Source: Cephaloticoccus sp.
Lineage (GTDB): Bacteria; Verrucomicrobiota; Verrucomicrobiia; Opitutales; Opitutaceae
DNA length: 41,509 bases
NCBI GenBank assembly: GCA_021734075.1
Contig: JAIPJW010000012.1
Span: 1-41,509 of the forward strand
Direction of reading: 5' to 3'
Positions 1-41,509 of the stretch are shown here, piece by piece. Numbering within the stretch: the first letter of the stretch is position 1; every line of letters begins with the position of its first letter. The position numbers and the translations under genes are program-made. Under the pieces are notes generated by a model. That model was not told where the DNA came from. It made no database searches and saw nothing but the letters and a program-made list of their open reading frames with translations.

Positions 1-1
1 C

Positions 2-2356
2 GAGCGCGTGGAAATCGTAAAGGGTCCCGCTTCGGTGTTCTTCGGCCAGGGCTATCCCGGCGGTGTCATCAACTACATCACCAAGCGCCCGCAGTTCTCG
101 AAGATCCCCACGACCTTCAGCTACCAGATCAACAGCAACAGTGGCCAGAAGCTGGTCGTTGACCACAACGCCATGCTCTCCAAGAAGGCCGCCTTCCGGA
201 TCGTTGGTGCCTGGGAAGACACCCAGGGCGAACGCCGCTTTGAGTATCGCAAGAACGTCAACATCACCCCGTCGCTGACCCTGCGTCCGACAGACAAGCT
301 GACGATCACCCTCGAGCTCGAATACCTGAAGGAACGCTTCAACCAGAACGACTACGATTGGATCTTCTCCGACTGGGCCGGCTGGAAAGCCGCGCATGGC
401 ACGGTGGGCAGCAGCCGCTACACCAACTATGCCGCCTACATCGCCGACAAGCGCACCTCCACCGGCAATCTGTCGATGCCGGCCTACACCACCATCGAGC
501 GCGGTGCCTACTACACCGACGCCAGTGGCAATGTGATCAAGGATGATGGGTTCAACTACACGTCCCGCGGTGCCTACACTGAGAACGAGGTTGAAACCTT
601 CTCGGTCCAGGCCGACTTCGCGCCCTTTGAATGGCTGGACGGTCGTTATGTCTACACCAATGACAACAGCCGCTATGACTCCGTGGAAGGTCTCACGACC
701 CCCTACGCCGACGCCATGCACTGGAACGTCAACGCTGGCTCCACCGCCGGTTACTACCGCATCACCGAGACCCACCAGCTCGACTTGATCTTCAAGTTCG
801 ATCTGTTCGGCATCAGCAACAAGCTCCTCGCCGGTTACCAGCGCAGTGACTATATCCAGCAGTATAATTCGAATGATCCGCTGTTCACCCGTTGGTATGG
901 CCACGTCCCCGGTGTCACCAATGCGATCGCCAATCCCGGCGGCGCAGCGGCGATCCTCGGTGGTTCCGGCGGTCAGGTGCCCGTCAATCAGGTCATCCGT
1001 GACCGCAACGGCAACATCAAGACCATCAGCCAGGTTTACTCAAACTTCGATCCGGGCTTTGAAGAGTATCCCGACATCAGCGTGGTTCTGCCCGTGGACC
1101 GTGTGTTGCTTGATGCCTACAAGCCCCTGATCTCGGGTGCCTACCTCAACTGGCAGGCTTCGCTGCTCGACAATCGTCTCGATGTCATCGCCGGTTACCG
1201 CCGCGAGTGGCGTCAGGAAGAGGGTCAGTTCCTGATCACCAACTTCCCCTGGTATATCACTCCTCCTACTGCGTGGGAAGACACCGTGACCTACCCGGAA
1301 AACGTCTGGTCCTACTCCAAGAACTACTCGAAGACCAACTGGTATAAGCAGCACGGTGACTCCTGGATGGGCGGCGCCTCGTTCGCCCTCACCAAGGAAA
1401 TCAACCTCTACGCTTCGATCTCGAAGACCTTCAAGTTCAACACCGGCACCAAGTCGGGTATCTGGCCCGGCGATGAAGTGCAAGTCTACCAAAGCGCCCT
1501 CAATCACGGCGGCGGTTCCTACCAATACCTCGGCCAGACGATCACGTCAACGGCCCAGGCTATTGCCAGTCAGGCCGCTCGCGGTGCCTACGACAACGTG
1601 GACAACGAGTCCGGCATGAACTGGGAAGTCGGCGCCAAGATGAGCACCGAGGACAACAAGATTGTCGGCACGGTGTCCTTCTTCCGCGCCGAGCGCACCA
1701 ACCAACGGTTGGATGACGGCGCCAAGCAGTCCAATGCGGAAGAGCCCTACAACTACAGCACCACGCTGTTCACCCCGGGCACCATCGGTTACAACACGCG
1801 TAACTTCCGCTGGCGCACCACCGAGTTGAAGAACCGGATCGAAGGTGCGGAAGCCGAGGTCATCTGGACGCCAATGCGCAACTACCAGGCCGTCATCAAC
1901 GGTTCCTGGCTGTGGACCGCCAAGACCGTCTATGACAAGACCCGCTTTGCCCCCGGCACCGCTGGTTACAACAACTACAGTGCGGCAGCCAAGATCGCGG
2001 CGGACATCTACTACAACGCCCGCATCGAGAACGTCCCTGAGTATCGTTTGAACATGTTCCACAAATACACGTTCACCGATGGTCCGGCCCGTGGTGCTTC
2101 CATTGGTCTGGGTATCCGTTACTCCTCCGAGACCGTCATCAGCCGGTCGGTTGACTGGAATCCGCTCAACGGCGGGGCCCAATCCGGCGACTACCTGGTG
2201 TTCGACGTCACGGCCAGCTACCCGTGGGAACTGCTTGGTTACAAGATCAAGAGCTCCATTGGTATCTACAACGCCACCGACGAGGACTACATGGAAGGCC
2301 GCAACGTCTTCTCCCCGGCCCGCAACTGGCTGTTCACCAATACCGTCACCTTCTAA
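2..2356 (+). CDS. TonB-dependent outer-membrane receptor, 5'-truncated by window edge
   Basis: This is the C-terminal part of an outer-membrane beta-barrel that would import a ligand using TonB energy. The reading frame is open from base 2, and its first residues, ERVEIVKGPASVFFGQG followed by PGGVINYITKRP, are the typical second half of a TonB plug domain. The signal peptide, TonB box and first half of the plug therefore lie upstream of the window. The remaining ~780 residues are rich in alternating aromatic and polar stretches, as in a 22-strand barrel, and end in the expected aromatic residue (NTVTF). The GTG at base 8 is internal, not a start. The ligand (siderophore, glycan or cobalamin) cannot be told from the sequence. 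A strong terminator follows within 40 nt, so this gene ends its transcript. Confidence 0.93.
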   Translation, partial: ERVEIVKGPASVFFGQGYPGGVINYITKRPQFSKIPTTFSYQINSNSGQKLVVDHNAMLSKKAAFRIVGAWEDTQGERRFEYRKNVNITPSLTLRPTDKLTITLELEYLKERFNQNDYDWIFSDWAGWKAAHGTVGSSRYTNYAAYIADKRTSTGNLSMPAYTTIERGAYYTDASGNVIKDDGFNYTSRGAYTENEVETFSVQADFAPFEWLDGRYVYTNDNSRYDSVEGLTTPYADAMHWNVNAGSTAGYYRITETHQLDLIFKFDLFGISNKLLAGYQRSDYIQQYNSNDPLFTRWYGHVPGVTNAIANPGGAAAILGGSGGQVPVNQVIRDRNGNIKTISQVYSNFDPGFEEYPDISVVLPVDRVLLDAYKPLISGAYLNWQASLLDNRLDVIAGYRREWRQEEGQFLITNFPWYITPPTAWEDTVTYPENVWSYSKNYSKTNWYKQHGDSWMGGASFALTKEINLYASISKTFKFNTGTKSGIWPGDEVQVYQSALNHGGGSYQYLGQTITSTAQAIASQAARGAYDNVDNESGMNWEVGAKMSTEDNKIVGTVSFFRAERTNQRLDDGAKQSNAEEPYNYSTTLFTPGTIGYNTRNFRWRTTELKNRIEGAEAEVIWTPMRNYQAVINGSWLWTAKTVYDKTRFAPGTAGYNNYSAAAKIAADIYYNARIENVPEYRLNMFHKYTFTDGPARGASIGLGIRYSSETVISRSVDWNPLNGGAQSGDYLVFDVTASYPWELLGYKIKSSIGIYNATDEDYMEGRNVFSPARNWLFTNTVTF

Positions 2357-2393
2357 GGTCGGTCTGATCTACAGCTAACCTAAGCCTTATCAA

Positions 2394-2427
2394 GGGCGGC
2401 TTCCTTCACCGGAAGCCGCCCTTTTTT
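2394..2427 (+). terminator. Intrinsic terminator of the TonB receptor gene
   Basis: An 11-bp perfect stem (GGGCGGCTTCC with GGAAGCCGCCC), a 6-nt loop and six T residues lie 38 nt after the receptor stop codon. This is a textbook rho-independent terminator on the plus strand. Confidence 0.93.
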
Positions 2428-2528
2428 GTGCCCGAAAGGCTTAAAGCTGAAGGGTTATGGCCTTGCCCGGTGTTATTCTTGTGGAAGCCAATAGCCCTTT
2501 GACCCAAATTCGGGTCCGGGACTACAGG

Positions 2529-2534
2529 TATAAT
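2529..2534 (+). promoter_or_regulatory. Candidate -10 box for the lipoprotein array
   Basis: A perfect TATAAT lies 30 nt before the ATG of the first lipoprotein gene, just after the receptor terminator. A TTGACC at 2499-2504 would be the -35 box, but the 24-nt spacer is too long for a standard sigma-70 promoter. Only the -10 box is convincing. Confidence 0.4.
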
Positions 2535-2564
2535 ACGAGGTTGGTTTCGTCATTTCCCCATCCC

Positions 2565-3077
2565 ATGAAAATTTCAGCCCTCTCCACACTGGCCGCCCTT
2601 GCCGCGGGTTTGCTGATCAACACCGGTTGCGAATCGACCGGCATCTCCACCCGCATCAACGAAAAATCGGCGGTCTTTGCCACCCTGACCCTCGAACAAC
2701 AAAAATACATCCGGCAAGGTGCCGTTGAAATCGGCTACACGTCCGACATGGTTTACATGGCCCTCGGCAAACCCTCCAAGGTCAAGAGCAAGGACAGTCC
2801 CGATGGCTTGGTCGAAATGTGGACCTACAATAATTATTATCCTTCGGTAACCGCAACCCAGCTCGTTGCCGGTTCCAAATCCACCCAATCTGGCAGTTGG
2901 AATTCCGTGAATGTCGGGACCAATGATGGTCATAGCGGCGGGGCCAGTCTTTCCAGCACCGTCCAAAGCGGCCCTCGCACCGAACTGGGTTTCGCCGACA
3001 TCCCCACCCATACCCTCTATGTGTTGATGCTTAATGGTAAGGTCTTTGACCTGAAGCTCGAGCGCGATGGAGGCTGA
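2565..3077 (+). CDS. BamE/SmpA-like lipoprotein, tandem copy 1
   Basis: This encodes a 170-aa lipoprotein of unknown function. The start at 2565 (MKISALSTL) is preferred over the upstream ATG at 2457 because it gives a clean lipoprotein signal peptide ending in INTGC, with Cys22 as the lipidated residue. After it comes a conserved block (RINEKSAVFATLTLEQQKYI, then GAVEIGYTSDMVYMALGKP). Its shape, a helix followed by V-x-x-ALGKP, resembles the BamE/SmpA/OmlA fold. Next are WTYNNYYPS, a Ser/Gly-rich variable stretch, and a conserved tail ending in LKLERDGG. The next two genes are clear paralogues. The BamE link is a fold-level guess from one motif; a role in outer-membrane assembly is not shown. 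Confidence 0.85.
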   Translation: MKISALSTLAALAAGLLINTGCESTGISTRINEKSAVFATLTLEQQKYIRQGAVEIGYTSDMVYMALGKPSKVKSKDSPDGLVEMWTYNNYYPSVTATQLVAGSKSTQSGSWNSVNVGTNDGHSGGASLSSTVQSGPRTELGFADIPTHTLYVLMLNGKVFDLKLERDGG

Positions 3078-3212
3078 GCCACCCCGGCCAGGATGCCGTG
3101 CTGGCCCATTTCTCAGATTGTGTTGTCCCTGTTTACTTCCCAAAATCCACCATCATCGGTCATGCGACTGTGATTGTTTCAATCTCCCTATTGATCTGTT
3201 CCCTGTATTCAC

Positions 3213-3728
3213 ATGAATAAAAAAGTTTTCCTGTCCGGTGCCGCCTTGGTGGCGCTTGTCTTCACCGGTTGTGAATCAACCGGTATTTCCTCCCGCATCA
3301 ACGAAAAGTCCGCGGTCTTTGCCTCCCTGACGCCGGAACAACAAAAGTATATCAAGGAAGGCGCTGTTGAGGTCGGCTATACGTCCGACATGGTCTACAT
3401 GGCCCTCGGCAAGCCCTCCAAGGTCAAGCGCAAGGATAGTCCTGACGGCGTGGTCGAGATGTGGACCTACAATAATTACTATCCCACCCTGACCGCCACT
3501 TCTGTCGTGGCCAATTCCAAGTCGGTTTCGTCAAGCAATTGGAGTTCCATGAACATCGGGGGCAACGCACCGGGCCTCGGTCAATTCGCCGGCGCCAGCC
3601 TGTCCAGCACCGTCCAAAGCGGTCCGCGCACCGAACTGGGTTTCGCCGACATCCCCACCCACACCCTCTATGTGTTGATGCTCGACGGCAAAGTCTTTGA
3701 CCTGAAGCTCGAGCGCGATGGTGGCTGA
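3213..3728 (+). CDS. BamE/SmpA-like lipoprotein, tandem copy 2
   Basis: This 171-aa lipoprotein is the closest paralogue of copy 1. The signal peptide MNKKVFLSGAALVALVFTGC gives lipid-anchored Cys20. The block from ISSRINEKSAVFA to WTYNNYYPT and the C-terminal ~35 residues are nearly identical to copy 1. The middle (about residues 98-135) differs in sequence and length while keeping a Ser/Asn/Gly-rich character. The DNA similarity continues beyond the stop codon: both copies are followed by a very similar ~55 bp ending in tctcagattgtgttgtcccc. Recent tandem duplication is therefore likely. The function is unknown, as for copy 1. Confidence 0.85.
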   Translation: MNKKVFLSGAALVALVFTGCESTGISSRINEKSAVFASLTPEQQKYIKEGAVEVGYTSDMVYMALGKPSKVKRKDSPDGVVEMWTYNNYYPTLTATSVVANSKSVSSSNWSSMNIGGNAPGLGQFAGASLSSTVQSGPRTELGFADIPTHTLYVLMLDGKVFDLKLERDGG

Positions 3729-3859
3729 GTCCACCCCGACCAGGATGCCATGCTGCCCCATCTCTCAGATTGTGTTGTCCCCGAGTCCGGCCCATCTTCC
3801 GGTCTGCAGTCTATAGGCTGAAGCTTCCACCCTTCACATAGTTTGTCCCCGAATTTCTC

Positions 3860-4387
3860 ATGAATAAAAAAGTTGTCCTGTCTTGTGCCGCCTTGGCGGC
3901 GTTAGTCTTCACTGGTTGTGAATCAACCGGAGTTTCGTCCCGCATCACCGAAAAATCTTCCGTCTTCGCGGCCATGACGCCCGAACAGCAGAAGAACATC
4001 AAGGAGGGAGCCATCGAGGTCGGCTACACCGCCGACATGGTTTACATCGCCCTGGGCAAACCCACCAAGGTCAAAAGCAAGGAGAGCCCGGACGGCACGG
4101 TCGAGATGTGGACCTACAACAATTACTATCCGACCGTGACCGCGGTCGAACTCATGAACAATTCCCCGGCCGGCAATGGCAAATACAGCAGTGTCAACGT
4201 CGGCGCGAACGTCCCGAGCCACCTCGGCACCCAGGAGGGCGCCGGCTTGTCCAGCACCACGCAGAGCGGGCCTTCGACCGGCTATGGTTTTGCGGACATG
4301 CCCTCGGACACCCTCTACGTGATCATGCTCAACGGCAAAGTCTTTGAGATGAAGCTTGAGAGCACTGGCGGGGAGATGAACATCTAA
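3860..4387 (+). CDS. BamE/SmpA-like lipoprotein, tandem copy 3
   Basis: This 175-aa lipoprotein is the most diverged of the three. The signal peptide MNKKVVLSCAALAALVFTGC matches copy 2 almost residue for residue (Cys20), so copies 2 and 3 share the same N-terminus. The core motif reads DMVYIALGKPTKVKSKESPD, then WTYNNYYPT. The C-terminal region has changed to STGYGFADMPSDTLYVIMLNGKVFEMKL and ends in GGEMNI. It lacks the duplicated 3' flank of copies 1 and 2. The ATG context (ctcATGAATAAAAAAG) matches copy 2. A strong terminator follows, closing the array. Confidence 0.85.
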   Translation: MNKKVVLSCAALAALVFTGCESTGVSSRITEKSSVFAAMTPEQQKNIKEGAIEVGYTADMVYIALGKPTKVKSKESPDGTVEMWTYNNYYPTVTAVELMNNSPAGNGKYSSVNVGANVPSHLGTQEGAGLSSTTQSGPSTGYGFADMPSDTLYVIMLNGKVFEMKLESTGGEMNI

Positions 4388-4418
4388 AGCTTACGGGCGA
4401 ACTTCGCCTGCAATCATT

Positions 4419-4449
4419 AAAGGCGCACCTGAAACAGGTGCGCCTTTTT
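4419..4449 (+). terminator. Intrinsic terminator of the lipoprotein array
   Basis: The stem AGGCGCACCTG pairs with CAGGTGCGCCT across an AAA loop and is followed by a T run. Flanking A/T pairs extend it. It lies 32 nt after the stop codon of lipoprotein copy 3. Confidence 0.93.
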
Positions 4450-4548
4450 CGTGGCGTCGCTCGCCGGACCGGCCACCGGGCATGGGGCCTTCCACCCGTC
4501 TCGACACGGGGCGGTTGATTCGATAATGTCATAACCATCCCGCACTTC

Positions 4549-5385
4549 ATGACCCCCAACCCCGGAGCCCAATTTCGTGCCGCGCTGGCGGCGGAAAAAC
4601 CCCTGCAGATTGCCGGGGCCATCAATGCCTATGCCGCCCTGCTGGCCCGGCAATCCGGCTTCGCGGCCCTATATCTCTCCGGTGCCGGGGTCGCCAATCA
4701 TTCGTTGGGTATTCCCGACATCGGCGACACCACCCTCAACGATGTGGTGACCGATGCCGCGCGCATCACCCGGCGGGTCAACCTGCCCCTGTTGGTTGAT
4801 ATCGACACGGGTTGGGACAATCCGGCGACCGCCGTCAGCTCCCTGGCCGCTGTCGGGGTCGCCGCCGTGCATCTCGAGGATCAGGTTTCCGCCAAACTCT
4901 GCGGCCACCTGCCGGGCAAACAACTCGTTCCCACGGCAGAGATGGTCGCGCGCGTGCGGACCGCGGTGGCGGGCAAACCCAACCCGGACTTTGTCGTCAT
5001 GGCCCGCACGGATGCCGCGGTCGTCGAGGGCGTGCCGGCCGCGATCGCACGGGCCCAAGCCTACGTGACCGCCGGGGCCGACATGATTTTCGCCGAGGCG
5101 CTGCATACCCTCGAAGATTATCAGGCCTTCACCAAGGCGGTGAAGGTTCCGGTGTTGGCCAACCTCACCGAATTTGGCCAGACCCCCTACTTTACCGTCG
5201 GGGAGCTTCGCTCGGTCGGCGTGGCCATGGTGCTGTATCCCCTGGGCGCCTCGCGCGCCGCCGCCGCCGCTTCACTCCAAGTCTATCAAGCCATTCGGCA
5301 GGACGGCACGCAAAAGGACGTCGTCGATCTCATGCAAACCCGGGCCGGGCTCTATCAGACCCTCGGCTACACACCTCCAAAATAA
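4549..5385 (+). CDS. prpB: Methylisocitrate lyase
   Basis: This 278-aa enzyme of the isocitrate lyase/PEP mutase family cleaves 2-methylisocitrate to pyruvate and succinate, the last step of the methylcitrate cycle. The length is right for PrpB and much shorter than isocitrate lyase. The metal-binding DID (Asp84, Asp86) lies in PLLVDIDTGW, and the catalytic loop is KLCGH (Cys118, His120) in SAKLCGHLPGKQLV. It is first in a prpBCD operon, with only 6 nt separating it from prpC. The position next to a methylcitrate synthase and PrpD favours methylisocitrate lyase over other family members such as oxaloacetate decarboxylase-like enzymes. No clear promoter is visible in the 100 nt after the preceding terminator. 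Confidence 0.9.
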   Translation: MTPNPGAQFRAALAAEKPLQIAGAINAYAALLARQSGFAALYLSGAGVANHSLGIPDIGDTTLNDVVTDAARITRRVNLPLLVDIDTGWDNPATAVSSLAAVGVAAVHLEDQVSAKLCGHLPGKQLVPTAEMVARVRTAVAGKPNPDFVVMARTDAAVVEGVPAAIARAQAYVTAGADMIFAEALHTLEDYQAFTKAVKVPVLANLTEFGQTPYFTVGELRSVGVAMVLYPLGASRAAAAASLQVYQAIRQDGTQKDVVDLMQTRAGLYQTLGYTPPK

Positions 5386-5391
5386 ACCGCC

Positions 5392-6561
5392 ATGTCTGAA
5401 ACCCCAACCCCCCCAAAAAAAACCAAGAAGTCCGTCGCGCTCTCCGGCGTGCCGGCCGGCAACACCGCGCTCTGCACGGTGGGCCAATCCGGCAACGACC
5501 TCCACTACTGCGGCTACGATATTGCCGATCTTGCCGCCCAGGCCTGTTTCGAGGAAGTCGCCCATTTGCTCGTGCACGGCCACTTGCCCAATCCAGCCGA
5601 GCTCACGGCCTATCGCACCCGCCTGCAAACGCTGCGCGGTTTGCCTGCACCCCTCCGCACCGTGCTCGAACAAATCCCGGCCGGGGCCCATCCCATGGAT
5701 GTCATGCGCACGGGTTGCTCGATGCTGGGGCATCTGGAACCGGAGAGCCTTCCCGCCACTGGCGGCAATGCCGCCTCCGCTCCCGGCGCTCGATTGATTG
5801 CCGACCGCCTGCTCGCCAGCTTCCCCTCAATGCTGCTTTACTGGCACCATTACGCGACTTCCGGTCGGCGGATTGAGACGCAAACTGATGCCGCATCCAT
5901 CGCCGCGCATTTTCTGCAATTGCTCCACCAGCAAACGCCCACCGCCACCCAGGTGCACGCCTTGGATCGTTCCCTCATTCTCTATGCCGAGCATGAGTTC
6001 AATGCCTCGACCTTTGCGGCGCGCGTCATTGCGGGCACCGGCTCCGATCTCCATTCCTGCATCACCGGGGGCATCGGTGCCCTGCGCGGAGCCAAGCATG
6101 GCGGGGCCAACGAGGTCGCCCTCGCGATCATGCAGCGCTATCGCAACGCCGACGAGGCCGGGGCGGATATTCGCGAACGCGTGGCCCGCAAGGAAATCAT
6201 CATTGGTTTCGGCCATCCCGTTTACACCGTGTCCGACCCGCGCAGTGCCATCATCAAGCGGATTGCGCACGAACTTTCCCGGGAAGCCAACGATCCGGTG
6301 CTTTTCGAGATTGCCGAACGCATCGCCGCCTTCATGTGGAGCGAAAAGAGGATGTTCCCCAATCTCGATTGGTTCAGCGCGGTCGCCTACCAAAGGTTGG
6401 GCGTGCCGATCCTCATGTTTACCCCGCTGTTTGTCATGGCCCGCACCGCCGGTTGGTCCGCCCATGTGATCGAACAGCGCATCGACGGCAAAATCATCCG
6501 ACCTTCCGCCAACTACACCGGTCCCGCCCCACGCCCCTTCCCGCCCCTCGCATCACGATAA
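5392..6561 (+). CDS. prpC: 2-Methylcitrate synthase (citrate synthase family)
   Basis: This 389-aa citrate synthase-fold enzyme is expected to condense propionyl-CoA with oxaloacetate. The catalytic triad is recognisable: His236 in AKHGGANE, His275 in [13 protein letters not shown] and Asp326 in FPNLDWFSA. The motif [10 protein letters not shown] (109-118) and the short length are typical of the 2-methylcitrate synthase/citrate synthase II group. A Pro/Lys-rich stretch of ~12 residues precedes the fold. The location between prpB and prpD is the main reason to prefer methylcitrate over citrate synthase. The enzyme may also have citrate synthase activity, as is common in the family. Confidence 0.9.
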
Positions 6562-6585
6562 TCTTTCTCTTTCTTCTTTCTCCCG

Positions 6586-6650
6586 ATCTTTCTCCGCGGC
6601 CCGACGCGAAAGATTGGACGCAAGAGAAGGACGAAAGATTTAGCGCAAGA
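6586..6650. repeat. Direct and inverted repeats in the prpC-prpD spacer
   Basis: The 96-nt spacer holds two copies of a 19-nt motif, cgaaagattggacgcaaga (6607-6625) and cgaaagatttagcgcaaga (6632-6650), with a 25-nt period. The first can also fold back on upstream sequence (ATCTTTC at 6586-6592 with GAAAGAT at 6608-6614, plus an inner GCG/CGC). It could be a regulator site, an RNA-processing hairpin or a decayed dispersed repeat. Confidence 0.45.
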
Positions 6651-6657
6651 TTTTCCC

Positions 6658-8136
6658 ATGTCCTCCCCCATTTCCAACGTCCGCCCCGCTCCCGATCCAC
6701 TCGTCGCCGCGATCGCTGACTACGTGCTCAACGTCGAAATCACCTCCGCTGAAGCGCTCGACACCGCGCGCTGGTGCCTCGCCGACACCCTGGCCTGCGG
6801 CATCATGGCCCTCGCTTATCCCGCCTGCACCAAACTGCTCGGGCCCATCGTGCCCGGCACCACGATGCAATTTGGCGCCCGCGTCCCCGGCACTCCTTAC
6901 GAACTCGATCCGGTGCAGGCCGCCTTCAACATCGGGGCGATCGTGCGCTGGCTCGATTTCAACGACACCTGGCTCGCGGCCGAGTGGGGTCACCCGTCGG
7001 ATAATCTCGGGGCCATTCTCGCCACCGCTGATTGGTTGAGTCGCAACCAGGCCGCGGACACCCCTCTGGCCGCTTTCGGCACCCCGTTGCCCGCCCGCTC
7101 CCAACCTCTCACCGTTCGCGACGTCCTCGTCGCGATGGTCAAGGCCCACGAAATCCAGGGAGTGCTCGCCCTCGAAAATTCCTTCAACCGCGTCGGGCTA
7201 GATCACGTGCTGCTGGTGCGCATCGCTTCCACGGCCGTGACCACCGCCATGCTGGGGGGCAATCGTGATCAGGTCATCAACGCCGTTTCACACGCGTGGC
7301 TCGATGGCTCTGCCCTTCGCACCTACCGCCATGCGCCCAACACCGGTTCGCGCAAATCCTGGGCGGCCGGTGATGCCACCAGTCGTGCCGTGCGCCTCGC
7401 CCTCATCGCCCTGACCGGCGAAATGGGCTACCCCTCGGTGCTCACCGCCAAGACCTGGGGTTTTCAGGATGTCTCCTTCAAGGGTCAACCGCTGAAACTC
7501 GCCCGACCCTTCGGCAGCTATGTGATGGAAAATGTGCTCTTCAAAATTTCCTTCCCGGCGGAGTTCCACGCCCAGACCGCCGTGGAATGCGCCGTCCAGC
7601 TGCATCCCCTCGTCCAGGATCGTCTCGCGCAGATCGAACGCATCGAACTCACCACGCACGAATCCGCCATTCGCATCATCGACAAGAGTGGACCGCTGCA
7701 CAACCCGGCCGACCGCGACCACTGCCTGCAATACATGACCGCCATCGGCCTGATCTTTGGTGATCTCACCGCCGACCACTACGAGGACAAGGTGGCCGCG
7801 GATCCGCGGATCGACGCCCTGCGGGCCAAAATGACGGTCACCGAGGACAAGGACTATTCGCAGGATTACCTCGACCCCGAAAAACGCTCCATCGCCAATG
7901 CCGTGCAGGTGTTTTTCATGGACGGCACCCACACCGCCAAGGTCACGGTCGAGTATCCCATCGGCCACCGTCGCCGGCGCACCGCAGGCATTCCCCTGCT
8001 GCAAAAAAAGGCCGCGGCGGCCTTTGCCGCTCATTACGGCCAGGCTCGGGCCGCACAACTGCTGCACACCTTTGCCGATCGCAATTCACTTGAAGCCATG
8101 TCGGCAAATGAATTCGTCGCGGCTTTCGTATCCTAG
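6658..8136 (+). CDS. prpD: 2-Methylcitrate dehydratase (MmgE/PrpD family)
   Basis: This 492-aa protein of the MmgE/PrpD family would dehydrate 2-methylcitrate to 2-methylaconitate. Family landmarks are [12 protein letters not shown] near residues 40-50, [19 protein letters not shown] near 100-118, [19 protein letters not shown] near 162-180 and [15 protein letters not shown] near 297-311. The length matches PrpD (about 480-490 aa). It is third in the operon behind a 96-nt spacer with repeats. No acnD or prpF gene is present, so this is the PrpD-type rather than the AcnD/PrpF-type cycle; rehydration of methylaconitate would need an aconitase encoded elsewhere. Confidence 0.92.
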
Positions 8137-8138
8137 GC

Positions 8139-10106
8139 ATGGTCCCGGCACCCCGACCCTCCCGTCCACTCCCGCCGCGCCTGGACCACTGGGCCCCGGT
8201 TGTTGTGGTCATGGCCACGCTGCTGGCGTATTGGCCGGTGTTGCACGCCGGTTTTATCTGGGATGATTCCGGTCACGTGACCCCGGCCAACCTGCGCTCG
8301 CTCAGCGGCCTTGCCCGCATCTGGTTCGAGCCGGGTGCGTCGCAGCAATACTATCCGTTTCTCCACACCGCTTTTTGGATCGAGCACCGGCTTTGGGGCG
8401 ACACGGCCTTTGCCTACCACGGGCTGAACATCATGCTGCACGCCACCGCGGCCTGTCTGTTCGGGGTGGTTTTGCGGCGACTCGTGATCCCGGGCGCCTG
8501 GTTGGCCGCGCTGCTGTTTGCGTTGCATCCGGTCGGGGTGGAATCCGTGGCCTGGATCTCCGAGCAAAAGAACACGTTGTCGACCGTGCTCTACCTGGGT
8601 GCCGCACTCGCGTATTTCCGTTTCGCCACGCATCGGTCCGTCGCCGGCTACGCCTTGGCCACCGCCCTCTTTTTGGCTGCACTGCTGACCAAGACCGTGA
8701 CGGCCTCCCTGCCGGCCGCGCTGTTGGTGGTGGCCTGGTGGCAACGGGGACGGTTGGATTGGAAAAGTGAGGTCCGGCCCCTGCTGCCGTGGTTCCTCCT
8801 GGCCTTGGTAGCAGGCAGTATCACAGCGTGGGTCGAGCACAACCTGATCGGCGCGCAAGGGGAGGCTTTTGACCTGAGCCTGCTGCAACGCGGCCTGCTG
8901 GCCGGTCGGGTCGTCTGGTTCTATGTCGGGAAGCTGGTCTGGCCCACCGGTCTGATGTTCAGCTACCCCCGCTGGGAGATTGATCCGTCCACCGCAACGG
9001 CCTACCTCCATCCCATGACGCTGCTCGCGAGCCTGGCGCTTGCCACGTGGTTCGCCCGACGGGGCAAAGGCCCCGCGGCACGCGCACCCTTGGCGATGCT
9101 GCTCCTCTATGTCGGATCACTCTTCCCCGCGCTCGGTTTCGTCAACGTCTATCCCTTTATTTTCTCCTACGTCGCCGACCATTTTCAATACCTCGCCAGC
9201 CTGACTTTTTTCGCGACTGCGGGTGCGCTGCTCACCCTCCTCGGACGTCACATCCCAAAATCCCTGGCCTGGGCCGGCGGCGGGTTGTTGCTGGGCATCC
9301 TGGGCCTCGCCAGTCGAACGCAATGCGCCATCTATCACGATGAGTTTTCACTTTACCAACATACCCTCGCCCAAAATCCCGCGAGTTGGATGGCGCACAA
9401 CAACCTCGGCAATGTGTTGGCCGACGCGGGGCAGCCGGAGACCGCCATCACGCATTTCACCGCCGCCCTCCGGTTGCGACCCGACTATCCCGAGGCGGCG
9501 AACAATCTGGGTGAGCAGCTCAACACGCTCGGTCGCTTCGCCGAGGCGGTTCCCGTGTTGACCACGGCGCTGGCCCAAAGACCGGATTACGCCGACGCCC
9601 ACAACAACCTCGGCAATTCGTTGGTCGCCCTCGGTCGCATGGACGAGGGGATTTCCCATTTCGAGCAGGCCATCCTCGCCCGGCCCGACCATGCCGAGGC
9701 CCACTTCAATCTCGCCCTCGCCCTCGCCCTCAGCGGCCACCCGGCCCAAGCCCTGCCGCACTTCGCCCGGGCGGTGCAGTTTCGTCCCGATTTTCCCGAG
9801 GCCCGACTGAATTGGGGCAATGCACTGCTGGAACTGGACCGTCTGCCCGAGGCCATCGCCCAGCTCGAACTCGTCACTTCAGCCCGACCCGCGTTGCCCG
9901 AGGGGCACGATGCCTATGGTCGCGCCCTGCTCCTCTCGGGTCGGACCAACGCAGCAATCGACCAATTCGAAATTGCGCTGCAGCTGCGGCCAGATTCGGC
10001 GGCGTTCCACCTGAACCTGGCGGTGGCCTTGCAAACGGCAGGCCGGGATGATGCGGCAGCGCAGCACTTAAACGAGGCCAACCGCCTGCGCGCACAGGAA
10101 CGTTGA
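8139..10106 (+). CDS. TMTC-like multi-pass membrane protein with C-terminal TPR repeats
   Basis: This 655-aa protein has two parts. Residues ~17-400 form about ten hydrophobic segments with the marks of the TMTC/GT-C-like family: WDDSGHV (Asp42-Asp43) in the first extracytoplasmic loop and HPVGVESVAWISEQKNTLS near 130-148. Residues ~415-650 form about seven TPR repeats, each opening with NNLGNVLADAG-like text. GT-C relatives transfer sugars from lipid carriers, and TMTC proteins are linked to O-mannosylation in animals; activity here is not established. The ATG lies 2 nt after the prpD stop, which implies co-transcription, although no functional link to propionate metabolism is obvious. Confidence 0.8.
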   Translation: MVPAPRPSRPLPPRLDHWAPVVVVMATLLAYWPVLHAGFIWDDSGHVTPANLRSLSGLARIWFEPGASQQYYPFLHTAFWIEHRLWGDTAFAYHGLNIMLHATAACLFGVVLRRLVIPGAWLAALLFALHPVGVESVAWISEQKNTLSTVLYLGAALAYFRFATHRSVAGYALATALFLAALLTKTVTASLPAALLVVAWWQRGRLDWKSEVRPLLPWFLLALVAGSITAWVEHNLIGAQGEAFDLSLLQRGLLAGRVVWFYVGKLVWPTGLMFSYPRWEIDPSTATAYLHPMTLLASLALATWFARRGKGPAARAPLAMLLLYVGSLFPALGFVNVYPFIFSYVADHFQYLASLTFFATAGALLTLLGRHIPKSLAWAGGGLLLGILGLASRTQCAIYHDEFSLYQHTLAQNPASWMAHNNLGNVLADAGQPETAITHFTAALRLRPDYPEAANNLGEQLNTLGRFAEAVPVLTTALAQRPDYADAHNNLGNSLVALGRMDEGISHFEQAILARPDHAEAHFNLALALALSGHPAQALPHFARAVQFRPDFPEARLNWGNALLELDRLPEAIAQLELVTSARPALPEGHDAYGRALLLSGRTNAAIDQFEIALQLRPDSAAFHLNLAVALQTAGRDDAAAQHLNEANRLRAQER

Positions 10107-10194
10107 TGGGGGGTGCTGACGGTTTGCCAAAAATCGCCGAAAACACTTCCTTGCCCCACGAAACCATAACCATGCAACCCTGAGGAAAAATCCC

Positions 10195-10617
10195 ATGCCA
10201 CGCGCCAAAGCAAAGTCCCTCTCCAACAAAAAAGCCCTGATCCCGGTGCAAGCCGTCGACTTTGTGATGTATAACACCAAGGACATCCGTCAGACCCGGG
10301 CGTTTTATCAGAAACTGTTCGGCTTCAAACGGGGTGAGGAATGGACCGACTGGTGGTCCGAGTTCGCCACCGAACCGTTGACGCTTTGCCTCAACGGCAC
10401 GGGGCATGAACGCCATCCCGAATGGGATTGGAGTGGACCGGCCTGCGTGGCGCTCGCGGTGGAGGATGTGCTCAAGGCCATCGCCAAGTGCCGCCAGCAG
10501 GGCGTGAAGGTCCTGATCGAACCGACTGAAACCCGAGTCTGCTGGATGGCATGGATCGCCGATCCCGACGGCAACCGGATCTGCCTGCACTCCCGCAAGG
10601 ATGGCACCGCGGGTTGA
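10195..10617 (+). CDS. VOC (glyoxalase/bleomycin-resistance) family protein
   Basis: This 140-aa single-module VOC protein has paired beta-alpha-beta-beta-beta units. The first is VDFVMYNTKDIRQTRAFYQKLFGF (shown here only as a landmark around residues 21-43) and the second runs from VALAVEDVLKAIAKC to IADPDGNRICLHS (about 85-135). The C-terminal DPDGN turn is typical. Expected metal-ligand positions are only partly recognisable, so the substrate is unknown; dioxygenases, isomerases and antibiotic-binding proteins share the fold. The start is well supported by a GAGGA Shine-Dalgarno 8 nt upstream, one of the few clear ones in this window. A lysine-rich N-terminus (AKAKSLSNKKA) precedes the fold. 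Confidence 0.82.
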   Translation: MPRAKAKSLSNKKALIPVQAVDFVMYNTKDIRQTRAFYQKLFGFKRGEEWTDWWSEFATEPLTLCLNGTGHERHPEWDWSGPACVALAVEDVLKAIAKCRQQGVKVLIEPTETRVCWMAWIADPDGNRICLHSRKDGTAG

Positions 10618-10709
10618 CCTCCGCTTGATACTTTCGGCGCATGCGTGTGCCCGGGAAGCCTCTTGCTTCACCGCGCCTCTGGAACACTATCGCGGCAACC
10701 AAATCCCCC

Positions 10710-12650
10710 ATGGCTCAAATCCCGCCGTCTTCACCCGGTGACCTTGCACCGGCCAGTTCCAACGCCGCCGATCATCCCATTTATGTGGACGGTTTCACCG
10801 GCACCCCCGCTGAGATAGAGCGGCAATGGTATGAGAAGGTTTATGTGGGACGGGGTGACCGCATGCCCCAGCTGACCATCCGCGCCGTGCTTATGGGCAC
10901 GATCCTCGGCGGCATTCTTTCCCTGACCAACCTCTATATCGGCCTCAAGGCCGGCTGGGCCTTCGGCGTGGCCATCACCGCCTGTATCGTCTCCTACACG
11001 ACGTGGAACCTGCTCCGCAAAATCGGCATCGCCCGCACCCCGATGACGATCCTGGAAAACAACTGCATGCAGTCGACCGCCAGCGCCGCTGGCTATTCGA
11101 CCGGTGGCACCCTCGTTTCCGCCTTTTCCGCCTACATCATGATCAACAACCAGTCGCTGCCCCTCTGGCAGATGCTGGCCTGGGTCTTCATCCTCGCCGT
11201 GCTCGGGGTAACGATGGCGATCCCAATGAAGCGACAGATGATCAACACCGAGCAATTGCGCTTCCCCACCGGTATCGCGGCCGCCGTGACCCTGCGCACC
11301 CTGTATTCCGAGGGTAAGAAAGCGGTCAACTCCGCCCGCGCCCTCACCATCGGCGCGGTCGTCGCAGCGCTCAGTCAGTTCTGGGCGGATGGACTCCATT
11401 TGCTCAGCGCCAAACTCGCTCCCTTCGGGCTGTCCGCCATTTTCGCCAAATTCAATGCCGCCACTTTCGGTTCCACTTGGATCAGTCGCACGGTGTTTTT
11501 CCAATGGGATCCGATCTTCATCGCCGGCGGAGCCCTGATGGGCCTCCGGGCCGGTGTGAGTATGTTTCTGGGCGGCACGTTGTGCTGGATTGTTTTCGTG
11601 CCGATCATGCAGGCCAATGGCACCATTGCCGGTGCGGGATTTCGTGAGATCGTGCAATGGACCCTCTGGGGCGGCGTCAGCTGTATGGTGACCTCCGGCC
11701 TCCTGGCCTTTGGTATGCAATGGCGCAGCGTGGTGGCCGCGATGGGCTCCCTGCGCAAAATGATCTCACGCAATGGTGCGACTGATTCCATTGATCCACT
11801 CGCCAAGATCGAAACCCCGATGTCGTGGTTTTTCATCGGCCAGGGACTTTCGCTGATCGCCGTCTGCTGGTTGGGCAAGGTCAGCTTCGGCATGCCTTAC
11901 TGGCAGAGCGCCGTCGCGGTGCTCATCACTTTCCTGCTGGCCCTCGTTGCCTGTCGCGTGACGGGTGAAACCGACACGACGCCAGTCGGCCCCATGGGCA
12001 AGGTCACCCAGTTGCTCTTCGGCGCGATCAGCCCCGGCAACATGAACATCAACCTCATGAGCGCCAACATCACTGCCAGCGCAGCCACTTCCTCGGCCGA
12101 CCTGTTGACCGACCTGAAGAGCGGCTATCTGTTGGGCGCCAATCCGCGCAAGCAGTTTCTCGCCCAGTTCGCCGGCATCTTCATGGGCACCGTCGCCACC
12201 GTGCTCGCCTTCCGGGTCCTCGTGCCCGACGCCTCTGCGCTCGGGTCCGACCAGTTCCCCGCCCCCGCCGCCCAAACCTGGCGGGCGGTGGCGGTGGCTC
12301 TGAGCCAAGGCATGGAAGCCTTGGAACCGGTCAAGGTGTGGTCGATTGCCATCGGTGGTATTCTGGGGATCCTGTTGGTGGTGCTCCCGCTTTGGTTTCC
12401 CAAACAAAAGGAATGGATCCCTTCGCCGGCCGCGTTTGGCATGGCTTGGACGTTCCACTGGTATTACAGCATGCTGTTCTGCCTCGGCGCCATCATTGGG
12501 CGCATCGTCGAAAAGAAAAATCCCGCCCTTTCGGAAGCCTACACTTGGCCGGTCGCCTCCGGCATCGTGGCCGGCGGCTCGCTGATGGGCGTGCTCCTCG
12601 TCTTTTGGGAAAACGGGCCCGACATGTGGCGCTCGTTCTTCGGCGGATGA
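10710..12650 (+). CDS. OPT-family oligopeptide transporter (first copy)
   Basis: This 646-aa integral membrane protein of the OPT superfamily has members that carry oligopeptides or metal chelates into the cell with protons. The start at 10710 (MAQIPPSS) is chosen over the in-frame ATG at 10641, which adds 23 residues unlike the family. After a polar N-terminus with GTPAEIERQWYEKVY, the protein enters ~14-16 hydrophobic segments. Family-type text includes LTIRAVLMGTILGGILSLTN, NLYIGLKAGWAFG and ENNCMQSTASAAGYSTGG. The REP/RAYT cassette begins 8 nt after its stop codon. The second OPT gene (16516) is only distantly similar. Confidence 0.9.
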   Translation: MAQIPPSSPGDLAPASSNAADHPIYVDGFTGTPAEIERQWYEKVYVGRGDRMPQLTIRAVLMGTILGGILSLTNLYIGLKAGWAFGVAITACIVSYTTWNLLRKIGIARTPMTILENNCMQSTASAAGYSTGGTLVSAFSAYIMINNQSLPLWQMLAWVFILAVLGVTMAIPMKRQMINTEQLRFPTGIAAAVTLRTLYSEGKKAVNSARALTIGAVVAALSQFWADGLHLLSAKLAPFGLSAIFAKFNAATFGSTWISRTVFFQWDPIFIAGGALMGLRAGVSMFLGGTLCWIVFVPIMQANGTIAGAGFREIVQWTLWGGVSCMVTSGLLAFGMQWRSVVAAMGSLRKMISRNGATDSIDPLAKIETPMSWFFIGQGLSLIAVCWLGKVSFGMPYWQSAVAVLITFLLALVACRVTGETDTTPVGPMGKVTQLLFGAISPGNMNINLMSANITASAATSSADLLTDLKSGYLLGANPRKQFLAQFAGIFMGTVATVLAFRVLVPDASALGSDQFPAPAAQTWRAVAVALSQGMEALEPVKVWSIAIGGILGILLVVLPLWFPKQKEWIPSPAAFGMAWTFHWYYSMLFCLGAIIGRIVEKKNPALSEAYTWPVASGIVAGGSLMGVLLVFWENGPDMWRSFFGG

Positions 12651-12658
12651 GTGCGAAA

Positions 12659-12732
12659 GGCTGCACCAAGTTGCAGCCCTACAGGACAGGAATCTATCCA
12701 TCACCCATGTAGGGCCGGACCTTGGTCCGGCC
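12659..12732. repeat. REP unit, left copy (74 bp, two hairpins)
   Basis: The unit has two GC-rich palindromes, GGCTGCACC...TTGCAGCC and GGCCGGACCTTGGTCCGGCC, separated by ~35 nt that include ctacaggacaggaatctatc. It is repeated with two mismatches at 13347-13420, so the pair brackets the RAYT gene in direct orientation. Confidence 0.92.
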
Positions 12733-12776
12733 GCTTTTCGGTCGACGCATGCGGAAGGGATGTTGAAATTCATCGC

Positions 12777-13337
12777 ATGTTTCGGACACGGAAAACCGAA
12801 CATTTGCGCATCGGACGCATTTCTGTTCCCGGCGCGACATATTTCGTGACGACCTGCAGTGCGGGACGTCGGCCGATCTTTGTTACTGATTATACCGCAC
12901 GTATCGCGTCTGAGGCGCTCACTCACTTGGCGACCGAGCGAGATGTAGTGTGGATTGCAGGCACCGTGATGCCCGATCACATTCATGCGGTGTTTCAATT
13001 GGGCGATCGGCTGTCGTTGGATCGAGTGATCGCAAAATCAAAGGGGGTTATCACCCGAAACATGCACCAAGTGGGCGAACAAATCACCTGGCAAGAGAAT
13101 GCATTTGAACACCGATTGAGACCGTCTGAAGACGCGGAGTCCTATGCGTTTTATATTTTCATGAATTCCTACACGGCAGGACTGTGCCCGCTCGACCAAT
13201 CTTGGCCATGGTGGGTGTGCAGCGATTCAAAACGGTTTCGGTTTCTTGCCCTACGGCGCGACAACGGCAGTCCGCAGCCCGAATGGCCAAATGAGAGCGA
13301 GCGAATTTCCACGCAGATTGTCCACCAAACTGAATGA
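12777..13337 (+). CDS. REP-associated tyrosine transposase (RAYT, Y1/IS200-like)
   Basis: This 186-aa HUH-type single-strand nuclease of the TnpA-REP group is thought to cut and move REP sequences. The HUH motif is HIH in VMPDHIHAVFQL (about residues 63-74), and the probable catalytic tyrosine lies in the helix YAFYIFMNSYTAGL (about 123-136). The ATG at 12777 (MFRTRKTEH) is chosen over 12651 because the earlier one would run through the REP unit. Codon usage looks more AT-rich and less biased than in neighbouring genes, which suggests foreign origin. The gene is flanked by two near-identical REP units and appears intact. Confidence 0.92.
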   Translation: MFRTRKTEHLRIGRISVPGATYFVTTCSAGRRPIFVTDYTARIASEALTHLATERDVVWIAGTVMPDHIHAVFQLGDRLSLDRVIAKSKGVITRNMHQVGEQITWQENAFEHRLRPSEDAESYAFYIFMNSYTAGLCPLDQSWPWWVCSDSKRFRFLALRRDNGSPQPEWPNESERISTQIVHQTE

Positions 13338-13346
13338 GAAAACTTA

Positions 13347-13420
13347 GGCTGCACCAAGGTGCAGCCCTACAGGACAGGAATCTATCCATCACCAATGTAG
13401 GGCCGGACCTTGGTCCGGCC
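13347..13420. repeat. REP unit, right copy (74 bp, two hairpins)
   Basis: It matches 12659-12732 at 72 of 74 positions and has the same orientation. It begins 9 nt after the RAYT stop codon and ends 10 nt from the stop codon of the converging pntB, so its strong hairpins may also serve as a transcript boundary for both genes. Confidence 0.92.
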
Positions 13421-13430
13421 GATTGCACGC

Positions 13431-14864
13431 CTAACCGGAAGCCAAACTCTTGAACTCCGAAACCACCCCCTGCAGCGAACCCTTGGCATCGCCGTAAAGC
13501 ATGCGGGTGTTGGGCATCATGAAGAGATGGTTTTCCAGGCCGGAGAATCCGGTGCCCTTGCCACGCTTGAGACAGATGACGGTGCGGGCCTCATGGGCGT
13601 TGATGATGGGCATGCCGTAGATGGGGGAACTCTTGTCCCGCGCTGCCGCGGGGTTCACCACGTCGTTGGCGCCAATCACGATCGCCACGTCCATCGTGGG
13701 CATGAGCGGATTGATCGAGTCCATTTCGACGAGCTGTTCGTAGGGCACATTGGCCTCGGCCAACAGCACGTTCATGTGCCCGGGCATGCGACCGGCCACC
13801 GGGTGAATGGCAAAACGCACCTCGGCCCCGTTGTTCTCCAGCATCTCGCCCAGTTCACGCACCACGTGCTGCGCCTGCGACACCGCCATGCCGTAACCCG
13901 GGATGATGACCACCTGTCGGGCGGCCTCGAGCACCGCGAACGTGTCCTCGGCTGAAATGGGTTTGAGCTCGCCCTGCACCACCCCCTCGGTGGCCGCGCC
14001 ACTGCTCGGAGCGGGTGCGGTGCCAAAGCCGGAGAAAAGCACATTGGCCAGCGAGCGGTTCATCGCCTTGCACATGATGTTGGTCAGGATCACGCCGCTG
14101 GTGCCCACCAGACAGCCCGCGACCACCAACACATTGTTGCCTATCACGAAACCCGCCGCACACGCGGCCACACCCGACAGGCTGTTCAACATCGAGATCA
14201 CCACCGGCATGTCGCCCCCACCGATGGGCATGACGAGCGTCCAACCCAGCACGAGGGCCAGCACGGTGAATATGCCCACCGCAATGAGTTGCACTTCCGG
14301 ATTGCCCGAAACCACGTAGGCCACCCCGGAGAGCAGGGTGAGCACGACCAGCAACCCGTTGACCAGGTGCTGCCCGCGAAAAAGAATGGACCGGCCGCTG
14401 AGCCACTCCGCGAGTTTGCAGAAGGCATAGACGGAGCCCGTGAAGGTGATGCCGCCGATCAGAATGGTGAGGTAGATGACCGTCAGGGTGAAGGTCGGGT
14501 GATCGGGGAACACCGTGCCGCCGCGGATGCGGAAATACTCCGCCGCACCGACGATCAACGAGGCCAGGCCGCCGAAACCGTTGAGCAAGGCGACCATCTC
14601 GGGCATCGAGGTCATCTTGATGAACCGTGCGCAGATCAGACCGATGACGGTGCCCGCCACCAACCCGACCCCGATCCAGGTGTAGTCAATCACGTGCCGG
14701 TCGAGCAGTGTCACCAGGATGGCGATCAGCATGCCGATGCCGGAAATCAAATTGCCCTTCCGCGCTGTGGCCTGGCGCCCCAGCATCTTCAGGCCGAGCA
14801 CGAACATGATCGAGGCCACGATGTAGGCCGAGTTGATCAGAATCTCACGCAACTCGCTGCTCAT
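13431..14864 (-). CDS. pntB: NAD(P) transhydrogenase subunit beta
   Basis: This 477-aa beta subunit of the proton-translocating transhydrogenase contributes the remaining membrane helices and the NADP-binding domain III. Residues ~1-280 are hydrophobic helices. After a Ala/Ser/Gly-rich linker (~290-300), domain III carries VVIIPGYGMAVSQAQHVVREL, GRMPGHMNVLLAEANVPY and the NADP-contacting VIGANDVVNPAA. The length is close to the ~460 residues of E. coli PntB. Its ATG overlaps the stop of pntAB by 4 nt (ATGA), showing translational coupling. The enzyme exchanges hydride between NADH and NADP using the proton gradient. Confidence 0.96.
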   Translation of the reverse strand: MSSELREILINSAYIVASIMFVLGLKMLGRQATARKGNLISGIGMLIAILVTLLDRHVIDYTWIGVGLVAGTVIGLICARFIKMTSMPEMVALLNGFGGLASLIVGAAEYFRIRGGTVFPDHPTFTLTVIYLTILIGGITFTGSVYAFCKLAEWLSGRSILFRGQHLVNGLLVVLTLLSGVAYVVSGNPEVQLIAVGIFTVLALVLGWTLVMPIGGGDMPVVISMLNSLSGVAACAAGFVIGNNVLVVAGCLVGTSGVILTNIMCKAMNRSLANVLFSGFGTAPAPSSGAATEGVVQGELKPISAEDTFAVLEAARQVVIIPGYGMAVSQAQHVVRELGEMLENNGAEVRFAIHPVAGRMPGHMNVLLAEANVPYEQLVEMDSINPLMPTMDVAIVIGANDVVNPAAARDKSSPIYGMPIINAHEARTVICLKRGKGTGFSGLENHLFMMPNTRMLYGDAKGSLQGVVSEFKSLASG

Positions 14865-15172
14865 GACGAACCCTCCTTCCTGGCGGGCTTGGTGTCCTTT
14901 TTCTTGAACATGCCAAGCATGCGGTCGGTGACAAAATATCCGCCGACCACATTGATCATTGCCAGCGTGACCGCGGCGGTGCCCAGCACGGTGGTGACCC
15001 AGGAACCGTCATCGGCCCCGGCCGCGATCAAGGCGCCGACAATCGTGATGCCGGAAATCGCGTTGGACCCGGACATCAGCGGCGTGTGCAGCTGCGAGGG
15101 GACCTTGGCGATGAGTTCAAAGCCGAGAAACCCGGCGAGGGTGAAAATGAAAAAGAGAAGGATAAGGTCCAT
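14861..15172 (-). CDS. pntAB: NAD(P) transhydrogenase subunit alpha, membrane part
   Basis: This 103-aa small membrane subunit corresponds to the C-terminal transmembrane part of E. coli PntA, here a separate gene as in Rhodospirillum and many other bacteria. It has about three hydrophobic segments and the family text FLGFELIAKVPSQLHTPLMS and NAISGITIVGALI. The C-terminal tail is charged (KKKDTKPARKEG). It lies 9 nt downstream of pntAA and overlaps pntB by 4 nt. Confidence 0.95.
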   Translation of the reverse strand: MDLILLFFIFTLAGFLGFELIAKVPSQLHTPLMSGSNAISGITIVGALIAAGADDGSWVTTVLGTAAVTLAMINVVGGYFVTDRMLGMFKKKDTKPARKEGSS

Positions 15173-15181
15173 GGCAGTATA

Positions 15182-16315
<1,134 letters not shown>

Positions 16316-16515
16316 GGCAAATCAAAGTTTGGAGAACATCCGATCAGGAGCGGCCCGATCGAGGCCACGCACAATGCGACAGTCCGGGTTTGGTCGTCAA
16401 TAGGCGTCATCCCGGGTCCAGTAATCAACTCAAGACACTTTCCCCACCCTATTGGGGGCCCGATCCACCAAGTTCCGTCGTGACGCCACCCCTGCGGCAT
16501 GGTTGAACCTAGCGC

Positions 16516-18315
16516 ATGCAATCCGCTCCCTCCGTTGCTCCAACCGGTATGAGACGCTTTCTGCCCGCCATCGGCAGCCCGGCCTACCACCTGATGCTAG
16601 CCGTGGTCGCCATCTGCATCCTGGGTCCGCTCGGCGGAATCTCGGCGGCCTTCATGAATTTTTCCATCGGCTTCTTTATCGGCGGCCAGGTGCTCGCCGG
16701 CATTCTCGGCAGTGTCGTCACCCTGCCCTATGGGGCGGAGGGTAAACACGGGGCGAACTACATGCAAACCATGGCTGCCTCGGTGGCCAGCATGTGCGGC
16801 ATGGCCGTTCTCATCCAGGCCCGCCACTGGATGGGACTCCCCGAGGTGCCGGGCTGGCAAATGGCCATGTTCTACGGCTGCATCGGCATGTTTGGCGGAG
16901 GCGTGGGCATGCTCTACACTCCCGTGCTGGTGGACCGGATGCAATTGTCCTATCCGTCCGGTTTCGCCGTGGCCAACATCCTGCGGGCGCTCACCGACCC
17001 GCAACTCCTGCGCCGTTCCATCGCCAAATTGGGTGGAGGCATGGCGCTGGGTTACGGTGTGGGTCTCGCCTCGTTCAAGGTGGCGGTGATTGGCACCACC
17101 GGCCTTTCCGCCTCCACCGTCGGGGCCGGCATGATTGTCGGGGCACGCATTGCCGTGCCCGCCCTCGTGGTGGCGTTGGCCGGCCACATGGCCTCACCCT
17201 ATCTCGTGTCCATCGGCTGGCTCGAGGCCGGCGCCCCCTATCGCAAAATAGGTTTCATCATCGCCCTCGGCACCATTCTGGGGGCCGCACTCATCGACAT
17301 CGGGCTTATCCTCTGGGAGGCGGGCCGTCGCTTTCGCGCCAAGCAACCGGTCAACCCGGTGCCGCAGGAAGACTGGAAACGCGTCAATTTCTGGCGGCTC
17401 GTGCTCTGGGTGGTTTGCTGGGGCGTCGCCGTGGTCGTCGTGGGCCACGTGGTGTTGGGCGAGCCACTCCGCTTTCTGCTCATCGGGGTCGGGCTTTGTT
17501 TTCTGTTCGTGCTGGTCAACGGCATCTCGCTCGGCATCTCCGACTCCAATCCCATTTCGAGCGCCTTTGTGCTCACGGTGTTCATCCTCGCCGCCCTCGG
17601 ACTCACCAGTCCCGGCACCGGCCTGATGTGCGCCTCCATTCTGCTCATCGCCTGCAGCGTGGGGGGCGACATGCAACAGGATCGCTCCACCGGCTGGCGC
17701 CTCGGCACCAACCGCGTGACCCAGTTCCGCTACCAGATGATCGGCATTGTGTTCGGGGCCTGCTTTGCCGTCGTGCTGGCCAAGATCTTCCTGCAGGCCT
17801 ACCCGGTGCTCACCCTCGACCAGTTTGGTCACGAGGTGGAAGGCGCGCAGAAATGGCAGAGTGCCATGACCTACAAGTTCGTGGGCGCCCTGCGGGGGAT
17901 CACCACCCACCAGCCCCACATCATGAAGGCGCTCTGGCTGGGTATCTCGATCGGCCTGGTCACCGAGGTGATTCGCAAGCTCATGAAGCGCAATCCCCGC
18001 TACCAGGCTTTTCGTGATGGCAGCACCACAGGCCGGACCACGGATTTTCTCCTCGATGCCGTCTTCATCCCCAGTCCCTACGCCTCCAGTTTCGGCGGTT
18101 TTGTTGAACTCGTCACCGTCTACTGGTGGACCGCCGGCGGCGTCTTCGGCTCGTTATACGACAGCTTCAACAAGCGAAACCAAAAGTCCGCGGCCGACGA
18201 TGCCCTGCCCGCCGACATGAGCACCATGTCACTGGCCGGTGGCGGCTTGATTGCGGGCGATTCCCTGGCCGCCCTCAGTGTCGGCATTTACGGCCTGCTC
18301 TCGACCGTGCTCTGA
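16516..18315 (+). CDS. OPT-family transporter (second copy)
   Basis: This 599-aa multi-pass protein of the OPT superfamily has about 14 hydrophobic segments. Landmarks are GGQVLAGILGSVVTLPYGAE near 55-75, YPSGFAVANILRALTD near 141-156, NGISLGISDSNPISSAF near 335-351 and ACSVGGDMQQDRSTGWRLGT near 377-396. It is shorter than the first OPT protein and differs in most loops, so the two are distant homologues rather than a recent duplication. It is divergent from the pnt operon, with asnS starting 75 nt downstream. The substrate is unknown. Confidence 0.85.
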   Translation: MQSAPSVAPTGMRRFLPAIGSPAYHLMLAVVAICILGPLGGISAAFMNFSIGFFIGGQVLAGILGSVVTLPYGAEGKHGANYMQTMAASVASMCGMAVLIQARHWMGLPEVPGWQMAMFYGCIGMFGGGVGMLYTPVLVDRMQLSYPSGFAVANILRALTDPQLLRRSIAKLGGGMALGYGVGLASFKVAVIGTTGLSASTVGAGMIVGARIAVPALVVALAGHMASPYLVSIGWLEAGAPYRKIGFIIALGTILGAALIDIGLILWEAGRRFRAKQPVNPVPQEDWKRVNFWRLVLWVVCWGVAVVVVGHVVLGEPLRFLLIGVGLCFLFVLVNGISLGISDSNPISSAFVLTVFILAALGLTSPGTGLMCASILLIACSVGGDMQQDRSTGWRLGTNRVTQFRYQMIGIVFGACFAVVLAKIFLQAYPVLTLDQFGHEVEGAQKWQSAMTYKFVGALRGITTHQPHIMKALWLGISIGLVTEVIRKLMKRNPRYQAFRDGSTTGRTTDFLLDAVFIPSPYASSFGGFVELVTVYWWTAGGVFGSLYDSFNKRNQKSAADDALPADMSTMSLAGGGLIAGDSLAALSVGIYGLLSTVL

Positions 18316-18390
18316 ACCGAACTGCGGCCGGAGCTCCATTTCGAGCTTCTGCCGCCGCCTCTGGCCGTGTAGTTGATACAACCAAACATC

Positions 18391-19788
<1,398 letters not shown>

Positions 19789-19854
19789 GACACACGATTT
19801 TCCCTCAGGTTAATCCGTTTTGGATTAGCTATGGTTAATCAATTGAGGCAACAC

Positions 19855-19962
19855 ATGAAGGCGCCTGATAGTAATGATCAGGGACTCGCCATCGGCGTGA
19901 AAACATTTTGCCTCATTGCCGTTTGCACCCCATCCGCCCTAGGCGAGAACAAATCCATATAA
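19855..19962 (+). CDS. Small 35-codon ORF overlapping the PEP-CTERM start
   Basis: ATG at 19855 opens a 35-aa frame (MKAPDSNDQG, then VKTFCLIAVCTPSALGEN). Its TAA overlaps the next ATG by one base (TAATG), a usual sign of translational coupling. The stretch TFCLIAVCTPSALG looks like a short signal peptide core. It could be a real leader, a remnant of a longer upstream gene, or chance. Upstream is a small hairpin (CCTGAT/ATCAGG, 19864-19882). Confidence 0.3.
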   Translation: MKAPDSNDQGLAIGVKTFCLIAVCTPSALGENKSI

Positions 19963-20894
19963 TGAATACAAAACGTTGCCCCTTGTTACTGGTGATTTTA
20001 CTTGGTTTAGCCGTTACCTGCAGCACATCTGCCCAGACCGTTGATGCCATCTTTCTGGGCAAATCCGTCGAAAATGTGCAGACTGATGCCAGCACGGTGG
20101 TCCCCAATCCCCAAACTCCTGGACCTACCTATGGGGGCGCCTACGGTTTCCAGGTCTCGGTTCGAGGCACAACATTAAGCGCGCCCACCGTTACCTTGGC
20201 GGCGGGCTCCACAATGCCGACCGCCGACGCCACCGGGCATAATGGCGGGCTTCTAGGTTACAATGCCTCGGACGATGAGTGGGCCTATGGCTACCCCAAT
20301 TACAATGGTTGGGGTCAGACCAGCGCCTCCTCCATTGACACCCTTTTTGCCACGGGCGATTACTCCGTTTCGGTTCCAAGCGTTGGCTCGGTCACGCTTA
20401 CGCTCGGCACGTCTCTCGCCAATATTTCCTCCCTGATCGCAAACGCTCCTCTCTTCACTCTGACCGGTGGCACGTGGTCGGGAAACATGTATCTGGTTAA
20501 TCCTTCTCAGGAAGTCACCATTACAAGCAACGTCTTCTCCGAGTTCGGCTCAGGACCGGATGCGCATATCGGTTTCGAAATTTATCAGAATGGCGGCGGG
20601 CTAAATTTCAACAACGAGTATTTTTACAGCGAAAACAACAGTGCCGACAACTTCATCAGCTACACCATCAATGCGAACACGTTGATCTCCGGCCAGACAT
20701 ACACTGTTGGGGGAGGATTTGCTGCGGTAGTCGATCTGGACACCTCGCTCGGGGTTGGACCGGTGGTTGGTGCCTTTTTGGAAAGATCCACCAGTTTCAC
20801 CATTTCGGCCGTCCCCGAGCCGTCCACCTATGCCGCCATCGCCGGTGCGCTCGGCCTCGGCATCGTGATGCTGCGCCGTCGCAAGCTTGGCTGA
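19962..20894 (+). CDS. PEP-CTERM sorting-domain surface protein
   Basis: This 310-aa exported protein has an N-terminal signal peptide (MNTKRCPLLLVILLGLAVTC, cleavage probably near TSAQ) and a C-terminal sorting signal: VPEPSTYAAI, a hydrophobic helix and RRRK (about residues 284-309). In organisms with this signal, exosortase/EpsH-type enzymes remove the tail and the protein goes to the outer surface or matrix. The body is rich in Ser, Thr, Gly and Asn with beta-strand character and no recognised enzyme domain. An ATG at 19908 exists in frame but would bury the signal peptide. No exosortase is encoded in this window. A terminator follows at 20995. Confidence 0.9.
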   Translation: MNTKRCPLLLVILLGLAVTCSTSAQTVDAIFLGKSVENVQTDASTVVPNPQTPGPTYGGAYGFQVSVRGTTLSAPTVTLAAGSTMPTADATGHNGGLLGYNASDDEWAYGYPNYNGWGQTSASSIDTLFATGDYSVSVPSVGSVTLTLGTSLANISSLIANAPLFTLTGGTWSGNMYLVNPSQEVTITSNVFSEFGSGPDAHIGFEIYQNGGGLNFNNEYFYSENNSADNFISYTINANTLISGQTYTVGGGFAAVVDLDTSLGVGPVVGAFLERSTSFTISAVPEPSTYAAIAGALGLGIVMLRRRKLG

Positions 20895-20994
20895 GGTGCG
20901 GATACAGCTTTTCAAATATTGATTTGGCTACGAGCGCACGGTCCACCGCAAAGGCGAGTCATTTCATTAGGCTAATCTCAATAGCTACATATTC

Positions 20995-21025
20995 AAAGGC
21001 GGGGTCACACGACTCCGCTTTTTTT
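20995..21025 (+). terminator. Intrinsic terminator after the PEP-CTERM gene
   Basis: AAAGGCGGGGTC pairs with GACTCCGCTTTT (two G-T wobbles) across an ACAC loop and runs into seven T residues. The minus-strand reading has only a short T run, so it serves the plus strand. Confidence 0.85.
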
Positions 21026-21047
21026 GTGGAAGTTTCCTGCGGTGTCT

Positions 21048-22013
21048 TCAACTCACGCCGATCAACCAGCCGGCGAGAAACACCAAGACACCGCCGACCA
21101 CGACTTGGAAGATGGCGGAGAGGAGCGGGGTGTCCATGTAGCGCTTGCGGATCCAGGCGATGATGCCCAGTTCGAGGATTACCACCGCAATGGCGATGCT
21201 CGTGGCCAGGTGAAAATCCCTGATCAGGTAAGGCAGCGTGTGCCCGATGCCCCCGATGGTGGTCATCAATCCGCAGACCACGCCGCGCCAGAAGGGGGCC
21301 CCACGGCCGCTCAGTTTGCCATCGTCCGAAAGGGCCTCGGCAAAACCCATGCTGATACCGGCCCCGACCGATGCCGCCAAACCCACCTTGAAAGTCTCGA
21401 GCGTGTTGCCCGTAGCAAACGCCGCGGCAAAGAGGGGCGCCAGCGTGGAAACGGAACCGTCCATCAGGCCCGCCAGGCCCGGCTGCACAAACCGCAGCAC
21501 AAACAATCGCCGCGCGGCCGTGTGTTCCTCGTGGATGCGTCCCTCGGCGGATTGCTGGTCCTCGACTGCCATGGCCGTGGCCTCGTGCACTTGCTCCTCC
21601 TGCGCAAGGTCACCCAACAATTGCCGCACCGCCGCATCCGTCGCGCGCGCCGCCGCGGCCTCATAAAACCGCCGGGCTTCCAACTCCATGATCGCGACCT
21701 CCTCCCGCGCCTTCTCCGGCCGCAATGAGGTGGCCAGCCAAGCCGGTCGCCTTTGCAAAAAACCCTGCACATCCTGGCGACGGATCAGGGGGATGTGTTC
21801 GCCGAATTTCTGCCGGTGCAGTTCAATCAGCCGGTGACGGTGTTCCGACTCCTCCGCCGCCATGGTGCGGAAGAGTTCGGTCGAGGCGGGAAACTCCGCC
21901 TGCAGGCGCTGCGCAAAATCGCGGTATATCCGCGCATCCTCTTCCTCGGCCGTGATGGCCACCGCCAGCAATTGTTCCTCGGTCAAGTCACGGAAATGCA
22001 TGACGCCATCCAA
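21048..22013 (-). CDS. mbfA: Membrane-bound ferritin MbfA (ferritin-like domain plus VIT1/CCC1 domain)
   Basis: This 321-aa fusion has an N-terminal rubrerythrin/ferritin-like four-helix bundle and a C-terminal VIT1/CCC1-type iron or manganese transporter. Di-iron ligands are suggested by EEED (23-26), EESEH (54-58), MELE (109-112) and EEQVH (139-143). The membrane part starts near residue 170 with [21 protein letters not shown] and ends with two strong helices. MbfA in alphaproteobacteria exports iron and protects against iron and peroxide stress. An alternative start at residue 5 (MHFRDL) is possible. It follows the acyl-CoA dehydrogenase by 50 nt on the same strand, perhaps as read-through rather than a functional pairing. 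Confidence 0.9.
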
Positions 22014-22063
22014 CCCGAAATCCCCGGCAGGTCGACGTTGTTCTGCAAGGCGGACGCCGGACC

Positions 22064-23242
22064 TCAGGCGACAGGCAGCCGTTTTTCCGCCTCGCGCAGC
22101 AACGTGCGGCTGATAATCAGGCGTTGAATCTCACTGGAACCTTCGCCGATTTCGCACAACCGGGCATCGCGCCACATCCGCTCGACGTGGGTGTCGCGCG
22201 TGTAGCCCCAGCCGCCGCAAATCTGCAGGGCCTGATTGCAGGCGCGCGACGCCGCCTCACTCGCAAAGAGTTTGGCGACCGAGGCCTCCAAACTGAATTT
22301 CTGTCCGCGCTGGTGCAGCACACAGGGTTGCAGGAGCAAGGCCTCGGCCGCCCGCAATTCCACTTCGCAATCCGCCAGTTTGAATTGCAGCGCCTGAAAA
22401 GCCGCGAGGGGCTTGCCGAATTGTTTGCGCGTCAACATGCGTTCGGTGGCGATGGCCACGGCCGCCCGGCCCAGGCCCAGCGCCATCGCGGCAATGCCGA
22501 GCCGGCCCCCATCGAGACAGGCCAAGGCGGCGTGCTGGCCGCGGCCACGCTCGCCGATCAGTTCGCCCCGCACCTTCCTGAGATAAAATTCACTGGTATT
22601 GGAGGCCCGCACTCCGGAGGTTGGCACCTTGCGCACCGGCTCGATGTCGGCGGTGTTGATCCAGAACGCGGAAAACTCCTTCTTCCCTTTTTCGTCCACG
22701 CCGGTCACGGCCATCACCACCATGCGATCGGAGTGCAGCCCCATCGTGATGTAGAGCTTGTGGCCGTTGAGCTCCCACGAATCATCGGGCCGCAGCGTGC
22801 CGGTGGTGGTCACCCCGCCGGTGTCCGAACCCGCTTCCGGCTCGGTCAGGGCCCAGGCCACCATCCAGTCGCCATTGAGAATGCTCGGAAACATCTTCTG
22901 CTTCAGCGCATCGCTGGCGTAGCCCAGGGGGTGACCCACACATAGGGCGTTGTGCGCCGCCATGTTCATGGCAAACGCCCCGCAGTGCCGGGCAATTTCC
23001 TCGATCACGAGGCAATAACACAGCATCGAAAGTTCCTGCCCGCCCACCGCCTTCGGGGCCAACATGCCCATCAGACCCAGCTTGCCCGCCTTGGTAAAAA
23101 GCTCGCGGGGCAATTCCTCCTTTTCCTCCCAGGCCGCGGCATGGGGGGCGATTTCCTTCAGACAGAACGCCGTCGCGGTTTTCAGGAACTCAAGTTCCCG
23201 CGGGGTCAAATAATCATGATAAAGCGAATTGGAGTGTAGCAT
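22064..23242 (-). CDS. Acyl-CoA dehydrogenase
   Basis: This 392-aa FAD enzyme would introduce an alpha-beta double bond into an acyl-CoA. Family text includes [14 protein letters not shown] (about 129-142), [20 protein letters not shown] and the C-terminal [13 protein letters not shown], where Glu367 occupies the catalytic-base position of medium- and short-chain enzymes. Isovaleryl-CoA dehydrogenases lack that Glu (they place the base on another helix), so this is probably not an orthodox LiuA. It is divergently transcribed from the B12-GTPase/mutase operon, with 135 nt between the start codons, suggesting shared control and a common pathway for a branched acyl-CoA. Confidence 0.93.
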
Positions 23243-23377
23243 GGGGGTAATATTTTTCCTGAGCCTACTCGCTGCCGATCAGGTCATCAACCCGCCGGCG
23301 GGCGGACCCGCCGGATTAATGCTTTTGGGTGACCGTTCACAGGTTGCGATCAATGGCAGTCACATCATCTTTAACCC
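23243..23377. promoter_or_regulatory. Divergent control region between acyl-CoA dehydrogenase and split-IcmF operon
   Basis: This 135-nt region must hold promoters for both directions. It contains a perfect 8-bp palindrome, CCGGCGGG-CGGA-CCCGCCGG (23295-23314), placed centrally and not followed by T residues. It is therefore more likely an operator or decayed repeat than a terminator. No regulator gene adjoins it. Confidence 0.45.
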
Positions 23378-24595
23378 ATGGTTGCCAAACCCCTCCGCAC
23401 CATCCCCCCTCTGCGGATTTTAACCGCCGTGCCGATCTGTGATGGCCATGACAGCGCCGTCACCACAATCAACGTGGAACTCGCACGGCATGGGATCGAA
23501 GTCATTTATTTGGGCTACCACCAGTCTGCCTCCGCGATTGCGCGGGCCGCCATCCAAGAGGACGTCAATGCGATCGGCCTCTCCTCCTACAACGGCGGTC
23601 ATATCGTCTTTTTCCGCGAGGTGATCAAACAACTGCGCGAGTCCGGCAACGGCGACATCCCGTTGTTTGGCGGCGGCGGGGGCACCATCACCAAGGCGGA
23701 TGAACGGGTCATGCAACGCCAGGGCACCGATCGCATCTTCTTCGCCGGCACGCCCTTCAATGCCATCATGGCGTTGATCAAAAAAGCGTATGCGCGGGTC
23801 GCCAAACCCAACCGGGCCTTTACGGCTGACCGCGCCCTTGCACGGGCCATCACGCTGGCGGAATGTCGGGCAGGATCGCCGAACCCCGCCGCGAAACGCT
23901 CCAGGAAGGGTCGAGCCAAGGGGTTTGTGCTCGGCGTCGCCGGACCCGGTGGCGCGGGTAAATCCACCCTCATCGACGAACTGACTTCGCGCTTCCTGTC
24001 ACGCGTGCCACGCGGTCGCATTGCGATTCTGGCCAACGACCCGTCGCATCCGGATTCCGGCGGGGCCATCCTGGGCGACCGGGTCTCGGCCATCTATGCG
24101 CAGAACGACCGGGTCTTTTTCCGCTCCCTCGCCACCCGTGGCTCGCTGACCGGGTTGTCCCCCGCCGCCCCCGCCGTCATCGACTTGCTGCGGCAAAGTG
24201 GTGAATTTGACCTGATTCTGGTCGAATCCGTCGGCATCGGCCAGGAGAGCGATCCTTTCGGGATCTACGGCAAAAAGCCCGCGCTCACCGACGCCATGCT
24301 CTTCGTCCTCGCCCCGCATTACGGCGGGCGCATCCAGCTGCAAAAAATTGCGCTGCTCAACGGCGCTGACCTCGTCGCGCTCAACAAGTGCGACCACCCG
24401 ATGGCCCATACCGCCCGGGCCGAGATCCAGGCCCGCCTCGACCAGAACGGCAACGCGCGGCGGCTGCACCCCACCACCGCCGCCCGGCATTACGATCCCG
24501 GGGTTGATGCCCTCTTCTACGCCATCGCTGACCTGGGCAACCTGGTCATCTCCACCGGGGGAGAAAAACCCTGCATGATGGAGGTCCTGGGATGA
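23378..24595 (+). CDS. B12-binding domain fused to MeaB/ArgK-type GTPase (N-terminal half of an IcmF)
   Basis: This 405-aa protein has two domains. Residues ~12-145 are a cobalamin-binding domain with DGHDSA (Asp22, His24 the likely cobalt ligand), LSSYNGGH and the GGGGG loop (98-102). Residues ~180-390 are a P-loop GTPase of the MeaB/MeaI type: GPGGAGKS (189-196), DPSHPDSGGAILGDR, ESVGIGQ (283-289) and NKCD (336-339). This is the domain order of the first half of IcmF, the fused isobutyryl-CoA mutase. The GTPase would load and guard the cofactor of the mutase encoded next. Its stop overlaps the mutase ATG (ATGA), so the two are made together. Confidence 0.9.
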   Translation: MVAKPLRTIPPLRILTAVPICDGHDSAVTTINVELARHGIEVIYLGYHQSASAIARAAIQEDVNAIGLSSYNGGHIVFFREVIKQLRESGNGDIPLFGGGGGTITKADERVMQRQGTDRIFFAGTPFNAIMALIKKAYARVAKPNRAFTADRALARAITLAECRAGSPNPAAKRSRKGRAKGFVLGVAGPGGAGKSTLIDELTSRFLSRVPRGRIAILANDPSHPDSGGAILGDRVSAIYAQNDRVFFRSLATRGSLTGLSPAAPAVIDLLRQSGEFDLILVESVGIGQESDPFGIYGKKPALTDAMLFVLAPHYGGRIQLQKIALLNGADLVALNKCDHPMAHTARAEIQARLDQNGNARRLHPTTAARHYDPGVDALFYAIADLGNLVISTGGEKPCMMEVLG

Positions 24596-26346
24596 GCCAG
24601 CTTGGAAAAATCGCGGACTCCGTCGACGCCTACAACACCCACGTCGCGGCCGAGGTGCAACGGGCCCGCACCAACAAAAAATTCGCGGCCGGACTCCGGG
24701 CCCGTTGGGCCAAGCTGCAGGCCGCCGTTGACTGGACGGAATCCCCGGCGGGCACCCGCCTGCCCCGCCTTGCCCTGCCCGACACCGATGAGCCCGGTGC
24801 CATTGCTGCTTACCTCCTCGGCCAGGGCCTGCCTGGAGAGTTTCCGTTTGCGACCGCGGCCTACCCTGAAATGTATCTCGATCGCGACGCCGCCCCCGGT
24901 GGCGCCAACGAGGAACCCATGCGACTGTTTGCCGGGCTCGGTCTCGCCGAGGACACCAACGCCCGTTTCAAATACCTCAACCGCCACCAGAAAAGCCTGC
25001 GCCTCTCCACCGCCTTCGATGGCCCGACCCTCTACGGCCTCGACTCGGATCATGCCGGGGTCCTCGGCAAGGTAGGCGAGGGCGGTGTGGCCATCGACAC
25101 GGTGGACGACATGGCGCGGCTGTTTGCCGGCTTCGACCTGACCCGGCCGGATGCGTCGGTTTCCATGACGATGAACGCGCCGGCGCCGGTCATCCTCGCG
25201 ATGTTCATCGCGGCGGCGAAACGCCGCTTCGGCCCGGATTGTGTGGGCCAACTGCGCGGCACCATCCAGGCCGACATGCTCAAGGAGGTGCAGGCCCAAA
25301 ATGAAGTCATCTTTCCCATCGAGGCCTCCCTGCGCTTTCTCTGTGACATGATCGAATGGGGCGTGGCCCACCTGCCCAAGTGGTATCCCGTCTCCATCTC
25401 CGGCTATCACATCGCGGAGGCCGGTGCGACCCCCGTGCAGCAGGCCGCCTTCACCCTCTCCAATGGTTTCACCTATGCCGAATTGCTCCGGCAACGCGGC
25501 GCCGACATCGATGCGGTGGCGCCGCGTTTCTCCTTCTTCCTCGATTGCGGACTCGACGTGGAATACCTCGTCCTCGGTCGCGTCTGCCGCCGTATCTGGG
25601 CGATCGGCATGCGTGATGCCTTTGGCGCCGGCCCCAAGGCCCAGCGCCTGAAACTGCACACCCAGACCTCCGGCCGCTCTCTGATCGCCGCCGAGTTTCA
25701 AAACAACCTCACCCGCACCGCGGTCGAGCTGATGATCGCATATCTGAATTACACGAATTCCTGCCATTCGAATTCCGCGGATGAACCGTTCACCACGCCC
25801 ACGGAACATTATGCCCGCCTCGCCTCACACGGTCAGTCCATCATCCTCGAGGAGTCCGGCGTATTTAAGCACATGATGAACATGTTCGGTGGGGCACCCG
25901 GCCTCCTGGCCCTCGAGCGTCAGGTCGAGCAGGGCATCCTCGCCTCGTTTCGCGAGATGGATACCCTTGGCGGGGTCATTGCCGCCGTGGAGCAACGCTA
26001 CCACCGCAGCAAGATCCAGGAGGCGGGTCACCGTCTGGAAACACAGATCTACTCCGGCGCCCGGCCGATCATCGGTCTCAACAAATACCGGTCCGACGAG
26101 CCGTTGCCCAACGTGCCGCTCGCCCGCACGGCCCCGCGCAAGCAACGCCTGCAGGTCGAACGCCTCAAGGCCTTCAAAAAGAAATACGCCAGGAAAGCCC
26201 CCGCGGCCCTGCAGCGCTTGGAAAACGTCGCTCGCGCCGGGGGCAACGTCTTCGCCGAACTTGTCACCACCGTCGAGGTCTGCTCCCTCGGCCAGATCAC
26301 CGCCTGCCTGACCAACGTCGTTGGCAAGTTCCGCCCCATGGTTTAA
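24592..26346 (+). CDS. Coenzyme B12-dependent acyl-CoA mutase large subunit (isobutyryl-CoA mutase type)
   Basis: This 584-aa TIM-barrel mutase subunit lacks its own B12 domain. Family text includes LPGEFPFATAAYPEM (80-94), RLSTAFDGPTLYGLDSD (137-153), SVSMTMNAPAPV and SISGYHIAEAGA (268-279; His273). At the two positions that set substrate choice it has Phe113 (in MRLFAGLG) and Gln236 (ten residues after TIQ226), the pair known from isobutyryl-CoA mutase/IcmF. Methylmalonyl-CoA mutase has Tyr/Arg there. A carboxylated substrate is therefore unlikely; isobutyryl-CoA/butyryl-CoA or isovaleryl-CoA/pivalyl-CoA are the known alternatives. The N-terminus (LGKIADSVDAYNTHV) aligns with the linker that follows the GTPase in IcmF. 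Confidence 0.9.
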   Translation: MSQLGKIADSVDAYNTHVAAEVQRARTNKKFAAGLRARWAKLQAAVDWTESPAGTRLPRLALPDTDEPGAIAAYLLGQGLPGEFPFATAAYPEMYLDRDAAPGGANEEPMRLFAGLGLAEDTNARFKYLNRHQKSLRLSTAFDGPTLYGLDSDHAGVLGKVGEGGVAIDTVDDMARLFAGFDLTRPDASVSMTMNAPAPVILAMFIAAAKRRFGPDCVGQLRGTIQADMLKEVQAQNEVIFPIEASLRFLCDMIEWGVAHLPKWYPVSISGYHIAEAGATPVQQAAFTLSNGFTYAELLRQRGADIDAVAPRFSFFLDCGLDVEYLVLGRVCRRIWAIGMRDAFGAGPKAQRLKLHTQTSGRSLIAAEFQNNLTRTAVELMIAYLNYTNSCHSNSADEPFTTPTEHYARLASHGQSIILEESGVFKHMMNMFGGAPGLLALERQVEQGILASFREMDTLGGVIAAVEQRYHRSKIQEAGHRLETQIYSGARPIIGLNKYRSDEPLPNVPLARTAPRKQRLQVERLKAFKKKYARKAPAALQRLENVARAGGNVFAELVTTVEVCSLGQITACLTNVVGKFRPMV

Positions 26347-26353
26347 ATACCCC

Positions 26354-28009
26354 ATGACCTCAACCCCGAGCAAATCCCCCATCAATCCCCTGCTCACCCG
26401 CTGTCAGGAAATCGCCCAGGAGGAAACCGTCTTGCGCGAGGGCGGGGGCAAGGCCGGCCAGGATCGCCAACACAAGCACGGCCGGCTTTTCGTGCGCGAA
26501 CGCATCACCGAACTGATCGATGATTCCGATGAGTTCCTGGAGATCGGCCTGTGGGCAGCCCACGGCATGTATGCGGAATGGGGCGCCTTTCCCGGGGCGG
26601 GCGTGGTCACGGGCATCGCCAACATTTCCGGCCATCCCTGCATGATCATCGCCAATGACGCCACCGTGAAGGCCGGCGCCTTTGTTCCCATGACCTGCAA
26701 GAAGGTGCTCCGCGCCCAGCGCATGGCCTTCGAGTGCAACCTGCCCCTGGTTTATCTGGTCGATTCCGCCGGCGTCTTTCTGCCCATGCAGGACGAGATC
26801 TTCCCCGACGAGGACGACTTCGGCCGTATCTTCCGCAACAACGCGGTGATCTCGGCCGCAGGCATTCCGCAATACGCCGCCATCATGGGCAACTGCGTGG
26901 CCGGCGGCGCCTACCTGCCCGTGCTCTGCGACAAGATTCTCATGACCGAGGGGAGCGGACTTTATCTCGCCGGGCCGCAACTCGTGAAGGCGGCGATCGG
27001 ACAGGAAACCGACACCGAGACCCTGGGCGGCGCCGCCATGCACGCCGAAATTTCCGGCACAGTCGATTTCAAGGAAAAGGATGATCCCGCCGCCATCAAA
27101 CGCCTGCGCTCGTTGGTGGGATTGCTGCCGGAAGAGACTGGAGGAGCGGGTTTACCCCGCGATGAATCGCCAGAAAATGCCTCGCGGCATAAAGCCGCTC
27201 CTACCACCGAACCCGAATTTCCCGCGGGGAAACTTTACGAGCTCGTCAGCGTGGACGGGCGCAAGGAATACGACGTGCGCGACCTGATCAAGTGCCTCGT
27301 CGACGCCGGCTCGCTGGATGAATACAAGGCCGACTACGGCAAATCCATCGTCTGCACCTTCGCCCGGCTCGGCGGCCGTGCCATCGGGATTGTCGCCAAT
27401 CAACGCCAACGTGTGCACTCCAAGCAGACCGGTCTGCAGATCCACGGGGTCATCTATGCCGACAGTGCCGACAAGGCCGCCCGGTTCATCATGGACTGCA
27501 ACCATACGCGGGTGCCCCTGCTGTTCCTGCAGGACGTGTCCGGTTTCATGGTCGGCAAGGATGCCGAGCAAAGCGGGATCATTCGCGCCGGAGCCAAGAT
27601 GGTGAACGCATTGAGCAACTCGACCGTGCCCAAGATCACGGTCATCACCGGCGGGTCCTTCGGGGCCGGTAACTATGCGATGTGCGGCAAGGCCTTTGAT
27701 CCGCGCTTCATCTTTTCCTGGCCGCACGGCAAATACGCGGTGATGGGCGCCGCCCAGGCCAGCGATGTCGTCTTCAACATTCTTTCCCGCAGTTCCAAGG
27801 ACAAGACCCCGGCGGAACTCGACGCCCTGCGTGAACAGGTGAAGCAGGGTTACGTCGAGCAAACCGACATTCGTTACGGGGCCGCACGGGGCTGGGTGGA
27901 TGCGATCATCCAGCCCCACGACACGCGCAGCATCCTGTTGCGTGCCTTCGCCTGCGCCTGTCGCCCCACGCCCAAGGCCGCCTTCCACACCGGGGTCATT
28001 CAAGTTTAA
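26354..28009 (+). CDS. Acyl-CoA carboxylase beta subunit, methylcrotonyl/geranyl-CoA type
   Basis: This 551-aa carboxyltransferase subunit of a biotin-dependent acyl-CoA carboxylase is closer to MCC/GCC beta subunits (LiuB, AtuC) than to propionyl-CoA carboxylase. The evidence is VYLVDSAGVFLPMQDEIFPD followed by DFGRIFRNNAVIS, and GNCVAGGAYLPVL. The C-terminal half has GFMVGKDAEQSGIIRAGAKM and FGAGNYAMCGKAF. The start at 26354 is preferred over the ATG at 26321, which lies inside the mutase gene. Residues ~264-285 are encoded by a REP element inserted in frame, in the linker between the two carboxyltransferase halves. No biotin carboxylase/biotin carrier alpha subunit is in the window; it must be supplied from elsewhere. 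Confidence 0.92.
   Translation: MTSTPSKSPINPLLTRCQEIAQEETVLREGGGKAGQDRQHKHGRLFVRERITELIDDSDEFLEIGLWAAHGMYAEWGAFPGAGVVTGIANISGHPCMIIANDATVKAGAFVPMTCKKVLRAQRMAFECNLPLVYLVDSAGVFLPMQDEIFPDEDDFGRIFRNNAVISAAGIPQYAAIMGNCVAGGAYLPVLCDKILMTEGSGLYLAGPQLVKAAIGQETDTETLGGAAMHAEISGTVDFKEKDDPAAIKRLRSLVGLLPEETGGAGLPRDESPENASRHKAAPTTEPEFPAGKLYELVSVDGRKEYDVRDLIKCLVDAGSLDEYKADYGKSIVCTFARLGGRAIGIVANQRQRVHSKQTGLQIHGVIYADSADKAARFIMDCNHTRVPLLFLQDVSGFMVGKDAEQSGIIRAGAKMVNALSNSTVPKITVITGGSFGAGNYAMCGKAFDPRFIFSWPHGKYAVMGAAQASDVVFNILSRSSKDKTPAELDALREQVKQGYVEQTDIRYGAARGWVDAIIQPHDTRSILLRAFACACRPTPKAAFHTGVIQV
27143..27204. repeat. REP-like palindromic element inside a coding sequence
   Basis: The ~62-bp element is bounded by GGAGCGG and CCGCTCC. 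It contains two inner hairpins, GCGGG-TTTA-CCCCGC and GCGGC-ATAAA-GCCGC, separated by gatgaatcgccagaaaatgc. It reads through in frame as about 21 residues (GAGLPRDESPENASRHKAAP) within the carboxylase gene. Its outline is that of a dispersed intergenic REP, but of a different family from the RAYT-flanking units. Confidence 0.85.
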
Positions 28010-28014
28010 ATAAC

Positions 28015-28080
28015 CGAAGCGCAAAGGCACCACGTGCAAAGTTCCCGTCACAATTCATCCTTCGCGTCTTTGCCCCTTCG
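28015..28080. repeat. Imperfect inverted repeat, probable dispersed element before atuA
   Basis: CGAAGCGCAAAGGCAC (28015-28030) is matched in inverted form by GCGTCTTTGCCCCTTCG (28064-28080) around ~33 nt of lower-GC sequence. It fills nearly all of the 83-nt spacer between the carboxylase and AtuA genes. The look is of a small non-autonomous repeat rather than a terminator, as there is no T run. Confidence 0.55.
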
Positions 28081-28092
28081 CGCTTAATCCGC

Positions 28093-29460
28093 ATGCCTCG
28101 TCCGCTCAAAATCGCCAATGCCTCCGGCTTCTGGGGTGACCAACCCGAGGCCGCCGCACGGCTGGTCGCCGCCCAACCCGATCTGGATTACCTGACCCTC
28201 GACTACCTCGCCGAGGTCTCGCTCTCGATCATGGCCATCGTGCGGGCCAAGGATCCCGCGGCCGGTTACGCGCGCGATTTCGTGGAGGTGCTCGCCTCCC
28301 TGGTGCCGTTTTACCAGGCGGGCGGCAAAACCCGGATTGTCACCAATGCCGGCGGGCTGGATCCGCCGGCCTGCGGCGCAGCGTGCCTCGCGGCCTTGCA
28401 AGAAGCCGGGCTCACCCAACTCAAGGTCGCTGTGGTGACGGGAGACGACGTGCTTGCAACCCTCAAGGCCGGGGGCGGGACGGATTTCCCCAATCTCGAA
28501 ACCCAGCAGCCACTCAAGGAGATCGCCGCCCGCTTGGTCACCGCCAATGCCTACGTGGGGGCGGAGGGGATTGCGGCGGCGCTGCGGGCCGGTGCGGATA
28601 TTGTGATCACCGGCCGGGTGGCGGATCCCTCACTCACCGTCGGCCCCTGCGTGGCGCATTTCGCCTGGGCCCCGACAGACTATGATCGCCTGGCCGGTGC
28701 CACCATAGCCGGCCATTTGATTGAGTGCGGCACCCAGTGCTGCGGCGGCTTCTCCACCGATTGGCTGGAACTGCCCGAGCACACGGATATCGGTTTTCCC
28801 ATTGTGGAAATCTCAGCCGATGGCTCCTGTGTCGTCACCAAACCGGCAGGCACCGGCGGCGCCGTCACGGTGCCCACGGTCAAGGAGCAGCTCCTCTATG
28901 AAATCGGTGATCCGGGCAACTACCTGTCCCCCGATGTCCGCGTGTCGCTGCTGACCATCACGGTGGAACCGGTCGGGAAAAATCGCGTGCGCATTTCCGG
29001 CGCCAGCGGGCAAGCTCCCACGGACACCTGCAAGGTTTCCGCCACCTATCGCGACGGCTACAAGGCCCACGGCATGCTCACCATTTTTGGCCATGATGCG
29101 GTGCGGAAAGCGCACGCCGCCGGGGAAGGCATCCTGCACAAGCTCAAGGCGCGCGGCTGCAACTTCCGCGAAACTCTGGTCGAGTGTCTGGGCACCGGGG
29201 CCAGTGTGCGGGGCATTGTCAGCCGGATGAGTGACACTCATCTGGTCGAAACCGTGCTGCGTGTGAGCGTGGCCGCCGATGAAAAGGAGCCGGTTGCGCG
29301 CTTCACCCGTGAGCTTGCCCCGCTCGTCACCTGCGGTCCGCAGGGCGTCACCGGCTATGCGAGCGGCCGGCCGAAAGTGATGCCCATCTTTGGCTACTGG
29401 CCCTGCCTGATTGCGAAAACCCAAGTCCAATCCACCTTCAAGCTGTTGAACCCCTCATGA
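28093..29460 (+). CDS. atuA: AtuA family protein (acyclic terpene utilisation, DUF1446)
   Basis: This 455-aa protein of the AtuA/DUF1446 family has a biochemical role that is not established; the family is named for its need in citronellol/geraniol degradation by Pseudomonas. Landmarks are IANASGFWGDQPEAAARLV at the N-terminus, LDYLTLDYLAEVSLSIM (about 31-47), TNAGGLDPPACG (about 83-94), ADIVITGRVADPSLTVGP and ECGTQCCGGF. The gene overlaps the next one by 4 nt (ATGA). It sits between a GCC/MCC-type carboxylase and an enoyl-CoA hydratase, which matches atu-like clusters, but the associated B12 mutase is not part of the classical atu pathway. Confidence 0.88.
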   Translation: MPRPLKIANASGFWGDQPEAAARLVAAQPDLDYLTLDYLAEVSLSIMAIVRAKDPAAGYARDFVEVLASLVPFYQAGGKTRIVTNAGGLDPPACGAACLAALQEAGLTQLKVAVVTGDDVLATLKAGGGTDFPNLETQQPLKEIAARLVTANAYVGAEGIAAALRAGADIVITGRVADPSLTVGPCVAHFAWAPTDYDRLAGATIAGHLIECGTQCCGGFSTDWLELPEHTDIGFPIVEISADGSCVVTKPAGTGGAVTVPTVKEQLLYEIGDPGNYLSPDVRVSLLTITVEPVGKNRVRISGASGQAPTDTCKVSATYRDGYKAHGMLTIFGHDAVRKAHAAGEGILHKLKARGCNFRETLVECLGTGASVRGIVSRMSDTHLVETVLRVSVAADEKEPVARFTRELAPLVTCGPQGVTGYASGRPKVMPIFGYWPCLIAKTQVQSTFKLLNPS

Positions 29461-29774
29461 TTCCGCTCCGTAAAATCGCCCACGCCCGCAGCGGCGACAA
29501 GGGCAACTCCGCCAATGTGGCGGTGTTCGCCCGCACCCCGGCCGCTTACCAGTGGCTGCGCGCCAATCTGACGGCCGCGATGCTGGAAAACTATTTCAAG
29601 CCCCTCGGCGTTGGCGCCGTCACCCGTTACGACGTGCCCAATCTCGAGGCATTGAACTTCCTCCTCCCCGCCGTCCTCGGCGGCGGCGGCAGCCGCTCAC
29701 TGCGCATTGACGCCCAGGGCAAAACCCTCGGGATGGCCCTGCTCGAAATGCCCGTGGACTATCCCGTGACCTGA
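29457..29774 (+). CDS. AtuA-like ferredoxin-fold small protein
   Basis: This 105-aa protein is homologous to the C-terminal extension found on many AtuA proteins. Its opening, IPLRKIAHARSGDKGNSANV, is characteristic, as are VTRYDVPNLEALNFLLPA and the Gly-rich GGGGSRSLRID. Here it is a separate gene whose ATG overlaps the atuA stop (ATGA), so the two probably act as subunits of one complex. No cysteines or catalytic residues are evident; the fold name describes shape only and no iron-sulfur cluster is implied. Confidence 0.82.
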   Translation: MIPLRKIAHARSGDKGNSANVAVFARTPAAYQWLRANLTAAMLENYFKPLGVGAVTRYDVPNLEALNFLLPAVLGGGGSRSLRIDAQGKTLGMALLEMPVDYPVT

Positions 29775-29789
29775 CCTTGCTCAACCATC

Positions 29790-30572
29790 ATGACCAACCC
29801 TCCCCTCCTCGTCGCCACGGCCGGTCCGGTCACCACGCTCACGCTGAACCGGCCCGACAAACGCAACGCACTGAACATTGAACTGCTCGAGGCCCTGGTC
29901 GCGGCCGTGGAAACCGCCGACGCGGATGCCAGTCAACGCGTGCTGGTGCTGAAGGGCGCGGGCACGGTCTTTTGTTCCGGGCTGGACCTGGCCGAGGCGC
30001 AGATCGAGGAACGCGCCCACCGCTCTGCTGATCTCGTGGCGCGCGGCCTGGCGGTCATGAGCCACTCGCGTCTGGTCACAATTGCAGCGGTGCAGGGCGC
30101 GGCGATCGCCGGGGGGGCGGGCCTGATGAGTGCCTGTGACTTCACTGTGGCCACCCGCAGTGCCAAGTTTGGCTACCCGGAAGTGCGCCGCGGCTTGGTG
30201 GCGGGGTTGATCATGACTTTTCTGCGCCGGCAACTGCGCGAGCGCGACATCCGCGAGCTGCTCATCCTGGGCAAACCCTTTGATGCCGCCCACGCCCATG
30301 CCATCGGTTTGCTCAACCGGGTCGTGGCGGACGAGGCCGGGCTCGAGCTTGAGGTGCAAGCGCTGATCGCCTCGATCCTGCAGGGTGCGCCCGGAGCCAT
30401 TGCCCACACGAAACAACTGCTTGCCGATCTGTGGCCGCAAACCGTGCAACACGATGTCGACCACGCCCTGGCTTTCCATCTGCAGGCGCGCAATTCCGCG
30501 GAGGCCCGGGATGGCATTGCGGCCTTTCATGCCAAACGCGCGCCGCCATGGGCGCCACCCGCGAATCCTTGA
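29790..30572 (+). CDS. Enoyl-CoA hydratase/isomerase family protein
   Basis: This 260-aa crotonase-fold enzyme is the last gene of the operon. The oxyanion hole is formed by CSGLDL (62-67) and AIAGGAGL (105-112). Of the two glutamates of classical enoyl-CoA hydratase, only the second is present (Glu131 in FGYPEV); the first position is Gly111. Some crotonase members with altered glutamates, such as isomerases, lyases or glutaconyl-CoA hydratases, work on other acyl-CoAs, so the reaction is uncertain. In atu/liu pathways the matching enzyme hydrates (isohexenyl- or methyl-)glutaconyl-CoA, the product of the carboxylase. It converges on the next gene with only 9 nt between stops. Confidence 0.88.
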   Translation: MTNPPLLVATAGPVTTLTLNRPDKRNALNIELLEALVAAVETADADASQRVLVLKGAGTVFCSGLDLAEAQIEERAHRSADLVARGLAVMSHSRLVTIAAVQGAAIAGGAGLMSACDFTVATRSAKFGYPEVRRGLVAGLIMTFLRRQLRERDIRELLILGKPFDAAHAHAIGLLNRVVADEAGLELEVQALIASILQGAPGAIAHTKQLLADLWPQTVQHDVDHALAFHLQARNSAEARDGIAAFHAKRAPPWAPPANP

Positions 30573-30581
30573 CCGCCCGCC

Positions 30582-32132
30582 TTACTCGGCGGCTGGTTCC
30601 GCCGATGTGTCGGTGGGACTCTCTGCCGGCTTTTCTTCCGATTTTTTCCGCGAGCGTGGCGGCCGGGCTTTCTTCTTCGCCCCTGCCGTCGCGGGTCCCT
30701 CGGCTGGTGCATCCTTGGCTTGTGGGGCCGAACCCCGGGCCGCCTTGGCGTGCAATGAAAGTTGTCCCTTCGCATTCAGGCTGAGCCAGAAACTTTCCCC
30801 GGCCCGTTCCAGATATTCCGGTTTCTGCCGGGCTTTCTCCGGTGCCTTGAGTCCGAGAGCAGCCAATGCGGCCACAATTTCGTCGGCGGGTTTGCCCAGC
30901 TTTTCCGCCAGTTCACCCAACTCCGCCGCGGCGCCGTTTTTCGCCGCCTTGAGCAAGGGCCGGGCTGCGGTCAGCAGATCGTCGGGACCGGCGGATGCCG
31001 TGGCAGACGCTGCTTCAGTTTCCGCCGTTTGCTTTTCCGTGCCGTTGATCCAGACCGCACCGCGCGGATCCTTGTTCAGCCACCAAATTTCCTCGCCAAT
31101 TTCGGTGACGACGGGTTCGTCGCCATTCTTTTCCGGCATCGCGAGCCCCATCTCGATGAACGCAGCCTGCAGATCCGCCTCGGAGGATTTGAGCGCCCGG
31201 GAGAGGAAAACCATGCTGCCCGAGTGACCGACCCCGTGCCGACTGCGGCGCATATGCGGACGAATCTTGGACAACAGCTCCTCGCCTTTCGGCAAGGGGG
31301 CACCGGCAGCCTTCGCCGGCTTGTTTGACTCGGGTTTTTTGGGCCGGTCCTCCCGCTTGGGTTCATCGGTCGGCGGTTTTTCCTTGGCCTTGGTGTCCTC
31401 CTCGACGGCGACGGGTTGTCCCGGCACCACGCGAAACACGGGCATCGGCTTTTCCTTGGTGTTGATCCAAAGCTCGCCGCGCCGGTTGATGTTCACCCAA
31501 AAGAGATCGCCGTCGTATTCGAGATAGGCCGCCTTGGTATCCTCGTCCTCGGGCATCTCAAAGCCGCATTCCTTCAGGGCGCCGATGACATCCGCATCGT
31601 CAAAGCCCCATTTTTTGGCGAGAAAATCCACGCCCACCGACATGCCCGCGCCGCGCTGGTTGCGCCGCATGTGCGGACGGATGGCTTCAAAAAAGGTCGG
31701 CAGTTCATCTTCCTGGACCAACTGGTCCCACTCATCCTTGCCGTCGTCATCCTCGGCATCGGGATCCAGGTCCCGCGAGGTGTCCACCGGACTGCGGTAA
31801 CCATCATCCTGTTCCACGGCGGCATCGGGTTCACCTTCAACGGGGCCGGGGGCTGCGCTTGCGCTCATCCCCTTGAACTTGGCCTCAAATTCGGCCCTGA
31901 TTTTGTCGGCCTCGGCCTTCGCGGCACTGGCCGCGGCATCCTGCAGGGTCCAGTCGCGCTGGGTCGAGCGTCGGGCCAGACCACTGAAAGCGAGGGGATT
32001 GTCCGGCAGGGTGTGAAATTCAATTACCTCCCATTCGTCCTTGCCGAGATCGCCGAGAAATTTTTCCAACATTGCCGGGGTCGCGAAACCGCCCTTGCCG
32101 CTGGTGATGACCTTGTATTCCCAAATTGCCAT
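30582..32132 (-). CDS. DUF4177-type N-terminus plus three ~80-residue repeats, function unknown
   Basis: This 516-aa protein has an unusual layout. Residues 1-60 (MAIWEYKVIT, then LNxLGxxGWEVIEF-like DEWEVIEFHTLPD) resemble DUF4177. After an acidic linker come three repeats. Repeat 1 (145-228) and repeat 2 (286-367) both open with (A/K)IRPHMRR, have a helical part ending in EMPED or AMPEK, and close with a beta hairpin, DLFWVNINRRGELWINTKEK or EIWWLNKDPRGAVWINGTEK. Repeat 3 (386-464) is a diverged version (FWLSLNAKGQLSLHAKA). The linkers are Lys/Pro/Glu-rich, and the tail (486-502) is strongly basic. There is no signal peptide, so it is probably cytoplasmic; nucleic-acid binding is a guess. 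I do not recognise the repeat. Confidence 0.8.
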   Translation of the reverse strand: MAIWEYKVITSGKGGFATPAMLEKFLGDLGKDEWEVIEFHTLPDNPLAFSGLARRSTQRDWTLQDAAASAAKAEADKIRAEFEAKFKGMSASAAPGPVEGEPDAAVEQDDGYRSPVDTSRDLDPDAEDDDGKDEWDQLVQEDELPTFFEAIRPHMRRNQRGAGMSVGVDFLAKKWGFDDADVIGALKECGFEMPEDEDTKAAYLEYDGDLFWVNINRRGELWINTKEKPMPVFRVVPGQPVAVEEDTKAKEKPPTDEPKREDRPKKPESNKPAKAAGAPLPKGEELLSKIRPHMRRSRHGVGHSGSMVFLSRALKSSEADLQAAFIEMGLAMPEKNGDEPVVTEIGEEIWWLNKDPRGAVWINGTEKQTAETEAASATASAGPDDLLTAARPLLKAAKNGAAAELGELAEKLGKPADEIVAALAALGLKAPEKARQKPEYLERAGESFWLSLNAKGQLSLHAKAARGSAPQAKDAPAEGPATAGAKKKARPPRSRKKSEEKPAESPTDTSAEPAAE

Positions 32133-32210
32133 AAATTGATATAAATTCGAAAGGGCCAGGCATCCCAGATGCCGGCGGCATTGCCGAGCTAATTCTGGCA
32201 GGGATTGCGA

Positions 32211-33350
32211 TTAGGGACGCGTCACGGCGTGGAGAAACCAGCGCACGGCAAAGGTGGTGAGCTGGCCGCCCGGACCTGCCAGATTGAACTCGAAGGCATG
32301 GGTCGCCCAAGGCAGCTCCACCAGCACGTGAGGCCGTTCGGCCTCACCCAGCCGGACCGCCAATCGCTCGCTATGGCGGCGCCACACCAGGGTATCGATC
32401 GTGCCATGCAGCAACAAGGTCGGCGGGGTGGCTGAACCCACCTGGTGCTGTGCGCTCGCGGAACGGTAGGTTTCCTGCCGACTCCCGTCCGGTGGGCCCC
32501 CCAAGTATTGCCGCATCAGCTTGATGGAGTTGAGGGCATCATCCTCGCGCGACACGGACCAGGCAAAGGGCATGTCGTGCGGGGCATAAAGTGCGATTAC
32601 GCCACGGATCGAGGATTCATGGGCCGCATAGCCCACCGCCGAGGCAATCTGACCTCCGGCCGAGCGACCAAGCAGAACCAGACGACCCGCATCAATGCCC
32701 AGATTCACGGCCTCGGCCTTAAGCCAGGCGATGGCCGCCAATACATCGTCCCGTTGCGCCGGCCAGGGATGCGCGGGAGCCAGCCGGTAGTCCAACGCCG
32801 CCACCGCAAATCCCTGGGCCACCAGCCAATCATTGAATCCGGACAACTCGGAACGATCACCCCCGTCCCAACCGCCCCCGTGAATGACCACCACACAGGG
32901 CGAAGGCGGTGACTCGGCCGGGGTGCGGTAAAAATCCAATTTCAAGCCCGACGCATACTCGTGGGTTTCAACCGTCATCATGGGCGGAGTAGCCCGCATC
33001 AGGCCGGCCAGCGTGAAGGCCGGATGCGACCCGGGGCCCGGGCCAAAGGCCTGGGCCAGACGTTGCGCCAGGGTCAGGCTCACCCTCCGGGCCTCCACCA
33101 CCGGCTTGAGAAACAAGCCGGCGGCGAGGGCGCAAAGCAAAATGCCCGTGATGGCCAGCAGCGAATTTTCCCGACACGTCAGACCGATCAGCCCAGCCAG
33201 GCCCAAGGGAAACCAAACCAGTAAATACCCATACTCTCCCGACAACAGCGCGAATTTCCAATTTACCACGACGGGCACCCGGACCGCGGTCAGGAGTGAC
33301 AGCCCCAGCGCAAGCAGGGCACACAAGAAGAGCAGCAACTCGGGCAGCAT
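32211..33350 (-). CDS. Alpha/beta hydrolase with N-terminal membrane helices
   Basis: This 379-aa protein has three N-terminal hydrophobic segments (about 2-24, 40-58, 66-84) followed by an esterase/lipase domain of the HSL/BD-FAE type. Catalytic features are the oxyanion HGGG (157-160), the nucleophile Ser230 in GRSAGG, Asp319 in LLLHGTIDTLVW and His351 in ATHAFEF. The start at 33350 (MLPELLLF) is chosen; the ATG at 33434 overlaps the divergent rsuA start and adds 28 residues lacking family character. The membrane anchor places the catalytic domain at the cytoplasmic membrane. The substrate is unknown, with carboxyl esters most likely. Confidence 0.88.
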   Translation of the reverse strand: MLPELLLFLCALLALGLSLLTAVRVPVVVNWKFALLSGEYGYLLVWFPLGLAGLIGLTCRENSLLAITGILLCALAAGLFLKPVVEARRVSLTLAQRLAQAFGPGPGSHPAFTLAGLMRATPPMMTVETHEYASGLKLDFYRTPAESPPSPCVVVIHGGGWDGGDRSELSGFNDWLVAQGFAVAALDYRLAPAHPWPAQRDDVLAAIAWLKAEAVNLGIDAGRLVLLGRSAGGQIASAVGYAAHESSIRGVIALYAPHDMPFAWSVSREDDALNSIKLMRQYLGGPPDGSRQETYRSASAQHQVGSATPPTLLLHGTIDTLVWRRHSERLAVRLGEAERPHVLVELPWATHAFEFNLAGPGGQLTTFAVRWFLHAVTRP

Positions 33351-33432
33351 GGCCCCCACAAGGGGAGAAATTAACGTCGGGGGGAAGCACTTTTCGGCGT
33401 GTCCTTGTGCCCCAGCCTGTTTGCATGCGGCC

Positions 33433-34131
33433 ATGCGTCGTCTCGATCAACTCCTCGCCAACCTCGGCTATTGTTCCCGCCGGGATGCCCGGGACTGGAT
33501 CCGGGCGGGCCGGGTTACCGTCGCCGGCAAGGTGGTGGATGATTTCGGCAAAAAGGCCGCCGCCGCGGAGGTGCGGGTGGACGGGGAATCGCTCGATCAT
33601 CCGGCCGGCCTGCTGCTTTTGCTGCACAAACCCACCGGTTTGGTTTGTTCACATGAGGAACGTGAGGGCCCCAATGTGTATTCCCTGCTGCCCCCGCGTT
33701 GGCGACAGCGCAACCCGGTGGTCACCAGTATCGGCCGACTCGACAAGGACACGAGCGGCCTGTTGCTCCTGACCGACCAATCCGCCCTTGTGCATCAACT
33801 GACCTCGCCCAAACACAAGGTGCCAAAGGTCTACCAAGCCACCTTGGATCGTGAGCCCCCCGCGGGACTGGCCGAACTCTTCGCGGCCGGCACCTTGCAA
33901 CTCGAGGGGGAAATGGCTCCCTGTGCTCCCGCCGACTTGAGGCTTACGGGACCGCTGACCGCCGAACTCACCTTGACCGAAGGCAAATACCATCAGGTGC
34001 GGCGCATGTTCGCCAGTCAGGGTTGCATCGTGTTGACCCTGCATCGGGCCGGATTTGGTCACCTCGAGCTCGGGGACCTCCCGACCGGCCAATGGCGCGA
34101 ACTGCCCCTGGATGCGTTTGTGAACGGATGA
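33433..34131 (+). CDS. rsuA: RsuA-type 16S rRNA pseudouridine synthase
   Basis: This 232-aa S4-domain pseudouridine synthase has an N-terminal S4 RNA-binding domain (1-58; RRLDQLLANLGYCSRRDA) and a catalytic domain with Asp104 in GRLDKDTSGLLLLT. KVYQATLD and EGKYHQVRRMFA are further RsuA/RluB/E/F motifs. The size fits RsuA, which isomerises U516 of 16S rRNA, but RluE- or RluF-like specificity cannot be excluded. The frame stays open upstream to 32980, yet the ATG at 33433 is the first codon that fits the S4 domain. It is divergent from the hydrolase, with 82 nt between starts, and is followed by a YhbY gene at 55 nt. Confidence 0.9.
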   Translation: MRRLDQLLANLGYCSRRDARDWIRAGRVTVAGKVVDDFGKKAAAAEVRVDGESLDHPAGLLLLLHKPTGLVCSHEEREGPNVYSLLPPRWRQRNPVVTSIGRLDKDTSGLLLLTDQSALVHQLTSPKHKVPKVYQATLDREPPAGLAELFAAGTLQLEGEMAPCAPADLRLTGPLTAELTLTEGKYHQVRRMFASQGCIVLTLHRAGFGHLELGDLPTGQWRELPLDAFVNG

Positions 34132-34186
34132 GGGATCAAGATCTGCCTTGGCGGCGAAGCGACTTTGCGCGAGCTTGGCGGGCAAC

Positions 34187-34495
34187 ATGTATGACCTTCC
34201 TCTTTCCGGTGCCCAAAAGAAGCACCTGCGCAGTCTCGGCCAGCAGCTGGACCCGGTATTGAAACTGGGCAAGGGTGGCGTGACGCCGGCCTTTCTCAAG
34301 GAGCTGCAACTCCAACTCCGCACCCATGAACTGATCAAGTTGCGTATACTGGGTCTCGACCGGACCGAACGAGATGCCCTTTGCGCCCAACTGGCCGACG
34401 AGGGGCGTTGCCTCTGCATCGGGGCCATCGGGCATACCGGCTTGTTTTACCGCCAACAACCCGATCCGTCACAACGCAAGATAATCCTGCCGTAG
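34187..34495 (+). CDS. yhbY: YhbY/CRM-domain RNA-binding protein
   Basis: This 102-aa single CRM (CRS1-YhbY) domain is associated with pre-50S ribosomal particles in E. coli. It opens with LSGAQKKHLRSLGQQLDPVL and has the loop KLGKGGVTPAF, corresponding to the family GxxG RNA-binding loop, followed by LRTHELIKLRIL. The start at 34187 (MYDLPLSG) fits the ~97-aa family size better than 34148. The neighbourhood with rsuA makes a small ribosome-maturation pair. Confidence 0.9.
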   Translation: MYDLPLSGAQKKHLRSLGQQLDPVLKLGKGGVTPAFLKELQLQLRTHELIKLRILGLDRTERDALCAQLADEGRCLCIGAIGHTGLFYRQQPDPSQRKIILP

Positions 34496-34562
34496 GACGT
34501 AATTTTCAAGATTTGCCGAACGCGGACCTTATGTTACAACGGTGGCTCAATCTCCTCTTCAC

Positions 34563-34922
34563 GTGAATATCCTCTCCAAATTCCTCGTTGTGACTGTTTC
34601 GGGTGCAGCTCTGCTGGGAAGCGGCTGCGCGACCACCAATTCTGAAACTCGGGTCACCAATCCCAACCAACCCGGACCGGCGGTCGGTCACGCGGTCGGT
34701 CACGCGGTCGGCACCGCGGTCGGCGCCGTCGGTAGCAATGTGGTCGGGGCCGTGGTGGGCGGCGTCGAAGGGGCGGCTGCAGCCACCAAGTCCACTTTCA
34801 CCAACGAGCATCGCATCATCCGCACGTGGCGCACCGAGACGACCGCGGATGGTCGCACCATCCAGGTGCCGGTTGAAATCGAGGTCGACGCAAACGGCCG
34901 CCCGATCGAAAAGAAACCATAA
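34563..34922 (+). CDS. Small lipoprotein with glycine-zipper segment
   Basis: This ~119-aa lipoprotein starts at GTG 34563 (NILSKFLVVTVSGAALLGSGC as signal peptide) or GTG 34542, seven codons earlier; no ATG is available in frame. The lipobox is LGSGC. Residues after an Asn-rich linker form a glycine zipper, AVGHAVGHAVGTAVGAVG followed by GAVVGGVEGAAAA. A short C-terminal domain follows (RTWRTETTADGRTIQVPVEI, ending in EKKP). Glycine-zipper lipoproteins usually insert or oligomerise at the outer membrane; function here is unknown. It converges on the lpoB operon terminator 46 nt downstream. Confidence 0.7.
   Translation: MNILSKFLVVTVSGAALLGSGCATTNSETRVTNPNQPGPAVGHAVGHAVGTAVGAVGSNVVGAVVGGVEGAAAATKSTFTNEHRIIRTWRTETTADGRTIQVPVEIEVDANGRPIEKKP
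34680..34727 (+). repeat. Four in-frame 12-bp tandem repeats
   Basis: The units are gcggtcggtcac, gcggtcggtcac, gcggtcggcacc and gcggtcggcgcc, all in frame, encoding AVGH, AVGH, AVGT and AVGA of the glycine zipper. Two perfect adjacent copies make length change by slippage plausible without loss of frame. Confidence 0.85.
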
Positions 34923-34968
34923 CCGGCCGTGATGACGCGCTGCCGGCGTGTCACTTCGTTCCGGTCAC

Positions 34969-34995
34969 AAAAAAGCGCACCCGGCTTGGGTGCGC
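34969..34995 (-). terminator. Intrinsic terminator of the lpoB operon
   Basis: Read on the minus strand, GCGCACCC pairs with GGGTGCGC across a 5-nt loop and is followed by six T residues. It lies 26 nt beyond the lpoB stop and ends the minus-strand envelope operon. Confidence 0.9.
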
Positions 34996-35021
34996 CTTGG
35001 CAATTGGACGTTGCGGCTTGC

Positions 35022-35630
35022 TTACCAGCCAACCGAGCCGGAGCGCTTGGTCTGCTTGGCGATCGACTTCTCTTCTTCCCAGACCGTGAGACCCGTCTTG
35101 GTCTGCACGAGGGACATCTGGAACGAATAGGTGTTTTGCGTGACCTTCGTGCCCTTGTCCGTCTGCTGGATGAGTTTGGCGTAGAGGGTGTAGTCGGGCA
35201 CAAGCAACTTCTGCTTCTTGCCGGATTGCATTTCCTCCAATTCGGCCGCTTCGCTCGCGACGACCGCACGCTCGCCCAGGCCCATGGTGTTGGTGATGGC
35301 AATCTTGCCGGTCTGGGTCAGGGCCACGCGGATCTTTTTGATCAGCAGGTCGGTGTCGACCATCAGCGAGGTGTTGTTGATGACGCGGTCCACCGCGAGC
35401 ACGGCCGGCGTGCGCGGGGCATTGTCGAGGGCATTGCTGGAAAGCAGTGAGCCCACCAGTTGGTCCGCGGCACTGGCCCAGTCCTGCGAATTGATCGAGG
35501 CGGTGTTGACGGCCTCGGGCCCCTTGGCGTCGACCGTGCGGGTTTCCGGCACGGTTTCGCAACCGGTGAGGAGGAGGGCGGCACCGGCCGTCAGCGCACC
35601 GAACAGTTTGGAGGAAGTTTTCATTTTCAT
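35022..35630 (-). CDS. lpoB: LpoB-like penicillin-binding protein activator lipoprotein
   Basis: This 202-aa lipoprotein has the signal peptide MKMKTSSKLFGALTAGAALL with LLTGC (Cys24). Mature text matches LpoB: AVLAVDRVINNTSLMVDTDLLIKKI, the loop GKIAITN, and DYTLYAKLIQQTDKG leading to QNTYSFQMSLVQTKTGLTVWEE. E. coli LpoB is an outer-membrane lipoprotein that spans the periplasm to stimulate PBP1b; this protein keeps the fold but has a shorter disordered stretch after the lipid anchor. It is last in the operon, 15 nt after the YcfL gene. The lpoB-ycfL neighbourhood is also found in E. coli, which supports the assignment. Confidence 0.85.
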   Translation of the reverse strand: MKMKTSSKLFGALTAGAALLLTGCETVPETRTVDAKGPEAVNTASINSQDWASAADQLVGSLLSSNALDNAPRTPAVLAVDRVINNTSLMVDTDLLIKKIRVALTQTGKIAITNTMGLGERAVVASEAAELEEMQSGKKQKLLVPDYTLYAKLIQQTDKGTKVTQNTYSFQMSLVQTKTGLTVWEEEKSIAKQTKRSGSVGW

Positions 35631-35645
35631 AATTAGGAGAGGATT

Positions 35646-36080
35646 CTATTCACGGAACTTGAGACGGAAATCCACGGCGCGCGGCGAGACCGCGACGGTG
35701 GAGATGGTGGTGGTTTCACGACCCTGCAGCATGATCGATTTCCAGGTTTCATTGGGCGAATCGACGGCCATGCCGTTCTGGTCCACCCACTCAAACTTGT
35801 AATTGAGGGTGCGAAGTTTGTTTTTAAGGTTTTCCACCGTTGCCTGCACCTTCAGCAGGTTGCCCGAGACAGTGGCCTGATTGATGGAAACGACCCGGAA
35901 AGTGCCGGCCAGGGTGTTGTCGGTGATGACGCGCTTGTCGGCCACATAACTGGGCGTGGCCTGGGCATCGGCACGTTCATAAGTGTTCACATTGGTGGCG
36001 CAACCGGCCAACAGGAGGACCAGACCCATGGTCAGGATGGGAGCAGTCCGGGGGAAACTGATAAAACGGGAGTTTTTCAT
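35646..36080 (-). CDS. ycfL: YcfL/DUF1425 family lipoprotein
   Basis: This 144-aa lipoprotein has a lipobox LLAGC (Cys27). The mature domain has the YcfL pattern of a small beta sandwich: LLKVQATVENLKNKLRTLNYKFEW (about 77-100, given here as a landmark), WVDQNGMAV and the C-terminal AVDFRLKFRE. The family function is unknown, but ycfL sits beside lpoB in enterobacteria and beside lpoB/COG3014 genes in several marine bacteria. It overlaps the COG3014 gene by 4 nt, so the two are translationally coupled. Confidence 0.82.
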   Translation of the reverse strand: MKNSRFISFPRTAPILTMGLVLLLAGCATNVNTYERADAQATPSYVADKRVITDNTLAGTFRVVSINQATVSGNLLKVQATVENLKNKLRTLNYKFEWVDQNGMAVDSPNETWKSIMLQGRETTTISTVAVSPRAVDFRLKFRE

Positions 36081-37663
36081 TTGAGCACGAATTGAGAGAC
36101 GTAAAGCGGCGCCGTGGGTGACGCGGACTTAACATATACAACATTTATCGAACCGGGTTCCAAGGTAACAGTTTTTTGGGTCTCACCGGCCGAGAGGGTG
36201 AGTTCACGGTTCTCCGGGGTCGTAATGCGCGCATACTGGAATTCCTTGGGCAGGGAGGTCCAGGTGCGGGTATCGGCGATATTGGTCGAGGCATTGGCGG
36301 CGGAAAGAATCGCGGCGCCCACCAAGCTGCCCATCCAGCCGGCCCGGTTGTCCACCTCGCGTTGGATGGCCGCCTGGATGATGGCCTTGGTGGCCGTGCT
36401 GATCAGCGTCTTGGTCACGACCAGGGGCCAGTCATTCTTGAAGTCGTTGGCGATCACGCTGTCCATGCTGGCGACCGTTGCCGTGTAAAGGGTTTGCTCG
36501 CCGACGGCGACCCCCAACGTCGGCACATAGTTGTCATTGTAAACCAGCTTGGGAAACGCGGCCCCGACATAGGCCAGCTTGCTGGTGACAAGGAAGGTCG
36601 GAATGTCGATGCGCAACTGATCCCGGGACGGGGCCGTGCCGGTTTCAAAGATGACGTAGGTCACACCCTCGGGCGCCTTGCCCTCGGCGGCCAGCGTGGC
36701 GGCCTCGAGATCGGCCTTGGCGTAGCCATTCTGCGGCACCATGCCGGCCACACGCTCGAAGGACTTGCGGCCGCGTTCCCAGTCGGAGCCGTCTTCACCG
36801 AGCACGGAGTAGAACAGCCCGTCGAGGAACACGGCAAACGGGTTCACATAGTCCCCGTAAGGTTGCATGGGTGCGATGGAAGCATCCAGCGCGGCCTGCA
36901 GGGCCGGACCGGTCTTGGGATCATCCAGGGCCTTCTGAGAATCATAGGAGGCCGATTTGCCTTTCTCGTCCTTGAGTTCCCCCTTGCGGGCGAGTTCCTC
37001 TTCTTCCTGCGCTGCCCCGATACGCTTTTGGTTGGCCTCAACCGCATCGCGCTGCCGTTGCAGGGAACGATTGAGTTCCACCCGGGCCTTGTCCTTTTCG
37101 CCCAGTCCGAGGTAACTGAGCGCCTTGTAGGTGTTCATCATCACCTTGTCATAGGAGCGACCCCGGTAAGGGATGTTCGCCTGATTGGTCAGGGCGGCGC
37201 CGATCTCCGAGCCCATCTTCACCTTGGCCTTTTCCTCCCACTCGTTGACCTTCACCTCGGCTTGGTCGAAGGCTGCGATGGAACGGTTGTAATAGAAGGC
37301 GTGGATGTCATCCGCCGTGGGCGCAGCCACGGGCACTGCTTCCTCGCCCTCCGCCGGAGCCACGGGTGCAGCCATCGGCGGCGCGGGCACATCGGCCGGA
37401 TCAGCCATACTGGCGGAACGCAGCGTCGCGCCCTGTTCCAGCCGATAGAGGATCTCGTCCTTGCTGCCCTTGCTGGCATCCGCCTGCCGGTCGATTTGCA
37501 CCACGGCGGTGGCCAGACTGCCGCTGCGGGTGGCTTGGGTGAATTGCTGGGTCTGCTGTTCGTAGGTTTGGCAGCCGGCCATAACAAGGAGCAGCGCCAA
37601 GGCGCCGCTCAACCGACCAAACGAGGCAAGTCGGCGCGAGGAGGTAGTGTTTGTGTAGTTCAT
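36077..37663 (-). CDS. COG3014-family lipoprotein
   Basis: This 528-aa lipoprotein has a long N-region and lipobox VMAGC (Cys31). Mature regions include an Ala/Pro-rich linker (~90-115), a helical TPR-like part (NRSIAAFDQAEVKVNEWEEK and VMMNTYKALSYLGLGEKDKA), the conserved VNPFAVFLDGLFYSVLG, and a beta-rich C-terminal half with TRTWTSLPKEFQYARI. This is the outline of COG3014, a family with no known biochemical role that travels with lpoB and ycfL. It is probably a periplasmic scaffold at the outer membrane. It starts 27 nt after the CsgG-like gene. Confidence 0.82.
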   Translation of the reverse strand: MNYTNTTSSRRLASFGRLSGALALLLVMAGCQTYEQQTQQFTQATRSGSLATAVVQIDRQADASKGSKDEILYRLEQGATLRSASMADPADVPAPPMAAPVAPAEGEEAVPVAAPTADDIHAFYYNRSIAAFDQAEVKVNEWEEKAKVKMGSEIGAALTNQANIPYRGRSYDKVMMNTYKALSYLGLGEKDKARVELNRSLQRQRDAVEANQKRIGAAQEEEELARKGELKDEKGKSASYDSQKALDDPKTGPALQAALDASIAPMQPYGDYVNPFAVFLDGLFYSVLGEDGSDWERGRKSFERVAGMVPQNGYAKADLEAATLAAEGKAPEGVTYVIFETGTAPSRDQLRIDIPTFLVTSKLAYVGAAFPKLVYNDNYVPTLGVAVGEQTLYTATVASMDSVIANDFKNDWPLVVTKTLISTATKAIIQAAIQREVDNRAGWMGSLVGAAILSAANASTNIADTRTWTSLPKEFQYARITTPENRELTLSAGETQKTVTLEPGSINVVYVKSASPTAPLYVSQFVLK

Positions 37664-37690
37664 GCTGGAAACTGAATGGGGCGGGAGCGG

Positions 37691-38575
37691 TTATTCCTGG
37701 GTGTCGTCCTCGACATCCTCGAGCAGCCGCACCACCGCGCCTTTGTCGATGCCGGTATCCTCGATGATCTGGGCCTGCGAATTCTGCGGGCTGACCCGGG
37801 TAACCTTGACCGTGCCGACAAAGACTTCCTCCCGGGTGATGTCGCCGGTGTCGGGATCAACCAAATCTTCACCCAGTATCATCACTTCCCAGACCTGGCC
37901 GACCTTGATGCCGGACTCGTCATTGCGGTTGATGGTGACCACCGATCCCCGCTTGGCCAGAATACGGGCGGGCGAAACCACATCGGCCACGCGCATGGCA
38001 ACCTTTTGGGCAATCTCGCCCACGGCCTGGATCATGAGATCATCGGAGCCCTCCCCCACCCGTTCCGTGGTATTGGCTGAACGACTCTCGGAATCCCGCT
38101 TGCTCACGCGGAAGTTGGCACTGGCCACCGCCCGCTGCGTGGACACCTCCGTGACCTTGGCCACCGCGGAAAGTTCGATCGTGCGGGCCCGGATGGTTTT
38201 GCCGAGTGATGCGAGTTTGCGCTCCTCCATGCGGTCATTGAATGAATCGACCCGGATCGTGAGGATGTAATCCGCCTGGTTGAAATTGAAGGCCCCGCCC
38301 GCGGCACCGGCCTCGGTGGCCAGCGCATCCGCATCCGATCGCTCCAGAATCTGGAAGCGGCGGGTGTTGAGGATGCGGTCGTAAACCTGCGAGTCTAGGG
38401 CCTGCAGCACACTGTCGAGGGAAAGGCCCACGCCCTGTTTCTTCATGCGGGCGGAAAGCGCGTCCGTCGCGGCAATCTTGGTGATGGCGAGGGATTTTTT
38501 TTCCTGGGCGCGGGTGGCGGGAGCCATCACGCCAAGCAGGGTCACAAGCAAGAGGAGATATCGTCCGAATTTCAT
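37691..38575 (-). CDS. CsgG/LpoB-fold exported protein
   Basis: This 294-aa protein has a cleavable signal peptide (MKFGRYLLLLVTLLGVMA, cleavage near TRAQ) and no lipobox. Residues ~25-180 have the CsgG-type pattern: RFQILERSDADAL, NQADYILTIRVDSF, and KTIRARTIELSAVAKVTEV. The last ~90 residues (RGSVVTINRNDESGIKVGQVWEVM, DPDTGDITREE, GTVKVTRVSPQNSQAQI) resemble the C-terminal beta domain of FlgT-type proteins. It would be a periplasmic or peripheral outer-membrane component. It differs in sequence from the LpoB at the end of the operon, so it is a second version of the fold. Confidence 0.8.
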   Translation of the reverse strand: MKFGRYLLLLVTLLGVMAPATRAQEKKSLAITKIAATDALSARMKKQGVGLSLDSVLQALDSQVYDRILNTRRFQILERSDADALATEAGAAGGAFNFNQADYILTIRVDSFNDRMEERKLASLGKTIRARTIELSAVAKVTEVSTQRAVASANFRVSKRDSESRSANTTERVGEGSDDLMIQAVGEIAQKVAMRVADVVSPARILAKRGSVVTINRNDESGIKVGQVWEVMILGEDLVDPDTGDITREEVFVGTVKVTRVSPQNSQAQIIEDTGIDKGAVVRLLEDVEDDTQE

Positions 38576-38610
38576 GGCAAAAATATTGATTGGTTTGAAG
38601 GAAGCCCGGC

Positions 38611-39735
38611 TCAGTTGCCGAAGAGGGAATGATTGGAGATCGTGATACCTTCGTCGGTGTCGACGTTCACCTTGAAGCCGCTGTTTTCGAGCATCTTGGC
38701 CTCGCCTTCCAGTTTCTTGACCTCGGCATCGGTCAACTTGGCCCCATTCTTGAGATCGTTGATGAAGGCGGTGGCATCCTTCCAGCGCGCGTAGGCCTCG
38801 TCCGTCATCTCCAGGGCCACGTTCATCTTCTGTCCGGCCCGGAAATTGACGGTGCGTTCCCAGGGTTTGAACCCTTCGCGCACGACGCGCAATTTGTGCA
38901 GGCCGGGCGCGGTGTTGATCACCCCGGGGGCCGTGCCCACCGCGATGCCATCGACCTCAACCGTGACGGTCAGGGCGGACACCTTGAACTTGCTTTGCGA
39001 GATGTTCACCGTGTTCTCGGCATCAATCCGCACATCCGGGATGTAGAGATCGGCCAGTTCGGTGGTCAGCGTGATCGCCACATCCGAAGCCAAGGCGCTC
39101 GGGGCCTTGATGCGGCCCCGGTCAATCTGGCGCTTGAGACTCGCGGCCACTTTTTGGGCGGCCTCGTCGAGCAGACCATTGATGACACTGGAGTGTTCGT
39201 CGCTCGTGGTGTCGGTCTGCTGATAGACCTTGCTCACCCGCACGGTATCGGCGGCCAGACTGGCCCCGGTCACCCCGTCGAGAATCTTGTAGGTCACACG
39301 CACGGTGCGTTCATCGTTGGTGGACTTGACCCCGTAGGCGTCGATCTTGCGCTTGTTGGAATCAAACCCGGTCAGCGTGACCTGCAGCAGATAGTTGGCC
39401 CCCAGGGTTTGGGCGAGACGCACCGCCGAGGTGCCCGCGGCCAGTTGTTGATCCAGGGCGGTCGCCTTGGCCCCCGGGGCCATGCCACTGACGGCATCAA
39501 GCGCCGTTTCCCCGCTGATGACCTGCACGTTGAGGTTGGTCACACTGCCGGTGATGTAATCCTCCAGGGCGCCAAGATCATTGTCGCCCGCCTTGTCGGC
39601 ACGATTGGCCACAAAAATGGCCACCGTATAGGCCCCCTCGCCGGTAGCCTGGTCAGCTGCCGCAATATTCTGCAGTGGTAAAAAACCGGCACTCAACAGG
39701 AGCGCCGCCGTTAGAATCTTCACTTTATTAGTCAT
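38611..39735 (-). CDS. CsgG/LpoB-like exported protein with PEGA domain
   Basis: This 374-aa protein has a signal peptide (MTNKVKILTAALLLSAGFLP, cleavage near AAA). The first ~200 residues carry the CsgG/LpoB pattern (YTVAIFVANRAD, GANYLLQVTLTGF, VRVTYKILDGVTG, LLDEAAQKVAASL). Residues ~255-312 form a PEGA domain: VEVDGIAVGTAPGVI, GLHKLRVVREGFKPW and ERTVNFRAGQKMNVALEM. A charged helical tail follows. PEGA domains occur in surface proteins and are thought to bind cell-wall or matrix material. It is the first gene of the tight operon, with the promoter expected in the 145 nt before it. Confidence 0.82.
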   Translation of the reverse strand: MTNKVKILTAALLLSAGFLPLQNIAAADQATGEGAYTVAIFVANRADKAGDNDLGALEDYITGSVTNLNVQVISGETALDAVSGMAPGAKATALDQQLAAGTSAVRLAQTLGANYLLQVTLTGFDSNKRKIDAYGVKSTNDERTVRVTYKILDGVTGASLAADTVRVSKVYQQTDTTSDEHSSVINGLLDEAAQKVAASLKRQIDRGRIKAPSALASDVAITLTTELADLYIPDVRIDAENTVNISQSKFKVSALTVTVEVDGIAVGTAPGVINTAPGLHKLRVVREGFKPWERTVNFRAGQKMNVALEMTDEAYARWKDATAFINDLKNGAKLTDAEVKKLEGEAKMLENSGFKVNVDTDEGITISNHSLFGN

Positions 39736-39880
39736 TGAAAGATCGGGTTGAGAGCTCGCGGAACACGTTGTTGGTCCCGAGGAACCAATCAGTCGTGCTA
39801 ATGAAATTTATAACCAATACCTTGGTCAATAGTCCACCCACCGTATTACCTTAAAAATTAGAAGATCAAATAGTTAACCG

Positions 39881-40477
39881 TCACTTTTTGGCAACCAAGG
39901 CCTTTTTGTAAGCCTTGTTGATGGCCACGTCATAGCTGGTCTCCAACTCGGGATAGATGGCCATGGCCGCGGCCAAAGCCTGCTGATATCCCCCCTCATT
40001 GGCGTGGGTGACATGCAGGTAAACGGCATAGTCATCCAGATTGTCGAAGGACTGGGATGAGGTCTTGGTTACGAAATCCTTTCCACCCAAAGCCGCCAGG
40101 GCCCCGGTTTCCTTGCCCTTCTTTTTCATGAAGCCCGAGGCCAGCCCGCCGAACGGCACCTTGGAGGCCAACGCCTTGCCCGCCGCTTCCCCGGCTTTTT
40201 CGCCCGCCAGGGCCCCCAGTTGCACATTGAGGGTCTTGGTCGCCCACTCGGTGAGGGCACCGTTTTCCGTGTAAGGCAGCAAATAGCGTCCCTTGGCGTT
40301 GCTGCGCGGGGTGGGCGCCTCGAGCGTGACTGCATATTGCTGATACTTGGTGATGATCTGCATGACCTTGCCCAAGACAACCTGGGCCTTGACGACATCC
40401 GCCATGGTATCGGCATGAGCGATGGCGGGGGTGAGGGTTAAAACCAAAACGGTGAGCAAACGTGGCAACAGTTTCAT
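39881..40477 (-). CDS. Exported protein of unknown function
   Basis: This 198-aa protein has a signal peptide (MKLLPRLLTVLVLTLTPAIA, cleavage near AHA). The ATG at 40477 is chosen because it starts the signal peptide; the frame remains open to 40624 without family support. The mature part contains VVLGKVMQIITKYQQYAV, a small-residue helix (GALAGEKAGEAAGKALAS), GLASGFMKKKGKETGALAALGG, and a C-terminal helix pair ending in KKALVAKK. The small-residue motif suggests membrane association or helix packing. It lies 145 nt upstream of the PEGA/CsgG operon on the same strand and may form part of the same envelope system. Confidence 0.7.
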   Translation of the reverse strand: MKLLPRLLTVLVLTLTPAIAHADTMADVVKAQVVLGKVMQIITKYQQYAVTLEAPTPRSNAKGRYLLPYTENGALTEWATKTLNVQLGALAGEKAGEAAGKALASKVPFGGLASGFMKKKGKETGALAALGGKDFVTKTSSQSFDNLDDYAVYLHVTHANEGGYQQALAAAMAIYPELETSYDVAINKAYKKALVAKK

Positions 40478-40706
40478 GGAAGTATGTTTTTGGATTGAGG
40501 GTAATATCGCGGTGCTGCCTGCGGGTGCAGCAGGAGCGGCTGATTCAGAGCCACACGAAAAAACGTGGCAAGTCCCTGGGGTGAACATCCTATACGCAAA
40601 GGTGCGTATGCCGGTTCGTGCCAAGAGTTGACTAATGCCCTGTGGCCACGCTCAATCACCCGCGTCGCTCCTGACGAAACTTCAACCCTCAACCACGGAC
40701 CCACCC
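40478..40706. other. Spacer between exported protein gene and leader ORF
   Basis: This is the longest stretch in the window without a convincing gene. It contains small palindromes (TGCTGC/GCAGCA near 40510-40530; ATACGC-AAAGGT-GCGTAT near 40590-40610) and a possible -35 box TTGACT at 40628-40633 with a poor -10 match 18 nt later. Promoters for both directions should lie here, but I cannot fix them. Confidence 0.4.
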
Positions 40707-40766
40707 ATGACCCCCATTGTCATCACCTCCCCCTGCCTGCCCGTGGCGGTTGTCTCCTGCGCGTAA
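40707..40766 (+). CDS. Possible 19-codon leader peptide of an attenuator
   Basis: The ORF MTPIVITSPCLPVAVVSCA ends 25 nt before a perfect intrinsic terminator. Its late codons (40745-40756) can pair with the terminator's left arm, and CCGTGG (40741-40746) can pair with upstream CCACGG (40693-40698). That gives the 1:2, 2:3 and 3:4 alternatives of a transcription attenuator. Seven of 19 residues are Ile, Val or Leu, and Pro and Cys also recur, so the amino acid sensed is unclear. It may be a chance ORF. Confidence 0.4.
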   Translation: MTPIVITSPCLPVAVVSCA

Positions 40767-40791
40767 TTTCTCGCGCCGCTTTCCAGTGCTG

Positions 40792-40814
40792 AGACCGCCC
40801 GCGGGCGGTCTTTT
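40792..40814 (+). terminator. Intrinsic terminator/attenuator hairpin upstream of rsgA
   Basis: AGACCGCCCG-CGGGCGGTCT is a perfect 20-nt palindrome followed by a TTTT run. It lies between the 19-codon ORF and rsgA (85 nt upstream of it) with no complete gene ending nearby on this strand, so regulation of the downstream gene is a better explanation than simple gene-end termination. Confidence 0.7.
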
Positions 40815-40898
40815 CGTTCACCGCACGCCGGCCGACCGGCAGTTGCGTTCCTCCTTCACTGGGAAATTCTCGTTTAACCGACTCTCTCTTTTCTTGTC

Positions 40899-41509
40899 AT
40901 GACTCTTTCCTCACTTGGTTGGAATGATGCGGTCGCCGCTCAATTCCAACCCTTTGCCGATTCTGATTTTCAACCCGCCCGGGTCGCCCGGGCGCACAAG
41001 CATGCCTGCGATGTTTTCACCGCCACCGGATTGCGGCCGGCCGCCTGCACCGGACGAATGCTGCACGAGGCCGCCACCCATGCCGAATTACCGGTCGTGG
41101 GCGATTGGGTCGTGGTTCGTCCCCGCCCCGGCGAGGCGCGGCTCGACATCCATGCCGTGTTGCCCCGTCGCACCAAATTCTCCCGTCGTGCCGCCGGTGA
41201 GCGTGACATGGAACAGGTCGTTGCGGCCAATGTGGACACGGTGTTTCTCATGTCCTCCCTGGACGACAACTACAACCTGCGCCGCATCGAACGCTACCTG
41301 CTGCTCGCGTGGGAGAGTGGCGCCCAGCCCATCGTCGTGCTCAACAAGGCCGACTTGCATGTGGACCCTGTCACCGCCCGGTCAGAGGTGACGGCCATTG
41401 CACCGGGGGCCAGTGTGGTGGTGCTGAGTGCACTTGAAGGCAGCGACATCGCCGAACTGTCCCCCTGGTTGCAACCTGGCCGCACCATTGCCCTGCTGGG
41501 GTCCTCGGG
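40899..41509 (+). CDS. rsgA: Ribosome small subunit-dependent GTPase RsgA, 3'-truncated by window edge
   Basis: The frame from ATG 40899 (MTLSSLGWNDAVAAQF) runs off the window end. The first ~100 residues form an OB-fold-like domain with RVARAHKHACDVFTATG and VVGDWVVVRPRPGE. The circularly permuted GTPase domain follows, with the G4 motif NKADL (about residues 149-153) before the start of the P-loop (LLGSSG at the window edge). This order, G4 before G1, is diagnostic of RsgA/YjeQ, which checks late 30S ribosome assembly. The N-terminus of form LGWND resembles the longer variant seen in many species. The zinc-binding C-terminus is missing only because of the window limit. Confidence 0.92.
   Translation, partial: MTLSSLGWNDAVAAQFQPFADSDFQPARVARAHKHACDVFTATGLRPAACTGRMLHEAATHAELPVVGDWVVVRPRPGEARLDIHAVLPRRTKFSRRAAGERDMEQVVAANVDTVFLMSSLDDNYNLRRIERYLLLAWESGAQPIVVLNKADLHVDPVTARSEVTAIAPGASVVVLSALEGSDIAELSPWLQPGRTIALLGSS

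Follow-up and report, generated by a model that had tools for sequence, protein, structure and literature searches.

A gene cluster in Opitutaceae that may join a B12-dependent valine route to leucine breakdown ending with AtuA

A cluster of seven genes in Cephaloticoccus sp. (Opitutaceae) raises the question of what a B12-dependent mutase contributes among genes of the kind found in leucine (liu) and terpene (atu) breakdown. The cluster lies in a 41,509-nucleotide stretch of contig JAIPJW010000012.1 (the window, hereafter), part of a genome assembly that is 91.3% complete. All seven reading frames are open at the coordinates given below and their named families were matched above Pfam curated cut-offs, so the set listed in a preliminary description of the locus (acyl-CoA dehydrogenase, split IcmF, carboxylase beta subunit, AtuA, its small partner, and an enoyl-CoA hydratase) is real. 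The mixture that the description pointed out, a B12 mutase among atu/liu-type genes without a carboxylase alpha subunit, is likewise confirmed at the locus. Gene starts in this GC-rich DNA were assigned with a codon-usage caller.

We judge it somewhat better than an even bet that the cluster is a two-arm catabolic island for branched-chain acyl-CoAs, with a valine arm running through a split IcmF and a leucine arm ending with AtuA. In the valine arm, the split IcmF would convert isobutyryl-CoA to n-butyryl-CoA, which a short-chain acyl-CoA dehydrogenase, together with a FadJ-like enzyme whose gene lies outside the cluster (contig 14), would oxidize toward acetoacetyl-CoA. In the leucine arm, isovaleryl-CoA would be oxidized to 3-methylcrotonyl-CoA; the carboxyltransferase would carboxylate it with biotin-CO2 from housekeeping AccB/AccC; hydration by the crotonase would give HMG-CoA; and AtuA with its small partner would split HMG-CoA into acetate and acetoacetyl-CoA. 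From the observed gene content, recurrence, separability of the modules, two mutase residues, the failure to find MCC-alpha, and one AtuA fold match, we infer all substrates and products, the sharing of AccB/AccC, and a dehydrogenase common to both arms.

The AtuA gene (28093–29460, plus strand) overlaps by 4 bases that of the small partner (29457–29774, plus strand; Pfam AtuA_ferredoxin), which has its own gene here and was present in 10 of 10 AtuA-bearing loci surveyed. AtuA fits Pfam PF07287 nearly end to end (499 bits, positions 2–436 of 437). A PDB sequence search with AtuA returned nothing up to E 10, and a profile search gave a weak match to the citramalate lyase subunit A, CmlA (E 0.012). 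When the predicted AtuA structure, a low-confidence model (mean pLDDT 55), was searched with Foldseek, CmlA was the only fold match with E < 0.001, extending along the model's length (E 7.3e-15, probability 1.00, TM 0.46, rmsd 12.3). For the small partner, no solved relative was found at E < 1, and its model is also of low confidence (pLDDT 55). AtuA probably carries out the final carbon-cutting step of leucine breakdown, which is usually the task of HMG-CoA lyase. We give roughly equal odds for and against a broader proposal, in which AtuA and its partner would constitute a second type of HMG-CoA-cleaving enzyme, unrelated to the first. It would cut on the other side to release acetate and acetoacetyl-CoA, and would have displaced HMG-CoA lyase in the leucine breakdown of part of the Opitutaceae, where it is combined with the B12-dependent valine route. 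Among the matches listed in a limited literature search, none looked like a printed report that AtuA takes the place of HMG-CoA lyase in the breakdown of leucine, or like a description of a comparable cluster in Opitutaceae.

HMG-CoA lyase, described earlier as missing, is indeed absent from the locus, but a gene of this family is present on contig 4 of the same genome (261 bits; cut-off 246), where it neighbors CoA-transferase, isocitrate/homoisocitrate-dehydrogenase-like, and aconitase-like genes. The AtuA-bearing relative G029 encodes one too (244.9 bits with a shortened start). AtuA therefore need not be the cleaving enzyme in these two genomes. No HMG-CoA lyase was seen in a PF00682 search of four complete AtuA genomes (G014, G023, G072, and G168); their PF00682 proteins, which were classed by length and opening residues and not by family models (one G072 locus by frame length only), resemble isopropylmalate/citramalate synthases, pyruvate carboxylase, an oxaloacetate-decarboxylase-like protein, or an aldolase. 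One same-genus pair differs by exactly an exchange between AtuA and HMG-CoA lyase. Strict complementarity of the two was considered and rejected: both are found in the window's own genome and in G029, and neither in G213, G225, and G372, where the carboxyltransferase gene adjoins the mutase and no crotonase is nearby.

These lyase genes lend themselves to another reading, in which the valine arm is kept, the last step of leucine breakdown falls to an HMG-CoA lyase from outside the cluster, and AtuA serves a different purpose, for example acting on a terpenoid-derived 3-hydroxy-3-alkylglutaryl-CoA. The listing of AtuA for a terpene intermediate in PMC4847356 agrees with such a role. We nevertheless consider this reading rather unlikely: the four complete genomes above hold only non-lyase-looking PF00682 proteins, the lyase gene of the window's own genome sits in the company just described, and the carboxyltransferase is MCC- and not GCC-like (see below). 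Oxoacid CoA-transferase (PF01144) was also tried as a marker of acetoacetate activation. Of 16 genomes, 8 had a match that passed the cut-off (G072, G168, G128, G067, G210, G213, G225, and G372), 2 of the 6 AtuA genomes included; it was not so in G014, G023, G029, G035, G300, G387, or G397; the match in the window's own genome was below the cut-off. The marker was rejected: it is present in the lyase genomes G128 and G067, yet also in the AtuA genomes G168 and G072, and with so mixed a distribution its support is therefore weak.

The two-arm reading assigns the mutase to valine. Its genes overlap by 4 bases on the plus strand: the first (23378–24595; Pfam B12-binding and MeaB) encodes the B12-binding and MeaB-like G-protein domains, and the second (24592–26346; Pfam MM_CoA_mutase) the mutase barrel. 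The products cover successive stretches of the 1076-position NCBIfam IcmF model (3–393 and 505–1073), so that the pair has the IcmF domain order of B12-binding, G-protein, and mutase barrel; at 257 and 527 bits, neither half reaches the model's cut-off of 1500. In the PDB comparison, the best solved relative of the mutase was IcmF (405 bits), ahead of HCM (307) and MCM (261–277). In an alignment, both substrate positions carry the residues of solved IcmF, Phe113 and Gln236; the corresponding pair in CmIcmF is F598/Q742. The same Phe/Gln pair was found in all 39 aligned mutase rows (the window counted twice). The annotated icmF of Priestia megaterium is accompanied by genes for thiolase, 3-hydroxybutyryl-CoA dehydrogenase, and acyl-CoA dehydrogenases. 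The mutase most likely serves valine breakdown, in which it would convert isobutyryl-CoA to butyryl-CoA.

Recurrence of the cluster in relatives, a matter raised in the preliminary description, was borne out in Opitutaceae, though patchily, and the patchiness weighs against the two-arm reading. A mutase of this clade (by identity) was found in 0 of 8 same-genus relatives, three of whose genomes are less than 90% complete. A survey of 38 mutase loci for constant partners did find the B12-binding/MeaB half directly 5' of the mutase wherever there was enough sequence (34 of 34), but the carboxyltransferase/AtuA set proved separable from the mutase. (A 101-residue carboxyltransferase match at locus L091 was left out of the counts for its short coverage, and a 914-residue gene call at L189 is an artefact of the codon-usage caller.) Of 21 loci with sufficient sequence, 7 have a gene for an E1-E2 fusion of the branched-chain 2-oxoacid dehydrogenase type no more than 10 kb downstream, and 6 have a FadJ-like gene downstream; these genes, present at about one-third of such loci, suggest that valine and leucine are broken down in parallel. 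The fusion was found in 5/5 mutase-bearing genomes among 57 relatives and in 9/52 of the others (hypergeometric 4.8e-4, uncorrected for the relatedness of the genomes). In G067, G210, and G300, the carboxyltransferase is accompanied by a crotonase and the E1-E2 fusion, on contigs other than that of the mutase. As a side observation, the window also contains a methylcitrate-cycle set, prpB-prpC-prpD (4549–8136, plus strand; NCBIfam above cut-off for all three), 15 kb upstream of the cluster, and some relatives also have prpD upstream, at 11 of the 28 mutase loci for which the sequence sufficed.

The preliminary description had the mutase feed the carboxylase in a linear pathway, turning a quaternary or iso-branched acyl-CoA (pivalyl-CoA to isovaleryl-CoA) into a substrate for the dehydrogenase, carboxylase, hydratase, and AtuA. 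The tight packing of the mutase, carboxyltransferase, and AtuA genes fits this scheme, as do G213, G225, and G372, in which mutase and carboxyltransferase occur together without AtuA; in these three genomes the carboxyltransferase is unexplained by the two-arm reading and could serve the mutase product. Activity of the mutase on pivalyl-CoA or isovaleryl-CoA is possible, because IcmF is reported to act on both (PMC10481361). The modules, however, occur apart, and for this reason the linear pathway was dropped as first choice: in G387 and G397, which encode the mutase, a search at E 1e-40 gave no carboxyltransferase match; G072 has the dehydrogenase and carboxyltransferase, AtuA with its small partner, and the crotonase, but no mutase match at E 1e-100; and in G168 the mutase set and the carboxyltransferase-AtuA set are about 0.9 Mb apart. 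With the IcmF-type residues in all aligned relatives and the valine/leucine-type neighbors also against it, we regard a linear pathway as improbable.

The carboxyltransferase of the two-arm reading (Pfam Carboxyl_trans; plus strand) ends at 28009; its frame opens at TTG 26321, and the start at 26354 was picked by codon score. Its highest-scoring PDB chains are an annotated AccD1 (440 bits), chains named MCC beta (397–420), and one chain named PCC beta (414), followed by GCC beta (332) and other full-length PCC beta chains (about 180–265). By these comparisons the protein is MCC-beta-like, nearer to MCC than to GCC (AtuC); it reached no NCBIfam cut-off. A partner alpha subunit was sought as well, and none was found at the locus or in the source genome. 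MCC-alpha was not found in 12 of 12 genomes searched with PF02785, where the matches were AccC-size and pyruvate-carboxylase-size proteins only; AccB/AccC may therefore supply the biotin-CO2. AtuA is found beside separate biotin carboxylase, biotin-carrier, and carboxyltransferase genes in 4 of 7 AtuA plasmid neighborhoods inspected. That the carboxyltransferase is instead a decarboxylase, or acts on the straight-chain product of the mutase in an unrecognized C4/C5 dicarboxyl-CoA route, seems very unlikely: the missing alpha subunit, the mutase-carboxyltransferase pairs of G213, G225, and G372 with neither AtuA nor HMG-CoA lyase, and a top NCBIfam match to methylmalonyl-CoA decarboxylase alpha (338 bits, far under the cut-off of 999) are set against MCC-beta-type best solved relatives, lower scores for glutaconyl-CoA decarboxylases (149–160 bits) and a hypothetical methylmalonyl-CoA decarboxylase alpha (239), and the presence of AccC-size and biotin-carrier-size proteins.

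The dehydrogenase gene (22064–23242, minus strand; Pfam Acyl-CoA_dh) is divergent from the rest of the cluster. The closest solved relatives of its product are unspecified and short-chain/butyryl-CoA dehydrogenases (best 277 bits), and chains named isovaleryl-CoA dehydrogenase score 193–200. Of 20 aligned rows (the window counted twice), 19 show its C-terminal GEGSSE motif and the remaining one has no residues at that place. The enzyme looks to be of the short-chain and not the isovaleryl type, a point against the two-arm reading. The crotonase (29790–30572, plus strand; Pfam ECH_1) reached the cut-off of none of the best 25 of 72 NCBIfam families matched; we propose that it is a 3-methylglutaconyl-CoA hydratase.

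If the two-arm reading is true, the AtuA family, until now linked with the breakdown of terpenes and, through one solved structure, with citramalate, would gain a testable function in leucine breakdown. It would explain how bacteria without HMG-CoA lyase could complete that pathway, with the step of acetoacetate re-activation saved, and a B12-dependent valine shortcut would be packaged with leucine genes in Verrucomicrobiota.

Several known systems resemble parts of the cluster. Its mutase matches IcmF (PDB 4xc6, 8ssl), the top-scoring solved relative, in domains, domain order, and the Phe and Gln residues; IcmF is one polypeptide, whereas the mutase here is encoded by two genes, divided at the junction of G domain and barrel. 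With the Liu pathway of leucine/isovalerate breakdown the cluster shares an acyl-CoA dehydrogenase, an MCC-beta-like carboxyltransferase, and a crotonase; it differs in that no MCC-alpha was found in the genome, an AtuA pair takes the place of an adjacent HMG-CoA lyase, and the dehydrogenase looks to be of the short-chain type. AtuA, carboxyltransferase, dehydrogenase, and crotonase are also common to the Atu pathway of acyclic terpene utilization, but here the carboxyltransferase is closer to MCC than to GCC, AtuA is in two genes, and the cluster has no counterpart of AtuF, AtuB/G, or AtuH. Finally, CmlA (PDB 9erq, 9evf), also named an AtuA family protein, makes the same kind of acetate-releasing cut as we propose for AtuA, with which it shares 16% identity and from which it is expected to differ in substrate.

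All seven genes of the preliminary description were found in place at 22064-30572, each above the cut-off for its Pfam family: an acyl-CoA dehydrogenase gene and, divergent from it, six + strand genes for the two halves of a split IcmF-type mutase, a carboxyltransferase, AtuA, its small partner, and a crotonase. The window is contig 168 of an assembly of 3.5 Mb (212 contigs, 91.3% complete). The two mutase genes (B12-binding and G-protein half, 23378-24595; barrel half, 24592-26346) overlap by 4 bases, as do those of AtuA and its small partner; hence, the six + strand genes likely form a single operon. The methylcitrate cycle genes prpB, prpC, and prpD lie in a row at 4549-8136. At 21048-22013 (-), a rubrerythrin-like domain is fused to a VIT-type membrane domain, the VIT match being below its cut-off.

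The mutase halves cover consecutive stretches, positions 3-393 and 505-1073, of the 1076-position IcmF model in NCBIfam. Among solved structures, the barrel matched IcmF at 405 bits, 2-hydroxyisobutyryl-CoA mutase at 307, and methylmalonyl-CoA mutases at 261-277. Phe113 and Gln236 align to residues 618 and 762 (counted in the alignment) of a 1113-residue IcmF chain, where, after subtraction of 20 tag residues, they presumably match the specificity residues F598 and Q742. In contrast, 2-hydroxyisobutyryl-CoA mutase has Ile and Gln at these positions. Phe and Gln are identical in 39/39 aligned mutase rows (two being the window itself), and this IcmF-type pair predicts isobutyryl-CoA/butyryl-CoA as substrates of the split enzyme. 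Pivalyl-CoA/isovaleryl-CoA are named as further IcmF substrates in an excerpt of PMC10481361.

A genome scan for the mutase returned 31 loci, one at 34% identity and 30 at ≥70%, the latter from metagenome assemblies of Opitutaceae, Opitutia/Opitutae, or other Verrucomicrobia. We compared 38 mutase loci (the window, the 30 close loci, and seven further), counting for each neighbor only loci with enough sequence on the relevant side. The survey for constant partners proposed in the preliminary description yielded the B12/G gene, upstream of the mutase in 34/34 loci; the rest of the set was patchy (dehydrogenase, 15/32; carboxyltransferase, 17/31; AtuA, its small partner, and crotonase, 9/29 each). 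Also recurrent were a 2-oxoacid dehydrogenase fusion (7/21), a FadJ-like hydratase-dehydrogenase (6/21), and upstream prpD (11/28). All 10 AtuA-bearing mutase loci, one of them too short for the counts, contain carboxyltransferase, dehydrogenase, and small partner. At L091, a 101-residue carboxyltransferase piece is left after the mutase, which looks like gene loss. At two other loci, the mutase cluster contains a pair of short genes (75 and 133 aa) resembling, by eye, a ribbon-helix-helix antitoxin and a PIN-type toxin; the pair separates mutase from carboxyltransferase at L087 and follows the mutase at L074. Of 387 genomes sampled across the phylum, 14 carried the mutase clade (E about 1e-288 or better), 11 of these 14 (own included) being from the same family, and 17 had a match at E 1e-100. 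None of eight same-genus relatives had a mutase at clade identity; the mutases of same-genus G006 and G008 are only 39-40% identical. The gene set is thus patchily distributed.

It had been suggested that the mutase rearranges a branched acyl-CoA, for example pivalyl-CoA, to feed the carboxylase set. Such a linear pathway is possible but not favored. Although 14/16 genomes searched had a carboxyltransferase match at E 1e-40, G387 and G397 (97 and 99% complete) carry the mutase but lack such a match. Conversely, G072 (one contig, 100% complete) has no mutase match at E 1e-100 but a joint locus of dehydrogenase, carboxyltransferase, AtuA, small partner, and crotonase. On the single contig of G168, the mutase (2.09 Mb) lies about 0.9 Mb from a carboxyltransferase-AtuA-small partner-crotonase group (3.02 Mb), and in G067, G210, and G300 the carboxyltransferase is grouped with crotonase and fusion, the mutase being on different contigs. 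These arrangements argue for two modules. Against this, and in keeping with a linear route, mutase and carboxyltransferase stay paired without the other genes in G213, G225, and G372, genomes with no AtuA and no HMG-CoA lyase as judged by the size of PF00682 matches; at L054, L057, L083, and L097 the mutase precedes a carboxyltransferase gene, and neither dehydrogenase nor AtuA nor crotonase was detected nearby. The cluster is best read as an unusual, patchy mix of known enzyme families in which valine and leucine arms stand side by side.

The fusion is a single 1047-residue chain with E1-alpha, E1-beta, lipoyl, and E2 catalytic domains (L067:1962-5105 (-); in the own genome, C14:17704-20805). 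It reached no NCBIfam family cut-off; we infer that it is specific for branched-chain substrates. It occurs in 5/5 mutase genomes versus 9/52 others (57 relatives; p 4.8e-4, ignoring kinship). The FadJ-like protein, whose family match is below cut-off, is encoded on contig 14 too in the own genome. Outside Verrucomicrobiota, the mutase matched 422 plasmid records, three of which were examined: icmF of Priestia megaterium and Ideonella is grouped with genes for 3-hydroxybutyryl-CoA dehydrogenase and acyl-CoA dehydrogenases, and a Persicobacter homologue lies ~4 kb from butyrate kinase. Isobutyrate use through mutase and beta-oxidation has been proposed for a syntroph (PMC5017805, in extract).

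Among solved structures the carboxyltransferase is closest to MCC-beta-type chains (best match annotated AccD1, 440 bits); a chain named propionyl-CoA carboxylase beta scored 414 bits. Its best NCBIfam match was methylmalonyl-CoA decarboxylase alpha (338 bits, cut-off 999). The alpha subunit, reported missing from the locus, was not found in any of 12 genomes searched, own included. The same genomes contain 12 AccC-size proteins, with biotin-carrier-size proteins within ~1.5 kb of the AccC genes, and five of pyruvate-carboxylase size, of which the own one also matches PF00682. It is plausible that the carboxyltransferase would share AccB/AccC. AtuA matched 161 plasmid records, and seven were examined; a carboxyltransferase lies near AtuA in five, of which four (alphaproteobacteria) also encode biotin carboxylase and biotin carrier there as separate genes and one, from Rhodococcus, has a biotin carboxylase gene. 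No carboxyltransferase was annotated near AtuA in Tistrella and Microvirga.

We searched PF00682 in 13 genomes, reading products at part of the loci and passing five candidates through NCBIfam. AtuA genomes G014, G023, G072, and G168 (all 100% complete) have no HMG-CoA lyase, judged by length and opening residues or, at one G072 locus, by frame length. An HMG-CoA lyase family gene is present in two AtuA genomes, G000 (the own genome; 261 bits against a cut-off of 246) and G029 (244.9 bits, start shortened), in both adjoining genes for a CoA-transferase and an isocitrate/homoisocitrate-type dehydrogenase. On own contig 4 (L155:3230-8334) this gene clusters with a CaiB-type CoA-transferase gene, the homoisocitrate/isocitrate-dehydrogenase-like gene, and, by eye, two aconitase/LeuCD-like genes; of these, at least the lyase, CoA-transferase, and dehydrogenase genes recur in G029. 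G128 shares flanking genes with same-genus G168; its carboxyltransferase and crotonase genes are 25 bases apart with no AtuA pair between them, AtuA was not found genome-wide, and an HMG-CoA lyase (284 bits) is encoded elsewhere. In G067, absent among AtuA matches, the crotonase and carboxyltransferase genes flank an HMG-CoA lyase family gene that scored 219 bits, below cut-off. Thus, each of these eight genomes, in which carboxyltransferase and crotonase genes share a locus, has AtuA or a lyase (G210 and G300 lay outside the lyase search, and the G035 contig stops before AtuA). We propose, as the most interesting part of the cluster, that AtuA substitutes for HMG-CoA lyase.

A predicted AtuA model (9 sequences, mean pLDDT 55) gave a sole fold match at E < 0.001, to 9evf, a citramalate lyase structure containing ADP and pyruvate (E 7.3e-15, rmsd 12.3, TM 0.46 on this low-pLDDT model; next match, E 0.035). 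The molecule bears two names, AtuA family protein and citramalate lyase subunit A. Citramalate lyase splits citramalate into acetate and pyruvate, on chemical grounds probably the same kind of cleavage as that of HMG-CoA into acetate and acetoacetyl-CoA.
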